The notes under the pieces: model-generated
Told to the model about the DNA's origin: nothing
Databases searched by the model: none
Seen by the model: the letters and a program-made list of their open reading frames with translations, nothing else
Shown: positions 1-64,000 of the stretch, one piece after another
How positions within the stretch are numbered: the first letter of the stretch is position 1
How the letters are laid out: every line of letters begins with the position of its first letter
Position numbers and translations under genes: made by a program
Source of the DNA: Candidatus Accumulibacter contiguus
Lineage (GTDB): Bacteria; Pseudomonadota; Gammaproteobacteria; Burkholderiales; Rhodocyclaceae
Direction: 5' to 3'
DNA length: 64,000 nt
Assembly (NCBI RefSeq): GCF_012940005.1
Contig: NZ_SPMX01000010.1
Location: forward strand, 62,001-126,000

Positions 1-139
1 CACCGGCCTCTTGCAGCGGCCGTGCTACCGGGTCAGGTTGCAGCGGGCGCTGCCTGACCTGTGCCGTCGTCGAGATTTCGCCATTGCCCTCGTGAACAGT
101 CCTTGTCCTCACTGCCGAGCCCCCCGATGCTGACATCAT
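1..139 (-). CDS. Partial unknown reading frame at left edge
   Basis: An ATG (position 139, with a second at 136) opens a frame that runs without a stop to the window edge, giving about 46 residues beginning MMSASGGSAVRTRT. It begins 9 bases after the stop of the upstream AAA+ ATPase gene on the same strand, so it may be the next gene of that operon. The visible part is low-complexity and matches nothing I recognise. In contractile-injection-system clusters this ATPase is often followed by other cluster genes, but that is context only. A short GTG frame from just upstream hits a stop and is less likely. Confidence 0.3.
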   Translation of the reverse strand, partial: MMSASGGSAVRTRTVHEGNGEISTTAQVRQRPLQPDPVARPLQEAG

Positions 140-148
140 TGACGCGTT

Positions 149-2290
149 TCACTTCACTTCATTCCACGTTCGCCCAATTTTCTGATGCTCCCGCCGTGCC
201 GCCCGCAGCAGATGCGACATCCCGATCGTCTCTCCGGCGTCGGCAGCGTAAAACGCCGCCGTCAGCGCGATGTTCCTGATGTTCCCCCCGGCCAGCTTGA
301 CCTCGCGAGCCAGCACCGCCAAATCCAAATCCTCCGCCAGCGGCGCCTCGGGCGGAAACATGACTTCCCAAATGCGGCGCCGTTGCAGCTCGTCCGGGAA
401 CGGGAACTCGACGATGGCATGCATTCGGCGGACGAAGGCATCGTCCATGTGACTGCGCAGATTGGTCGCCAGGATGGCCACTCCTTCGTATTCTTCCATC
501 TTCTGCAGCAAATAGCCCACTTCGATGTTGGCGTAGCGGTCGTGCGCGTCCCTGACTTCGGAACGTTTGCCGAACAAGGCATCGGCTTCATCGAAGAAGA
601 GGATTGCATGGGTGTTCTGGGCGGCAGTAAAGATACGTTCGAGGTTCTTCTCGGTCTCGCCGATGTACTTGCTGACGACCTGGGAGAGATCGATCTTGTA
701 TAGCGTTAAAGATAGTTCATTGGCGATGACATCGCCAGCCATTGTTTTGCCGGTGCCCGGCGGACCCGAGAACAGGACGTTCAGCCCTTTGCCGAGAGCA
801 GGCTTGCGGCCGAAACCCCATTGATCGTAGACGGTATGGCGGTGCTTGGCCTGCTGACAGATTTCGTGGAGCTGAGCCAGTTCATCGGCCGGTAAGACCA
901 GATCGTCCCAGGTGTATCTGGGCGTGATCTTGCGTGCCAGATCGTGCAGATGGTGATCGGATTGGGCGCGGGCGGCGGCAAACAGTTCGGCGAGCGTCGG
1001 CTGGCTGTTCGGCGTTTCGTCGGGTCGCGTCGCTGTCAGGGCGCCACGCCAACGCGCCAGATTGACCGCGCCGGCAACGGTTCCGGAGATCTGTTCGGGC
1101 GTCAACTGCAGGCGCCCGGCCAGGGCCTCCAGCTCGCTCGCTGCCAGCGCGATGCCGCTCGCTGCCAGGCAGGTCTGCAGGTACGCCCGTCGTTGCCAGA
1201 AATCGATCGCCGGGAAGCGGATCGCCTGGATTGTCCTGGTCGGGTCGGCGGCGGGCCGCCAGGCCTGCGAACCGGCCAGAATGACGACGCCTGCATGCCT
1301 GCCGATCCTGTTCAGCAGATCCTGATACCGCCGGGCGTGCTCACCGGCCAGCAGCGTGTCGAAGCCGGTGCAATACAGCATGGCCTCCTGGAGGAGGGCA
1401 GTGCGGAACAGCACGGTCAGCACCGCTGCGAATTCCTCGACGGCAATCGGTGTGCGCGCCAGGTCGGCAACCAGCAGAGGCGCCCCGAGCAGACCGGCCA
1501 GCGCCTCGGCAAGCCCGCGTTTGCCGACGCCTGGTGGTCCCTGCAGGTAGAGTCTGAGCGATTGCTGCCTTTCCCTGGCCTGGATCGCCATTCCCGTGAT
1601 GGCCTTCTTCAGCTCGCTGCCGACCGGCAGGTCGGCGAAAGTGGCCGTCGGTTCAGCCCATTCGCAGCACGATGTCAGACGGGCGTCGAGGGTGTCGTCA
1701 GCCAACAGGTAGGCGATGATCTGTCCATCCAGCTTGAGATACTGCGCCAGCAGCGGCGGCCGGAGTTGCTGAGGATCAGCGAGCAGGGAAAGCAGGGCAT
1801 GGCGGCACAGAGGGGCTGCGGCGGCAACATGGGCGCGCCTGGCCAGCTTGTCCTCGGGCGAAGTGCACAGCAGATTGAAAGCCAGATCGATGCTCGGTCG
1901 ACGACGCGTCACATCATCCTGCAGGTAGGCATAGAGCCGTTCGTAACGCAGATCCACTTCCGGCGCCAGGGCGACCAGAAGCACGTCCAGGTCGAACGAC
2001 GATAGCTGGAACGCGCTTGCCAGGCGCCGCAGACGACACCGCTCGCCCAGAGCTTCCGACAACGGCAGCTCACGTGCAGCATTCTGCAGCACCGGGATAC
2101 CGGGTTGACGGGCCAGCAAGGCCTCCACCTCGCCGAGTCCGATGTATAGCCCCCGGTAAGGATCAGCAGCCGCCTCGGGTCCATAGACAGACTGGGCTGC
2201 CGCAATGGCCGCCTGCAAGAGTCTGTCCAGCCGCTGCCATGCCGGCTGCAGATCCTGGAATGCCGAGTCTGGGGCGTTGAGTTCATTCAC
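149..2290 (-). CDS. Double AAA+ ATPase, contractile injection system type
   Basis: 713 residues with two AAA+ modules after an N-terminal region of about 215 residues. The first module has a degenerate P-loop (GPPGVGKRG, residues 251-259) in which the usual Thr/Ser is Arg, so it is probably a weak or inactive ATPase. The second is complete: Walker A GPPGTGKT at 509-516, Walker B ILFFDEAD at 563-570, then a sensor ATNL and arginines. This degenerate-plus-active layout with an N-terminal helical domain is what I know from the ATPase of extracellular contractile injection systems (Afp15/Pvc15 type), thought to help particle assembly or termination. No tail or baseplate genes lie inside the window; they would be beyond the left edge. 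A generic CDC48-like ATPase is the alternative. Confidence 0.65.
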   Translation of the reverse strand: MNELNAPDSAFQDLQPAWQRLDRLLQAAIAAAQSVYGPEAAADPYRGLYIGLGEVEALLARQPGIPVLQNAARELPLSEALGERCRLRRLASAFQLSSFDLDVLLVALAPEVDLRYERLYAYLQDDVTRRRPSIDLAFNLLCTSPEDKLARRAHVAAAAPLCRHALLSLLADPQQLRPPLLAQYLKLDGQIIAYLLADDTLDARLTSCCEWAEPTATFADLPVGSELKKAITGMAIQARERQQSLRLYLQGPPGVGKRGLAEALAGLLGAPLLVADLARTPIAVEEFAAVLTVLFRTALLQEAMLYCTGFDTLLAGEHARRYQDLLNRIGRHAGVVILAGSQAWRPAADPTRTIQAIRFPAIDFWQRRAYLQTCLAASGIALAASELEALAGRLQLTPEQISGTVAGAVNLARWRGALTATRPDETPNSQPTLAELFAAARAQSDHHLHDLARKITPRYTWDDLVLPADELAQLHEICQQAKHRHTVYDQWGFGRKPALGKGLNVLFSGPPGTGKTMAGDVIANELSLTLYKIDLSQVVSKYIGETEKNLERIFTAAQNTHAILFFDEADALFGKRSEVRDAHDRYANIEVGYLLQKMEEYEGVAILATNLRSHMDDAFVRRMHAIVEFPFPDELQRRRIWEVMFPPEAPLAEDLDLAVLAREVKLAGGNIRNIALTAAFYAADAGETIGMSHLLRAARREHQKIGRTWNEVK

Positions 2291-2902
2291 ATGAATCGAG
2301 CCTGGTGTGTTGACTGTTCAGCCCCAGGGAAGGTTGATGCCGCAGCAGACCAGAAGGGTGCAGGACGACGCTTACAGGCCGGGCGAGCGGGATAGCCAAT
2401 CCCCTGTCGGACAAGAACGGGTGAGCGATCGAGAAGTCGCCAGGCGTGGTACTCGACCGAGCGGCATCCCCGAGTACGACAAGTATCCCATCAATCGGCC
2501 GGGGATGCCGCACCTCTTTGCAGCAATTCTCATTATGACCGAAGCAATGGGGCGAACTGGTCGGAAAGCGCCTTTCTGCCGTCCATGAGAGGGGTTTGGC
2601 CACTAAATATTGCCGATTTCCATGCGATCAGTGGGGAAGCAGAAGGCCTCGTTGGCCAAAATGGGAATTGCTGGCCGATCGAGTTGACGCGCGAGCCACG
2701 CTTCGGCCCTGGCAGACTGGGCAGTGGCGGTTGCCGCAGCAGCGCGCACTTTACGAAGTACGATTACGTCAGTGCGCGCAACAGCCTGCCGTGCAGCGGC
2801 TTACTTGAACAATGTGGAGCAAGTAACCTGCAGGCGCAAGGGCCGGCGGGCCTACTCCGTGTTTCTTTGAGAGCGCCTGGCCCGCGCGCGGGGTTGGGAG
2901 GC
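2291..2902. other. Non-coding or unrecognised stretch
   Basis: About 610 bases between the AAA+ ATPase and the spermidine-synthase-like gene. Short frames exist on both strands (for example a plus-strand frame at 2307-2588), but none has a convincing ribosome binding site or a family resemblance. Because the ATPase gene starts at 2290 on the minus strand, its promoter should lie here. Confidence 0.4.
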
Positions 2903-3658
2903 TCAGAAGCGCAAGCGATCGTTGGCCAGATAGTGTTCCTGTTGCAGTCGGGCGACGGTCGGCAGGAGATTGAGCCCGGTTTCTTGCAGGCACTGGTTGG
3001 CGCGGTGGATCAGTTCGTCGTGGCTGGCATCGACGTGCTCGCCGGCGGCGGCGAAGGCGATGGTGTTGCCGCTGTCGCAGGAGGGAAAGATCATCGCACG
3101 GCCGTCGAAAGCCCGCTGGATGCGTTCGGCACTGGCCTCGAAAGCATGCTCGCGACCGAGCAGATTGACTGCCAGCAAACCATTCTCGCTGAGGCGCGCA
3201 CGGCAGGCCTGGTAAAAGGGCAGGGTGTCGAGCACGCCGGCGCGGGCATCGCGGTCGAAGCCGTCGACCAGGATGTAGTCATGGTGGCTGTCGCCCTGGA
3301 GCATGTACTCGGCGCCATCGGCGATGACGACGCGCAGCCGCAGGGGGTCGTCCGGCAGTTTGAAGTGCAGGCGCGCGATCATTTCGACCTGCGGATCGAT
3401 CTCGACGACGGTGATCCGGGTTGCCGGCAGGCGGTGGTAGATGAACTTGGCCAGCGATCCGGCGCCGAGGCCGATCAGCAAGGCCTGGCGCGGCCAGGGC
3501 GGCGCGCGCAGCAAGAGGCCAGCCATCATTTCGCGCGTGTAGGGCAGTTCGAGGGCGTTCGGACGCTGAATGCGCATCGCCCCCTGGATCCAGGCGGACG
3601 AGAAGTGCAGGTAGCGTACGCCGGCCTTCTCGCTGATTTCGATGGTGCTGCGGGCCAT
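2903..3658 (-). CDS. Spermidine synthase-like methyltransferase-fold protein
   Basis: About 251 residues from the ATG at 3658. It has the Rossmann-type core of the polyamine aminopropyltransferase/SpeE superfamily: a glycine-rich loop LLIGLGAGSLAKF, an acidic strand end VVEIDPQVE that binds the nucleotide-like donor, and YILVDGFDRDA in place of the usual catalytic-site Asp loop. The N-terminal beta-hairpin of classical SpeE is short, so true spermidine synthase activity is uncertain; many small proteins of this kind are unassigned. The frame stays open upstream to 3850, so an earlier start is possible. The resemblance begins near MARSTIEISEK, which is why I chose 3658. It is a single gene, transcribed away from the aldehyde oxidoreductase operon. 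Confidence 0.6.
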   Translation of the reverse strand: MARSTIEISEKAGVRYLHFSSAWIQGAMRIQRPNALELPYTREMMAGLLLRAPPWPRQALLIGLGAGSLAKFIYHRLPATRITVVEIDPQVEMIARLHFKLPDDPLRLRVVIADGAEYMLQGDSHHDYILVDGFDRDARAGVLDTLPFYQACRARLSENGLLAVNLLGREHAFEASAERIQRAFDGRAMIFPSCDSGNTIAFAAAGEHVDASHDELIHRANQCLQETGLNLLPTVARLQQEHYLANDRLRF

Positions 3659-4080
3659 CAGGCGCTGCAGTTGCCGGCGGAAGTCGAGTGCCTGCAGGGT
3701 CTGGCGGAATCGCTCGGGAAGAGTGTGTTTACGTGCGGGCAAGGAATGGTCTGCGCGAAGGCTTCTCGGAAGGGGGAGCGTATGATTTCGTTTCCTGTAT
3801 GCAAAAGCTTGTGCCGACAGGCCAAGCGGTACGACGGGGCAACCGTACATTTTGTCGACATTTTACCTGGTTCTTCGGATGCCATTTCGACGCTTGCTGG
3901 AGGCGAGGCGAAGTGCCGGCAATGCCTGCCTGAACTGCGCATACCTGGCGCATGCAGCGCTTTGTTGCAGCGCAACTTTCATAACGCTCCAGGGTTGCCT
4001 ATAGTGCTCATTCCAGTCGCGGTCGGAGGTGCGACGTCATTCAACAGGATCATCGATCACTCAACGGAGGAGACGACGTC
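3659..4080. promoter_or_regulatory. Divergent intergenic region upstream of aor operon
   Basis: Roughly 420 bases separate the speE-like gene from the aor operon, long enough to hold both promoters. A short inverted repeat GTTGC-AGC-GCAAC lies near 3964-3976, and a TATAGT hexamer near 3999 could be a -10 box, but no matching -35 is clear. A strong Shine-Dalgarno GGAGGAG lies just before the ATG at 4081. No gene is evident here, although the N-terminus of the speE-like protein might extend into it. Confidence 0.35.
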
Positions 4081-4554
4081 ATGCAGAAGTCCTTGCACAT
4101 CGATCCGGGCAAATGCACCGGTTGCTTGCAGTGCGAAATGGCCTGCTCTTACGAGAATACCGGGATTTTCAACCCGTCCAAATCGCGAATCAAGGTTTTC
4201 GACTTTCACCACGAAGGCCGCAAGGTGCCCTATACCTGCACGCAGTGCGCGGAAGCGTGGTGTCTCAACGCCTGCCCGGTCGAGGCGATCAAGATCGACA
4301 GTGGCAGCGGTGCCAAGGTGGTCCTCGAAGCGGTATGCGTGGGCTGCAAGGTGTGCACGATTGCCTGTCCGTTCGGGACGATCAATTACAACCATGACTC
4401 GGGAAAGGTCCAGAAGTGCGACCTCTGTGGTGGTGACCCGGCCTGCGCGACGGCTTGCCCGACCGGCGCCATTACCTACATTGATGCGGACTGGACGGGT
4501 CTGCAACGGATGCGTCAGTGGGCACAGAAAACCGATAGTGCGGCACGCCTTTGA
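4081..4554 (+). CDS. aorA: Polyferredoxin subunit of aldehyde oxidoreductase (AorA-like)
   Basis: 157 residues with four cysteine clusters for [4Fe-4S] centres: C12xxC15xxC18xxxC22, then CTQCAEAWCLNACP, CVGCKVCTIACP and CDLCGGDPACATACP. This is the electron-transfer subunit layout of HycB/DmsB-like proteins. In the Aromatoleum aldehyde oxidoreductase, AorA carries electrons between the tungsten subunit AorB and the FAD subunit AorC; here the three genes are consecutive in that order. A strong Shine-Dalgarno (GGAGGAG) precedes the ATG. It is cytoplasmic: there is no Tat or Sec signal. The gap to aorB is 12 bases and contains GAGGA. Confidence 0.85.
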   Translation: MQKSLHIDPGKCTGCLQCEMACSYENTGIFNPSKSRIKVFDFHHEGRKVPYTCTQCAEAWCLNACPVEAIKIDSGSGAKVVLEAVCVGCKVCTIACPFGTINYNHDSGKVQKCDLCGGDPACATACPTGAITYIDADWTGLQRMRQWAQKTDSAARL

Positions 4555-4566
4555 GGAGGAACGATC

Positions 4567-6414
4567 ATGGCCTGGACACGCAAAATTCTTCGCGTCAACC
4601 TGACCCAGGGGACCTGCAGCAGCGAACCGCTGAACATGGCCTGGGCAGCACAGTATCTCGGCCAGCGTGGGCTGGCCAGCAAATACCTGGTCAGCGAGAT
4701 CGACCCGAAAGTCGACCCGCTGTCTCCGGAAAACAAGCTCATCTACGCGACCGGCCCGTTGACCGGCACGATGGCGTCGACCGGCGGCCGCTATTCGGTG
4801 ATCACCAAGGGGCCCCTGACCGGCGTGATTGCCTGCTCGAATTCGGGGGGCTACTTCGGTGCCGAACTGAAATCGGCGGGCTGGGACATGCTCATCTTCG
4901 AGGGCAGGTCGCCGCAGCCGGTCTATCTGCACATTGAAAACGAGAAAGCGACCCTGCTGCCTGCGGACGATCTGTGGGGAAAGACCGTATGGGACACCGA
5001 AGGCACCCTCAAGAAGCGTCATCAGGATTCGCTGCTGCGGGTATCGAGCATTGGCCGCGCCGGGGAAAACCAGGTCCTGTTTGCGGCGATCGTGAACGAT
5101 CTGCACCGCGCCGCCGGCCGCTCGGGTGTCGGCGCCGTGATGGGGTCGAAGAATCTCAAGGCGATTGCCGTTCGCGGTACGCTCGGTGTGGGCAACATCG
5201 CCGATCCCAAGGCATTCATGGCGGCCGTGACCGCCGGCAAGAAGGTGCTGGCGGAGAATGCGGTCACCGGCCAGGGTCTGCCGACCTACGGCACGCAGGT
5301 GCTGATGAACGTGATCAACGAAATGGGCGCTTCGCCGACGCGCAACCACCGCGATGTGCAGTTCGAAGGGGCGCGCAAGATTTCGGCGGAAGCGATGCAC
5401 GAAAAGCGCGCCACCGACGGCAGGACGCATCTGGTCACCAATCAGGCCTGCTTTGGCTGCACCATCGCCTGCGGCCGGATTTCGCGGATCGACGAGACAC
5501 ACTTCTCGGTGCAGACCAAACCGGAATATTGGGGGGCCAACGGCGGCCTCGAATACGAAAGTGCCTGGGCGCTGGGCAATGCCAACGGCGTCGACGACCT
5601 CGAGGCGCTGCAATACGCCAACCTGCTGTGCAACGAAGACGGCATGGATCCGATCTCGTTCGGGGCGACGGTCGGTGCAGTCATGGAACTGTACGAGCTG
5701 GGTGTCCTGACCAGCGAAGAGATCGGCCTCGAAGCGCCTTTCGGTTCTGCCGCAGCCCTGTGCAGCTTGGCGGAAATGACGGCGCGCGGCGAAGGCTTCG
5801 GCAAGATCGTCGGGCAGGGATCGAAGCGTCTGTGTACCCGATATGGCCGGCCGGAGTTGTCGATGACCGTCAAGGGGCAAGAGTTTCCGGCTTACGACGG
5901 ACGCGCGCTGCAGGGCATGGGTCTGGCCTATGCAACGTCGAACCGCGGTGCCTGTCATTTGCGCGGTTACGTGGTTTCCAGCGAGGTTTTCGGCATCCCG
6001 GTGAAGACCGACCCCAGGGATACCGACGGCAAGCCCGAACTCCTGAAAGCGTTTCAGGATGCCACCGCCGTCGTCGATTCGAGCGGCCTGTGCGTATTCA
6101 CCACCTTCGCGTGGACCCTGCACGACATTCAACCGCAGATTCAGGCGGCTTGCCCGGGCGACTGGTCGCTGGAATCGCTGCTGGCGATGGGCGAGCGGAT
6201 CTGGAACCTCGAACGCGACTTCAATCTGGCGGCCGGGATCACCAGCAAGGATGACACCCTGCCGCCGCGCCTGCTCACGGAACCGTGCAAGACCGGTGCT
6301 TCGAAGGGCATGGTGGCCGAACTCGGGAAGATGCTGCCGGAGTACTACAGCCTGCGTGGCTGGACCCCGGACGGCGTCCCGACAACGGCCACACGCGCTC
6401 GCCTGGGTCTCTGA
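4567..6414 (+). CDS. aorB: Tungsten-dependent aldehyde:acceptor oxidoreductase (AorB-like)
   Basis: 615 residues, the usual length of the AOR family. The [4Fe-4S] ligands are visible as C295xxC298xxxC302 (CFGCTIAC) and a distal Cys509 in DSSGLC. The N-terminus MAWTRKILRVNLTQG is typical of the family's first barrel domain. It would oxidise aldehydes to carboxylic acids, or reduce acids at low potential, using a tungsto-bispterin cofactor. Its place between a polyferredoxin and an FAD/NAD subunit marks the NAD-linked multi-subunit type of Aromatoleum rather than the archaeal ferredoxin type. The substrate cannot be read from sequence; aromatic aldehydes are handled by the characterised relative. 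The next gene starts 2 bases after the stop. Confidence 0.9.
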   Translation: MAWTRKILRVNLTQGTCSSEPLNMAWAAQYLGQRGLASKYLVSEIDPKVDPLSPENKLIYATGPLTGTMASTGGRYSVITKGPLTGVIACSNSGGYFGAELKSAGWDMLIFEGRSPQPVYLHIENEKATLLPADDLWGKTVWDTEGTLKKRHQDSLLRVSSIGRAGENQVLFAAIVNDLHRAAGRSGVGAVMGSKNLKAIAVRGTLGVGNIADPKAFMAAVTAGKKVLAENAVTGQGLPTYGTQVLMNVINEMGASPTRNHRDVQFEGARKISAEAMHEKRATDGRTHLVTNQACFGCTIACGRISRIDETHFSVQTKPEYWGANGGLEYESAWALGNANGVDDLEALQYANLLCNEDGMDPISFGATVGAVMELYELGVLTSEEIGLEAPFGSAAALCSLAEMTARGEGFGKIVGQGSKRLCTRYGRPELSMTVKGQEFPAYDGRALQGMGLAYATSNRGACHLRGYVVSSEVFGIPVKTDPRDTDGKPELLKAFQDATAVVDSSGLCVFTTFAWTLHDIQPQIQAACPGDWSLESLLAMGERIWNLERDFNLAAGITSKDDTLPPRLLTEPCKTGASKGMVAELGKMLPEYYSLRGWTPDGVPTTATRARLGL

Positions 6415-6415
6415 G

Positions 6416-7666
6416 GTGACCCGCCACGTCATTATCGGCAACGGCCCGGCCGGGGTCGTTGCCGCCGAGACGCTGCGACGTGCCGATGCAGCGGCCGAGA
6501 TCACGCTGATTGGTGACGAAGCCGAGCCGCCGTATTCCCGGATGGCGATTCCCTACCTGCTGATGGGACAGATCGACGAGGCGGGCACCTATCTGCGCAA
6601 GAATGCGGAGCATTTCGAACGTTTGCGCATCCGTATGCTGCGTGGCCGGGTCGAGGCCATCGATAGCGGAGCTCGCTCGCTCAGGCTGGCCGATGGCCAG
6701 CTGCTTCCCTACGATCGCCTGCTGATCGCCAGCGGTGCGCAGCCGGTTCGCCCGCCGGTTCCCGGCATCGATTTGCCAAAGGTCTGGTCGTGCTGGACGC
6801 TGGCCGATGCGCGGATGATCGCCGCCGGCATAGGCCGGGGCGTGCGTGTGCTGCAGATGGGCGCCGGTTTCATCGGCTGCATCATCATGGAGTCGCTGGC
6901 GGCGCGCGGCCCGCAACTGACGGTCGTCGAGATGGGTGACCGGATGGTGCCGCGGATGCTCGATGCCGTGGCCGGAGCGATGCTTCGCCGCTGGTGCGAG
7001 GCGCGAGGGGTGCGCGTCCTGACCGGCCGGCGGGTGGTGGCGATCGCTGCGGCAGGCGAAGCGCTGCGGGTCCAGCTCGACGATGGCGAAACCCTGGAGG
7101 TCGACGCGCTGATCAGTGCGACGGGAGTCAGGCCGAACATCGCTTTCCTCTATGGCAGTGGTGTCGCAGTCGATGCCGGGGTGCTCGTCGACGCGTCGAT
7201 GCAGACCAGCGTCGCTGGTATTTACGCAGCCGGTGACGTCGCTGAAGCGGTCGAATTCGGAACCGGTCTGCGCGTCGTCAATGCCATTCAGCCCGATGCC
7301 GTCGAGCAGGCGCGCGTCGCGGCACTCCACATGGCCGGTCAGCCGGCAGTCTTGCCCGGCACCTTCGTTTTCAACATTCTCGATACCCTGGGGCTGATTT
7401 CCGCGTCCTTTGGTCAATGGCAGGGCGTTGCCGGCGGCGAAAGCGTGCAACTGCTCGACGAAGCCGGGTTTCGTTACCTGCGTCTGGCGTTTGACGGGGA
7501 TCGGCTGGTCGGTGCCAATTGCATCGGCCATACCGAGCACATCGGGGTGTTGCGTGGCCTGATTCAGGGACAGGTGCGTCTCGGTGAATGGAAAGATCGT
7601 CTGCTCGCCAACCCCCTGCAACTCAGTGAAGCCTATCTCGCCAGGGGGCTGGCCATGGCGCACTGA
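6416..7666 (+). CDS. aorC: FAD/NAD oxidoreductase subunit (AorC-like)
   Basis: 416 residues from a GTG at 6416, chosen because the FAD-binding motif GNGPAG follows within ten residues (VTRHVIIGNGPAGVVAAE). A second dinucleotide fold for NAD lies mid-protein (VLQMGAGFIGCIIME), and the second FAD motif GIYAAGDVAEA is near residue 270. This is the class I pyridine nucleotide-disulfide oxidoreductase fold without a redox-active CxxxxC. In the Aromatoleum enzyme this subunit passes electrons from the ferredoxin subunit to NAD+. The C-terminal part ends LGEWKDRLLANP. The stop TGA overlaps the next ATG (TGATG), indicating translational coupling. Confidence 0.85.
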   Translation: MTRHVIIGNGPAGVVAAETLRRADAAAEITLIGDEAEPPYSRMAIPYLLMGQIDEAGTYLRKNAEHFERLRIRMLRGRVEAIDSGARSLRLADGQLLPYDRLLIASGAQPVRPPVPGIDLPKVWSCWTLADARMIAAGIGRGVRVLQMGAGFIGCIIMESLAARGPQLTVVEMGDRMVPRMLDAVAGAMLRRWCEARGVRVLTGRRVVAIAAAGEALRVQLDDGETLEVDALISATGVRPNIAFLYGSGVAVDAGVLVDASMQTSVAGIYAAGDVAEAVEFGTGLRVVNAIQPDAVEQARVAALHMAGQPAVLPGTFVFNILDTLGLISASFGQWQGVAGGESVQLLDEAGFRYLRLAFDGDRLVGANCIGHTEHIGVLRGLIQGQVRLGEWKDRLLANPLQLSEAYLARGLAMAH

Positions 7667-7920
7667 TGGAAATCACCTTGAAGCTGTTCGCTTCGCTCTC
7701 CGATTACCTGCCCGCGACGGCCCGGCGGACCAATGCCTTGTCACTCGACGTTGCCGACGGGTGCAGCGTTGCCTCGGTGATTGATTCCTGGGCGCTGCCG
7801 CCGCGCCTGGTGCATCTGGTTCTGGTCAATGGCGAATTCATTCCGCCGCATTTACGCGCCGAGCGCTGCCTGGCACCGGGTGACGCCCTGGCGATCTGGC
7901 CACCGATCGCCGGCGGCTGA
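7666..7920 (+). CDS. aorD: MoaD/ThiS-like sulfur-carrier protein of aor operon
   Basis: 84 residues with a beta-grasp pattern and the diagnostic C-terminal Gly-Gly (PPIAGG-stop). That tail is adenylated and thiocarboxylated in MoaD/ThiS proteins, which donate sulfur to the dithiolene of molybdopterin. The start overlaps the aorC stop. A dedicated sulfur carrier next to a tungstopterin enzyme suggests a role in making or loading its cofactor. The symbol follows Aromatoleum usage from memory. Confidence 0.75.
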   Translation: MEITLKLFASLSDYLPATARRTNALSLDVADGCSVASVIDSWALPPRLVHLVLVNGEFIPPHLRAERCLAPGDALAIWPPIAGG

Positions 7921-7923
7921 GCC

Positions 7924-8202
7924 GTGGCCCATTTCACGATGAGCTTGACTATTCATGAATTCGAGCGCCAATTGCAGCCGCTGTTGACCGGCTGGTGCGT
8001 GGAGCAGCAAGCGCAGGAATGGCGCCTCGAGCGTCCAGAGCGCAGCGTGGACATTTCCTGCCGGCTGCTGCCGGCGCTACGGCTTGGCGCACTGCAGTTG
8101 CCGCGTCTCGTCGTGTCAATTGCCTTCACTGGCGGCAACGCCGACCAGGAAGCCGATTTCATCGACGACTTCCTGCGCTATTTCCAACGCGGCGGCGGCT
8201 GA
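7924..8202 (+). CDS. Small conserved protein ending the aor operon
   Basis: 92 residues from a GTG at 7924, with an in-frame ATG at 7939 as alternative start. It has no known motif, no cysteine pair and no membrane segment. The pattern ALQLPRLVVSIAFTGG followed by DFLRYFQRGGG suggests a small alpha/beta fold. It starts 3 bases after the stop of the MoaD-like gene and is the last gene before the SRP RNA. An AorE-type accessory protein of unknown function is the likeliest description. Confidence 0.6.
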   Translation: MAHFTMSLTIHEFERQLQPLLTGWCVEQQAQEWRLERPERSVDISCRLLPALRLGALQLPRLVVSIAFTGGNADQEADFIDDFLRYFQRGGG

Positions 8203-8220
8203 TGTGATAGCATTCCGAGT

Positions 8221-8316
8221 GGCGGGTCTCCCCGCATCGCAGGATGGTGAACCTGGTCAGGTCCGGAAGGAAGCAGCCACAGCCGTCTGATGTGAGTGCC
8301 GGGGGTAAGGCTCGCC
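8221..8316 (+). ncRNA. ffs: Signal recognition particle RNA (4.5S, small bacterial type)
   Basis: It contains the invariant SRP RNA apical region GTCCGGAAGGAAGCAGCC (about 8260-8277), which forms the GGAA tetraloop and the symmetric internal loop bound by Ffh. The ends GGCGGGTC and GGCTCGCC pair to close the hairpin, giving about 96 nucleotides, the size of the 4.5S RNA of proteobacteria. It lies about 105 bases upstream of dnaX, a common arrangement. End points are set by base pairing and may be off by a few bases. Confidence 0.92.
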
Positions 8317-8420
8317 ACCTTCCACTTCCTTCTGCCACCGACCTTTGCCCAGAGTTGCCCCGAAACCCCTCCGTGGCCAACAGCAGCGGGGTCGGTAACG
8401 CCATCTGCTAGAATCCGCCC

Positions 8421-10056
8421 ATGAGTTACCAAGTCCTGGCGCGCAAATGGCGCCCGCGAACATTTGCCAGCCTGGTCGGGCAGGAGCACGTTGTCCGGGC
8501 ACTGACGCACGCGCTGACCGAACAACGCCTGCATCATGCCTATCTGTTTACCGGTACGCGCGGGGTCGGGAAAACCACGCTGGCGCGCATTCTTGCCAAA
8601 GCACTGAATTGCGAGAGCGGCGTCACGGCAAGCCCCTGCGGCGTCTGTTCCGCCTGCCGGGAAATCGATTCCGGGCGTTTCGTCGATCTGCTTGAAGTGG
8701 ACGCGGCGACCAATACCAAGGTCGATGAAATGCGCCAGCTTCTCGAGAACGCGGTCTATGCGCCAACGCGCGGCCGCTTCAAGGTCTATGTGATCGACGA
8801 AGTGCACATGCTTTCGAACTCGGCCTTCAACGCCATGCTGAAGACCCTCGAAGAGCCGCCGGAGCACGTCAAGTTCATTCTCGCGACCACCGACCCGCAG
8901 AAAATTCCGGTGACCGTGCTGTCACGCTGTCTACAGTTCAATCTCAAGCAGATGACGCAGCCGCTGATCGTCGGTCATCTCAAACACATTCTCGAAGTCG
9001 AGGCGATCAGCGCCGAGAGCGCTGCCCTGCACCTGCTGGCGCGCTCGGCAGCAGGCAGCATGCGCGATGCGCTGTCGCTGCTCGACCAGGCGATCGCGCA
9101 TGGTTCGGGCAAGATCGAGGAAGTGCAGGTGCGCGAGATGCTCGGCGCAGTCGATCTTGACCACCTGTTCTCGATTACCGATGCCCTGCTCGCCGGAGAT
9201 GCGGCAGGCATGCTCCAGGTTGCCGACGAGATGGCCGCACGCAGCCTGTCCTTTGACGCGGCGTTGCAGGAGATGGCCAGCCTGTTCACCCGTCTGCAGA
9301 TTGCCCAGCTCGCACCCCAGGCGATCGCCGACGATTTGCCGGAGCGTTCGCGTCTTCTCGAAATCGCTGCCAGGCTCGATCCGGAGTTCGTTCAGCTCGC
9401 CTATCAGATTGCCGTGCATGGCCGTCAGGAATTACCGCTGGCGCCCGATGAGCAGGCGGGTTTCATCATGACGCTGCTGCGTCTGTATGCCTTTCGCCCA
9501 GCGCTCGACGACGCTTCCGGCGGACAACGGAGTACTGCGCCCGCTGGCCGCCCGCTGGCGGCGCCACTGCCAGGCACCGCAGCCGCACCGCAGCCGGCAC
9601 CCTCGAAGCTGGCGGCGGCGCCTGGGCAAACCGCGGCGTCTGTTGCGGCGATAGCACCGGTGCCTGCAGAAGCCGGTTCGGAAACTGGCTGGCACGACAT
9701 TCTCGCCGCACTCAAGGTCAGTGGCATGGCACGGGAACTGGCACAGCACTGTGAACTGCGCGATCTCGGAAAGGCACGGATGCTCCTGCGCCTTTCCCCG
9801 ACGCACCGCCATCTGCTGATGAAACCGGCACAGGACAAACTGCAGCAGTCGCTCGTCGAGCATTTCGGCCGGCCGCTGCAACTGCTGATCGAACTCGAAG
9901 AAGGCTCGGGGGGATACGCCCGCTGCCGCCGCAGAGCGCGACCGCCGCGAGCGCATGGATCTCGCCATCGCTTCGGTCGAGCAGGATGGCTTCGTTCGAG
10001 AGCTCATCGAGACCTTCGACGCCACCCTGATCGAATCTTCCATAAAACCCATTTAA
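8421..10056 (+). CDS. dnaX: DNA polymerase III subunit tau/gamma (frameshifted near 3' end)
   Basis: Clamp-loader ATPase. Walker [10 protein letters not shown], zinc-binding [16 protein letters not shown], Walker [11 protein letters not shown] and the SRC motif LSRC are all present in the first 190 residues, followed by domain III, an Ala/Pro-rich linker and a C-terminal tau-like domain. At a run of six G (about 9908-9913) the frame breaks: the uncorrected frame becomes Arg-rich and runs on to 10091, over the next gene's start. Removing one G restores [15 protein letters not shown] and an ending ESSIKPI at 10056, giving 544 residues. The gene is essential and both other frames lack sense, so an indel error is the likeliest cause. 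It is not at the position or slippery sequence of the E. coli gamma frameshift. Confidence 0.92.
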
Positions 10057-10087
10057 TCGTTCAATCGTTCAAAGCGAGGCAAGCAAG

Positions 10088-10411
10088 ATGATGAAAGGCG
10101 GAATCGCCGGCCTGATGAAACAGGCTCAGCAGATGCAGGAAAATATGAAGAAAGCTCAGGAAGAGCTCGCACAGCTCGAAGTCGAGGGACAATCCGGCGC
10201 CGGCATGGTCAAGGTGCTGATGACCGGTAACCACAATGTGCGCCGGGTCACCATCGACCCTTCGGTGATGGACGACAAGGAGATGCTCGAGGATCTCATT
10301 GCGGCCGCTCTGAACGACGCCCTGCGGCGCGCCGAGGAAGTTTCCCAGCAGCGGATGGCCGGTTTTTCCGCCGGACTCAATCTGCCACCCGGGTTCAAAA
10401 TGCCGTTCTGA
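10088..10411 (+). CDS. ybaB: YbaB/EbfC family nucleoid-associated protein
   Basis: 107 residues. The start [20 protein letters not shown] and the central [22 protein letters not shown] are typical of YbaB/EbfC, a small dimeric DNA-binding protein almost always found between dnaX and recR, as here. The stop TGA at 10409-10411 overlaps the recR ATG at 10411. Confidence 0.93.
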
Positions 10412-11013
10412 TGAATACGCCGTCTAGCCTCGAGTCATTGATCGAGGCTTTGCGCTGCCTGCCGGGTGTCGGTCCAAAATCGGCGCAGCGCATGGCTTAC
10501 TACCTGCTGCAGCACAATCGCTCCGGCGCCCAGCGTCTGGCTGAATCGCTGCAGCTGGCGCTCGGCGCACTCCGTCACTGTCAGCGCTGCAACACTTTTA
10601 CCGAGTCCGAAATCTGCTCCCGCTGTCTCTCGCACAAGCGCGACGGGAGCCTGCTGTGCGTCGTCGAAACGCCGGTGGATATGAACATGCTCGAGCAGAC
10701 GCATGCCTATGCGGGCTTGTACTACGTGCTGATGGGGCGCGTCTCGCCGCTGGACGGCATCGGCGCCGGCGAGTTGCACCTCGAGCGTCTGCTGGCACGT
10801 GCCTGCGATGGCGTGGTACGGGAAGTGATCATCGCCACCAATTACACCAACGAGGGGGAAGCAACTGCGCACTACCTTTCCGAACTGCTCAGGAGTCGCG
10901 GCGTCAGCGTGTCGCGCATCGCACGCGGCGTGCCGGTTGGCGGCGAACTCGAATACGTCGATGCGGGAACCCTGGCGCAGGCCCTGCGCGAGCGTCGACC
11001 GCTTGTAGGCTAG
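10411..11013 (+). CDS. recR: Recombination mediator protein RecR
   Basis: 200 residues, full length. The N-terminal helix-hairpin-helix ([17 protein letters not shown]) is followed by a four-cysteine zinc finger ([16 protein letters not shown]) and a Toprim domain ([15 protein letters not shown], then [18 protein letters not shown]). RecR works with RecO and RecF to load RecA on gapped DNA. It overlaps ybaB by one base and closes the dnaX-ybaB-recR operon. Confidence 0.95.
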
Positions 11014-11112
11014 CGTTTTGGGCGTTTCGCGATTCAATCCGAATCAAGATTGACGTATAATGCGGCGGTTTAGTTCGTACCAACTTTTCATTACGTTCTA
11101 GGGATCAGCGCT

Positions 11113-11709
11113 ATGAGCAATGAGAGCAAAGTGGACTGCGGAAGGCGGCGACTGGTCGTCGCCACTGCTGCGGTCGGCGGGGTAGGGGCGTTAGCCGCGC
11201 TCGTACCTTTCCTGTCCAGCATGCTGCCGTCCGAGCGTGCCAAGGCGGCCGGCGCGCCGGTGGAAGTCGACATCGGCAGCATCGAGCCTGGCCAGATGAT
11301 CACCGTTGAATGGCGAGGCAAACCGGTGTGGATCATCAACCGCAACCCGTCCATGCTCGAAACGCTGCCCAAGCTCGATGACTCGGTGGCCGACCCGAAG
11401 TCCGAGAAGAACATGCAGCCGGCCTATTGCAAGAACGAGACGCGCTCGATCAAGCCGGAAATCCTGGTCGCGGTCGGCATCTGCACGCATCTGGGCTGCT
11501 CGCCCTCGGCCAAGTTCAAGAAAGGTGCCGACGAAGGCATGGACAGCAACTGGCTGGGCGGTTTTCTGTGCCCGTGCCACGGCTCCACCTTCGACTTTGC
11601 CGGGCGGGTCTTCAAGAGCAAACCGGCACCGGACAACCTCGAGGTGCCGCCGCACATGTACCTGTCCGATAAGCGGATTCTCATCGGCGAAGACAAGAAG
11701 GGGGCTTAA
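11113..11709 (+). CDS. petA: Ubiquinol-cytochrome c reductase Rieske iron-sulfur subunit
   Basis: 198 residues. The N-terminus has a twin-arginine-like start (CGRRRLVVATAAVGGVGALA) that becomes the membrane anchor. The [2Fe-2S] ligand motifs are CTHLGC at 124-129 and CPCHGS at 153-158, with the two cluster cysteines and two histidines in place. It is a subunit of complex III in the inner membrane, with the cluster domain on the periplasmic side. It leads the petABC operon; petB follows after 3 bases. A TATAAT box lies at 11055-11060 upstream, with TTGACG near 11050 too close to be its -35. Confidence 0.96.
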   Translation: MSNESKVDCGRRRLVVATAAVGGVGALAALVPFLSSMLPSERAKAAGAPVEVDIGSIEPGQMITVEWRGKPVWIINRNPSMLETLPKLDDSVADPKSEKNMQPAYCKNETRSIKPEILVAVGICTHLGCSPSAKFKKGADEGMDSNWLGGFLCPCHGSTFDFAGRVFKSKPAPDNLEVPPHMYLSDKRILIGEDKKGA

Positions 11710-11712
11710 GCA

Positions 11713-13032
11713 ATGGCATCGAATACCAATTTCGAAAAGTACAAGTCTGACGGTTCCCTGCAGGGCAATCTGCTCGAGTGGTTTGATGCCCGTTTCCCGG
11801 CCACCTCGATGTGGCGCGGGCACCTCTCCGAGTACTACGCGCCCAAGAATTTCAACTTCTGGTATTTCTTCGGGTCGCTGGCGATGATGGTGCTGGTCAT
11901 CCAGATCCTGACCGGCATCTTCCTGGTGATGCACTACAAACCCGACGCCTCGGTCAACGCCAATGGCATTCCAGTGGCCTTTGCCAGCGTCGAATACATC
12001 ATGCGCGACGTGCCCTGGGGCTGGCTGATCCGCTACATGCACTCGACCGGTGCTTCGGCGTTCTTCATCGTGGTGTACCTGCACATGTTTCGTGGCATGC
12101 TTTACGGCTCGTACCGGCAGCCGCGCGAACTGATCTGGATCTTCGGTACGCTGCTCTTCCTGTGTCTGATGGCCGAGGCTTTCATGGGTTATCTGCTGCC
12201 CTGGGGACAAATGTCCTTCTGGGGTGCGCAGGTGATCGTCAACCTGTTCTCCGCCATTCCGCTGATCGGTGAGCCGCTGTCGATCTGGATTCGTGGCGAC
12301 TTTGTCGTCGGCGATGCCACGCTCAACCGCTTCTTCTCGTTCCACGTCATCGCCGTGCCGCTGGTGTTGCTCGGACTCGTCGCCGCGCACATCCTGGCTC
12401 TGCACGAAGTCGGTTCGAACAACCCGGATGGCGTCGAGATCAAGAAGCGCAAGGACGTTCACGGCAATCCGCTCGACGGCATCCCCTTCCACCCGTACTA
12501 CACAGTGAAGGACATCGTCGGCGTGGTGGTGTTCCTGATGGTTTTCTCGATCATCGTCTTTTTCGCACCCGAAGGCGGCGGCTACTTCCTCGAGTACAAC
12601 AACTTCCTGCCTGCCGATCCGCTCAAGACGCCGCCGCACATTGCACCGGTCTGGTATTTCACGCCCTACTATTCGCTGCTGCGCGCCATGGTCTGGCCGC
12701 TGTTCGGGATCGATGCCAAGTTCTGGGGGGTCGTGGCGATGGGTGCCGGCGTCGTCATTCTCGCCTTCCTGCCCTGGCTCGATCGCAGTCCGGTCAAGTC
12801 GATCCGCTATCGTGGCCCGATCTTCAAGACCCTGCTGGCATTGTTCGTGATTGCCTTCGCCATCCTGGGTTTCCTCGGCACGAAGCCGCCGTCCTACGCC
12901 TTCTTCGGCGTCATTCCCGGCGCACCAGTGGCGCAGGTTCTCAGTGCTTTCTACTTCCTCTATTTTCTGACCATGCCCTGGTGGTCGAAAATCGACAAGT
13001 ACAAGCCGGAACCCGATCGCGTGACGATGTAA
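11713..13032 (+). CDS. petB: Cytochrome b subunit of bc1 complex
   Basis: 439 residues and eight or nine hydrophobic segments. Haem ligands sit in helices B and D (HSTGASAFFIVVYLH and HVIAVPLVLLGLVAAH), and the quinol-site PEWY motif appears as PVWYF (APVWYFTPYYSLLRA), a common variant in this family. The C-terminal portion shows it is the full-length b type, not split b6/subunit IV. It is the quinone-binding core of complex III. petC begins 13 bases downstream. Confidence 0.96.
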   Translation: MASNTNFEKYKSDGSLQGNLLEWFDARFPATSMWRGHLSEYYAPKNFNFWYFFGSLAMMVLVIQILTGIFLVMHYKPDASVNANGIPVAFASVEYIMRDVPWGWLIRYMHSTGASAFFIVVYLHMFRGMLYGSYRQPRELIWIFGTLLFLCLMAEAFMGYLLPWGQMSFWGAQVIVNLFSAIPLIGEPLSIWIRGDFVVGDATLNRFFSFHVIAVPLVLLGLVAAHILALHEVGSNNPDGVEIKKRKDVHGNPLDGIPFHPYYTVKDIVGVVVFLMVFSIIVFFAPEGGGYFLEYNNFLPADPLKTPPHIAPVWYFTPYYSLLRAMVWPLFGIDAKFWGVVAMGAGVVILAFLPWLDRSPVKSIRYRGPIFKTLLALFVIAFAILGFLGTKPPSYAFFGVIPGAPVAQVLSAFYFLYFLTMPWWSKIDKYKPEPDRVTM

Positions 13033-13045
13033 AGGACTGCACAAA

Positions 13046-13757
13046 ATGAAAAAAACTGCTTATGGCATTGCTCTTTGCCCCGCTCACTGCTCTCGCCAGC
13101 GGCGCTAGCGTGCATCTTGACAAGGCCCCGGATGTGCAGGGCGACAAGGCCGCCCTGCAAAGCGGCGCGCGGACTTTCGTCAACTATTGCCTGAACTGCC
13201 ACGGCGCGAGTTTTGTCCGCTACAACCGCCTGACCGATCTCGGCCTCACCGAGCAGCAGATCAAGGAAAACCTGATGTTTACCGCAGTCAAGACCGGCGA
13301 AACGATGCGTATTTCCGCTCGCCCCGAGGAGCAGAAGATATGGTTCGGCGCAGCGCCCCCGGACCTCTCGCTGGTGGCCCGCGCACGCGCCTCGGAAGAT
13401 GGTAGCGGAGCCGACTGGCTGTACACCTATCTGCGTTCTTTCTATGTCGACGAAAACCGCCCGACCGGCTGGAACAACACCCTGTTCGCCAATGTTGGCA
13501 TGCCAAACGTCCTGTGGCAGTTGCAGGGTCAGCAGGTGCTGAATAAGGAACATCACCTGGAACTGGCCGTACCCGGCACGCTGACACCAGCCGAATACGA
13601 CAAGCAGGTCGGCGACCTGGTCGGTTTCCTGGTCTGGCTCGCCGAGCCCGATGCCGGCTTTCGCAAGAAAATCGGTTTCGGCGTGCTGGCCTTTCTGGTC
13701 GTTCTTTTCGCCTTCGCCTATCCGCTGAAGAAAGCGTACTGGAAAGACGTCAAGTAG
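13046..13757 (+). CDS. petC: Cytochrome c1 (frameshift in signal peptide)
   Basis: The haem-binding CLNCH lies about 47 residues in, and a C-terminal membrane anchor (FGVLAFLVVLFAFAYPLKKAYW) ends the protein, as in cytochrome c1. From the ATG at 13046 the frame reads MKKTAYGIAL and then fails. Removing one A from the seven-A run at 13049-13055 gives MKKLLMALLFAPLTALASG, a classic Sec signal, and the rest of the gene is in frame, about 236 residues. Since bc1 needs this subunit, an extra base in the sequence is more likely than a real mutation. It is the third gene of petABC. Confidence 0.93.
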
Positions 13758-13776
13758 TAGCAGCGCCGGGTTTCAC

Positions 13777-13837
13777 CGCGGCATCGCCGGCGAGGACGCG
13801 ACAAGCGCCCGTAGCCGCCGCGATGCCGATTCGTTTT
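13777..13837 (+). terminator. Possible stem-loop between petC and sspA
   Basis: CGGCATCG (13779-13786) and CGATGCCG (13821-13828) are perfect inverted arms enclosing a 34-base GC-rich loop, followed by TTTTT at 13833-13837. The loop is long for a terminator, so this may only weaken read-through from petABC. It ends about 15 bases before the sspA start. Confidence 0.3.
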
Positions 13838-13851
13838 TGAGGGTATTGATC

Positions 13852-14448
13852 ATGATGAATCTCTATTCGGGAACCACCTGCCCGTTCAGTCACCGCTGCC
13901 GTATCGTCCTTTATGAAAAAGGTATGGATTTCCAGGTGATCGATGTCGACCTCTTCGCCAAGGCCGAAGAAATTGCCATCATCAACCCCTACGGGCGAGT
14001 TCCGGTACTTGTTGAACGCGATCTCATCCTCTATGAGCCGAACATCATCAACGAGTACATTGACGAGCGCTTCCCGCATCCGCAGCTGATGCCGGCCGAT
14101 CCGATCATGCGCGCGCGCGCGCGCCAGCTCCTGATCACCATGGAGCGCGAGGTCTTTGCCTACATCGAGCCGCTCGAAAAGAACAGCAAGGCCGCCGAAC
14201 GCTCGCGCCAGCAGATTCGTGATCGACTCACCGAGATGGCGCCGGTATTCGTCAAGCAGAAGCACATGCTTGGCGAAGAGTTCTCGATGCTCGACGTCGC
14301 CATCGCGCCACTGCTCTGGCGGCTCGACCATTACGGCATCGAGCTGTCGAGAACGGCAGCACCATTGATGAAGTACGGCGAACGGATTTTCAGTCGTCAG
14401 GGCTTCATCGATGCGCTGACGCCATCCGAAAAGGCGATGCGCAAATAG
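13852..14448 (+). CDS. sspA: Stringent starvation protein A (GST-like regulator)
   Basis: 198 residues starting MMNLYSGTTCPFSHRCRIV. It has a glutathione S-transferase fold: an N-terminal thioredoxin-like domain with the CPFSHRCR signature and a C-terminal helical domain ending SEKAMRK. SspA binds RNA polymerase and acts under starvation and acid stress; the GST fold is not catalytic. The ATG at 13852 is preferred (GAGGG upstream), with 13855 equally possible. It is followed by sspB, and the petABC-sspAB order is common in betaproteobacteria. Confidence 0.93.
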   Translation: MMNLYSGTTCPFSHRCRIVLYEKGMDFQVIDVDLFAKAEEIAIINPYGRVPVLVERDLILYEPNIINEYIDERFPHPQLMPADPIMRARARQLLITMEREVFAYIEPLEKNSKAAERSRQQIRDRLTEMAPVFVKQKHMLGEEFSMLDVAIAPLLWRLDHYGIELSRTAAPLMKYGERIFSRQGFIDALTPSEKAMRK

Positions 14449-14514
14449 CTGCCGGCGACGACCTGCACTCGCGCCTGCCAACCCCCTGCGCCAACACGCC
14501 TTGAGGAAGTGAAC

Positions 14515-14931
14515 GTGGACCTGCCGTCGACCAAGCCCTACCTGATTCGCGCCATTCATCAATGGTGCTGCGACAACGGTTTCACCCCCTATCTGGCCGT
14601 TGCGGTCGATGCCCGAACGCGCGTACCGCGCGAACATGTCCGCGATGGCCGGATCGTCCTCAATGTCGGTTACGACGCCACCGCCCATCTCTGCATGGAC
14701 AACGACAGCATCAGCTTCCAGGCCCGTTTTAGTGGTGTGGCCCGCGACATCTCGATCCCGATTGGCAACGTGTCCGCGATCTATGCTCGCGAAAACGGCG
14801 CCGGCATGGCTTTCGAACCCGAAGACGAAACCGCTTCCACAGCAACAGCCAGCAGCGCGCCCGACCAGGACGAGCCGCCTGATCCGCCACCGCCGCCAGT
14901 CAGCCGTGCCAAGTTGCAGCGAGTCAAGTGA
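14515..14931 (+). CDS. sspB: ClpXP adaptor SspB
   Basis: About 138 residues from a GTG at 14515, which has GAGGA six to eleven bases upstream; another GTG at 14509 is too close to it. The sequence TKPYLIRAIHQWCCDNGFTPY followed by RDGRIVLNVGYDATAHL is the SspB core that binds the ssrA tag. The C-terminus is a flexible acidic/Pro-rich tail ending VSRAKLQRVK, matching the short ClpX-binding motif at the end of SspB. It delivers tagged substrates to ClpXP. It sits directly after sspA. Confidence 0.92.
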   Translation: MDLPSTKPYLIRAIHQWCCDNGFTPYLAVAVDARTRVPREHVRDGRIVLNVGYDATAHLCMDNDSISFQARFSGVARDISIPIGNVSAIYARENGAGMAFEPEDETASTATASSAPDQDEPPDPPPPPVSRAKLQRVK

Positions 14932-15188
14932 TCGACGATTCGACGATTTCTTTGCATCGGGTGCTTTGTCGATTGGTATCGCCACTACTACCAGCTCTGA
15001 AAGGAAAGTTTCCATCTCATGAAAAGTTGATGGCGATCTACCGAGCGCTGGGCATCAACCCCGCATCAGGAGGGACCCGAAAACTGGTTTCCTGACCTCG
15101 ACAATACGAGATTGTTGTGCCATTAGAGATTGTTTCATTCGCAAGTTTTTGATTCAAAATAATATTTTTTCGGTATGTTAAACACCGG
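14932..15188. other. AT-rich convergent intergenic region
   Basis: The base composition falls sharply (for example ATTCAAAATAATATTTTTTC around 15152-15171), unlike the flanking genes. Genes converge on it from both sides, so terminators are expected, but I see only a weak hairpin (CGGT...ACCG near 15170-15190). No gene is recognisable. Confidence 0.4.
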
Positions 15189-16610
15189 TTAATGTGGCAT
15201 TAAATAGTCCCATCCACCCCCCATCGCTTTCGCCAGATCGATCAGCGCAAAGCGCACGTCGCGCGCGGCGAGGATCTGCAGGGTCTGCGCTTGCAGGAGT
15301 TGGCGCTGCGCGTCGAGCACGTCGATGTAACCCGAGTAACCGGAACGGTAGCGCAGTTCGGCGAGTTCGAGCGAGGCCTTGAGCTTCTGCGCACGCTCGG
15401 TCTGTGCGGCGAGGGCGTCGCGGGTGCTGCGGTTGGCGATCAGTGCGTCGCGCGTTTCACGAAAAGCGCTCTGCACGGTCTGCGTGTAGCTGACCACTGC
15501 GGCTTCGCGGCGGGCGGTCTCGGCTTCGACGTTGGCCTCGATCGCTTTCAATCCGATCAGGGGCTGCAACAGCGAGGCGCCGATTCCCCAGGCGAGCGCC
15601 GGCGTGGAAAACAGGTTGGCAAGCGCTGCCGACTCGGAACCGTAGGATGCGGTCAGTGACAGCAACGGAAAATACTGCGCGCGCGCGGCATCGATGCGCA
15701 GGCTCGCGGCAGCGAGCTGGGCTTCGACCTGTCTGATGTCCGGCCGGCGTTCGAGCAGGTCCGAGGGTAGCCCCGACGGTACCTCCGGGACGCCAAGCAG
15801 GCGGACCTGCGTCAGGTCGCGGGCGATCCTCGCGGCGAAGACCTCGCGCGGCGAACGGCCGACGATCGCTGCCAGCGCTGTCTCATAGGTGCCGACCGCG
15901 CGCTCGGCGACGGCGACGTTGGCGGCGACTGCCGCACGTTCGGCCTGCGCACGTTGCAGGTCGTAGTCACCGATGAGGCCGGCCTGGTAGAGATCGACCT
16001 GCAGGGCGACCGTCTCGTCGCGCGACTGCAGCGTGTCACGCAGCATGGCCAGTTCGGCGTCGGCCGCGAGCAGGCCGAAGTACGCACGCGCGGTCTCGGC
16101 CGCGACTGCGGTGCGTACCGTCTGGCGTGCGTACTCGGTCGCCAGCAGTTCGCTGCGCGCAGCACTCGCTCCGTTGCGATAACGTCCCCAGAGGTCGACT
16201 TCGTAGGAGGCGCGCAAACCGACGAGATAATCATTGTTGGTCGGATTGAAATTCTCCGGCAGCGGCTGCGAACCGACCAGCGTCATGCGGTTGCGGCGAC
16301 TATCGACGCCGAGGTTCATGCTCGGGTAGAGGTAGGACTGGGCGAGCAGCACGTTCGAGCGCGCCAGATCGACGCGCACCATCGCCGCCCGCAGATCGAG
16401 GTTGTGGGCGAGCGCCTCGTCCATCAGCGCCGTCAGGGTGGGATCGTTGAAGGTCGTCCACCAGCGCTCGAGATCTGGCGCGACGCTCGCGCTTGCCGGT
16501 GGCAGGTCGAGCAGCGGCGGTGTGGTCGGGGTCGACTGGCAGGCCGCGAGCGCGAATGTCGTCGCGGTGACGAGTACAAGGGTGCGCAGCGTCCGGCGGG
16601 GGTCAGTCAT
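15189..16610 (-). CDS. RND efflux outer-membrane factor lipoprotein (OprM/NodT family)
   Basis: 473 residues with a lipoprotein signal (TLVLVTATTFALAAC, Cys24) followed by the duplicated outer-membrane efflux protein repeats, such as ALAHNLDLRAAMVRVDLARS and LLERRPDIRQVEAQLAAAS. It forms the trimeric TolC-like exit duct. It overlaps the end of the pump gene by 8 bases and is the last gene of the adaptor-pump-duct operon. Substrate specificity cannot be read. Confidence 0.93.
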   Translation of the reverse strand: MTDPRRTLRTLVLVTATTFALAACQSTPTTPPLLDLPPASASVAPDLERWWTTFNDPTLTALMDEALAHNLDLRAAMVRVDLARSNVLLAQSYLYPSMNLGVDSRRNRMTLVGSQPLPENFNPTNNDYLVGLRASYEVDLWGRYRNGASAARSELLATEYARQTVRTAVAAETARAYFGLLAADAELAMLRDTLQSRDETVALQVDLYQAGLIGDYDLQRAQAERAAVAANVAVAERAVGTYETALAAIVGRSPREVFAARIARDLTQVRLLGVPEVPSGLPSDLLERRPDIRQVEAQLAAASLRIDAARAQYFPLLSLTASYGSESAALANLFSTPALAWGIGASLLQPLIGLKAIEANVEAETARREAAVVSYTQTVQSAFRETRDALIANRSTRDALAAQTERAQKLKASLELAELRYRSGYSGYIDVLDAQRQLLQAQTLQILAARDVRFALIDLAKAMGGGWDYLMPH

Positions 16611-19600
16611 GTTTGCCTCCTTTCGCGAGCGGTTCCGGCGCCGGTGGGACGACCGGGATGACGTGATGCAGGTGCCGCACCTCGTCGAGCAGCTCGTCGT
16701 GCGAGCGCGTTTCGCGAATGCGCCGGTCGTAGAGCACCTTGAAGAACAGCGGCACGTGAAAAACGGCGAGCAGGGTTGCGGCGATCATGCCGCCCATCAC
16801 GCCGGTGCCTACGGAATGCCGGGCGCCGGCACCGGCGCCGGTGGAAATGGCCAATGGCAGGACGCCAAGGATGAATGCCAGCGAGGTCATCAGGATCGGC
16901 CGGAAGCGCAGGCGGGCCGCCTCGATCGCCGACGCCGAAGCCGACAGGCCCTCGGCGTGCTTCAACACCGCGAACTCGACGATCAGGATGGCGTTCTTGG
17001 CGGCCAGACCGAGCAGCGTCACCAGACCGATCTGGAAATACACGTCGTTGGTCAGTGGCGTCGCGTGAAAAAAGGGCCCGATGAGATTTTTCGCCCAGAT
17101 CGCGACGAGTGCGCCGAAAGTGCCGAAGGGCAGCGCCAGCAGCACCGACAGCGGTAGCGACCACTTCTCGTACTGCGCGGCGAGGATCAGGAAGACCATC
17201 ACCACTGCGAGGCCGAGTGCGAAGGTCGATGCGCCGCTCGATTTCTTCTCCTGGTACGACGAACCGCCCCAGTCGAAGCTGAAGTCCGGCGGCAGTACCT
17301 CTTTCGCGATCTGCTCGACGCGCGCGATGCCCTGACCGGAACTGATGCCGGGCGCCGTCTGGCCGATGACCTTGACCGCCGGCAGATTGTTGAAACGGTC
17401 GAGCGAATCCGGTCCGGATGCGTGCTTCACGTTGACCAGCGCAGACAGCGGCACCATCTCGCCCTTCTGCGAGCGCACATAGAGTCCCTCGATGTCGTCG
17501 GGGCGCTTGCGGTACTCGGGTTCGGCCGACATCAACACCTGCCAGGTGCGTCCGTACTTGTTGAAATCGTTGACGTAGTAGGTGCCGAGCGTAGACGACA
17601 GCGCGGCAAACACCTCGTCGATCGCGACGCCAGCCTTCTTGGCCTTCTCGCGGTCGACGTCCACGAAGAGTTGCGGAACGCTCGCGCGCCACAAGGTCTG
17701 CGCGCCGCCGAGCTGCGGGTCGCTGTTGGCGCGCGCGAGGAATTGCTGCAGCACTTCCTGCAGGCGTCTGGAACCGCCATCGCCGCGATTCTGGATGAAG
17801 AACTCGTAGCCGCCGGCGGTGCCGAGACCGAAGATCGCCGGCGGATTGAAGGCCAGTACCAACGCTTCCCGGATGCCCGCGGTTTTCATGAACAGTTCGC
17901 CGACCAACTGCTGCGAAGTCGTCTGGCGCTCGTGCCAGGGCTTCTGGGTCACGAACAGGGTCGCCGCATTGTTGCGGAAACCGCCGCCAATGAAGTCGAA
18001 GCCGGCGAAGGCAACGACATCCTGGTTGTCGGGATTGCTGCGTACCGCCGCCTCGACCTGCTCGACAACCCGGGTGGTGCGTTCGAGCGTCGCACCGTCG
18101 GGCAGGATCACCGCACTGATGAAGAAACCCTGGTCCTCTTCGGGGACCAGGCTGCCCGGCGTCGTGCGCCACAGGAAGGCGGTGATCGCCACCATGCCGG
18201 CAAACAGCACCAGCACCCGCGCGGCGCGCCGGATCATCCAGACGACGCCGTCGAGGTAGTGCCCGGTGACACGGGCAAACCAGGCATTGAACCAGCGGAA
18301 AAAGCGGTTCGGCTGGCGGTGGCCGTGCTTGAGCATGATCACGCAGAGCGATGGCGACAGCGTCAGCGCGACGATTCCCGAGAGCACCACCGAGATCGAG
18401 ATGGTCACCGCGAACTGCCGATACAGCTCGCCGGTCAGCCCGCCGAGGAAGGCGATCGGCACGAACACTGCGGTCAGCGTCAGGACGATGGCGATGATCG
18501 GGCCGGTCACTTCGTGCATCGCCTGCACCGCGGCGTCACGCGGAGGCAGGCCTTGCTCGCGCATGATCCGCTCGACGTTTTCCAGGACGACGATGGCGTC
18601 GTCGACGACGATGCCGATCGCCAGCACCATGCCGAACAGGGTCAGCGTGTTGATCGAATAGCCGAGCAGGTAGATGCCGGCGAAGGTACCGATCAAGGAC
18701 ACCGGGACGGCGGCGAAAGGGATGATCGCCGCTCGCCAGCTCTGCAGGAACAGGTACACCACCAGGAAGACGAGCAACATCGCTTCGCCCAGCGTCTTCA
18801 GCACCTCCTCGATCGAGACTTTGACGAAGCGTGTCGTGTCGTAGGGTACTGCGTAGCTCAGGCCTTCGGGAAAGCGCTGCTGGAGTTCGTCTACGGTGCT
18901 CAGCACGCTTTTCGCGACGTCGAGCGCGTTCGCGCCGGGCGACAGGAAGACGCCGACGAGGGTGGCGGGCCGGCCGTTGTAGCGACCGTTGAACTCGTAG
19001 TCGCGCGAACCGAGTTCGACGCGCGCGACATCGGCGAGACGCACCGTCGAACCGTCGGGGTTGGCGCGGACGATGATCTCCCTGAACTGCGCCGGGTCGG
19101 CGAGGCGACCCCTGGATGTGACCGTGTACACCAGATCCTGGCCCTTGCCGATCGGCGACTGGCCGACCTTGCCGGCGGCGAACTGCGCGTTCTGTTCGTT
19201 GATCGCACTGGCGACGTCGCCGGGGGTGAGCTTCAACTGCGCCAGGCGATCAGGCTTCAGCCAGATGCGCATGGCGTAGTCCTTGGCGCCGAAAATCTGC
19301 ACATTGGTCGTTCCCGGCAGCCGCTTCAGGCGGTCGAGAACATTCAGCGTCACGTAATTCGAGGTGAACAGGTCATCGTAGCGGCCGTCGGGCGAATAAA
19401 AGGCGAGCACCTGCAGGAACGCCGAAGAGCCTGGCTCGACGGTCACGCCCTGCCGGCGTACCTCCAGCGGCAGCCGCGATTCGACCTGCTTGACGCGGTT
19501 GCTGACATTGACCGCGGCGATGTCGATCTGGGTGCCGATTTCGAAGGTCACCTGGATCTGCGTGAGGCCGTTCGACGACGAATTCGACGACATGTAGATC

Positions 19601-19827
19601 ATGCCGGGTAGACCGTTGATCGCGTTTTCGAGCGGCGCGGCGACGGTCGATTCGAGCACTTCGGCCGAGGCGCCGGGATAGGTGGCCTGCACCGTGACCA
19701 CCGGCGGTGCGATTTCCGGATACTGGGCGATCGGGAGTGAGCGCATCGCCGCCAGGCCAGCAACGATGAGCAACACCGAGATGACCACGGCGAAGATCGG
19801 GCGGTCGATGAAGAAGCGAGAGAACAT
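16603..19827 (-). CDS. RND multidrug efflux pump, HAE1/AcrB family
   Basis: 1074 residues, with the start MFSRFFIDRPIFAVVISVL typical of AcrB/MexB. Twelve transmembrane helices are arranged as one, a large periplasmic loop, then five or six, twice. The proton-relay aspartates sit in helix 4 (GMVLAIGIVVDDAIVVLENV). Asn/Gln-rich porter loops and a long second half carrying GLVTLLGLAAKNAILIVEF are also present. It is a hydrophobic and amphiphilic efflux (HAE1) transporter of the inner membrane, not a heavy-metal CusA type, because the metal-relay methionines are absent. It lies 15 bases after the adaptor gene. Confidence 0.95.
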   Translation of the reverse strand: MFSRFFIDRPIFAVVISVLLIVAGLAAMRSLPIAQYPEIAPPVVTVQATYPGASAEVLESTVAAPLENAINGLPGMIYMSSNSSSNGLTQIQVTFEIGTQIDIAAVNVSNRVKQVESRLPLEVRRQGVTVEPGSSAFLQVLAFYSPDGRYDDLFTSNYVTLNVLDRLKRLPGTTNVQIFGAKDYAMRIWLKPDRLAQLKLTPGDVASAINEQNAQFAAGKVGQSPIGKGQDLVYTVTSRGRLADPAQFREIIVRANPDGSTVRLADVARVELGSRDYEFNGRYNGRPATLVGVFLSPGANALDVAKSVLSTVDELQQRFPEGLSYAVPYDTTRFVKVSIEEVLKTLGEAMLLVFLVVYLFLQSWRAAIIPFAAVPVSLIGTFAGIYLLGYSINTLTLFGMVLAIGIVVDDAIVVLENVERIMREQGLPPRDAAVQAMHEVTGPIIAIVLTLTAVFVPIAFLGGLTGELYRQFAVTISISVVLSGIVALTLSPSLCVIMLKHGHRQPNRFFRWFNAWFARVTGHYLDGVVWMIRRAARVLVLFAGMVAITAFLWRTTPGSLVPEEDQGFFISAVILPDGATLERTTRVVEQVEAAVRSNPDNQDVVAFAGFDFIGGGFRNNAATLFVTQKPWHERQTTSQQLVGELFMKTAGIREALVLAFNPPAIFGLGTAGGYEFFIQNRGDGGSRRLQEVLQQFLARANSDPQLGGAQTLWRASVPQLFVDVDREKAKKAGVAIDEVFAALSSTLGTYYVNDFNKYGRTWQVLMSAEPEYRKRPDDIEGLYVRSQKGEMVPLSALVNVKHASGPDSLDRFNNLPAVKVIGQTAPGISSGQGIARVEQIAKEVLPPDFSFDWGGSSYQEKKSSGASTFALGLAVVMVFLILAAQYEKWSLPLSVLLALPFGTFGALVAIWAKNLIGPFFHATPLTNDVYFQIGLVTLLGLAAKNAILIVEFAVLKHAEGLSASASAIEAARLRFRPILMTSLAFILGVLPLAISTGAGAGARHSVGTGVMGGMIAATLLAVFHVPLFFKVLYDRRIRETRSHDELLDEVRHLHHVIPVVPPAPEPLAKGGKHD

Positions 19828-19842
19828 CGGCGCGTACTCCGC

Positions 19843-21078
19843 TTATCTGCTTGCTGTGTCGGCGGCCGGCGCTGCGGCGGCAGGCGGCTGGCCGGGGAGG
19901 GCTGCGGCGGCGGGCTCGGTGATGCGCACCGGCGAGTTCGGCATCATGATCCGCGCCAGCCCGTCGACGATCACGCGGTCACCGGCAGCGAGCCCCGATT
20001 CGATCAGCCAGACGTTCGTGCCGTCGCTCCGGGACCAGTCACCGACGATCACCGGTCTCGGGACGGCAATGTCCTTGCCGTCCTTGTCCTTGCCGGCGAC
20101 ATAGACAAACTTACCCTGCGGTCCTTCGAGTACTGCCACCTGCGGCACCGCCAGTGCACCCTGACGCTGTGCGCCTTTGAGCGCAACGCGAACGAACTGG
20201 CCCGGCTTCAGCGCGAGGTCGGAATTGGTGATCTCGGCGCGCATTTCGTAAGTGCCGGTCTGCGGGTTGACCCGCGTGTCGGCGAAGTTGATGCGGCCGC
20301 TGCTCGGAAAGGTCGAGCCGTCGGAGAGTTTCACCGAAACCTCGAAGGCATTGTTGCGCGGCAGCGTCAGGCGACCGTCGACCATCGCCTTGTTCAGCCG
20401 TAACTGCTCGTTGTCGGAAACGTTGAACAGCACCCAGATCGGGTCGACCTGCGAGACCGTCGTCAGCAAGGTGGTATTGGCGTTGGCCAGGCTGCCTTCC
20501 GATTGCTGGGCGCGGCTCGACAGACCGTTGATCGGCGCCACAACGCGTGTGTAGGCGAGGTTCAGCCTGGCCTCGCTCAGCTTCGCCTGTGCCGCCTTGA
20601 TCGACGCCGCTGCGAACTCGGCGGCGGAAGCGGCGTCGTCGGCTTCCTTCTGGCCGATTGCCTTGCGCTCGGCGAGTGGCTTGAGCCGCGCCGCTTCGCG
20701 GTCGGCCTGGGTCTTCTGGGCCTGGGCACGCAGCAACTCGGCCTCGGCGGACGCCAGTTGTGCTTCGAAAGGTTTGGCGTCGAGCAGGAACAGCGGCTGC
20801 CCGGCGCGTACCGCTGTACCTTCCTGGTAGAGTCGTTTCTCGACGATGCCGGTGACCCGCGCCCGCACCTCGGCATCCTTCGATCCGGCAGTCTGTCCGA
20901 CGTATTCGAAGGTCACCGGGAATGATGCGGGCTGGACGTTGATCGTCGTCACCTCGGGGGGTGGAAAACCGCCCATGCCGCCAGTGGGATGCTGCTGCCC
21001 ACAGCCGGCTGCCGCCGCTGCGATGAGGATCAGGAGGAGCAGTGAAGGGGGAGAAAGGCGGGCAGGGGAGGCTGACAT
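19843..21078 (-). CDS. RND efflux periplasmic adaptor lipoprotein (AcrA family)
   Basis: 411 residues. The lipobox in LLLILIAAAAAGCGQQ places Cys26 as the lipidated residue. Then come a barrel-sandwich hybrid (GTAVRAGQPLFLLDAKPFEAQ), an Ala/Glu/Arg-rich alpha-hairpin (about 100-160) and the beta-barrel and membrane-proximal domains, with a Pro/Ala-rich tail. It bridges the pump to the outer-membrane duct. It is the first gene of the operon, and the divergent TetR gene lies across a 238-base region. Confidence 0.94.
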   Translation of the reverse strand: MSASPARLSPPSLLLLILIAAAAAGCGQQHPTGGMGGFPPPEVTTINVQPASFPVTFEYVGQTAGSKDAEVRARVTGIVEKRLYQEGTAVRAGQPLFLLDAKPFEAQLASAEAELLRAQAQKTQADREAARLKPLAERKAIGQKEADDAASAAEFAAASIKAAQAKLSEARLNLAYTRVVAPINGLSSRAQQSEGSLANANTTLLTTVSQVDPIWVLFNVSDNEQLRLNKAMVDGRLTLPRNNAFEVSVKLSDGSTFPSSGRINFADTRVNPQTGTYEMRAEITNSDLALKPGQFVRVALKGAQRQGALAVPQVAVLEGPQGKFVYVAGKDKDGKDIAVPRPVIVGDWSRSDGTNVWLIESGLAAGDRVIVDGLARIMMPNSPVRITEPAAAALPGQPPAAAAPAADTASR

Positions 21079-21090
21079 GGGATTCCTTAC

Positions 21091-21214
21091 TATGGAAATC
21101 GCGAGCGATTCATGAATCTCCCCTCCCCCCTCTCGCGGGGGGAGGGGGTTGGGGGGAGAGGGAAACGGTCATGACTTTCATTATCGGGGGTGTCTTGCAA
21201 AGTCATGACCGTTT
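21091..21214 (+). repeat. Intergenic palindromic repeat, copy A
   Basis: It has three parts in order: a GCGAGCGATTCATGAATC lead-in, a C-rich/G-rich hairpin (CCCCTCCCCCC...GGGGGGAGGGGG), and a core of perfect 16-base inverted arms, AAACGGTCATGACTTT (21163-21178) and AAAGTCATGACCGTTT (21199-21214). The same order of parts recurs at 57770-57890, at 40935-41050 (opposite strand) and, shortened, at 60316-60364. It lies between the acrA-like gene and its divergent TetR gene, so it could affect their expression. Confidence 0.85.
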
Positions 21215-21316
21215 GGCTCGCATCGCGTTTTTTGGAGAACGTGACTTGCGGAAGGTGCGAATTTTACGTACATTCAAGAATGTTTGTAAATAGGTTGCCG
21301 CAAGGGGACAGTAGAA

Positions 21317-21967
21317 ATGGTGAGAAGGACGAAAGACGAAGCGCTGGCGACCCGCGAAGCGCTGCTCGACGCCGCCGAGCGGGTGTTCTGTGCCAGCGGC
21401 GTGACAAGCGCGACGCTGGGCGACGTGGCGAGCGCCGCCGGTGTCACCCGTGGCGCCGTCTACTGGCACTTCCGCGACAAGGGCGAACTCTTTGGCGCGA
21501 TGTGCAACCGCGCCACCTTGCCCTTGCAAAGTCGCCTCGAGCAGGCGGCGGATGGCGATGGTGACGACGCCATCGCCACCTTGCATGCGGTGTCGGTACA
21601 GGCCATGCGCGAGATTGCCTCGAACCCGCGCACACGCGCGGTGCTGGAGATCCTGCTCTGCAAGTCCGAGCGGCTGACTCAAGCGGCCGACGGGGCACCG
21701 CAAATCGACGAAATGGATCGCCAGTGTGCCAACGCCCTCGAGCGCATCATTGTCCGTGCCATCGCGCAGGGCCACTTGCCCGCCGAAACCGACAGTCATC
21801 TCGCGGCACATTTGCTGCAGGCGTTTTTCCACGGAGTGATCCAGCACTGGCTGATGCATCCCGAGGCCTTCGACCTGGACACCGCGGCACCGGCGATGGT
21901 GGACACGATGATTGCCGGTCTGGTTGCGGCGCCGCCGCGGCGGGGTGCTGGCGGGAGGCCGGTATGA
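21317..21967 (+). CDS. TetR/AcrR family repressor of the RND efflux operon
   Basis: 216 residues with the N-terminal helix-turn-helix VTSATLGDVASAAGVTRGAVYWHFRDKGELF, close to AcrR/TtgR/MexZ-type regulators, and a ligand-binding C-terminal domain. It is transcribed divergently from the adaptor gene, the standard layout for a repressor of that operon. No clear operator palindrome is seen apart from repeat copy A. A divergent promoter pair should lie at 21215-21316. Confidence 0.9.
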   Translation: MVRRTKDEALATREALLDAAERVFCASGVTSATLGDVASAAGVTRGAVYWHFRDKGELFGAMCNRATLPLQSRLEQAADGDGDDAIATLHAVSVQAMREIASNPRTRAVLEILLCKSERLTQAADGAPQIDEMDRQCANALERIIVRAIAQGHLPAETDSHLAAHLLQAFFHGVIQHWLMHPEAFDLDTAAPAMVDTMIAGLVAAPPRRGAGGRPV

Positions 21968-22040
21968 CCCTCCGTTTCGGCGAAGTCGCCACCCATAACC
22001 ACTTCGTCCTCGATCGCGGCGGCTATCAGCCGGTGCTTCT

Positions 22041-22601
22041 TCAGGCAAAGCCAGGGAGCCAGCCGCTTTGCGGGCTGCTCGAGACGGCTTCAAGCGTGCC
22101 CTGAAAGAGGGCTTCGATCACCGGTGCTTCCTGCCAGTTTTCATTCAGGAAGGTCAGCCCGACTTCTTCGACGAGCGCGCCCTGCCAGTAATAATTGGCG
22201 ATTTCGTCGAGCGTCGACAGGCTCAGACTGTGTGGCAGTCGCAGGTAATCCAGCCAGCTCGAATCATGAAACGAGCAGATGTAAGCGCCCTTGCTGCGCG
22301 CTCTGGTCAGTGTCTTGCCGAAGACGCGCGCCGGATGTTTGGCGCGGAAGGTTTCTGCATCGACGCGCGTCGCGAAAAGCAACAGCGCGTGCAGGCGGCT
22401 CGGGAAGTTCTGGTAGATTCGCTGACGAAAATACTCCAGATGGTACTCGGCAAAGTAGTTCTGAACCGTCGTGAAGTGATCTTCGGGCAGTGTTTGAGCG
22501 AAGGGGTTGCCGACCAGGATGTCCCAGCCCGGCAACGCGGCATCTTCGTCCAGCCAGGCGTACAACTCGAGTGGGCTGCTGTCCTTGAGTAGATGGTCCA
22601 T
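22041..22601 (-). CDS. Hypothetical protein downstream of ProQ-like gene
   Basis: 186 residues from the ATG at 22601. I do not recognise a family. It is rich in aromatic residues (YFAEYHLEYFRQRIYQNFP; HDSSWLDYLRLPHSL; IANYYWQGALVEE), has no signal peptide, membrane helix or cysteine motif, and looks like a soluble alpha-helical protein. It begins 31 bases after the ProQ-domain gene on the same strand, so the two are probably co-transcribed. The start is uncertain because no good Shine-Dalgarno is visible. Confidence 0.6.
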   Translation of the reverse strand: MDHLLKDSSPLELYAWLDEDAALPGWDILVGNPFAQTLPEDHFTTVQNYFAEYHLEYFRQRIYQNFPSRLHALLLFATRVDAETFRAKHPARVFGKTLTRARSKGAYICSFHDSSWLDYLRLPHSLSLSTLDEIANYYWQGALVEEVGLTFLNENWQEAPVIEALFQGTLEAVSSSPQSGWLPGFA

Positions 22602-22632
22602 GATCTGTACGGAACCACTGCATGGCCAGGGC

Positions 22633-23058
22633 TTAGCGGTTGCGGCCAAATTTCTCGACCAGTTGGTCGAGCTTTTCGATACGCTCACGCGCCAGCGTCT
22701 CGGCCTCGCGCTGCGCCTTGCGCAGTTCGGCCTGCTTGCGCAGTCGTTCCTTGATCAGTTCCGAGGCATGGCTGCGATGCGTTGCCGGGATTTGATCGGC
22801 AGGCTGGCCGTCGAGGTCGAAGCGTATGCTGGCCTTTTCCATGGATTTCAGGTAGCGAAGCGAATGCGTGTGCATTCCCAGCGCGCTGCGCAGAGCCTTG
22901 CGATCCAGGCCTGGCAGCCGCGCCAGGAGTTGCTTGTCGATGCCGATGGCCAGTGGCAGAGCGTCGCGGAAGACCGGGAAGGTCTCCTGCAATTCTTTCA
23001 GGAGCTGGCGAGCGTGATGACCCGGGACGGGGATTGGGACTGGGTTGGGCGTATTCAT
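22633..23058 (-). CDS. ProQ/FinO-domain RNA-binding protein
   Basis: 141 residues from MNTPNPVPIPV. It has a short Pro-rich leader, then a ProQ/FinO fold: ARQLLKELQETFPVFRDALPLAIGIDKQLL, then KALRSALGMHTHSLRYLKSM with the conserved Arg/Tyr RNA-binding surface. After it comes a charged helical tail (LIKERLRKQAELRKAQREAE) likely to be a coiled coil. Such proteins bind sRNAs and 3' ends of mRNAs. It lacks the C-terminal Tudor-like domain of E. coli ProQ, as is normal for beta-proteobacterial single-domain versions. An unrecognised gene follows. Confidence 0.85.
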   Translation of the reverse strand: MNTPNPVPIPVPGHHARQLLKELQETFPVFRDALPLAIGIDKQLLARLPGLDRKALRSALGMHTHSLRYLKSMEKASIRFDLDGQPADQIPATHRSHASELIKERLRKQAELRKAQREAETLARERIEKLDQLVEKFGRNR

Positions 23059-23068
23059 GGGAAAGGAT

Positions 23069-25057
23069 TCAGAAATGGATTCCCCGCATGATCTGCGAGA
23101 AAGCGATTTGGTCAGCGGTCTGCGGCTCGGACTCTTCGGGCCTGCGCATGGCCGCCGCACTGGAGTCGGGGAACATCCGGAAGGAAGTATTCATGGTGAT
23201 CTGCGCAACCTTGGGCAGCAGCGAGTGCAGCAGGGCGCCGAAAATACCCAGCCGGGTGGCGATGCGCACCGGTTTGTGGATGATTGCCTCGACGACCAGA
23301 TCGGCGGCATCTTCGGGGGACAGCGTCGGGACCTGATCGTACAGCTTGGTCGGTGCGATCATGGGAGTCCTGACCAGCGGCATGTTGATGGTCGTGAATT
23401 CGATGCCGCGATCGGCAAACTCGGATGCCGCGCAGCGTGTCCAGGCGTCCATTGCTGCCTTTGAGGCGACGTAGGCGGAAAAGCGCGGTGCGTTCGTCAG
23501 GACGCCGATCGACGAAATGTTGATGATCTGTCCCTTGCGTTTGGCAATCATTGACGGCAGGAAGCCCATCGTCAGGCGCAGCGCACCGAAGTAGTTGACT
23601 TCCATGGTACGTTCGAAATCGTGGAAGCGATCGAAGGAGTTCTCGATGCCGCGGCGAATCGAGCGGCCGGCATTGTTGACCAGGAAGTCGACGCCGCCGT
23701 GTTCCTCGGTCATGAATTTGACGAAGGAAGCGCACTGTTGCGGGTCGGCAATGTCGACCGCATGCGTGACCAGGCGCAGGCCTGCGGCTTCGAACTCACG
23801 GCGGACTTCTTCAAGCGCCTGCGCGTCGCGGGCGATGGTCACAGCAATCGCCCCGGCTTCAGCCATCTTGCGAATGGTGGCCTTGCCGATACCCGACGAG
23901 CCGCCGGTGACGAGGACGACCTTTCCTTCAACCTGGCCACGCAGGGTGTGATCGATGAACAGATCCGGGTCTAGGTGACGTTCCCAGTAGTCCCACAGGC
24001 GCCAGGCGTAGCTTTCGAGCGGCGGTACGGCGATGCCGCTGCCCTTGAGCGCCCGCTGCGTCTCGCGGCAGTCGAAGCGGGTCGGGTAATTGACGAACTC
24101 TAGGATGTCGTCGGGCAGCCCGAGATCCTTCATGACCGCCTTGCGGATGCGGCGCACCGGTGTCAGGGCGAACATCGCCTTGCGTACCGAGCGTGGAATG
24201 AAACCGAGCAGGGCGGCATTGATGCGCATCACCATTCTGGGGCGTGCGCCGCACGGGCGAAGGTGTTGAGCAGATCACCGACGCGCATCGGCGTCGGATC
24301 GGTCAGGTGGAAGCACTGACCATCCTGGTTCTCGAGGTGCGCAATGTAGTCCATCGCAGCAACGACGAAGTCGACCGGTACGACGTTGATTCGCCCGCCT
24401 TCGATGCCGATCGCCGGCATCCAGGACGGGAACATCCTGCGCATCTTCTGGATCAGCTTGAAGAAGTAGTAGGGGCCATCGATCTTGTCCATTTCGCCGG
24501 TGCGCGAGTCGCCGACCACGATTGCGGGACGGAAAATGCGCCACGGGATTTTGCACTCCCTGCGGACGATGCCCTCGGAATCATGCTTGGTGCGGAAGTA
24601 GGGGTTGTCGAGGTTCTCCGCTTCGTCGAACATGTCCTCGCGAAACAGTCCCTCGAAAAGGCCGGCTGCCGCAATCGAACTGACCAGATGGAAGTGCCAG
24701 GCGTCGATTTCCTCGGCCAGGCGCACCGTGTTGCGGGTGCCGTCCACATTGGCACGCTGCTGGTCCTCGGCGCTGGCCTTGAGGTCATAGATCGCGGCCA
24801 AGTGGAAGAAGTGCTCGATCTTGCCCTTCAGCTTGTGAATGTCGGCTTTGGAGACTCCCAGCTCAGGCTGCGTGAGATCACCAACGATCGGGATGACACG
24901 TGTTTCGTCACTGCCCCAATACTCGTACAATTCCGCGAGTCGCGGCAGTTCCACGGCGCGAGTCAGAAAATAGATGATGGCCTCGGGGCGGCCGAGCAGT
25001 TTTTTTTACGAGCCTCTTGCCGATGAAGCCAGTGGCGCCGGTAACGAAGTAATTCAT
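23069..25057 (-). CDS. Fatty acyl-CoA reductase, two-domain FAR type (two frameshifts)
   Basis: Reconstructed as one 662-residue protein. The N-terminal NAD-binding_4/thioester-reductase-like domain has the nucleotide motif TGATGFIG and a YFRTK catalytic motif. The C-terminal SDR domain has TGGSSGIG, NNAG and YVASK. The layout, length and local sequence (for example HFHLVSSIAAAGLFEG, SIGVLTNAPRFSAYVASK) resemble the Marinobacter reductase that takes fatty acyl-CoA to fatty alcohol. In the given sequence it is broken twice: eight T at about 25001-25008 where seven are needed, and four C at about 24238-24241 where five would give HAPRMVMRI across the junction. The start 25057 has AGGAG upstream. 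The product would be the alcohol used by the wax ester synthase encoded at 28703-30181. Confidence 0.85.
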
Positions 25058-25234
25058 TGCTGTCTCCTAAAATTCATGGTCATCTCCTGAATGCCTTGCC
25101 TGTCCGACTGTCATGCCATCGAGGCTGTCCCCTGGTCTTTAGTGTGCGTCCTCTAGATATTGTCACTAGACTGGCTTCACAGGGCAAGCAAAATACTTGT
25201 TGGCCTTTTGATGATTACCTTCAAGGAGAAAGAA

Positions 25235-25792
25235 ATGGGCAAGAAACTCAAGGAATTGGCTGGTGATGTGACGGAAAGCCAACTGGCATCGACGGTCAAG
25301 GAATCTGCTCAGCAGATCTGGCTGGCCGGGCTTGGTGCCTTTGCCAAGGCGCAGGAAGAGGGTGGCAAGGTGTTCGACGCGCTGGTCAAGGAAGGCGAAA
25401 GCATTCAGTCCAGAACCCGCAAGATGACCGACGAGCGGATCTCGCAGGTTGCCGGCAAAGCGGCTGGAACCTGGGATCGCCTGGAGCAGGTATTCGAGGA
25501 TCGTGTCGCGCGTGCCTTGGGCAGCCTCGGCGTGCCGAGCAAGCAGGATATCGACAATCTGTCCAAGCGCGTCATCGACTTGAGCGCAGTGGTGCAGGCC
25601 TTGACCGAAGGGAAAGCTGCTCCCAAGGTCGCCATCAAGCCGGCAGTCAAGGAAGATTCCGCTCCGGTTGAGCCTGCCGAGGCCAAACCGGCAGTGGCCA
25701 AACCGGCTGCCCGCAAGCCTGCGGCCGCGAAGCCGGTACCTCCGGTGACGCCGGCTGACGTGCTGAACACGCTGCCGCAGACCGGCGACTAA
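25235..25792 (+). CDS. Phasin-family PHA granule-associated protein (PhaI/PhaF type)
   Basis: 185 residues from the ATG at 25235 with AAGGAG eight bases upstream. Residues 1-115 are amphipathic helix of the polyhydroxyalkanoate granule-associated family (QQIWLAGLGAFAKAQEEGGKVFDALVKEG; ERISQVAGKAAGTWDRLEQVFEDRVARALGSLGVPS). The rest is a Lys/Ala/Pro-rich tail like the histone-like tail of PhaF. Phasins coat storage granules and, in the PhaF type, link them to DNA. It is divergent from the fatty acyl-CoA reductase gene across about 177 bases, so the two may share control. Confidence 0.88.
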   Translation: MGKKLKELAGDVTESQLASTVKESAQQIWLAGLGAFAKAQEEGGKVFDALVKEGESIQSRTRKMTDERISQVAGKAAGTWDRLEQVFEDRVARALGSLGVPSKQDIDNLSKRVIDLSAVVQALTEGKAAPKVAIKPAVKEDSAPVEPAEAKPAVAKPAARKPAAAKPVPPVTPADVLNTLPQTGD

Positions 25793-25837
25793 GCCTGCTG
25801 CCTCATCTAGTTGCGGTAAGCCAGGGGATTGCGCTCG

Positions 25838-27056
25838 ATGGATGCTACAAAACAACGTTCGAAGCTCGGGCTGGCTCTCGCTGGCGGGGGTCCGGTGGGT
25901 GGGATCTATGAAGCCGGCGCGATGGCTGCCTTGGCGGAAGCCCTTGAAGGCGTCGACTTCACCGACTTCGATGTCTATGTCGGGGTAAGTTCCGGCGCTT
26001 TCATGTCGGCTGCGGTGGCCAATGGCCTGGGGCCTGCCCAGTTGGCACGCATGTTGGTGGAAGATGACAACGATGAGGTGTTCGACCCCGAAATGCTGCT
26101 GCGCCCAGCCGTCGGTGAATACCTGCGGCGAGTGCTGCAGGTTCCGGTATTGTTCTGGTCGTCCTTGCGACAGTATCTCTCCGATCCCTGGCATCTTCGC
26201 CTGGTGGAGGCGTTTCAGGGCCTCAGTCATGCCATCCCCACCGGGATTTTTGACAGTGCCGGAATCGACAGGCTGTTGAAGAAGCTGTTTTCGACGGGGG
26301 GGGCGAAGCAACGATTTTCGTCAGCTCAAGCACCAGCTCTTCATCGTGGCGACCGACCTCGATACCGGTGAGTCGCTTGCCTTCGGCTCCGAGGGGCATG
26401 ACGATATTCCCATTTCGCTTGCGGTGCAGGCGAGCGCTGCTTTGCCGGGCCTGTTTCCGCCGGTCAGGATCGGCGAGCGTTATTTCGTCGACGGGGCCTT
26501 GATCAAGACCCTGCATGCTTCGGTTGCGCTGCAAGCGGGCGCTGACCTGCTGATTTGCATCAACCCGCTGGTGCCATTTGATTCGCGCCTGGCTGCACGG
26601 CGGCCGCGGCACGAGAACCGGTCGCCGGCACCTGACCATCTGGTCGACGGGGGCCTGCCGGTAGTCCTGTCACAGACCTTTCGCGCCATCATCCACTCGC
26701 GCATGCGTACCGGAATGGATCGCTATCGACACGAGTTCGAGGGCAGGGATGTGATTCTGTTCGAACCGACACGTGATGATACGGACATGTTCTTCACCAA
26801 TGTCTTCAGCTATCGCGGCCGCAGCCGCTTGTGCGAGCATGCCTACCAGCGCACCCGTAGCGAACTGTATCGGCGGCGCCATGAACTGCGGCCAATTTTC
26901 GAGCGGCACGGTATCGAACTCAACCTCGGCGTGCTCAAGGATCACAGTCGTTCGCTGCTGTCGCACAAGCGCCGCCCGGATCTGGCGACCAGCGCGAGTG
27001 CGCTGGACTCTTCGTTGAGCGATCTCGAGGTCTGGCTGCAGGCGCAGCAAATTTGA
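25838..27056 (+). CDS. Patatin-like phospholipase/lipase (frameshifted)
   Basis: The N-terminal half has the oxyanion loop GGGPVGGIYEAG and the nucleophile motif GVSSG (Ser51). The C-terminal half has the catalytic Asp as FVDGALI, so the Ser-Asp dyad of patatins is complete. The two halves are in different frames; the break is a run of eight G at about 26295-26302, and removing one G joins STGGRSNDFRQLKHQLF smoothly, giving 405 residues. A ribosome site (AGGGG) ten bases before 25838 favours that ATG over an upstream TTG. It is intracellular, with no signal peptide. It could release fatty acids from lipid or act at storage granules. Confidence 0.85.
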
Positions 27057-27146
27057 TCCTGTCGGCGGCGACCGGCTGCACAGGATTCCCTGACGCATGC
27101 GGCAGTGCTATGCTCGCCGTCCAGGATAGATCATGGCGGACAGGTG

Positions 27147-27806
27147 ATGGAAAAGAAACCGAAGCGGCGAACGCGTGAGCGCATCATCGAGACCAGCCTG
27201 CGCCTGTTCAATGACTTTGGCGAGCCGAATGTGACGACGACCGTGATCGCGGACGAAATGAACATCAGCCCCGGCAATCTTTATTATCACTTCAATAACA
27301 AGGATGAGATCATCGAGTCGATTTTCGTGGTCTTCGAGCGGGAGATCGAGGACACCCTGGCGGTGCCGACGCGACGGCCAGCCGATGTGGAGGATATCTG
27401 GCTTTTTCTGCATCTCCTCTTCGAAAAGATCTGGCAGTATCGTTTTTTCTACCGCGATCTGAACGATCTGCTGACTCGCAACCGCATACTGGAAATACAT
27501 TTCAAGCGAATTCTGGCGCACAAGGTGCGCACCGCGAAGACCCTGTGCGAGGGTCTGGTGTCGGCAGGCGCCATGCGCGCCAACTCGGAGGAGTTGCGTG
27601 CGCTGGCAACGAACATGACGGTCATTGCCACCTACTGGCTCTCTTTCGAGTACGTCTGTGATCCGCGCGGCAAGCTCGACAGTGGTCGTATCGGGCGCGG
27701 TGTCTATCAGGTGATGGCGATGGTTTCGCCATTTCTGCTGGGGGAATCCAGAGGCCTGCTTGAAAGGCTGTCACAAGAGTATCTCGGCGCACCGCGCCGT
27801 GCCTGA
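27147..27806 (+). CDS. TetR family transcriptional regulator
   Basis: 219 residues starting MEKKPKRRTRERIIETSLRL. The helix-turn-helix VTTTVIADEMNISPGNLYYHFNNKDEII is clear, and the C-terminal domain is helical and aromatic-rich (FEKIWQYRFFYRDLNDLL), as in regulators that sense acyl-CoA or hydrophobic ligands. It lies amid lipid genes (reductase, phasin, patatin and wax synthase), so lipid control is a fair guess. An in-frame upstream extension exists, but the ATG here matches the family start. Confidence 0.85.
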   Translation: MEKKPKRRTRERIIETSLRLFNDFGEPNVTTTVIADEMNISPGNLYYHFNNKDEIIESIFVVFEREIEDTLAVPTRRPADVEDIWLFLHLLFEKIWQYRFFYRDLNDLLTRNRILEIHFKRILAHKVRTAKTLCEGLVSAGAMRANSEELRALATNMTVIATYWLSFEYVCDPRGKLDSGRIGRGVYQVMAMVSPFLLGESRGLLERLSQEYLGAPRRA

Positions 27807-27846
27807 TGCAATGCTCACAATTCACCTTTCACCTGGAGGATGATCA

Positions 27847-28620
27847 ATGGCCTGGAACAAGTTTCCCTATCCTGACAAGGCATATTTCTATGCCGGAGCG
27901 GCACTGCAAGTGAACTGGTCGCGGCTGCATTGCGGCGACTGCGAGCCTTTTCCCGAGGATCCGCGAGTACAGGAGGCCTGGCGGAGTTATCACGCCGGCG
28001 ACTTTGGCCAGGCTGTCGAGGTCGGCTTGACTTGTGGCCTCGCGGGTTATAACGCGGCCAACAAGGCGGCGACGGTCTATGCCTCTTATCTCGAGACGGA
28101 TGACGAGAAAAAGTGCGGTCTGCTGATGGAGGTTGCGCAGCGCTGCGAGGAGCAGCAGGAAAAGACGCCTGCTGATGTCAACGCATGGTACCTGCATGCC
28201 TTCGCGCTCGGTCGTTACAGTCAGAGCATCTCGGTGGTCAAGGCGCTCGCACAGGGTCTCGGTGGCAAGATCAAACATAGCCTGACCAAGGCCCTGGAGC
28301 TGCAACCCAGGCACGCCGATGCGCATATTGCGCTCGGTGCCTATCACGCCGAGGTGATCGACAAGGTCGGGTCGCTGGTTGGAGGAATCACTTATGGGGT
28401 AAAGAAGGACACCGGCAAGGACTTGCTTGAAGCCGCTCTGAAACTCAACCCCGACTCGGCGATCACCCGCATCGAGTATGCCAACGCGCTGGTAATGATG
28501 TTCGGCAAGGCGAAGATGAAGGACGCCGAGCGCCTCTACCAGGAAGCTGCGGCCTGCGTGCCGATGGACGCCATGGAGCGGCTAGACGTCGAAGCGGCGA
28601 AAGCCGAACTTGCCGACTGA
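27847..28620 (+). CDS. Hypothetical TPR-like protein
   Basis: 257 residues with a good GGAGG before the ATG. The sequence has repeated helical units with Ala/Gly/Tyr spacing (SLTKALELQPRHADAHIALGAYHAEV; LLEAALKLNPDSAITRIEYANALVM; AERLYQEAAACVPMDAMERLDVEAAKAEL), compatible with two or three tetratricopeptide repeats at the C-terminus. The N-terminal half is less regular, with two close Cys residues (HCGDCEPF). It has no signal peptide. It lies between the TetR gene and the convergent wax ester synthase. No known partner is evident. Confidence 0.65.
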   Translation: MAWNKFPYPDKAYFYAGAALQVNWSRLHCGDCEPFPEDPRVQEAWRSYHAGDFGQAVEVGLTCGLAGYNAANKAATVYASYLETDDEKKCGLLMEVAQRCEEQQEKTPADVNAWYLHAFALGRYSQSISVVKALAQGLGGKIKHSLTKALELQPRHADAHIALGAYHAEVIDKVGSLVGGITYGVKKDTGKDLLEAALKLNPDSAITRIEYANALVMMFGKAKMKDAERLYQEAAACVPMDAMERLDVEAAKAELAD

Positions 28621-28702
28621 GCACCTGCCTTGCCGCTTGCCTGGACCGACGAAAGTCTTTGTAATGTCTGCGACATCTGCAGATGGACTGCTTTTGTTAG
28701 GA

Positions 28703-30181
28703 TCAACTGTTGGCCAGGACGAGCAGGTCTTCTGCCACCGCTACCGGGTCGTCAAGCCGGTCCCAGGGCTCGAGTAGCAACAGCCACAGGAGCTTGTCGA
28801 ACTCGCGGGCAAAGCGGTCGACTATTTGCGCGGGATCGTCGACCAGTTTCTTGTCAGTGATGAGTCCGAACTGGACCCGGCTGTTGTAAGAGAGAATGCT
28901 GACGCCCATGCCGATGTCGCCGGCTTGCGGAACCCAGACCATTTCCTGCTCGATCCTGCTGCCGGCAAAAAAGCGGGGCTGCTGCGGACCGGGGACGTTG
29001 GTCATCACTGCCGTGGTCTTGCTGGCCAGCAGATTGAGGATCTGGTCCTGGATGAACTTGGGTGCCATGCCTGCGGCTCCCAGCAGGGTGAAGGTCAGCA
29101 TCGCCTGATACGAACCCTTCAGCGCCGCCATCCTGGCGCGGGTGGCATACAGCCGGGCCAGCGGGTTGTCGATGCCGATCGGCAGTTCGAGAGCTACCAG
29201 ACCAAAGCGGTTGCCGAGGTCCTCGATGTCATCCGGTGCGCGTAGATTGACCGGGACCATCGCACGAATCTCGGTGGCAGCCACCGGATCACCTCTGGCC
29301 AGCAGATAGCCACGCAGGGCGCCGGCTACCGAAGCCAGCAGGATGTCGTTCACCGAGCAGCCGAGAACCTTGCCGACGGCCTTGATTTCGGGCAAGGGGA
29401 TCGGCTCGGACCAGGCGACTCGTTTGACCGTCCCCGCTTTACCCTTGTAGCGCGTCGGGCTGTCGTTGGGCATCAGGGCAAGTCTGCCGATTTCCTCGGC
29501 GATCGCCCCGGCGACGCGCAGGTAGTCGCGGATCGTCGCAGGATCATTGCGCAGGCCCAGGTACTGTCCCCATAACTGGCCACCAATGCGGATCGATGTC
29601 AATGCGACATCGCTGAGAGGATCGAAGATCATCCGCCAGAAAGCGTCACCGGCATCGCTTTCCTGCTCGTCCACCGCGTCCAGCGGGGTGACTGCCACCG
29701 TCCCGCCGTCCTCGGGGGTGTCGATGTCCTTGTCGGTCAACGAATTGATGACGCCAATCAGGGCGATGCCGTCGGCAATCGCGTGATGGATCCTGACCAC
29801 CAGTGCGGAGTTGCCGTCGGCGGTGTCGACGAGGTTGAATTCCCAGCGTGGTCGTGAGGGGTTGAGTGGGGTGCCAGCCATCGTCGCAACGAATTTTTGC
29901 AGTTCGTTCTTGCCGGCAGGCGCCGGGAGAAAAGAGTGGCGGACATGCGCGTCGATGTCGAAGTCGGGGTCGTCGGCCCACCAGCTACCGTCGGCGTCCT
30001 GCGTGGCGATTTGCCGGAAACGACGGTAACGCACGATGCGCTGCGCGACGGTGTGCTTGAAACGTTCGGCGTCGATGCGACCCTTGAAGATCATCACACC
30101 GAGGATCTGCATGAGGTTTTCCGGGCGGTCCATGCGCAGCCAGGCGTTGTCGACGTGGGAAATTCTTTCGCGCGAGTTCAT
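28703..30181 (-). CDS. Wax ester synthase/diacylglycerol acyltransferase (WS/DGAT)
   Basis: 492 residues from MNSRERISHVDNAW. The acyltransferase active site HHxxxDG is present as HHAIADG (132-138), followed by the typical ending of the bacterial WS/DGAT domain (VNDILLASVAGALRGYL; TNVPGPQQPRFFAG with the NVPGP motif; GDIGMGVSILSYNSRVQFGLI). It joins acyl-CoA to a fatty alcohol (wax ester) or to diacylglycerol. With the fatty acyl-CoA reductase encoded at 23069-25057 and an acyl-CoA-binding protein next door, a complete wax ester route is implied. A start 48 bases upstream is possible, but MNSRERIS matches the family. Confidence 0.9.
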   Translation of the reverse strand: MNSRERISHVDNAWLRMDRPENLMQILGVMIFKGRIDAERFKHTVAQRIVRYRRFRQIATQDADGSWWADDPDFDIDAHVRHSFLPAPAGKNELQKFVATMAGTPLNPSRPRWEFNLVDTADGNSALVVRIHHAIADGIALIGVINSLTDKDIDTPEDGGTVAVTPLDAVDEQESDAGDAFWRMIFDPLSDVALTSIRIGGQLWGQYLGLRNDPATIRDYLRVAGAIAEEIGRLALMPNDSPTRYKGKAGTVKRVAWSEPIPLPEIKAVGKVLGCSVNDILLASVAGALRGYLLARGDPVAATEIRAMVPVNLRAPDDIEDLGNRFGLVALELPIGIDNPLARLYATRARMAALKGSYQAMLTFTLLGAAGMAPKFIQDQILNLLASKTTAVMTNVPGPQQPRFFAGSRIEQEMVWVPQAGDIGMGVSILSYNSRVQFGLITDKKLVDDPAQIVDRFAREFDKLLWLLLLEPWDRLDDPVAVAEDLLVLANS

Positions 30182-30261
30182 CGCCGGTGCTCCCGTGGGA
30201 AATGGCCAGCCCATATAATAGCAAGCCATTTCAAGAGATCATCAACCGGAGAGGAAACAAC

Positions 30262-30522
30262 GTGAGTGACTTGCAAGCCCAGTTCGAGGCCGCCGTGGCC
30301 AGTTCCAAGACCCTGCCCGAGCGCCCGGACAACGCCACCTTGCTGAAGCTTTATGCCCTGTACAAGCAGGTGACCGACGGCGACGTCGAAGGCCGGCGCC
30401 CTGGGTTTACCGATCTGGTTGGTCGCGCCAAGTACGATGCCTGGGCTGCGATCAAGGGCACTGCGGCGGACGCTGCGATGCAGCAGTACATTGCCCTTGT
30501 CGAGAAACTGAAAGCATCCTGA
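30262..30522 (+). CDS. Acyl-CoA-binding protein
   Basis: 86 residues from a GTG at 30262 with GGAGAGG upstream. It shows the whole ACBP four-helix pattern: LQAQFEAAVASSKTLPERP, LLKLYALYKQVTDGD, then GRAKYDAWAAIKG with the conserved K-Y-x-A-W acyl-CoA contact residues. It carries long-chain acyl-CoA in the cytoplasm. It is divergent from the wax ester synthase gene and may share its control region. ACBP is uncommon in bacteria but recurs next to lipid-storage genes. Confidence 0.9.
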   Translation: MSDLQAQFEAAVASSKTLPERPDNATLLKLYALYKQVTDGDVEGRRPGFTDLVGRAKYDAWAAIKGTAADAAMQQYIALVEKLKAS

Positions 30523-30554
30523 TCAGGGCCTGTCGGCTCGTCCGGCAGGCTGGT

Positions 30555-30833
30555 TCAACCGGGGAAGTTTTCGTCGAAGTATCGGTGGATCGCACGTTCG
30601 ATTGCTGGTTTGACCGCGAAGAGCAGGAGCCCGAGACGGATGTTGAGGGCTACTTCCCTTTCGTTGAGAGACAGTTCGCCGGCAACGCCCGGCCGCTTGA
30701 AGCGCATCCGGTCCCCGTCCCAGGCGTAGTCGAGGTCGAACTCTTCCCCTAATTCGCCGGCCATGTGTTCGGCTGCGGCCCGCGCTTCGGCGAGGCTCTT
30801 GCCATGCTGGCGGCGAATGATGATATCGCTCAT
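30555..30833 (-). CDS. Polyhydroxyalkanoic acid system (PHA granule region) protein
   Basis: 92 residues: MSDIIIRRQHGKSLAEARAAAEHMAGEL, then DYAWDGDRMRFKRPGVAGELSL and a C-terminus LFAVKPAIERAIHRYFDENF. This matches the small family often annotated as polyhydroxyalkanoic acid system protein, found near PHA and lipid genes; its exact function is unknown. It starts 15 bases after the stop of rsgA on the same strand, though probably with its own promoter. Confidence 0.8.
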   Translation of the reverse strand: MSDIIIRRQHGKSLAEARAAAEHMAGELGEEFDLDYAWDGDRMRFKRPGVAGELSLNEREVALNIRLGLLLFAVKPAIERAIHRYFDENFPG

Positions 30834-30851
30834 GTGAGAGTTCCTTTGATG

Positions 30852-31718
30852 TCAGCCGATTTCGGCACAGAGTGAACGGAAAACCGCATAGCGGCGCGGG
30901 TCGATGGTACCGTGCTCGACGGCGGCAAGGATGCTGCAGTCGGGTTCGCGGTGGTGCTGGCAATTGCGAAATCGGCATTGGCCGAGCAGCGGTCGCATTT
31001 CGAGAAAGGCCTGGGCAATGTCCTCGGACGAGAGATGGCGCAGGCCGAATGCCATCAGTCCTGGCGAGTCAATCAGCGCGGCGCCCGTACTGGGGTGATA
31101 GAGGCAGGCATGCGTGGTGGTGTGCTTGCCGGCGTTGAGCGCCTGCGAAAATTCTCGGGTGGGTGCACAGGCCTCGGGGATCAGGGCATTGATCAGGGTC
31201 GATTTGCCCATCCCGGATTGGCCAATCAGCAGGCTGGTATGGTCGGCCAGGTACGGCAACAGGCGTTCGCCATCGTTGCGCGCAGAGAGCTTCAGAACCC
31301 GATAACCGAGTTTCTCGTACGGCAGCAGGGTCGCCGAAGCTGCCGGTACCCGTTCACCGAGGTCGCACTTGTTGAGAACGATCAGAACCTGGATGTCCTG
31401 ACTTTCGGCGGCGACGATGCAGCGTGTGATCAAATCGTCCGAAAACGGCGGTTCGGTGGCGACGACGATGATGATTTGTGTCACATTGGCAGCGATCAGT
31501 TTTTGCTTGTAGTGGTCCGAGCGATAGAGCAGCGTTCGCCGCGGTTCAAGCGTGGCGATTACGCCCTGGTCGGCGCTCGTTCGCTGCACCTTGACCTGGT
31601 CACCGCAGACCAGTTCGCTCTTTTTGCCACGAGGAACGCAGAGCAGCGTCTCGCCATCGCTCAGCTCGACCCGGTACTGCCGCCCGTAAGCGGCGATGAC
31701 GCTGCCGGCCAGTCTCAA
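30852..31718 (-). CDS. rsgA: Ribosome small subunit-dependent GTPase A
   Basis: 288 residues, circularly permuted GTPase. The order is an N-terminal OB-fold (VELSDGETLLCVPRGKKSELVCGDQVKV), the G4 motif NKCDLG, then G1 GQSGMGKS and G3 DSPGL, and a C-terminal zinc knuckle (C-R-F-R-N-C-x-H-H-x-x-x-x-x-C). It acts late in 30S assembly. It is followed on the same strand by the phhB-like gene, overlapping by 4 bases. Confidence 0.95.
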   Translation of the reverse strand: MRLAGSVIAAYGRQYRVELSDGETLLCVPRGKKSELVCGDQVKVQRTSADQGVIATLEPRRTLLYRSDHYKQKLIAANVTQIIIVVATEPPFSDDLITRCIVAAESQDIQVLIVLNKCDLGERVPAASATLLPYEKLGYRVLKLSARNDGERLLPYLADHTSLLIGQSGMGKSTLINALIPEACAPTREFSQALNAGKHTTTHACLYHPSTGAALIDSPGLMAFGLRHLSSEDIAQAFLEMRPLLGQCRFRNCQHHREPDCSILAAVEHGTIDPRRYAVFRSLCAEIG

Positions 31719-32050
31719 ATTCGTGCCAGTGCTTCGATCTTGGCTGCGCAGATGAAATCGTTACGCGACAGGCCGGCAACATCGTGCGTGCTGTAGCCGA
31801 CCCGGACACGGCCGTAGCCGACTTCGAGGTCAGGATGATGGTTCTCTCGTTCAGCGAGACCTGCGACGGTGTTGACGAATAGCAGGGTGGCCGCGTAGCT
31901 GGCAAAGGTGAACTCCTTATGGAGCAGACCGGGCTCGGCAATCTGCCAGCCTGGCAGGTCGGCCAGCAAGGCCGAGGCCTGTGCAGGATCCAGCGCGTGT
32001 TCGCTGCCGCGTAGCGGCCGGCAATGTTCGAGAGCAAGTTCGGTGAGCAT
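31715..32050 (-). CDS. phhB: 4a-hydroxytetrahydrobiopterin dehydratase (PhhB/PCD)
   Basis: 111 residues with the PCD signature ENHHPDLEVGYGRVRVGYSTHDVAGLS (His-His and the DVAGLS end), which recycles the pterin cofactor of phenylalanine hydroxylase. It overlaps the start of rsgA by four bases (ATGA), so the two are coupled. Phenylalanine hydroxylase itself is not in the window. Confidence 0.92.
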   Translation of the reverse strand: MLTELALEHCRPLRGSEHALDPAQASALLADLPGWQIAEPGLLHKEFTFASYAATLLFVNTVAGLAERENHHPDLEVGYGRVRVGYSTHDVAGLSRNDFICAAKIEALARI

Positions 32051-32070
32051 GGGATCCTCCTGTTTTCTGC

Positions 32071-33308
32071 TTAGGCGTCCTGCAGGCGGGCGATGCGCAG
32101 GGCGGCGGGTGGGTGTGAATCGTAGAACAAGGAGTGTAGTGGGTCAGGGGTCAATGTCGCGGCATTGTCTTCGTACATCTTGACCAGTGCGGCCACCAGA
32201 TCGCTTGCCGAAGCGTGGGCCGCTGCGTAGCGGTCCGCCTGGAATTCGTCGCGACGCGAGAGGAGACTGAGCAGCGGTGTCAGCAGAAAAGCAAAAACCG
32301 GTGCGGCGAGAAAGAAAAGGAGCAGCCCAAGGGCCGTGTTCTGGCTCGTCAGACCGAGACCGTTGAAGAACCAGCGAGCATCGATCAGTTGCCCGAGGAT
32401 GGCGAGAAAGCCGAGCGACATGACGAAGAGCATGCCGATCCGCTTGTGCACGTGCCGGTGTTTGAAGTGGCCCAGTTCGTGCGCCAGCACGGCTTCGACC
32501 TCAACGGCCTGCAGGCGGCCGAGCAAGGTGTCGAAGAAGACGATGCGCTTGCTCTTGCCGAAACCGGTGAAGTAGGCGTTGCCATGGCTCGACCGCTTCG
32601 ATCCGTCCATCACGAAGAGGCCCGAACTGGCGAAGCCGCAGCGTGCCAGCAGTGCCTCGACGCGCGCTCGGAGTTGGGCATCGTCGAGCGGGGCGAACTT
32701 GTTGAATAGCGGCGCGATCCAGGTCGGATAGACGAACAGGAAGAGCAGGTTGAAAGCGCACCAGAAGAGCCACACGTAGAGCCACCACAGTTCTCCCATT
32801 CTCGCCATCAGCCAGAGCACGGCGAGCAGCACCGGCGTGCCGATGACGATGGCCAGGCTGGCCTGCTTCAGCAGATCCGCGAGAAAGATTCGGAGGGTCA
32901 TGCGGTTGAAGGCAAATTCTTCTTCTATGACAAATTGGTGATACAGGCTGAGCGGCAGATCAACGATGGCGGAAATCAGCAGGACGCTGAAGATCAGTGC
33001 GACCCCGTAGGCAGGCCATCGAGTCGTGCTGACCAGAAATCATGCAGTGTCTGCAAGCCGCCACCGAGCGTGAAGGCGAGCAGCATCGCCACCTCGACGG
33101 CCAGGCCGACCCTGCTGAAGCGGCTGCGTGCCACGGTATAGTCGGCGGCCTTCTGATGAGTCTTGAGATCGACACGATCAGCAAAGTTTTCGGGCACGCG
33201 GCCACGATGCGCCATGACATGCGCAATTTGCCGCTGCGCCAGCCAGAGACGCAAGGCGCACATCACCAACAAGGCGGCAAGAAAGGCGAGGGAGAAGGTA
33301 TTGAACAT
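32071..33308 (-). CDS. M48 family (Ste24-like) zinc metalloprotease (frameshifted)
   Basis: Catalytic HELGH (AVLAHELGHFKHRH) with a downstream EFQADRYAA Glu ligand, and several membrane helices on either side, as in Ste24/CAAX prenyl protease 1 and HtpX-like enzymes. The N-terminal transmembrane part (MFNTFSLAFLAALLVMCALRL) is in another frame. The break falls near 33000-33020, where the frame would need one base more to run into AYGVALIFSVLLISAIVDL. With that the protein is 412 residues, close to family length. Unlike the other frameshifts, no long homopolymer is visible at the break. Confidence 0.85.
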
Positions 33309-33342
33309 AGGCCTGTGACACAATGGAGGTTTTACGGTTCAG

Positions 33343-33897
33343 ATGGATTATATGACACAGGCTGCCTCCTACCTCGTTTGGCTGGACATGGAAATGACCG
33401 GTCTGGCTCCTGACCGCGACCGCATCATCGAACTGGCGATGGTGGTCACCGACAGCCAGTTGACGACCATCGCCGAATCAACGGTGTGGAGCATACACCA
33501 GGAGGATGCCTGCCTCGATGCGATGGACGAATGGAACCGGAAGACGCACGCCCGCTCCGGGCTGCTTGATCGGGTCCGGGCGTCGGCACTCGACGAGACG
33601 GCTGTCGAGGCGGCCGCGCTGGAATTCATGCGGGCTTATGTTCCCCAGGGAGTCAGCCCGATGTGCGGCAACTCGATCGGCCAGGATCGTCGCTTCATGG
33701 CAAGGTACATGCCACGTCTTGAGGCCTGGTTTCATTATCGCAACCTGGATGTCAGCACCCTCAAGGAACTCTGTCGACGCTGGAAACCCGAGGTTGCAAA
33801 AGGTTTTGTCAAGCGCTCCGAGCACACCGCGCTCGCTGATATCCGCGAGTCGATTGAAGAGTTGAAGTACTATCGTGAGCATTTCATCAGGCTCTGA
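33343..33897 (+). CDS. orn: Oligoribonuclease
   Basis: 184 residues of the DEDDh exonuclease family: WLDMEMTGL (Asp and Glu), [13 protein letters not shown], then [15 protein letters not shown] and [17 protein letters not shown] with the catalytic Asp-His pair. It degrades 2-5 nt RNA to nucleotides. A GGAGG lies fifteen bases before the ATG at 33343; an in-frame ATG at 33352 is closer to the family start. Confidence 0.95.
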
Positions 33898-33927
33898 GGA
33901 AGTCGGCTGGTCAGCGGCGCCGCTCGC

Positions 33928-35592
33928 CTACCTGCCGGGCGGCTGGCCTTTCTTGAGGTCGCGCCGATAGAGGTGCAGTTTGTCGACGTTCCGACGCTCG
34001 GCGGGACGACCGCCTTCCCAGACCTTTCGCCAGCCACCGACTGCCGGGGCGCTGCCATCCTTGGGTGCGCCATGGATGAGCAGCCAGTCACACTTTTTGC
34101 CGTCCGCGGAGTTTGCCGCAAGCGTGCGAATACCGTCGAAGTAGTCCAGTGAGGCGACGATCGAATCGGCGAGGTTGGCACCGGCAATGCAGTTGCGCGT
34201 CTCGGGGAGTGCCTTGGCCAGGGACACCGATACCTGACGGTAAGTCTTGCCGTAGTCGATCCAGGGCATCCAGAGCGTCACGATCAGCAGCCAGAACAGG
34301 GTCAGACCAGCCATCCAGTGCATGATTCCGCGCATTGGCGAACGCGGGCTGGTGACAATCAGCCAGCACCAGACCAGCGTTCCAAGAATGGCGATACTGG
34401 CGCCAAGGAGGCTGAAGTGCCCCACGAATCCCGGCTCAAGTCGAACGGCCAGACGCGCCAGCCTTTCCGGCCAGCCGAAGACCATTGCGCACCAGCCAAT
34501 CCAGGCCAGCAGGGCAAGGAGACTGAAGGTGATCATGCCAAACCAGTCAAAAGCATTCGCCGCGCCACGTCGCAGCGAAGCGACGCCCGGAACGGCCAGC
34601 AGAACCAGTGGCGGCAGCAGCAGCAAGGCTGGCGCACTGCGTGCCCCAAGGCAGATGCCGACCACCAGCAGTGCAACCATGAAAGCGAACATCGGCAAGG
34701 CCAGCGGGGTCGTTGCCCATTGGCGCCGCTTTGCCCAGAGTGCCCAGCAGGCGAGAGGGGAGGCTGGCCATGCGTACCACGGGAGCATCAGCAGAAGGCG
34801 TTGTATATTCAGCAGGGGTTGCGTGTTGCCGCCGAGTTGGTTTAGCTCGCCCTGCGAGAAGGCGGCGAGGTACTCGGGCGAGGTCGCGAACAAGGCAGCC
34901 AGCCATCCTCCGGCAAGCGCACAGGCAAGCAGCAGCGAGCCAAGCAGCAGCAGCGCTGAACGTTGGCGATGGTCGGATCGCCAGACCACAAACGCTGCCA
35001 CCGGCAACAGCGGCAGCATCGCTGCCAGGCCGTTGGCGAGAAACCCCAGTCCTAGTGCCGAGCCGAACCAGGAAGCGCCTCGCAACGGCCGCCTGTCAAG
35101 CTGTGTCAGTCCCCAGTAGGCGGCGGTGTGCGCCGTCAGCGTCGCCAGCATGGGCTGTGCTTCATGCGCGTGGAACAGGAAGCCAATGCTGCCGGCAAGC
35201 AGCAGCGGCGCTGCCGGTGCTTGCTCGCGACCGTGCAGTTCGCGTGCGGCGAGGTGAATGAAGCCGAGGGCGAGCAGCGTGAATACTCCGCTGGCCAGTC
35301 GCGTCGCCTCATGTACCGGCAAGAGCCAGGACAACAGTCGACTGCCGGCGGCCGCCACCCAGTAGTAGAGGGGCGCGTCAGGGTAAGGGCGACCCGCAAG
35401 GCCTGGCGTCAGCCAGTTCCCGTTCGCGACCATGTCATGGACGACGCCGATCGTGACTGCGTCATCATTTTTCCAGGGGTCGTGACCGATCAGCCCCGTG
35501 CAAATATAGAGGGCGAGGAGAACCGCCAGAGTCCAGCCGCTGGGCGGCAATGGAATCCCCCGGAAGCGTGCATGCTCCGCTTGCACCGGCAT
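33928..35592 (-). CDS. Glycosyltransferase family 39 membrane protein (ArnT/PMT-like)
   Basis: 554 residues with about twelve hydrophobic segments. The first extracytoplasmic loop has the family acidic motif WKNDDAVTIGVVHDM, followed by APLYYWVAA. This resembles ArnT-type lipid A aminoarabinose transferases or dolichyl-phosphate-mannose mannosyltransferases (GT39/GT83), using a polyprenyl-phosphate sugar donor in the periplasm. The C-terminal periplasmic domain (RTLAANSADGKKCDWLLIHG) is short. The substrate is unknown, and no lipid A modification genes lie beside it. Confidence 0.8.
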   Translation of the reverse strand: MPVQAEHARFRGIPLPPSGWTLAVLLALYICTGLIGHDPWKNDDAVTIGVVHDMVANGNWLTPGLAGRPYPDAPLYYWVAAAGSRLLSWLLPVHEATRLASGVFTLLALGFIHLAARELHGREQAPAAPLLLAGSIGFLFHAHEAQPMLATLTAHTAAYWGLTQLDRRPLRGASWFGSALGLGFLANGLAAMLPLLPVAAFVVWRSDHRQRSALLLLGSLLLACALAGGWLAALFATSPEYLAAFSQGELNQLGGNTQPLLNIQRLLLMLPWYAWPASPLACWALWAKRRQWATTPLALPMFAFMVALLVVGICLGARSAPALLLLPPLVLLAVPGVASLRRGAANAFDWFGMITFSLLALLAWIGWCAMVFGWPERLARLAVRLEPGFVGHFSLLGASIAILGTLVWCWLIVTSPRSPMRGIMHWMAGLTLFWLLIVTLWMPWIDYGKTYRQVSVSLAKALPETRNCIAGANLADSIVASLDYFDGIRTLAANSADGKKCDWLLIHGAPKDGSAPAVGGWRKVWEGGRPAERRNVDKLHLYRRDLKKGQPPGR

Positions 35593-35642
35593 ATGGAAAG
35601 GCGTGCTGATCGTAGTGCCGAAAGCGGCTCTTGACGGAAACG

Positions 35643-35669
35643 AAAAAGGCAGCCGCGGGGCTGCCTTTT
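35643..35669 (-). terminator. Rho-independent terminator of rpmE
   Basis: AAAAGGCAGCC (left) and GGCTGCCTTTT (right) form a perfect stem with a GCGG-type loop. On the minus strand the stem is followed by T residues (CCTTTTTCG). It lies 23 bases downstream of the rpmE stop and would also stop rightward transcription. Confidence 0.8.
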
Positions 35670-35691
35670 GCTGTCGAGCCCGCTGTTCGAC

Positions 35692-35907
35692 CTAAGCCGG
35701 CTTGCGCATCGCGCCGTACTTCTGGTTGAACTTTTCGACGCGGCCAGCCGTATCGATGATCTTCTGTTTGCCAGTGTAGAAAGGATGACAGGCCGAGCAC
35801 ACCTCGACATGCAGCGCTTTCTTCATCGTCGACCGGGTGGTGAAGGTGTTGCCGCAGGAGCAGGTCACCGCGATTTCACCGTAGGCAGGATGGATGTTGT
35901 CTTTCAT
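35692..35907 (-). CDS. rpmE: 50S ribosomal protein L31 (zinc form)
   Basis: 71 residues, [22 protein letters not shown] with Cys16 and Cys18 and the pair C37-x-x-C40 ([15 protein letters not shown]), the Zn-binding C+ type of L31. It is full length and starts from the ATG at 35907. It stands alone and has its own terminator. Confidence 0.95.
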
Positions 35908-36087
35908 CTGGTGCTATTCCTGTAGGTTAAAACTGTTGTTCTGCCGCAATCAGGCGACAATTCGAGCGTGAGGCATTGAGAAAGGCGGTCATTATCGGCG
36001 ATTTCTCCACTATCTGCAATCCGGCATCGGCGGGTGCAGGTCAACAAACCTTGGCCCGGCGGCTTCGTGAGCGCGTCTGCTGACCGA

Positions 36088-37344
36088 TCAGCGGCGCATG
36101 GAGTCGAAGAATTCGGCGTTGTTCTTGGTGGCCTTGATCTTGTCCAGGAGAAACTCCATCGCTTCAAGGTCGTCCATGTTGTATAGCAGCTTGCGCAGGA
36201 TCCACATCTTTTGCAGAACATCCGGTTTGAGCAGAAGTTCTTCGCGGCGGGTGCCGGAGCGATTGACATTGATCGCCGGATACACGCGTTTCTCTGCCAT
36301 GCGGCGGTCCAGGTGGATTTCCATGTTGCCGGTGCCCTTGAACTCTTCGTAGATGACGTCGTCCATGCGGCTGCCGGTGTCGATCAGCGCGGTGGCAATG
36401 ATGGTCAGCGAGCCGCCTTCCTCGATGTTGCGGGCAGCACCAAAGAATCGCTTTGGCTTCTGCAGGGCATTGGCATCGACGCCGCCGGTCAGCACTTTGC
36501 CGGATGCCGGCTGAACGGTGTTGTAGGCACGTGCCAGGCGCGTGATCGAGTCGAGGAGAATGACCACGTCCCGCTTGTGTTCGACCAGACGCTTGGCTTT
36601 TTCGATGACCATCTCGGCAACCTGCACGTGGCGCGTCGCAGGCTCGTCGAAAGTCGAGGCAACGACTTCACCGCGTACCGAGCGAGTCATCTCGGTGACC
36701 TCCTCGGGGCGTTCATCGATCAACAGGACGATCACCGTGACATCCGGGTGGTTGGTGGTGATCGCATGCGCAATATGCTGCATCATCACCGTCTTGCCGC
36801 TCTTCGGACTGGCCACCAGCAGACCGCGTTGCCCCTTGCCGATGGGCGCGATGATGTCGATGATGCGACTGGTGATATTTTCTTCGCCGCGGATGTCACG
36901 CTCGAGTTTCAGATGTTCAGCCGGGTGTAAGGGCGTCAGGTTTTCGAAGAGAATCTTGTTCTTCGATGCCTCGGGCACCTCACCGTTGATCTTGTCGACC
37001 TTGACCAGGGCAAAGTAGCGTTCCCCATCCTTCGGTGTGCGGATTTCACCCTCGATGGTGTCGCCGGTATGCAGATTGAAGCGCCTGATCTGGCTCGGGC
37101 TGACGTAGATGTCGTCGGTACTGGCCAGATACGAAGTATCGGGAGAACGCAGAAAGCCGAAACCATCAGACAGCGTTTCCAGCGTGCCGTCGCCAAAAAT
37201 GCTTTCACCCTTCCTGGCCTGATTCTTGAGCAGCGCGAAGATCAGTTCGTGCTTGCGCAGTCGGTTGGCGCCTTCGACGTCGTTGGTGATCGCCATGTCA
37301 AGAAGCTGGCTTACATGGAGTGCTTTGAGTTCGGATAGGTGCAT
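36088..37344 (-). CDS. rho: Transcription termination factor Rho
   Basis: 418 residues: N-terminal RNA-binding domain ([41 protein letters not shown]), P-loop ASPKSGKTV, Walker [16 protein letters not shown], and the Q/R loop region. The hexameric helicase ends transcription at rut sites. It is downstream of trxA on the same strand, a conserved pair. Confidence 0.97.
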
Positions 37345-37537
37345 GTGCTGGAGACGAAGATGGGGAATAAACGCGCGGCGCGCCGCCGCAAATGCGATGC
37401 GCGTCTAACGGAGTGCCGTGGGATCGGCAGGGGTACTGCAAAAGGGAGAGGACGCCTGAAGGTTCTATGCGGATTTGTGGATTGCTACGGGCCAGCGGCT
37501 GCACCCAGCGAACCTTCAGAGCGTGAGGATAGCGACT

Positions 37538-37864
37538 TCAGAGGTTGCTGTCAATGAAGGTGATCAGCTGCGACCTGGAAAGGGCGCCGACCTTGGTGGC
37601 TTCAACGTTGCCATTTTTGAACAACATCAGCGTCGGGATGCCACGGATGCCAAAACTGGCGGGAGTCTTTTGATTGTCGTCGATGTTCAACTTGACGACT
37701 TTCAGGCGGCCAGCATAGTCAGTGGCGATGTCGTCAAGGATTGGCGCAATCATCTTGCATGGACCGCACCATTCGGCCCAGTAATCAACAAGAACAGGTT
37801 CGTCCGACTGAAGAACATCGGTGTTGAAGCTGTCGTCCGTAACGTGATGGATGTGTTCGCTCAT
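37538..37864 (-). CDS. trxA: Thioredoxin 1
   Basis: 108 residues from [13 protein letters not shown]. The active site is WCGPC (32-36), with a cis-Pro loop [11 protein letters not shown]. It is a cytoplasmic protein disulfide reductant. It precedes rho, as in many proteobacteria. A longer in-frame extension upstream of the ATG is not supported. Confidence 0.96.
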
Positions 37865-38052
37865 GAAAAAGCCTCTTGCGTGATCTGGGATAGGGTACCT
37901 AGTGGAAGTGGGGCGCATGGCGAGTTGAGCCTTATTGGCTGGCCAGCTTTCCAATGCTAGCGAAAAAACCTCGCCAAGGGAAGCCGTAGACCTGTGTCGT
38001 AGCCGTCAAATCAGTTATAGTTCCATTCGTCTCAACTTGCGGAAGCGCGACG

Positions 38053-38379
38053 ATGACGTACGTTGTTACCGAGAATTGTATCAAGTGTAAATATACCGAC
38101 TGCGTTGATGTATGTCCTGTGGACTGCTTCCACGAGGGTCCGAATTTTCTGGTAATCGACCCTGACGAGTGCATCGATTGCACCCTGTGTGTCCCCGAGT
38201 GCCCGGCAGAGGCCATTTTTGCCGAGGACGATGTGCCGGAAGCGCAGCGCAGGTTCATCATGATCAATGCTGAACTGGCCAAGGCATGGCCGGTCATCGT
38301 CGAGCGCACGGAACCCCTGGCCGACGCCGACGAGTGGAACCACAAGCCGGACAAGCTGAAGTACCTGCAGCGTTCCTAG
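38053..38379 (+). CDS. fdxA: 7Fe ferredoxin FdxA
   Basis: 108 residues. Cysteines follow the [3Fe-4S]/[4Fe-4S] pattern [14 protein letters not shown] and [12 protein letters not shown], and the C-terminal tail ([13 protein letters not shown]) is typical of the Azotobacter-type FdxA. It is a low-potential electron carrier. It has its own promoter region and is followed by the acyl-CoA ligase gene with a 115-base gap. Confidence 0.93.
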
Positions 38380-38494
38380 TACAAACCACAGCCTACGCTT
38401 GCTGCCGCTGCAGCGCAGGCGTACGGCAGACCAGAAAAAACTGGCAATGGAAACACGAGTTTTCCGATAAGAATGTCACAAAGGAGGAGGGCAG

Positions 38495-40172
38495 TTGGAA
38501 AAGATTTGGTTGAAGAGCTATCAGAAGGGAGTTCCTGCCGAGATTGAATTAAACGAATTTCAGTCGCTGGGCGAACTCTTCGAAAAAAAGCGTTGCACAG
38601 TATCGCGACCGCGTGGCCTATATCAACATGGGTGCCCAGATCACCTACGGTGAACTGGACAAGTGGTCACGGGATTTCGCCGCCTATCTGCAATCGGTCC
38701 TCAAGCTGCCCCAGGGCGCCCGCGTGGCGCTGATGATGCCGAACTTACTCCAGTATCCGGTTTGTATCTTCGGTGCCTTGCGTGCGGGTTACGTGGTGGT
38801 GAACGTCAACCCGCTGTACACGCCGCGAGAACTTGAACATCAGCTCAAGGATTCGGGAGCCGAGGTCATCGTGATTGTCGAAAATTTTGCGTTCACGCTG
38901 GAGCAGGTGCTGGCCAGGACGCCACTCAAGCACATCGTGGTGGCTCGTCTTGGCGACATGCTCGGTTTTCCGAAAGGCGCTGTCGTCAACTTTGTCGTCA
39001 AGTACGTCAAGAAGATGGTTCCGGCTTGGAGTCTGCCGCGCGCAGTCAATTTCCAGGCTGCGCTCGCCAAGGGTGCTGCAGCGGAGTTGAAATCGGTGAC
39101 CGTCACACAGGAAGACCTGGCTTTTCTGCAGTATACGGGTGGAACGACCGGCCTCTCGAAAGGGGCCATGCTGATTCATCGCAACATCCTGGCGAATCTG
39201 GCGCAGGCGCACGCCTGGATCAAGCCGGCGCTGGGTGACGAGCAACACATGGTGGTCACTGCGCTGCCGCTCTACCATATCTTTGCGTTGACGGCGAATT
39301 GCTTCACTTTTTTCAAGATTGGTGCCAGCAACCTGCTGATTACCAATCCCCGTGATATTCCGGGTTTCGTGGCGGAGATGGGCAAGTATCCATTCACGGT
39401 GCTCACCGGTGTCAACACCCTGTTCAATGCACTGCTGCACAATGATGCCTTTTGCGCGCTCGACTTCAGCAAGCTGAAAGTCACGCTTGGTGGCGGCATG
39501 GCTGTGCAGAAAGCGGTGGCGGAGAAGTGGAAGCAGGTCACCGGCAAGCCGCTGATCGAGGCCTATGGTCTGACCGAAACGTCACCGGCGGCGACCATCA
39601 ACCCGCTCGATATTCCCGAGTATACCGGCGCCATTGGCTTGCCGATATCTTCCACCGAAGTGGCGATTCGCAACGATGCGGGCGCCGACGTTCCATTGGG
39701 TGAGCGCGGTGAACTCTGCGTCCGTGGTCCGCAGGTGATGAAGGGCTATTACAATCGTCCTGAAGAGACGGCCAAGGTGATCAGCCCGGACGGTTTTCTG
39801 TTGACCGGTGACATTGCGGTGATGGAGCCAACGGGCTTCGTCCGTATCGTCGACCGCAAGAAGGACATGATTCTGGTCTCCGGTTTCAATGTGTACCCGA
39901 ACGAGGTCGAGGATGTGGTCGCACTGCATCCGGGCGTACTGGAAGTGGCGGCTGTCGGCGTACCGCATGACAAATCCGGGGAGGCGGTGAAGATCTTCGT
40001 CGTCAAGAAGGAACCGACACTGACCGCCGAGGCGCTGATCGCCCATTGCCGGGAACACCTGACCGGTTACAAGGTGCCGAGCCAGGTCGAATTCCGGACC
40101 GAACTGCCGAAGACCAATGTCGGCAAGATCCTGCGCCGCGAACTGCGCGACGAGGCGATCAGGAAGGCCTGA
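38495..40172 (+). CDS. fadD: Long-chain fatty acid-CoA ligase (frameshift near start)
   Basis: Acyl-CoA synthetase of the ANL superfamily. A TTG at 38495 with AAGGAGGAGG just upstream gives [19 protein letters not shown], the usual FadD N-terminus. At 38583-38589 a run of seven A should be six to read [17 protein letters not shown] on into the long frame. Motifs further on: AMP-binding [20 protein letters not shown], and a C-terminal [14 protein letters not shown] with the catalytic Lys. The length after repair is 558 residues. Broken and repaired frames differ only here. It activates exogenous fatty acids for beta-oxidation or lipid synthesis. Confidence 0.92.
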
Positions 40173-40221
40173 TTGGCGAGTCCCGGATCTCTGCGCAATC
40201 AAGCCCCATCAGCAGCCACCA

Positions 40222-40845
40222 TCAATCCTTCGCGGCGTACTGCTGGAGTACTTCGGTGGTTACCGGGTGCTTGTTCTGTGAGGCGTAGAAGAGGGGCGTC
40301 TTGCCGTTCTTGTCCTTCGCTTTCGGGTCGGCGCCGCGTTCGATGAGAACGCGTGATACCTTGGGCTGGCCGGTCGCGGCGGCCAGATGGAGCGGCGTTT
40401 GCCCGGTGTCGGTGGTTGCACTGACATCGGCCTTTCTTTCGAGTAGCAGTTCCACTTCGTACCGGCCACCCGCAAGCACCGCCGCGTGCAGCGGCGTCAT
40501 GCCCACGCGGTCCCTGGCGTCGATCTTCGCGCCGCTCGTGAGCAGAAGTTCCGAGGCTTTGGTGCGTCCGTAAAAGGCCGCCATGTGGAGTGGGGTTCTG
40601 CCCAGGGCGTCGGTCACATTGACTTCGGCTCCGGCTTCCAGCAAAGCTTTGATCTCCACCAGATCGCCACGTATGGCGGCCTTTGCCAGTGGAGAAGCAG
40701 CGGTCGGGACATCCTCGACCTTGTTTGCACCAGGCGGTTCCGCTTTCACGGTGGCACTATTCTCGGGCCCCTGGCTACATGCGCCGAGGGACAGCAAGAG
40801 CACGGCAAGGGCAAGCAGCATGGTGCCAGATGGAACTGTATTCAT
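40222..40845 (-). CDS. Ankyrin-repeat lipoprotein
   Basis: 207 residues. A lipoprotein signal with SLGACSQG places Cys23 as the lipidated residue. After a short spacer come four or five ankyrin repeats (DALGRTPLHMAAFYGRTKAS; DRVGMTPLHAAVLAGGRYEV; DTGQTPLHLAAATGQPKVS; DKNGKTPLFYASQNKHPV). It is a periplasmic or membrane-tethered protein-interaction module. Function and partner are unknown. Confidence 0.85.
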   Translation of the reverse strand: MNTVPSGTMLLALAVLLLSLGACSQGPENSATVKAEPPGANKVEDVPTAASPLAKAAIRGDLVEIKALLEAGAEVNVTDALGRTPLHMAAFYGRTKASELLLTSGAKIDARDRVGMTPLHAAVLAGGRYEVELLLERKADVSATTDTGQTPLHLAAATGQPKVSRVLIERGADPKAKDKNGKTPLFYASQNKHPVTTEVLQQYAAKD

Positions 40846-40934
40846 TTGAGATATTCTCCTGCAGGAACGAAGCCGCTGCTCACTTTAGCCCAATTTCCAG
40901 TAAAGTGCTGCGCTTCTTGCCCAGAACAGTTGTC

Positions 40935-41050
40935 AACGGTCATGGCTTTTCCGGGTACCACCGATCATGGAAGTAATGCCCGTTTCCCTCTCCCCCGACC
41001 CATCCCCACGAGGGGGAGGGGAGATTCGTGAGTCGCTGATGCGACGTATA
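40935..41050 (-). repeat. Intergenic palindromic repeat, copy C
   Basis: Read on the minus strand it has the same order as copy A: GCGAC...CGAATCTCCCCTCCCCC, then a GGGGGAGAGGG arm, then AAACGG(G)CAT...ATGATCGG, and ends AAAAGCCATGACCGTT. The palindrome arms have diverged. It lies between the ankyrin lipoprotein and the isochorismatase-like gene. Confidence 0.7.
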
Positions 41051-41072
41051 CATGAATCCGAAGGAGTATTTC

Positions 41073-41615
41073 ATGTTGATGCATACGGATCGTTCCGTCT
41101 TGTTGCTCGTCGATTTGCAGGAGCGTCTGCAGCCGGCGATCGACGCCGCCGAACTGGTGCTTGAAGCCAGCGTGTGGCTGACCAGGGTGGCCCAGCGGCT
41201 GGGAGTGCCGGTGATCTGCACCGAGCAGTATCCACAAGGCCTGGGACCAACGATGCCTGCGCTACGGTGCTTGTTGCCGGACGCATGCATCGTTGAGAAG
41301 ATTCAGTTCTCGGCGGTTCCCGAGGGAGGGTTGTTCAAGGCACCGGGTGGCGACCGCGCACAGTTCGTGGTGGCCGGCACCGAAGCGCATGTCTGCGTTC
41401 AGCAGACGGTGCTCGATCTGCTCGCCGCTGGCCGACGCGTTTTCGTTGTCGAGGAGGCGGTCGGATCGCGGCGAAATGCGGACAAGGCACTGGCGCTGGA
41501 ACGGATGCGTGCTCATGGTGCCGACATCGTTTCGCGCGAAATGGTCGTTTTCGAGTGGCTGCGGCAGGCCGGTAGCGATCTTTTTCGCCAGATCAGTCGC
41601 GAGTTCATCCGCTGA
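41073..41615 (+). CDS. Isochorismatase-family cysteine hydrolase
   Basis: 180 residues from the ATG at 41073 with AAGGAG seven bases upstream. Catalytic Asp-Lys-Cys features are an N-terminal LLVDLQERLQPAI (Asp), an internal EKIQFSAV lysine and the GTEAHVCVQQT cysteine. It resembles YcaC/nicotinamidase-like hydrolases of unknown substrate. It lies just beyond repeat copy C and ends 103 bases before pyrG. Confidence 0.8.
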   Translation: MLMHTDRSVLLLVDLQERLQPAIDAAELVLEASVWLTRVAQRLGVPVICTEQYPQGLGPTMPALRCLLPDACIVEKIQFSAVPEGGLFKAPGGDRAQFVVAGTEAHVCVQQTVLDLLAAGRRVFVVEEAVGSRRNADKALALERMRAHGADIVSREMVVFEWLRQAGSDLFRQISREFIR

Positions 41616-41667
41616 GCAGGGTGCCGCCGTCATCTTGGTGACTTGTCCGAGAAGCCGTCCGGTTTGA

Positions 41668-44243
<2,576 letters not shown>

Positions 44244-44288
44244 ACCTCCGGGGATTGCCGGATTGCCTCTCTTTAACATTATGAATAA

Positions 44289-45584
<1,296 letters not shown>

Positions 45585-45609
45585 CGGACTGAATTCGACA
45601 TCCGCTACC

Positions 45610-45960
45610 GTGCGCTTGCTGGCTGTCATCCTGCTGGTGCTGATTGCCCTGCTGCAGCATCCGCTGTGGCTGGGCAAGGGCGGCTGGTTGCGAGTGTGGG
45701 ATGTCGATCGGCAGCTTCAGCAACAGAAGGAAAGCAACGGCAAGCTGGAGATGCGCAACGCCGGGCTGGATGCCGAAGTACGTGATCTCAAGCAGGGTTA
45801 CGATGCGATCGAGGAGCGTGCGCGCTTCGAACTCGGGATGGTCAAGCAGGATGAAGTTTTTGTCCAGATCCCCGACAAGCCTGCGAGCGAGAAGACCGTG
45901 GCGCCGGCTGCCGAGAAACCCACCATTGCAACCGCCCCGGCACGACCGGCAAAACGCTAG
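45610..45960 (+). CDS. ftsB: Cell division protein FtsB
   Basis: 116 residues from a GTG at 45610: a single membrane helix ([20 protein letters not shown]), a coiled coil ([37 protein letters not shown]), and [18 protein letters not shown], a typical FtsB ending. The remaining 25 residues are an Ala/Pro/Lys-rich tail. It is part of FtsQBL at the septum. The eno-ftsB order is conserved in betaproteobacteria. Confidence 0.92.
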
Positions 45961-45995
45961 CCGCCAGTCCTGCCCGACAGGAGTCTCTGTACCGC

Positions 45996-46688
45996 TTATT
46001 CCGGGAGTTCAATCTGGCCCGCGACGCTGGCGGTGACCAGGGTCTCGCCGGCTTCGATCGGCATCGCTGCTGCCTCGGCCGAGGCCAGCGATGCCGCGCG
46101 CAGCATTGGCAGCGGTGGTGTGCGGCCACTGCTGTTGATGGCCAGGTGCTTGATCCGGTAAGGCTTGCCCAAAGCGTCGGCGATCAGCCTGGCGCGGGCC
46201 TTGAAGGCCGTGATGGCTTCGAGCGTGGCTTCGTTTTCGGCTTTTTTTCGGGTTTCCGGTGCTGGCAGCATGCTCAGGCTGGCAACGCCCAGCGACGCCT
46301 GGAGCTTGCCCAGCAACTCGGAGAGCGCGGCCGGATCAGAGCACTCCAGCGTGAGATCGGAGCGCATCCGCCAGCTTTCGATCTTGCCGCCCTTGGCGTA
46401 GACCGGATAGGTGTAAGTGGCACCGCTCTGGGTCCTGACGTTGCTGTACCCGCGTGCGGTCTTCAGACCGTCGGCGATCAGTCCGTTTACTCGTTTCGCC
46501 AGTTCGCTCGGCGTTGCGCCGGCCGCTTCGGCAAAGACCGTTGCGCGTGCCAGGTCGTTGGCGGCGGGTCGGCTGGCTTCGGCCGCCAGGTCGATGCTCG
46601 TGCCACTGCCGGGAGCTGCCGGTGCCGGTAGGGCGACCAGCAAGGCGAGCAGGGGCAGGGTGTGCAGCAAAGGTCGAAATCGCTTCAT
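45996..46688 (-). CDS. SIMPL-domain (DUF541) periplasmic protein
   Basis: 230 residues. Signal peptide LPLLALLVALPAPAAPG, then the SIMPL/DUF541 domain (ARATVFAEAAGATPSELAKRVNGLIADGLKTAR; AITAFKARARLIADALGKPYRIKHLAIN). Relatives are membrane or periplasmic proteins linked to stress responses. It converges with ftsB. Confidence 0.82.
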   Translation of the reverse strand: MKRFRPLLHTLPLLALLVALPAPAAPGSGTSIDLAAEASRPAANDLARATVFAEAAGATPSELAKRVNGLIADGLKTARGYSNVRTQSGATYTYPVYAKGGKIESWRMRSDLTLECSDPAALSELLGKLQASLGVASLSMLPAPETRKKAENEATLEAITAFKARARLIADALGKPYRIKHLAINSSGRTPPLPMLRAASLASAEAAAMPIEAGETLVTASVAGQIELPE

Positions 46689-46905
46689 GTGGGTCTCCGG
46701 GTTTGCTGTGTTCGAGAATGACGAGTATCCTGCAGAACCTCGTGCAGGATCGGGAAATCGTTGCGCGGGAGCGACTGCCTCAGGCAGGGCTTATTGTAGC
46801 GGGATTCGGGCATCGCTTTCTTGTAGTCAGACGGCAGAAGCTTGGTTAGAATCTGCGTCACCCGCTCGCTTGTGTGCGATCGGGAAGGGTCTTTGAGGGG
46901 GCACC

Positions 46906-47376
46906 ATGCTGAAAGCAGGACAGGCAGCTCCGATGTTCGTCCTCCCCGATGCGGATATGGAACTCATCGATATTGCCCAGTTTCAGGGTAAAAACAATAT
47001 CATTCTCTTTTTCTATCCGAGAGATGACGCGCCGTGCTGTACGCTGCAGGCTACCGATTTCTCCGATCATGAGGACGAATTCGCGCGGCTGGACTGCCTG
47101 ATCATCGGCATCAGCCGTGACGACTGCATCAAACACGCAGAGTTCCGGGACAAGCATGGTATTTCCGTGTGTCTCCTTTCGGATGCCGAGGGTTCGGCGT
47201 GCAAACAGTACGGTGTCTGGCAGGCGAAAGAGGTGAATGGGGTCAAGAAGCACGGCATCGTTCGCTCGACTTTTGTCATCGACAAACAAGGTGTTCTCCG
47301 TTTTGCGTCTTATGGAGTGAATGCCAAAGGCCACGCGCTTGAAATGCTGCGCACGGTTAAGGAACTCAAGCAATGA
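46906..47376 (+). CDS. Peroxiredoxin, Bcp/PrxQ family
   Basis: 156 residues. Thioredoxin-like fold with the peroxidatic motif FFYPRDDAPCCTLQATDF; the usual PGCT is replaced by PCCT. A second Cys in HGISVCLLSD could be resolving. It reduces hydroperoxides, using thioredoxin. The stop overlaps the slyD start by four bases, so the two are coupled. Confidence 0.88.
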   Translation: MLKAGQAAPMFVLPDADMELIDIAQFQGKNNIILFFYPRDDAPCCTLQATDFSDHEDEFARLDCLIIGISRDDCIKHAEFRDKHGISVCLLSDAEGSACKQYGVWQAKEVNGVKKHGIVRSTFVIDKQGVLRFASYGVNAKGHALEMLRTVKELKQ

Positions 47377-47879
47377 ATATGCAAGTTGCAAAGAATATGG
47401 TGGTCACCCTGGATTATAACGTCACCGATGTGGACGGGCAGCTGGTGGATGCGGGTCAGGAGCCGCTGGTCTATTTGCACGGCGGTTACGATGACATTTT
47501 CCCGATGATCGAAGAAGCCATGCACGGCAAGCGGATTGGCGAGTCGGTGGTGGTGAAAATGCAGCCCGACGATGCCTTCGGCGAGTACGATGCTGAACTG
47601 GTCCAGCTCGAGTCACGCAGTCAGTTTCCCCAGGAACTGCAGGTTGGCATGCAGTTTGAAGGGGTACCGGAGGGTGTCGACGACGAAGATGAAGACGATG
47701 AAGTGCTGATTTACCGGGTGACCGAAATCGCCGACGACAAGGTCGTGCTCGATGCCAACCATCCCTTGGCCGGCATGGCCCTGGTGTTCACCTGTACCGT
47801 CACCGCTGTCCGCCCGGCCACTGCCGAAGAAATCAGCCATGGGCATACGCACGACGACAGTTGCGAAGACGAGGAATGA
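47373..47879 (+). CDS. slyD: FKBP-type peptidyl-prolyl isomerase SlyD
   Basis: 168 residues. FKBP fold with an inserted IF domain (QFPQELQVGMQFEGVPEGVDDEDEDDE, acidic) and a short His/Cys/acid metal-binding tail (HGHTHDDSCEDEE). It is a cytoplasmic folding catalyst and nickel chaperone. It is coupled to the peroxiredoxin gene upstream (ATGA). Confidence 0.92.
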   Translation: MNMQVAKNMVVTLDYNVTDVDGQLVDAGQEPLVYLHGGYDDIFPMIEEAMHGKRIGESVVVKMQPDDAFGEYDAELVQLESRSQFPQELQVGMQFEGVPEGVDDEDEDDEVLIYRVTEIADDKVVLDANHPLAGMALVFTCTVTAVRPATAEEISHGHTHDDSCEDEE

Positions 47880-47920
47880 CCGCCCTGCAAAGTGTCATCG
47901 GCACTTGCCGAGTCATTCCC

Positions 47921-47947
47921 GGTGTGCCGGGCGATCGCCCGCACACC
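47921..47947. terminator. Hairpin between convergent slyD and solute-binding gene
   Basis: GGTGTGCCGGGC and GCCCGCACACC form an almost perfect stem (one bulged C) around a GAT loop. No T-run follows in either direction, so it may end transcription from both sides only partly. Confidence 0.45.
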
Positions 47948-47951
47948 AGGT

Positions 47952-49085
47952 CTAGCGCAGCAGCTTGCCGGCGCGATTGAGGATGGTGATGTCGACGAAG
48001 CGCGAGCCGGCGTGCCTCTTGGGGGAAAAGCTGATGAAGACGCCACCGGCGTCATAGTTCTTGAGCGCTTCAAGGGTGTCGCGCAGCTTCTTGCGAGTCG
48101 GGTTCGGGCCGGCACGGCGAAGTGCTTCGCCGAGGACCATGGCGCCAAGGTAGCCTTCAACGAAGGTATGGTTGAGCGTCACGTCCCTGGGTTTGAACTT
48201 CGCGAAATTGTTCTGGATTTCCCGGATCAGGGCAACGGTATGACTGTTCGGATCCGGAACGACTTGTGTGAGTGCCAGTCCTTCCGCCTTGTTGGCGCCA
48301 ATTCGCTGCACGACCTGCGCCGCATCGGTTGTCGAAAGCGCGACATGCTGGGCGAGGCTTCCTGCTTCGCGCGACTGTTTCAGGAACTCGGCGCTGGCCG
48401 CGGTATTGGCAATCAGGATTACCGCCTGTGGTTTCGCGGCGGCAATGATCTTGACGGCGGCAGCGACGTCGGTCGTGTTTTTCGCGTAGGCTCCTTTGGC
48501 TACCAGGGTGCCGCCGGCATTCTTGATGAGCTGTTCGGCGCTCTGCAGTACGTCCTTGCCGAAAGGGTCGTCCTGATAGAAGACGGCAATGCGGATATAG
48601 CCGGTGGTGATGTACTGGTCGGTGATTTTCCCGACTTCTTCTGCGTAGCTGGCGCGGGTCATGAACAGAAACGGGTCGTTCCTGCGCACCAGCGATTCGC
48701 TGCCGGTGCGCACGGCGACCAATGGAATGCCGGCTTCACTGAGGATATTCTGGTCGAGAATGGCCTCGACGTTGCCAGTGCCGACGAAGCCGATGAATGC
48801 CAGGGGTTGCGACTCCTTGATCATCTCGCGAGCCAGCCGAACCGTCTCCTCGCTTTTGTAGCCGTCATCCTTCGAGAGCAGTCGAATCCTGGCCCCGTGG
48901 ATGCCGCCTTCGGCGTTGACCGCGTCGAAATAGAGTTGCACCCCGGCCCGCATGTGTGTTCCCGTCGGTGCCAGAGGGCCGCTGAAAGCAGCGATCTGGC
49001 CGATGACGATGTCGGCAGCGCAGGGCAGCGCCAGGGCGAACAAGATGATCGCCAGGGTAGAGCGAACGAAGGAGATCAGCGGCAT
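47952..49085 (-). CDS. ABC transporter substrate-binding protein, LivK type
   Basis: 377 residues. Sec signal STLAIILFALALPCAADI, then the type I periplasmic binding fold: IGQIAAFSGPLAPTGTHMRAGVQLYF at the start, and ADAAAVKI- and VEGYLGAMVLGEAL-like ends. It resembles leucine/branched-chain amino acid binders, many of which bind other ligands. There is no permease nearby, so this is an orphan receptor. Confidence 0.87.
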   Translation of the reverse strand: MPLISFVRSTLAIILFALALPCAADIVIGQIAAFSGPLAPTGTHMRAGVQLYFDAVNAEGGIHGARIRLLSKDDGYKSEETVRLAREMIKESQPLAFIGFVGTGNVEAILDQNILSEAGIPLVAVRTGSESLVRRNDPFLFMTRASYAEEVGKITDQYITTGYIRIAVFYQDDPFGKDVLQSAEQLIKNAGGTLVAKGAYAKNTTDVAAAVKIIAAAKPQAVILIANTAASAEFLKQSREAGSLAQHVALSTTDAAQVVQRIGANKAEGLALTQVVPDPNSHTVALIREIQNNFAKFKPRDVTLNHTFVEGYLGAMVLGEALRRAGPNPTRKKLRDTLEALKNYDAGGVFISFSPKRHAGSRFVDITILNRAGKLLR

Positions 49086-49168
49086 GGTCCAGTCCTCCTG
49101 ATGCGGTTAAGCTCGCCGAGTGTAGGCCTTGTCGCCGCCGCTGTCGACGGCCTTGTTCGCTGCAGCAG

Positions 49169-50092
49169 TCAGCGCCGGTGGTAGGGGCGCACCTCGAAGC
49201 GGAAGAGTTGCGGCAACTGGTCGTCGATGATGACTTTCACCCAGCCCATGACGGGGTAGCCAAAGGTCTCCAGGCGAGTGAAGTTGCTGATCGGCAGCTT
49301 TGTCTTCGGATGGCGCAGCGGCTGGTCGATGCGCTGCCAGTGCGTGTCGCCATGCACCAGCAGAACCTGACCAGGGAAAGCCAGGGTCTCCATGCGCAGG
49401 GTTTCCAGCAGATCCCGGTAGCCAGCGTGCGTCAGACCGGCCGCGTGGTGCTTGAAGCCCGGGTTGGCCTGCATGACGATGACGATGCCGGCGGCCTGTT
49501 CGCGCCGTGCAACGGCAAATCCCTGCTGGAGCCAGTCGATGAGCACGGGATTGCGCGCCAGATATTCGCCGCTGGGCGTGCTTCCCATGCCGAAGTGGTT
49601 GTTCGGACCGGGAACGTTGAGCGACAGGAAGAGCACCGGGCCAAGGCGCCAGCGCAGGTGCTCCGGGGTATTAGCCTGCTGTTCGACCGGCAGCGTCTGC
49701 CTTCCCAGCGATTGCGGTTCTGCGAAAAACAGCTCGCGCAGCTTCTGCAAGCGTTCGAGTGGGTCGAAGTGACCGGCCGGCAGTTGCCGGCAGTCGGTCC
49801 ATTCGTTGTCGCCAACGACGTAGAGCAGCGGCACCCGCGACGCAGCGAAGAGTGCGCGACGGTCGCGGAACAACTCGTCGCTGCAGATCGTCCGGCTATC
49901 CTTGAAATCGCCGGCATGGACGATCAAGCCGGGGTGCTCATCGGCGATGTCGTCGAGCATGCGCGGCAGTTCGCTGCGTTCGTAAGCGCTGTACGGGGTG
50001 TCGCCGATCACTGCGAAGCGCCAGGTTTCGGCGTGTACCGATCCGGCGAGCAACAGGCCAGCGAGCAGCGATGCGCAGGATCCTTGGATCAT
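49169..50092 (-). CDS. Secreted calcineurin-like metallophosphoesterase
   Basis: 307 residues from an ATG at 50092 that overlaps the mutS stop. Signal peptide SLLAGLLLAGSVHAETW. Metal-binding motifs of the calcineurin-like family are VIGDTPYS (Asp), HAGDFKDS (GD-x), YVVGDNEW (GDN) and LVHGDTHWQ (GDxHxx). Its substrate is unknown. The same frame stays open for 290 codons inside mutS, but the signal peptide fixes the start. Confidence 0.85.
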   Translation of the reverse strand: MIQGSCASLLAGLLLAGSVHAETWRFAVIGDTPYSAYERSELPRMLDDIADEHPGLIVHAGDFKDSRTICSDELFRDRRALFAASRVPLLYVVGDNEWTDCRQLPAGHFDPLERLQKLRELFFAEPQSLGRQTLPVEQQANTPEHLRWRLGPVLFLSLNVPGPNNHFGMGSTPSGEYLARNPVLIDWLQQGFAVARREQAAGIVIVMQANPGFKHHAAGLTHAGYRDLLETLRMETLAFPGQVLLVHGDTHWQRIDQPLRHPKTKLPISNFTRLETFGYPVMGWVKVIIDDQLPQLFRFEVRPYHRR

Positions 50093-52704
50093 CAAAGCAG
50101 GGATTTGAGTTCGTAGAGGGCGTCGAGCGCCTCGCGGGGGGTCAGTCGATCGGGATCGATCGAACGTAGCCGCTCGATGGCCGGCGGGGTGGGGTGCTCC
50201 TGCGCTTCCGCAGCATTGGCCAGTGCCGTGGCAAAGAGATCGGGTTGCAGGGGGTTGATCGAAGCCCGTTGCTCGAACTCGCGCAACTGTCGTCGGGCCG
50301 CTTTCAGCACCGCGGAGGGAATTCCCGCCAGCGCCGCGACCTGAATCCCGTAACTCTGGTTGGCCGGGCCTTCCTCGACGGCGTGCAGGAAGACGATGCG
50401 CTCGCCGTGCTCGATGGCGTCCAGATGCACATTGGCCAGATCCGGGTACTCGTTCGCCAACAGCGTCAGCTCGAAGTAGTGGGTCGCAAAAAGGGTCAGA
50501 CAGCGGTTTTTTTCGAGCAGATGGCGACAGATCGCGAAAGCCAGCGCCATGCCGTCGAAGGTCGAGGTACCGCGGCCGACTTCGTCCATCAGTACCAGGC
50601 TGTGTTCCGTGGCGTGATGCAGGATGGCTGCCGATTCGATCATTTCGACCATGAATGTCGAACGCCCGGCGGCAAGGTCGTCGGCAGCGCCGATGCGCGT
50701 GAAGATCTGGTCGAGCGGGCCGAGAACCGCGCGCGTTGCCGGCACGTAACTGCCGACATGCGCGAGCAGGGCGATCAGCGCGGTCTGGCGCATGTAGGTC
50801 GATTTGCCGCCCATGTTCGGGCCTGTGATCAGTAACAGCCGCCGCTCGTCGCCCAGGCGCGTATCGTTGGCAATGAAGCTTTCCCCGCCGCCGATCTGTT
50901 CTTCGACGACCGGGTGCCGACCGTCCTCGATCAGCAGTCCCGCCTCGGACGAAAACAAGGGTCGGCAATAGTTGCGCCTTTGCGCGGTATCGGCGAATCC
51001 GCTCAGGAGGTCGATGCCGGCGACCGCCTGGGCGATCTGCTGCAACTGCGGCAGATCATCCTGCAGGGTGGCGAGAAGGCCTTCGTAGAGCAGCTTTTCG
51101 CGCGCCAGGCCGCGCTCCTGCGCCGACAGGGCCTTGTCTTCGAAGGCCTTGAGCTCCGGTGTCAGGTAGCGCTCGGCGTTTTTCAGGGTCTGCCGGCGGC
51201 GATAATCGTCGGGCACCCTGGTGGCGTTGGCGTGGCTGACTTCGATGTAGAAGCCGTGCACGCGGTTGTACTCGACCTTCAGGTTGCCGATGCCCGTGCG
51301 CTCGCGTTCGCGCGCCTCGAGCTCAAGCAGAAAAGTGCCGCAGTGGTCGTTGAGGGCGCGCAGTTCGTCGAGATCGGCGTCGAAGCCCTTGGCAATGACG
51401 CCACCGTCGCGGATCAGGGCGGCCGGTTCGGGCAGGATGGCGCGACATAAGAGATCGAGGGCGGCATCCGGGGTGGCCAGTTGCGCATGCAATTCGGCGA
51501 GCAGTGGCGCTGCTGCCGCCGCGATCGAAAGCATTGCCGCCAGCGGCGCGCGCAGTTCGTGCAGGCGCTGCAGGCTGTCGCGCAGGCTTGACAGGTCGCG
51601 CGGCCGAGCGCTGCAGAGCGCGATCCGGCCGGCGATACGTTCGATGTCGGCAAAGCCGCGTAGCGCTTGCCGCAATGCATGCAGGGTACGGCCATCGTCG
51701 TCGAGCAGCATCGCAATTGCAGCGTGGCGGGCGGCCGGGATGGTCGGGTCACGCCAGGGGTGGTGCAGTGCATGCCGCAACAGACGCGCGCCCATTGCGG
51801 TGACGCAGTTGTCGAGCAGGCTGCACAGCGTTGGCGCCGGCTGGCCACGCAGGGTCTCGGTGAGTTCGAGATTGCGTCGCGTCGCCGTGTCGAGCCCGAG
51901 GAAGGTGGCATCGCGTTCGACGATCAGCGCCCGCAGGTGTGGCAGGGCACGCGTCTGGGTGGCCTTGGCATAGCGCAACAGTGCGCCGGCGGCGGCGATG
52001 GCCGGACGCAGGGCGTCGGCACCGAAACCGGCCAGCGAGCGGGTGGCGAAGTGCGTACAGAGTTCGCGGCGTGCGGCCTCGACGTCGAAATGCCAGTCGG
52101 GCTGGCGAGTCAGAGCCACCTCGGGAGTGAAAGTCAGTCCGAGGCTCTCCGGCACGATGATCTCGGCGGGACGGATACGATCCAGCGTGGCAGCGAGCTT
52201 GCTCGGTGCGACTTCACAGACGCGGAAATCGCCGCTCGCGAGGTTGATCCAGGCGAGGCCGGCAAATTGTTTGCTGGCGCACAAGGAAAGCAACAGCGTA
52301 TTGCGCTTCTCGTCGAGCAAGGCCGCGTCGGTCAGGGTGCCGGGGGTGACGATGCGTGCCACGGCGCGCTCGACCGGACCCTTGCTGGTCGCCGGGTCGC
52401 CGATCTGCTCGCAGATCACCACCGATTCGCCAAGTCTGACCAGCTTCGCCAGATACTGTTCGACGGCGTGGTAGGGTACCCCGGCCATTTTGATCGGCTG
52501 TCCGGCCGACTGACCGCGTGTCGTCAGCGTAATGTCCAGTAGCCGCGCTGCTTTTTCCGCGTCGTCGAAAAACAACTCGTAGAAATCGCCCATCCGGTAA
52601 AACAACAGGATGCCTGGATGCTCGGCCTTGATGCGCAGGTACTGCTGCATCATCGGCGTGTGCCCCGTTACATCGCCTTCTCTTGCGTCTTGATTTTTCG
52701 GCAT
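50092..52704 (-). CDS. mutS: DNA mismatch repair protein MutS
   Basis: 870 residues: mismatch-recognition domain ([15 protein letters not shown]), connector, lever and clamp domains, then the ATPase with Walker [17 protein letters not shown], Walker [26 protein letters not shown] and the HTH end. It is a full-length housekeeping gene. A metallophosphoesterase gene overlaps its stop. Confidence 0.96.
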
Positions 52705-52788
52705 ATTTCAGTCAAGCCGTTGATTTGTCTCGTAACATCGGTCATGTTGCCGATGCCTGAAGGTTCAACTACGTCCCACTATACCCAT

Positions 52789-53052
52789 CTATACTTCTTG
52801 GCTTTCCAGTTGCAGGTGTTCGATCTCGTCGTGGGCCGCGGCTTTATTCGCGACAAAGGCCTCGACTTTCACCGGGTCAATCGTTTCGTTGAGGTGGAGC
52901 GTGCCGAATTGGGCGAGCCGGCGGCTGAAAAAGTTTTCCTGAGACCAGCGGGCGAACAGAGTGGCGGCCAAAAGCCAGGCGCTCGACTGGTAATCGGTTT
53001 GATGGACTTCGCCGTGGCCGCGACGCAGTCGCCCGTGTGGGCAGCGAAGCCG
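52789..53052 (-). pseudogene. Decayed transposase fragment (C-terminal part)
   Basis: On the minus strand one frame reads HQTDYQSSAWLLAATLFARWSQENFF and ends HDEIEHLQLESQEV. The LFARWSQENFF stretch resembles the C-terminal region of a DDE transposase family in which RWxQENFF is followed by a helical tail. There is no start, the length is under 90 residues, and the mch gene begins just beyond it. Whether this is decay or coincidence cannot be settled without a search. Confidence 0.45.
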
Positions 53053-53059
53053 GTCGCAT

Positions 53060-54121
53060 CTACTCCCTTCTCGGCATCAGCACCGTATAGTCGAAGTCGA
53101 GCAGCACGCTCGGATCATAACGGCCATCGGTGGTCTGGTAGGGAAAATCCGCGCAGGGCTGGTCCTTGGTGGCGACGGTACGCAGCCGCAGTGCGCCGAT
53201 GTCCTTGCGTCCCGGCACGAGCAGTTGTTCGAGCACTTCCGACCAGGCGTAGACCGTGTCGCCGGCGAAAGCTGGCGTCACATGCCGGCCGCCGTTGATC
53301 GCCGCGATGCTGAAGGCATTGGCCAGCCCATTGTACGAAAGCGAGCGCGCCAGACTGATGATGTGGCCACCGTAGATGAGGCGGCGGCCGAAGCGCCCAG
53401 CAGCCCGTTCGGCCTGCTGGTTGAAGTGCACGCGCGCGGTGTTCTGGTACAGGCGGGTGGCCATCATGTGTTCGCTTTCTTCGATGGTCATCCCGTCCAC
53501 ATGATCGATGCGTTCGCCGACCTGGTAGTCGTTCCAGAGGTCGGTGCTACCGGACAGGGCCGTGTCGTATTGCTCGATCCGGATCCCGGTCGGAACCAGC
53601 AGATCACTGGCGGCAATGGCAGCGGGCAGATCCGGAACGACGCTTTCCGGGGCAGGCGACGCCGGGTCGCGCTTGCGGACCATGACCCAGCGGCAGTAGT
53701 CGAGGGCGATCTGTCCGCGCTGATTGACCCCACACGAGCGCACATAGACGACACCGGTCTGGCCGTCGCTGTTTTCTTTGAGTCCGATCACGGTGGAATC
53801 GGCGCTGAGCGTATCGCCCGGATAGACCGGGTGGCCGAAACGGCCCGTCGCATAACCAAGGTTGGCGACGGCATTGATCGAGATGTCCGGCACGGTCCGG
53901 CCAAAAACCATGTTGAAGGCGAGAAAATCATCCACCGGCGCCCGCGGGAAGCCCAGGCTATGCGCGAAGGTGTCTGCCGAAGTGGTGGCGAAGCGCGAGC
54001 CGGTCAAGGCGGTATACAGCGCCACGTCGCCCTCGGTAATGGTACGTGGCGTGGCGTGTGCGATCGTCTGGCCGACGTAAAAATCTTCGAAAAAGTTGCC
54101 CAGTCTGGTCTTCTCGCTCAC
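53060..54121 (-). CDS. mch: Mesaconyl-C1-CoA hydratase (MaoC-type)
   Basis: 353 residues. Two hot-dog folds: an N-terminal half with FEDFYVGQTIAHATPRTITEGD and HPVYPGDTLSADSTVIGL, and a C-terminal half with YGGHIISLARSLSYNGLANAF and GGRHVTPAFAGDTVYAWSE. It interconverts mesaconyl-C1-CoA and (2R,3S)-beta-methylmalyl-CoA. It is the last gene of the mch-mcl-mct-smt set on this strand, 33 bases after mcl. The family also occurs in the ethylmalonyl-CoA pathway. Confidence 0.88.
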   Translation of the reverse strand: MSEKTRLGNFFEDFYVGQTIAHATPRTITEGDVALYTALTGSRFATTSADTFAHSLGFPRAPVDDFLAFNMVFGRTVPDISINAVANLGYATGRFGHPVYPGDTLSADSTVIGLKENSDGQTGVVYVRSCGVNQRGQIALDYCRWVMVRKRDPASPAPESVVPDLPAAIAASDLLVPTGIRIEQYDTALSGSTDLWNDYQVGERIDHVDGMTIEESEHMMATRLYQNTARVHFNQQAERAAGRFGRRLIYGGHIISLARSLSYNGLANAFSIAAINGGRHVTPAFAGDTVYAWSEVLEQLLVPGRKDIGALRLRTVATKDQPCADFPYQTTDGRYDPSVLLDFDYTVLMPRRE

Positions 54122-54154
54122 GGTATTTTCTCCCCGAGGTATTGAGTCAATGCC

Positions 54155-55210
54155 TTACAGTCCATAAGCGGCGGCTAGCTCCGGATCGCGCCTGGCCACC
54201 AGCCGTGCCAGATCGACGATCACCCGCGCCTGCTTCCAGGTTGCATCATCCTGCATCTTGCCGTCGATCGTCGCCACGCCGCTGCCATCGGGCATCGCTT
54301 CGAGAATGCGCTTGGCAAACAGCACTTCCTTGACGTCGGGACTGAAGACGCGCTTGGCGATGGCGATCTGGTTCGGTGCCAGCGACCAGGCACCCGAGCA
54401 ACCCATCAGGAAGGCATTGCGGAACTGCGCCTCGCAGGCGGCTTCGTCCTTGAGATCGCCGAAGGGACCGTAGAACGAGTGCAGACCGTGCGCCACTGCT
54501 GCATCGACCATGCGCGCAACAGTGTAATGCCAGAGATCCTGCTGGAAGAAGGCGCGCGCATTCTGCCCGGTTTCCTGACCGGGTTCGGGGTCGGCGAGGA
54601 CACCGTAGCCGGGATGGCCGCCACCGACGCGGGTGGTCTTCATGCCGCGTGAGGCGGCCAGGTCGGCCGGGCCAAGGCTCAGGCCATGCATGCGCGGACT
54701 GGCGCCACAGATGGCCTCGACGTTGGTCACCCCCTGCGCGGTTTCGAGCAGGGCATGCAGCAGAATCGGTTTCCTGATCGCGTACTTGGCTTCGAGCAGC
54801 GCAACGTACTGGTCGACGAAATGAATGTCCCACGGCCCCTCGACCTTGGGAATCATGATCACATCGAGCTGGTTGCCGACATGTCGAATGATCTGTTCGA
54901 GGTCGTCGAGTATCCACGGGCTGTTCAAGGCGTTGACACGCACCCACATCGCGGTGTCACCGAAGTCGTTTTTCGACAGCAGGTCGATGAAACCGGCACG
55001 CGCCGCGTCCTTGGCTTCGATGGGAATGGCGTCCTCGAGGTTGCCGCACATCACGTCACACTGCCTCGCGGTTTCAGGCGCCTTGGCGCGAATCTTGTCG
55101 ATGTGCGGCGGAAAGAAATGGATCATCCGTTCCGGCCGCACCGGCAGTTCACGCAGAGGCTGTGGCGCACCGATGGCGAGTGGCTTGTAGAAATGAACGG
55201 GTAGCTTCAT
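54155..55210 (-). CDS. mcl: Malyl-CoA/beta-methylmalyl-CoA/citramalyl-CoA lyase
   Basis: 351 residues of the HpcH/CitE superfamily, starting [21 protein letters not shown]. It shows the TIM-barrel metal and CoA features: [55 protein letters not shown], then [27 protein letters not shown]. This fits the trifunctional lyase of the 3-hydroxypropionate bicycle, which makes beta-methylmalyl-CoA from propionyl-CoA and glyoxylate and cleaves (S)-citramalyl-CoA to acetyl-CoA and pyruvate. Adjacent mch and mct support that role. Confidence 0.88.
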
Positions 55211-55269
55211 GGCTTTTGTCCCTGGTGAAGAAAACGCTGATGGAACCGACTGCCTTGTCGGAGAGGATT

Positions 55270-56490
55270 TCAGTCTGGCCCGGCGACGACGCGCGCATCG
55301 TGCAGGCGGCCGACCTCGGCCTCGCTCAGGCCGAGAATTTCGAGCAGGATCTGGTCGGTGTGTTCGCCGAGGCGTGGCGCCGGCATCGCCGGCAGGCGGG
55401 GCACGCGGCCGAATTGGAGCGGCGTCGCGGGCATCAGGTAGGAGCCGATGCCCGCTTGTTCGGTCATCGTGAACAGCGGATTGTCGGTTGAGCAATCGGG
55501 GTCACAGGCAATGGTTTCCCGTACACTGCGATAGGGACCCCAACTAACGCGGTGGGCATTGAGGATGGCGGCGGCCTCGGCGAGCGTGCGCGCATGGAAC
55601 CACGGTTCGAGCAGCGCAGCAATCTGCTGCCGGGCACGGAAGCGATTACCCTCGTCTTCGAGGTCGAGACCCAGCCGGACGCCGAGCGCCGCGACGGCCT
55701 CCTGCAGGCCGGTGGCCTTGGTCAGGCACCGCCACTGCATGCTGGTGAGGCCGACGACCATCAGGCGCTTGCCGTCGAGCGTTGCGAAATCGCGGCCGAA
55801 AGCGCCGTAGAGATAGTTGCCCTGCCTTGGCCGGTCGGTGTCATTGACCATCACCTCGGCAAGCATGCCGAAATTGCCGAGCATTGCCAGTGCCACATCC
55901 TTCAACGCGAGACGAATCAGTTGCCCTTCGCCGCTCAGCCGCCGGTGTCTTTCGGCGGCGAGCAGGCCCAGGGCGATCATCTGGCCGCTGATGAAGTCCC
56001 AGGCGGGAAAGACATGGTTCACCACTTCCGGCGAGGTGTTTGGCCCGGTCATCAAGGGCAGGCCGAGCTGTGGGTTCAGTGTGTAATCGACTTCCGAGCT
56101 GCCGTCACGGCGTCCGGTCAGATTGACCATGATCAAATCCTGGCGCCGTGCCTGTAGCGTCTCGTAAGCGAGCCAGCCTTTGGCCGGAAAGTTGGTGCTG
56201 AACAGGCCGGCATCGTCTCCTGGTGCACAGATCAGTTGCGTCAGCAACTCCTGGCCACGCGGTTTGCGAAAGTCTACGGCAATCGAGCGCTTGCCCTTGT
56301 TCAGGCCCGCCCAGAACAGGCTGTGTTTGCCGTCGAGCGTCAGCGGCCAGCGGCGATGGTCGAGGCCGCCGCCGAGCGGGTCGAAACGGATGACATCCGC
56401 TCCGAGCTGGGCCAGGGTCATGCCACCCAGCGGTGCGGCGACAAAAGCCGAGCCTTCGACGACGCGCAAGCCCTTGAGGATTCCATCCAT
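55270..56490 (-). CDS. mct: Mesaconyl-CoA C1-C4 CoA transferase
   Basis: 406 residues from [13 protein letters not shown], a class III (CaiB/BaiF) CoA transferase. The N-terminal Rossmann part is [28 protein letters not shown], and the mid-region has [24 protein letters not shown] with an Asp in the usual catalytic position. Mct moves CoA within mesaconate from C1 to C4; this intramolecular transferase is characteristic of the 3-hydroxypropionate bicycle. A GTG 9 bases earlier is an alternative start. It lies 59 bases before the mcl start. Confidence 0.83.
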
Positions 56491-56514
56491 TTTCTTCACC
56501 AATTCTCTTGGTCT

Positions 56515-57744
56515 TCAGATCACGCGCTTCTTGCGCAGTTCGTTGATCTCGTCTGCGGCAAGGCCGAGCAGATCCGAGAGCACTTCGTCGGTATGTTGCC
56601 CGAGCCGTGGACCCAGGTGCTTGATGCGGCCCGGCGTGACCGACAGGCGTGGCAGCACCGAGGGAACGATGACCGTCTCGCCGATGTCCTGCTCGTCGAT
56701 GGCCACCAGATTGCGACGGGCGTGGAACTGCCGGTCGCCGAAAATGTCGGCAATGCTGTTCAAGGGGCCAGCCGGTGCGCCGGCAGCGAAGCAGCGGTTG
56801 AGAAGGTCATCGCGGTGCAGCGAACCGCACCAGTCACGGACGATTTCGTTCACATCATGGCGGTTTTCGAGGCGCGTCTTCTGATCGCCATAGACGTGTG
56901 CTGCGGCCAGTTCGGGTCGTCCCATGGCCATCGCCAGGCGCTCGAAAAGCTTGTCGGTGACGCATGAAATCGCCACCCACTTGCCGTCGTCCTTGGTCGG
57001 AAAATGGCCGTGCGGGCAGGCGAAGTCGTTATGGTTTGGCCCGTGCCGCTCGCGAATCCGACCGAACATGCCGTAGGCCGGTGCCAGTTCGTCGGTGCAG
57101 CGAAACACCGACTCGTACAGGGCGGCATCGATATATTGCCCCTGGCCGGTGCGCTCGCGGTGACGCAAGGCCATCAGAATGCCGATGCAACCGTAGAGTC
57201 CGGTCAGGTAATCGCCAAGGGTGGTCGACCCCGGCGTCACCGGAGTTCCCCTCGGCATGCCGGCGAGGAAGGCGATGCCGCCGACCGCGTGCGCGACCCG
57301 CGCAAAACCCGGTCGGTCGCGGTAAGGGCCGGTCTGGCCGTAACCGGTGACGCGCAGCATGATCAGGCCGGGATTGATCTCGCGCAGGACCTCCCAGCCG
57401 AGGCCCCATTTTTCGAGGGTGCCGGGCCGAAAGTTTTCGCACAGCACGTCCGACTTTTCGATCAGCTGCTTGAACAGTTCGACGCCTTCGGGCAGGTGCA
57501 GGTCGAGGGTCACCGATTTCTTGTTGCGTGCTTCGCTGAGCCAGGCGAGCGTATCCTTGCGCCTGCTCGGGGTTCCGAAATAACGCATCGGGTCGCCGCC
57601 GATCGGGTTTTCGACTTTCAATACCTCGGCGCCGAATTCACTCAGGATGGTGGCGCTGTAGGGTGCGGCGATGACCGTTGCGGCATCGATGACACGAATG
57701 CCCTCAAGTGGCAGCCGGGACCCGGCGGGATCAGTGGTGGTCAT
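56515..57744 (-). CDS. smtA: Class III CoA transferase, SmtA/SmtB type
   Basis: 409 residues. A family III transferase with [31 protein letters not shown] at the N-terminus and [20 protein letters not shown], in which the GDY Asp would be the acyl-enzyme residue. Neighbouring mct and mcl genes suggest succinyl-CoA:malate CoA transferase, which supplies malyl-CoA in the 3-hydroxypropionate bicycle. The paralogue is encoded at 57890-59233. Which of the two corresponds to SmtA cannot be decided here, so the symbol is tentative. Confidence 0.78.
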
Positions 57745-57769
57745 GGGAATCCTCGCGAGGGCCCGTTGA

Positions 57770-57890
57770 TATGAAAGTCGCGCCAGCGACTCGGCAAGCT
57801 CCCCTCTCCACTCGCAGGAGAGGGGTTGGGAGAGAGGGAAACGGTCATGACTTTCATGATCGGGGGATGTCTGGAAAAGACATGACCGTT
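57770..57890 (+). repeat. Intergenic palindromic repeat, copy B
   Basis: The order of parts is as in copy A: TATGAAAGTCGCGCC lead-in, a CCCCTCTCC...GGAGAGGGG hairpin, then AACGGTCATGACTTTCATGATCGGGGG and ending GACATGACCGTT. The last base touches the stop codon of the upstream smt gene (57890), and the element fills most of the gap between the two smt genes. Confidence 0.8.
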
Positions 57891-59233
57891 CAGATGATCT
57901 TGTGTTGCCGTAGCCGCTTGATTTCCTGTGCCGAAATCCCGAGCAGCTCGCGCAGGACCTCATAGGTCGCGTTGCCGAGCGGTGGCCCGAGATTGGAAAT
58001 CCTGCCCGGCGTTTCGGACAGAGTCGGCACGACACCCGGAATCACGACTTCACCCAGACCCTCTTCCTGCAGACGGGCGAGGTTGCCGCGTGCCTGGAAA
58101 TGCTCGTCCTCGAAGATGTCGGCGATACTGTTGAGCTTGCCGATCGGCACTTCGCCGTCGATGCACCGCTTCATGACCTCGCTGCGAGGCATCGAGCCAA
58201 CCCATTCGATGACGATCCGGTTGACCTCGTCACGCGCTGCCAGGCGCTTGCGCTGATTGCCGTAGCAATCGGCAGCCGCGAGTTCCGCTTTGCCCATCAC
58301 CGCAGCGAAGCGTTCGAACATCTTGTCGGTGGTGCAGGCAATGGCGACCCATTTGTCGTCGATGGTGCGGAAGTGGCCATGCGGAACGGCGACGAAGCTG
58401 CCGGCGCCTTCGCGTTCGCGCACCTTGCCGAACAGACCGTACGCAGCGGCAATCTCATCCATCTGGCGGAACACCGCCTCGTAAATGCCGATGTCGATGA
58501 TCTGGCCCTGTCCGGTCGCCTCGCGGTGGCGCAGTGCCAGCAGGATGCCGATCGCGCCGTAGAGGCTGGACATGTAATCCCCCATCGGTGCGGTACCGGG
58601 AACCACCGGCGTTTCACCAGGGAAACCGGCGAGGTACGAGAGTCCGGCAAAACCATGCGCGATGTGCGCGAAACCCGAGCGTCTGCGATACGGGCCGGTC
58701 TGTCCGTAGCCCGAGACGCGCAGCATCACCAGGCCCGGGTTGGCCTTGCTCAACTCGTTCCAGCCGAGTCCCCATTCCTCCATCGTGCCGGGGCGGAAAT
58801 TCTCGATCAGTACATCCGACTTGGCGACCAGCTTCAGGAACAGATCGACACCTTCCTGTTGGCGCAGATCGAGGGTGACCGATTTCCGGTTGCGGCCTTC
58901 GCTGAGCCAGGCCAGCGTCGCATCGTGCCGCTTCGACGCGGTTCCGAAACGGCGCATCGGATCGCCGGCGATGGGGTGCTCGACTTTCAGAATCTCGGCG
59001 CCGAACTCGCCAAGAATCGACGCCGCATATGGACCGGCGAGAAAGGTGCCTACGTCGATGATGCGCAGGCCGCTCATCGGCAGCTTGTCGTTCTCTGTCG
59101 AGCGATCCTGATCCGCATCGTCCTGCTGCGACTGCTTGCTGGCGGAATGATCGCCTGTCGGTGTTCCCTCCGCGTTGCCCGCAAGTCCAGACCGCAGCGG
59201 TGCGGACTCCGTCGAAGCCGTTCCCTCTTTCAT
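57890..59233 (-). CDS. smtB: Class III CoA transferase, SmtA/SmtB type (paralogue with N-terminal extension)
   Basis: 447 residues. The transferase core starts at about residue 53 ([35 protein letters not shown]) and has [21 protein letters not shown] with the catalytic-type Asp. The first 52 residues are a low-complexity Ser/Thr/Gln/Asp-rich extension ([20 protein letters not shown]) that the paralogue lacks. SmtA and SmtB are thought to form a heteromeric succinyl-CoA:malate CoA transferase. The start ATG at 59233 is not fully certain; one nearer the core would be equally in frame. Confidence 0.76.
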
Positions 59234-59459
59234 TGCTGTATCCCCAGACAAGCTCGCCGGAAAACCGCTCAAGGCCCTGACTCGAAACAGGCACGGCACC
59301 GACGCCAGCGGAACAGTATAGGAGCAAATCCGTTTCCCTGGCGCAAAGATCTGAGGATTGCCCTGAATTGGCACCTCGCATGTGCGTCAACTTGCGTTTG
59401 GCCGTATGCTGTGCGCTACTTGCAGGACCGTTCAAGGAAACCCGGAAAGGATGATTTGC

Positions 59460-60317
59460 ATGAGCGAAGTGACAGCAGACTACGCAGAGTGGATTGGCCG
59501 CCAGGAGACCACTGACGACGACCTGAGCCCGACAGCGGCGCTGGCAGCGGCAGCGATGCTCGATGACACGCAGACCGCTCTGGAGGCTGGGAGCGCACTG
59601 CCTCCGCTGTGGCACTGGTTCTATTTTCTGCCCAGGGCGCCGCAGGCCTTGCTCGACGTCGATGGACATCCACAGCGCGGTGGTTTCATGCCCCCGATCC
59701 CCTATCCAAGGCGGATGTTTGCCGGCGCGCGTATGCGCTTCCATCATCCGCTGCGGATCGGCCAGCCGGCACGACGTGTCGCGCTCATTCGCGATATCCG
59801 GCTGAAATCGGGCCGTTCCGGCACCCTGGCCTTTGTGTCGGTGCTCTACTGCTATTATCAGGATGGCCGACTGTGTGTCGAGGAAGAGCAGGACATTGTC
59901 TATCGCGAACCGGGGCCAGCGCTGGCGTGTCCGCGCGTACTCGACTGGCCGCCGTTACCGGCAAACGCCTGCGCACGCATCGTGACGCCAGACCCGAGAC
60001 TTCTGTTCCGCTTCTCTGCGCTGACTTTCAATGCGCACCGGATCCACTACGATCGTCCCTATGCGATCGAAGAAGAGGGCTATCCGGGCCTGGTGGTGCA
60101 CGGACCGCTGACCGCAGTGCTGCTGATGGAACTGCTTCGTCGGGAGGTGGCACGGCCGGTGCAGGAATTCAGCTTCCGGGGACTGGCGCCGCTCTTCGAC
60201 CTGGCACCGTTTCGGATCGTCTGCACCACGCTCAATGAAAGGCAATGCTCCCTTGAGGCACAAGCGCCCGATGGCGTAACGGCGATGAGCGCCAGTGTCG
60301 AGCTCGCGCCGCTTTAA
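59460..60317 (+). CDS. meh: Mesaconyl-C4-CoA hydratase
   Basis: 285 residues. It has a FAS1-type MaoC dehydratase pair: GGFMPPIPYPRRMFAGARMRFHHPLRIG and, after a linker, FRFSALTFNAHRIHYDRPYAIEEEGYPGLVVHGPLTAVLLM with the Asp-His hydratase site. It hydrates mesaconyl-C4-CoA to (S)-citramalyl-CoA. It is divergent from the smt gene at 57890-59233; the 226-base gap must hold both promoters. The stop codon is overlapped by repeat copy D. Its place next to mch, mcl and mct gives the complete half-cycle. Confidence 0.86.
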   Translation: MSEVTADYAEWIGRQETTDDDLSPTAALAAAAMLDDTQTALEAGSALPPLWHWFYFLPRAPQALLDVDGHPQRGGFMPPIPYPRRMFAGARMRFHHPLRIGQPARRVALIRDIRLKSGRSGTLAFVSVLYCYYQDGRLCVEEEQDIVYREPGPALACPRVLDWPPLPANACARIVTPDPRLLFRFSALTFNAHRIHYDRPYAIEEEGYPGLVVHGPLTAVLLMELLRREVARPVQEFSFRGLAPLFDLAPFRIVCTTLNERQCSLEAQAPDGVTAMSASVELAPL

Positions 60318-60364
60318 GGGTCATGACTTTTCCAGGCACTCGGTCGTGAAGGCCGTGACCGTTT
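60316..60364 (-). repeat. Intergenic palindromic repeat, copy D (short form)
   Basis: On the minus strand: AAACGGTCACGGCCTTCACG, then GGAAAAGTCATGACCCTT. The core is recognisable but the G-rich hairpin and lead-in are missing. It starts on the stop codon of meh (60315-60317). Confidence 0.65.
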
Positions 60365-61058
60365 CCGCAGGCGTTGCTCGCATCTTTCCTTGATAAATAC
60401 CCATAATCGATCTTGCGGGGAAACCTCGTGAAGCGCTAGAATCTCATGGCGCCGTGTGGTGATTCGGCGGGAGTGGATTGACCAGGGGGAGGCGATGGCT
60501 GTCGTGCAGCAATGCGTCCGGGCGGGGCTGGTGCGTGCCTCGATGCATGCGCAGCTCTGGCATTCTCTGGCCGATGCAAGCGATCTGCTGCACCATCGAC
60601 TGCTCTCCTGGGATGATCCCCGGCACCTCTTCCGTGGCACGCGCAGGAGGGTGGGCCAGGCGGTCAATCGCCGGCGGATTACCTGTCTGCTGCGGCCAAT
60701 GCCCTTGGCCGCTGGAGCACCAGGGCCAGACTCCGCCCGCTCCTTCCCTGAACACAATTCCTCTCCTTGCCTGCCCCCTGGCGTCCTCCTGGTCGAGCCC
60801 AACCAGGTCTGGAGCCCGGATCACTCCGGCATCCGCCCGGCCCATGCCTGCGCGCCCCTTGTAGCGCTCATCGACCACCGCCAGGTGATCGGTCGGCGAA
60901 TCAACCACCCCATTGAAGCCGTCGTCCGTCGTCTTGACTCCGGGGTCTGCTTGAACTGTTGATGGAACCCAGCCATGCTGTTGGGATGTTTCGAAATTTG
61001 CATACGCAATGATGAATGTGTGTTTTGAGCAACGATTAACGTATTTCGGAGGCAATAC
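60365..61058. other. Intergenic region with transposase relic
   Basis: About 690 bases between meh and the HpcH-related gene. The first 90 bases show nothing. A degenerate IS3-type frame occupies 60456-60962. The last 95 bases hold the likely promoter and the ribosome site (GGAGGC) of the next gene. Confidence 0.5.
60456..60962 (+). pseudogene. Degenerate IS3-family transposase (OrfB) fragment
   Basis: The frame reads VNRRRITCLLRPMPLAAGAP, then LLVEPNQVWSPDHSGIRPA and APLVALIDHRQVIGRRINH. This follows the IS3 OrfB pattern (VNRKRVQRLMR..., PNQVWSTDITYIRLAHGF, YLVAIIDWYSRKVL) with the first DDE Asp kept, as D in SPDHSGI. It lacks the N-terminus and everything after the first catalytic region, and no flanking inverted repeats are seen. 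This is an old insertion, now decayed. Confidence 0.65.
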
Positions 61059-62502
61059 ATGAAGCTCACGCTGACCCACGACGAAATGAATTCCTACTGC
61101 AGCGAGCTGCACGATTCCAATGCAGCTTTCAAGTCCGATTACCCTGCGGACTCCTTTGAGAGGCAGCCGGTGCACACGGTTTACGGAGGTGCCAATCTGT
61201 TCAAGGCCGGTTTTGCTGCCAAATTGGGTGAAGTGGCGCTCAAGACTCTCGACACCTATGCGCCCAACTACCTGGTGTTTGGCCGCGTTCTGGGTCTGCC
61301 GGGGTCGGAAACACTGCCGACGAACCCCATCTACCAGGAAAGCCTGACGCGTGCACTGGAAAGCAATCCCGAGCAGGTGCGCGGGGTCAAACCGGCGGCC
61401 TGGCTGGCTTACACGGTCTTCAACCGGGTGCTGAAAAAGCTGCAGACCGAGCCGATCGAGGACAACCGCATCGATTTCGAGGATGGTTACGGCAATCGTC
61501 CCGACGATGAGGAAGACGGCCATGCCGTCGCGGCGGCCGATGAAGTCGCCAGAGGCATGCGCGAGAATCTGCTCTCGCCATTTATCGGTATTCGCATTAA
61601 AACGTTTTCGGACGAGTGCAAGGTTCGCTCGATTCGTACCCTGGACATTTTCCTGACCCGCCTGGCCGAGAAAACCGGTGGCAAATTGCCACAGAATTTC
61701 ATCGTCACGCTCCCCAAGGTGGTCACCGCGACGCAGGTTTCCACCTGCGCCAGGATTCTCGAGAATCTCGAAGCCCGACTCGGCTTTGCGAAGGATTCCC
61801 TGAGAATGGAGATCATGATCGAAACCACTCAGTCGATCATCAATTACCGGGGGGGAAAACACGGTGCCGCTGCTGGTCGCTGCTGCTGGTGGCCGTTGCC
61901 GCTCGGCGATTTTCGGAACCTACGATTACACGGCCTCGTGCAACATCACGGCGGCACACCAGAGTCATACTCATCCGGCCTGCGATTTTGCCCGCCATGT
62001 GTTGCAGGTCAGCCTCGCCGGAACCGGCATCACCATCAGCGACGGTGCGACCACCAGCATGCCGATCGGACCCCACAAGGCTGCCAGGGACGCAGTGCTG
62101 ACCGCCCAGCAGATGGACGAGAATCGCGCCGTCGTGCATGCTGCCTGGAAGCTGCACTACGATAACATCATGCACTCGATGCGACATGCCTACTATCAGG
62201 GTTGGGATCTGAATCCGGGGCAGTTGCCGGTGCGCTATGCGGCGGTCGATACCTTCTTCCTCAGCGGCCTGCAGGATGCCTCGGCCAGGCTGAACGCATT
62301 CCTGAACAAGGCCGCCCAGGCGACGCTGGTGGGCAATACCTTCGACGATGCGGCGACAGGCCAGGGCCTGCTGAACTTCTTCCTGCGGGGAATGGCGTGC
62401 GGGGCGATCACCGAGCAGGAAGTTCTGGCGACAGGGATCACCCTGGACGAGTTGCGTTCGCGTTCGTTTGTGCGCATTGTCAATAATCGGGCCAAACAGT
62501 AG
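61059..62502 (+). CDS. HpcH/HpaI aldolase-related protein (DUF6986-like; frameshifted)
   Basis: About 480 residues after repair. The start MKLTLTHDEMNSYCSEL is followed by IDFEDGYGNRPDDEEDGHAV, IVTLPKVVTATQVSTC and MEIMIETTQSIINYR, a TIM-barrel metal and acid pattern of the HpcH/HpaI group. A run of seven G at about 61849-61855 has one G too many; with six the frame continues IINYRGENTVPLLVAAAGGR and on to SLAGTGITISDGATTSMPIG. Its function is unknown. It lies 21 bases before the methylsuccinyl-CoA dehydrogenase-like gene, so a role with a CoA-ester or 2-oxoacid substrate is plausible. Confidence 0.75.
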
Positions 62503-62523
62503 CCACCAGGAAGGGAACGAACC

Positions 62524-64000
62524 ATGACTGAGCTCAGGAGCGACATGAGCGCATTACCGTATCTCGAATCAGCCGATTCGGTGATCAGGAAATCACTGAC
62601 CTGGATCAAGCAGCAATGCGTCGGCGGCAAGGGAGTCTCGAACGAGAAACTGGACGAGCACCAGATGGCCAGCTTCGATCTGGCCTGGTGTGCCGCCGAA
62701 TCGACCGCGGCACGCTTTGCGGCCGAATATGCGCGCAAAGCGGCCGCCGCAACGGGCGATGGCGTCTGCCTGGAAGAGCGGATGGCCCGGGTTTTTTGTG
62801 CCGAGGCCTTGCAAAACATCCACAATCGTTTGCGGGCGCGACCGCAGAGTTTCGGTCTGAACGACGCCGATCTGGCGGACCTGGACTCTTCGGCTCTCAG
62901 CCGTTTCTGCCAGAAGCAACTGGATGCAGGCAATCTGGAAGCGCTGGGCAGGGAGGTCATTGCCTTGAACGGCGCCAGCGGTGCCTACCTGCTCGACGAT
63001 CACGCCACGATGATGCAGGACACGTTCCGCAAACTGGCTACCAACGTGGTGATGCCTCTGGCCGAGGAGATCCATCGGGAAGACCGGATCATTCCACCGG
63101 AGATACTCGATCCACTGACCGAAATGGGTTGCTTCGGCCTGTCGATCCCCGAGCGTTATGGTGGTCTCCAGAGCGACGATCATGAAGATAACATGGGGAT
63201 GATCGTGGTCACCGAGGAGCTCTCGCGCGGCTCGCTCGGTGCAGCGGGTAGCCTGATCACGCGTCCGGAAATCCTCAGCCGCGCCCTGCTCAAGGGGGGA
63301 ACCGAAGAGCAGCGGCAAAAGTGGCTACCCCAGGTGGCACTGGGCGATCCCTTGTGTGCCATTGCCGTCACTGAACCGGATACCGGTTCCGATGTCGCCG
63401 CCATGCGCCTCAAAGCGAGCAAGTGCGATGGCGGCTGGATCCTCGACGGCGTCAAGACCTGGTGCACCATGGCTGGCAAGGCTGGACTTCTCCTGGTTCT
63501 TGCGCGCTCCAATCCGGACCGTTCGCTCGGCCATCGGGGGCTCAGCATGTTCCTGGTCGAAAAGGACTCGTATGAAGGGCACGACTTCGAATATCGACAA
63601 GCACAGGGCGGTGTATTGACCGGCCGGGCGATTTCGACCATCGGTTATCGCGGGATGCATTCCTACGAGGTCTTCTTCGACAATGTCTTTGTCCCCGATG
63701 AAAATCTGGTGGGTGGGCCGGCGGGCGAAGGAAAAGGCTTTTACTTCACCATGGCCGGATTTGCCGGCGGGCGTATTCAGACGGCTGCGCGTGCGATTGG
63801 TGTCATGCAGGCCGCTTTCGAACGGGCAGTTTCGTATTCCCAGGAACGTAAGGCATTCGGCAAGCCGATCGGCGATTTTCAGCTCACCCTCGTCAAGCTG
63901 GCGCGCATGGCGACGCTGCTGACCGTTTCCCGCCAATTCACCTACGCCGTGGGCAGTTTGATGGATCAGGGTCAGGGGCAGATGGAAGCCAGCATGGTGA
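62524..64000 (+). CDS. mcd: Methylsuccinyl-CoA dehydrogenase-like acyl-CoA dehydrogenase (partial)
   Basis: 492 residues to the window edge, incomplete. The acyl-CoA dehydrogenase core begins near residue 165 after a long N-terminal extension (MTELRSDMSALPYLESADSV...), as in (2S)-methylsuccinyl-CoA dehydrogenase. Core motifs: MGCFGLSIPERYGGL, IVVTEELSRGSLGAAGSLITRPEI, AIAVTEPDTGSDVAAM, IGYRGMHSYEVFFDNVFVP, GGRIQTAARAIGVMQAAFERAVSY. It makes mesaconyl-C1-CoA from methylsuccinyl-CoA in the ethylmalonyl-CoA pathway. Another acyl-CoA dehydrogenase is possible, since the substrate-specific residues are not assessed here. Confidence 0.75.
   Translation, partial: MTELRSDMSALPYLESADSVIRKSLTWIKQQCVGGKGVSNEKLDEHQMASFDLAWCAAESTAARFAAEYARKAAAATGDGVCLEERMARVFCAEALQNIHNRLRARPQSFGLNDADLADLDSSALSRFCQKQLDAGNLEALGREVIALNGASGAYLLDDHATMMQDTFRKLATNVVMPLAEEIHREDRIIPPEILDPLTEMGCFGLSIPERYGGLQSDDHEDNMGMIVVTEELSRGSLGAAGSLITRPEILSRALLKGGTEEQRQKWLPQVALGDPLCAIAVTEPDTGSDVAAMRLKASKCDGGWILDGVKTWCTMAGKAGLLLVLARSNPDRSLGHRGLSMFLVEKDSYEGHDFEYRQAQGGVLTGRAISTIGYRGMHSYEVFFDNVFVPDENLVGGPAGEGKGFYFTMAGFAGGRIQTAARAIGVMQAAFERAVSYSQERKAFGKPIGDFQLTLVKLARMATLLTVSRQFTYAVGSLMDQGQGQMEASMV

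Follow-up and report, generated by a model that had tools for sequence, protein, structure and literature searches.

A putative route from acetyl-CoA and CO2 to pyruvate through mesaconyl-CoA in Candidatus Accumulibacter and Oleiphilus-type bacteria

In this work we describe two adjoining gene modules of Candidatus Accumulibacter that would converge on mesaconyl-C1-CoA and may thereby connect the ethylmalonyl-CoA pathway to pyruvate. The first module (DUF6986-mcd-mch2-ecm-meaB-ccr) is predicted to convert two acetyl-CoA and CO2 to mesaconyl-C1-CoA, and also to hydrate this intermediate and cleave the product to glyoxylate and propionyl-CoA. In the second (mch1-mcl-mct-smtAB, meh), Mct would shift the CoA moiety from C1 to C4, Meh would hydrate the C4 ester to (S)-citramalyl-CoA, and Mcl would split the latter into acetyl-CoA and pyruvate. 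Combined, the modules would yield pyruvate from acetyl-CoA, CO2 and 2[H] by a possibly ATP-free route; the step that we infer is the direct entry of the Mcd product into Mct. This two-module reading builds on the observed genes and the families into which they fall, on key residues and on gene neighbourhoods across genomes. On these grounds we consider it rather probable that the shortcut is the main fate of mesaconyl-CoA in three other genomes (G024, an Oleiphilus, G025 and G156) and that in Accumulibacter it is one branch of two. Such a pyruvate exit would be a plausible new wiring of the ethylmalonyl-CoA pathway.

The window, the whole stretch of 64,000 nucleotides analysed here, is Candidatus Accumulibacter DNA, and on it lie mch, mcl, mct, smtA, smtB, meh, a DUF6986 gene and mcd. 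Encoded on the minus strand are mch1, a mesaconyl-C1-CoA hydratase of the MaoC/MC_hydratase family (53060..54121; PF19315, E 7.9e-20, 71.7 bits against a cut-off of 26.5); mcl, a malyl-CoA, beta-methylmalyl-CoA or citramalyl-CoA lyase (54155..55210; PF03328); mct, a 2-methylfumaryl-CoA isomerase (55270..56502; TIGR04253, 844 bits against a cut-off of 725); and two family III CoA-transferase genes, smtA-like (56515..57744; PF02515, 3.6e-115) and smtB-like (57890..59233), whose NCBIfam matches, for smtB-like to family III CoA-transferase models, all fall below cut-off and which are named by synteny with Chloroflexus. On the plus strand, meh (59460..60317) is tentatively assigned as a mesaconyl-C4-CoA hydratase by homology to the itaconyl-CoA hydratase 8huc/8khg (best E 3.5e-68); it matches PF13452 weakly (6.9e-6), and no curated NCBIfam model matched it at 1e-5. 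The starts of mcl (an internal ATG; the mechanical reading frame extends to 55495), the smtA-like gene (frame to 58035), the smtB-like gene (frame to 59374) and meh (frame opening at 59382) probably lie inside their open reading frames.

This clustering of mch, mcl, mct, two smt-like genes and meh resembles the second cycle of the 3-hydroxypropionate bicycle of Chloroflexus, as do the closest solved structures of the encoded proteins, namely 7xkg (Roseiflexus Mct, 755 bits) and 8apq (Chloroflexus Mct, 750 bits) for Mct, and 6kin (669 bits) and 4l7z (655 bits) for Mcl. Mct retains the intramolecular-transfer residues L43, R47, Y136 and D165 in its active site; L/I43, R47, Y136 and D165 are present in 24 of 24 Mct rows (the window plus 23 from other loci), and in a paralogue row of the alignment position 43 is D and position 136 is H. 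In the bicycle, mesaconyl-C1-CoA is made from glyoxylate and propionyl-CoA, whereas here the adjoining mcd-ecm-ccr operon could supply it too.

Within that operon, mcd (plus strand, 62524..64000) continues past the right edge of the window to what would be position 64191 (L008:524-2191), and its full product of 555 aa has as best solved match 8ciw, which is named (2S)-methylsuccinyl-CoA dehydrogenase (613 bits), followed by 6es9 (319 bits). Relative to the Paracoccus enzyme, R252, R376, R421 and E535 are kept, A285 is replaced by I and F287 by V, and 8ciw has I at both of the latter positions (all positions hand-read from the alignment). With its N-terminal extension and a pocket of three arginines, the protein thus appears to be a (2S)-methylsuccinyl-CoA dehydrogenase. 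A sequence-only reading of this DNA had paired a methylsuccinyl-CoA dehydrogenase-like gene at 62524 with mct and meh, a pairing that the TIGR04253, 8huc/8khg and 8ciw matches bear out; to its concern that the dehydrogenase might use a different substrate, the 8ciw match, the residues and the tree respond by favouring methylsuccinyl-CoA.

The same reading had suggested looking for ccr and ecm beyond the right edge, and both were located 1.4-6.2 kb out, so that an argument against the shortcut from their absence falls away; they form part of a run of mch2, ecm, meaB, ccr-CBS, qor and a phaJ-like gene (L008:2204-9917, outside the window to the right). Ccr scores 557 bits with TIGR01751 (cut-off 379), and at its CO2 site, which we take to be N81/F170/E171/H365, N, E and H are kept and F is replaced by Y, as in 4gi2. 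Among the best 40 of 428 plasmid-collection rows, the top 11 are 59.6-62.6% identical to Ecm (two are annotated 'protein meaA', which we take to be Ecm, and the others are unannotated), followed by two at 55.7% annotated 'methylmalonyl-CoA mutase family protein', with the remaining rows at most 39.6% and scpA methylmalonyl-CoA mutase rows at most 39.3% identical. Given this gap in identity, an ordinary methylmalonyl-CoA mutase was rejected despite the family label of the two 55.7% rows.

Upstream of mcd, the DUF6986 gene (61059..62502, plus strand), which the sequence-only reading had not listed, belongs to the CitE/malate-synthase superfamily. It is split over two frames in the assembly (61059-62165 and 61864-62502) and matches PF22484 in halves; its counterpart in L016 is a single 480-aa frame. 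No solved relative was recovered by sequence search. With a fold model, Foldseek returned chiefly malate synthases; no match had an E of 0.001 or below, and the matches are a hint only since the model is weak (mean pLDDT 62). The better evidence is an HHalign comparison with an Mcl/CitE profile (P 96.3, E 1.7e-9), which makes the protein a candidate for the C-C lyase of the operon. Taken together, ccr, ecm, a meaB-type GTPase, mcd, mch and a CitE-superfamily lyase gene are shared with the ethylmalonyl-CoA pathway of Rhodobacter, Paracoccus and Methylorubrum, which in its usual form, to our knowledge, has neither Mct nor Meh. The pathway ends in glyoxylate and propionyl-CoA in the portion of PMC12290011 available to us.

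The strongest comparative evidence comes from G024, G025 and G156, each of which encodes mcd-ecm-meaB-ccr together with mct-meh-citE. In G024 and G156 the two sets are oppositely oriented, with two further genes intervening in G024, and in G025 they lie on separate contigs. Unlike the ethylmalonyl-CoA pathway described above, these genomes retain Ccr-Ecm-Mcd with no Mch found by a PF19315 search and inspection of MaoC loci, the genomes being possibly incomplete. A divergent Mch was considered and, with the same proviso of completeness, rejected: of eight MaoC loci inspected, the sole one to align with mch1, L130 (149 residues), is PaaZ. It is because no Mch was found that the shortcut would be expected as the main mesaconyl-CoA fate in these three genomes, in which pyruvate synthase (POR_N) was not found either. 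Their Mct proteins score 571, 558 and 547 bits with TIGR04253, under the cut-off of 725, and their meh and citE genes are assigned purely from homology. Their Mcds form one supported clade (96/94), whose place among the others is not settled by the tree. An initial suggestion that the shortcut was the only anaplerotic route in these genomes was withdrawn: at a 1e-40 cut-off isocitrate lyase had seemed absent from G023-G028 and G156, but a search at 1e-3 and a family scan recovered it at full length in G024, G025 and G156. All 24 genomes surveyed from the Accumulibacter/Propionivibrio group have this enzyme too, and in none of these genomes would the shortcut be the sole anaplerotic route.

A survey of 293 genomes from the order of G024, in which up to six candidates were scored per genome so that counts may be low, returned an Mct match at 1e-120 in at least 13 genomes and ccr in at least four, two of the latter (G040 and G148) without an Mct match. 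Of the 13 genomes with an Mct match, 11 have Mcd no more than 3 kb away from it, and none of these 13 matches reaches the TIGR04253 cut-off of 725 bits. G040 carries DUF6986-mcd-mch2-ecm with ccr and yielded no Mct at 1e-120 with all six candidates scored; compared with G024, the exit module looks swapped. All gene neighbourhoods were viewed inside fetched stretches.

Accumulibacter itself carries genes for Ccr and Ecm as well as for Mcd, Mct, Meh and a lyase, and Mct was found in all 24 genomes of the group, 18 of which have at least two PF19315 matches. The genome of the window likewise has both mesaconyl-C1-CoA hydratase (two PF19315 genes) and lyase (Mcl), and with mch1, mch2, Mcl and DUF6986 all encoded the ordinary exit is feasible on paper; given that exit and isocitrate lyase, the shortcut would be at most one branch. 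The shortcut proposed in the sequence-only reading therefore stands in part: the gene combination is real, and support for the order Mcd, Mct, Meh, lyase comes from neighbourhoods in other genomes, the three that yielded no Mch among them, but Accumulibacter also encodes the ordinary exit, isocitrate lyase and a POR-family oxidoreductase gene.

In a rival reading the Accumulibacter clusters serve separate tasks, with the ethylmalonyl operon (mch2 and lyase) supplying propionyl-CoA and glyoxylate to meet the needs of PHV and redox balance, mch1-mcl-mct-smtAB-meh re-assimilating glyoxylate and propionyl-CoA (or malate) in the manner of the bicycle, and little flux through the shortcut. We regard this as a serious possibility, if a somewhat doubtful one. 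Consistent with it, mch2 and DUF6986 sit within the ethylmalonyl operon, the mct-meh cluster is accepted to function as that half of the 3-hydroxypropionate bicycle which assimilates glyoxylate, and the smt-type genes are bicycle genes that the shortcut would not need. In the parts available to us, PMC6593406 counts Accumulibacter among bacteria with uncommon bicycle enzymes, which in Kentron, Chloroflexus and Thiosymbion are proposed to assimilate organic substrates or link metabolite pools, and PMC12604563 interprets a rise of Accumulibacter ethylmalonyl-CoA genes at low phosphate as propionyl-CoA supply and redox balance. However, free mesaconyl-C1-CoA would be common to both modules, so that leakage between them should be hard to prevent. 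Moreover, the operon lacks mch2 in L023 (G008), L024 (G009) and L044 (G029), and these genomes each have one PF19315 match, about 1.2 kb from Mct on the same contig, so that the single Mch gene next to Mct has to do the work. Separate tasks would also leave G024, G025 and G156 unexplained.

In those three genomes, mct-meh-citE might instead be a methylsuccinate or itaconate catabolic module that merely neighbours the ethylmalonyl genes, which we think unlikely. Modules of this kind are suggested by L118, L122 and L124, with Mcd-Mct, meh and citE and ccr not in the stretch, and by a Paraburkholderia plasmid of similar content that adds ETF and CoA-transferase-like genes, ccr again not in the stretch. 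Excerpts of PMC12290011 and PMC9875883 describe methylsuccinate degradation in Cupriavidus and Pseudomonas along a similar course, from methylsuccinyl-CoA through mesaconyl-C4-CoA and citramalyl-CoA to acetyl-CoA and pyruvate; there the dehydrogenase uses the C4-CoA ester and Mct is unnecessary, whereas the dehydrogenase here looks like the C1 (2S) type, and the passage from C1 to C4 would fall to Mct. Against a catabolic module, the sole mcd at the G024 and G156 loci accompanies ecm-meaB-ccr, the Mcds of all three genomes share the supported clade, and no Mch was found to provide a separate exit. Even if it were correct, the pyruvate exit would still be the only one found for ethylmalonyl-derived mesaconyl-CoA. 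That a Meh-type protein instead hydrates mesaconyl-C1-CoA and CitE splits beta-methylmalyl-CoA, so that the ordinary pathway would run on unusual enzymes, is very improbable: the hydratases are assigned from homology alone and citE-type lyases can be promiscuous, but a co-encoded Mct with its intramolecular-transfer residues kept would have no task, and the window's Meh has itaconyl-CoA hydratases as its relatives of known structure.

Among the matches listed in our literature searches, and in the portions of those papers available, we recognised no natural link from the ethylmalonyl-CoA pathway to citramalyl-CoA and pyruvate. The nearest printed statement seen for a sludge organism concerns Candidatus Contendobacter, a glycogen accumulator of sludge, with an ethylmalonyl-CoA pathway for PHV; accessible passages of PMC8956781 place mesaconyl-CoA also in glyoxylate and dicarboxylate metabolism and, unlike the present proposal, name no Mct, Meh or pyruvate route. 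A similar link, joining the CETCH (ccr-type) module to a citramalyl-CoA/pyruvate exit, was proposed in 2025 as synthetic biology only, according to excerpts of PMC12290011, and a natural case would thus be a ready source of matched enzymes.

More tentatively, and with confidence a little short of balanced, we suggest that the genes described here encode a natural ATP-free and oxygen-tolerant pathway from acetyl-CoA and CO2 to pyruvate, which would replace the Mch/lyase exit entirely in Oleiphilus-type bacteria and run parallel to it in Accumulibacter, tied to stored PHB, with DUF6986 acting alongside Mch as the lyase where the pathway takes its other form. Acetyl-CoA is usually converted to pyruvate by the oxygen-sensitive pyruvate synthase, or indirectly via the glyoxylate shunt. 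If the proposal is true, a route that needs neither of these, nor ATP, would alter models of growth on acetate, alkanes and PHB, both for Accumulibacter, which serves as a model organism for biological phosphorus removal, and for the hydrocarbon-degrading Oleiphilus-type bacteria.

The sequence-only reading had placed a possible shortcut from acetyl-CoA and CO2 to pyruvate at mesaconyl-C1-CoA, running through Mct, Meh and Mcl, and had named ccr and ecm beyond the right edge of the window as its check; both genes are present in the DNA reaching past that edge (L008). The window covers G000:C2:62001-126000. Its minus strand carries, from left to right, mch1, mcl and mct and then a pair of smt-like genes, to the right of which meh, a DUF6986 gene and mcd lie on the plus strand. 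The mcd gene ends at L008:2191, and mch2 (L008:2204-3385), ecm (L008:3388-5406), meaB (L008:5390-6445) and ccr (L008:6442-8199) follow, with mechanical coordinates giving spacings from mcd to ccr of 2-12 bases or overlaps, as expected of an operon. After ccr stand a quinone-oxidoreductase-like gene (L008:8328-9305) and a PhaJ-like MaoC gene for an (R)-enoyl-CoA hydratase (L008:9465-9917), with a phasin gene at L008:13059-13526; these neighbours point to a possible connection with PHB storage.

The identities of the encoded enzymes were assessed against curated families, solved structures and published active-site residues. The window's Mct scores 844 bits against a curated cut-off of 725 and retains L43, R47, Y136 and the catalytic D165, residues linked to substrate binding and intramolecular transfer (PMC9813914), with the substitutions R104 to K and I74 to F. 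In a 25-row alignment, L or I at 43, R47, Y136 and D165 occur in 24/24 Mct rows (the window and 23 from fetched loci); the 25th row is a paralogue from L016 with 22% identity, whose residues at 43 and 136 are D and H. The closest named relatives of Mcd are Candidatus Accumulibacter records, led by L016 of A. vicinus UBA5574 at 97% identity. Its best solved match, at 613 bits, is 8ciw, named (2S)-methylsuccinyl-CoA dehydrogenase, followed by 6es9 at 319 bits. Mcd retains the catalytic glutamate and all three arginines identified in PMC5798300, and methyl-pocket A285 is replaced by I, as in 8ciw. Among the best 40 of 428 plasmid-collection records, Ecm shows 59.6-62.6% identity to the 11 best rows (Streptomyces, Ruegeria, Paracoccus, Tritonibacter and Methylobacterium; two annotated 'protein meaA', the others without annotation) and 55.7% to two rows labelled 'methylmalonyl-CoA mutase family protein', after which identity drops to at most 39.6%, the range of scpA methylmalonyl-CoA mutases. 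For two more mutase genes of the window's genome (C24:161454-162993 and C96:100938-102486), the PF01642 match falls into a pair of overlapping pieces, which may reflect frameshifts or other breaks. The closest solved relatives of Mcl are 6kin and 4l7z, and Meh is homologous to itaconyl-CoA hydratase (8huc/8khg), which is described also as a mesaconyl-C4-CoA hydratase (PMC9875883).

Ccr of the window's genome lies above its family cut-off and, at 585 aa, carries C-terminal CBS domains (two PF00571 stretches) which suggest that the carboxylase may be under nucleotide control. The tblastn match covers this CBS part in SAR324 locus L038 (15964-17700) and in L041 (14975-16741); in G024 (an Oleiphilus MAG), G025 and G156, which carry mcd-ecm-meaB-ccr together with mct-meh-citE, the ccr frames span 422-430 aa and the match lacks it. 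A literature search pairing 'crotonyl-CoA carboxylase' with 'CBS domain' returned 0 papers.

In the proposed route, Ccr, Ecm and Mcd would convert two acetyl-CoA and CO2 in turn to ethylmalonyl-CoA, methylsuccinyl-CoA and mesaconyl-C1-CoA, and two exits from this last intermediate are predicted to be encoded in Accumulibacter. Through the first, Mch and a lyase would yield glyoxylate and propionyl-CoA; through the second, Mct would form mesaconyl-C4-CoA, Meh (S)-citramalyl-CoA, and a lyase acetyl-CoA and pyruvate. By our own bookkeeping, the net of the second exit would be acetyl-CoA + CO2 + 2 NADPH + ETF(ox) -> pyruvate + CoA + 2 NADP + ETF(red) at zero ATP, driven presumably by the NADPH spent, with electrons regained at the ETF level, and the fixed CO2 would pass to the carboxyl of acetyl-CoA, not to pyruvate. 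Both the ethylmalonyl-CoA pathway (PMC12604563) and the bicycle enzymes (PMC6593406) have already been published for Accumulibacter. For another sludge bacterium, Contendobacter, the pathway's mesaconyl-CoA is noted in print as also entering glyoxylate and dicarboxylate metabolism (PMC8956781); a pyruvate route is absent from the available portion of that paper's text. No natural junction from the ethylmalonyl-CoA pathway via citramalyl-CoA to pyruvate was recognised in the accessible parts of the literature searched, in which subscription journals are thinly covered, and a similar junction via a C4-specific dehydrogenase is proposed as a synthetic-biology tool (PMC12290011).

Our Accumulibacter/Propionivibrio sample comprises 24 genomes (G000-G022 and G029), one of which bears no label beyond 'uncultured beta proteobacterium'. 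All 24 have Mct (23 above cut-off, one split in two pieces). Of the 23 loci of this group, several of them truncated by contig ends, 12 have mct and mcd no more than about 10 kb apart. Mch (PF19315) is likewise found in 24/24, with at least two matches in 18. At the gene level the ordinary exit is fully encoded in Accumulibacter, which counts against the shortcut reading. Isocitrate lyase occurs in all 24 genomes, a POR-family gene is present in Accumulibacter, and its ethylmalonyl-CoA pathway has been interpreted in print as a means of supplying propionyl-CoA and balancing redox (PMC12604563).

The DUF6986 gene (window 61059-62502; L158:4381-5811; also L038, L042 and L043), belongs to the CitE/malate-synthase superfamily. 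Of the 29 loci L016-L044, all but L030, L039, L040 and L041 have it upstream of mcd (25 loci), as does G040, a genome of the same order as G024. In an HHalign comparison its conserved motifs align with the motifs of Mcl (probability 96.3, E 1.7e-9, 136 columns). The fold model is weak (mean pLDDT 62), and its 50 listed structural matches, none at E <=0.001, are nearly all malate synthases; a single malyl-CoA lyase ranks 41st. We propose DUF6986 as a candidate lyase acting with Mch in the ethylmalonyl-CoA operon, a proposal that leaves G027 and G028 without explanation: DUF6986 stands beside mcd in both, yet neither a ccr nor a PF19315 match was found. In the window the gene is split over two frames (break about 61860), either by assembly error or by real mutation; in L016 it is a single open frame with a length of 480 aa, and the remaining 13 relatives of alignment A1 likewise have one frame, 448-480 aa long.

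Beyond this group, 13 of 293 genomes of G024's order have a Mct match at 1e-120 and four have ccr, counts that may be low with at most six candidates scored per genome; none of the 13 reaches the curated Mct cut-off. Mcd lies within 3 kb of Mct in 11 of the 13 (exceptions L121 and L123), and meh and citE share the Mct stretch in five. Of the four genomes with ccr, two also have Mct (G040 and G148 lack a match), versus 11 of the other 289 (one-sided Fisher 0.010, a test picked post hoc on small numbers). Among 1019 plasmid records with a Mct relative, three were examined, and no ccr was seen in the stretches covered. On the Paraburkholderia sp. D15 plasmid (L087:4584-14538), where ecm was likewise not found, there is an 11-base overlap between mcd and mct, and the region also holds meh-like, citE-like, ETF and CoA-transferase-like genes, a set possibly serving catabolism of methylsuccinate or its CoA ester via the C1 isomer. 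On the Variovorax plasmid mcd adjoins mct, and on the Azospirillum plasmid about 2 kb separate mct from a 40% relative of Mcd. By these neighbourhoods, the set Mcd > Mct > Meh > lyase recurs whether or not ccr accompanies it.

The mct-meh-citE genes run opposite in direction to mcd-ecm-meaB-ccr in G024 (L039) and G156 (L114), and the two halves lie on separate contigs in G025 (L040, L103). Mct scores in these three genomes are 547-571 bits, under the curated cut-off of 725, and their Mcds form one clade (96/94) in a tree with a poorly resolved backbone. In these possibly incomplete assemblies, Mch was not found (PF19315; 1e-5 in G024 and G025, 1e-3 in G156), nor was POR_N of pyruvate synthase; none of eight MaoC loci checked held a full-length mch1 or mch2 relative. 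An apparent lack of isocitrate lyase was rejected after a laxer search and family scan detected the enzyme in all three (1017-1025 bits versus a cut-off of 446), and therefore the shortcut is not their sole anaplerotic path. G040, by comparison, carries ecm-mch2-mcd-DUF6986 plus ccr, and Mct was undetected there at 1e-120. From these gene sets the exit module therefore looks swapped between two forms, Mch with DUF6986 in one and Mct with Meh and CitE in the other. SAR324 (G023) has both forms on separate contigs, and both are present in Accumulibacter.
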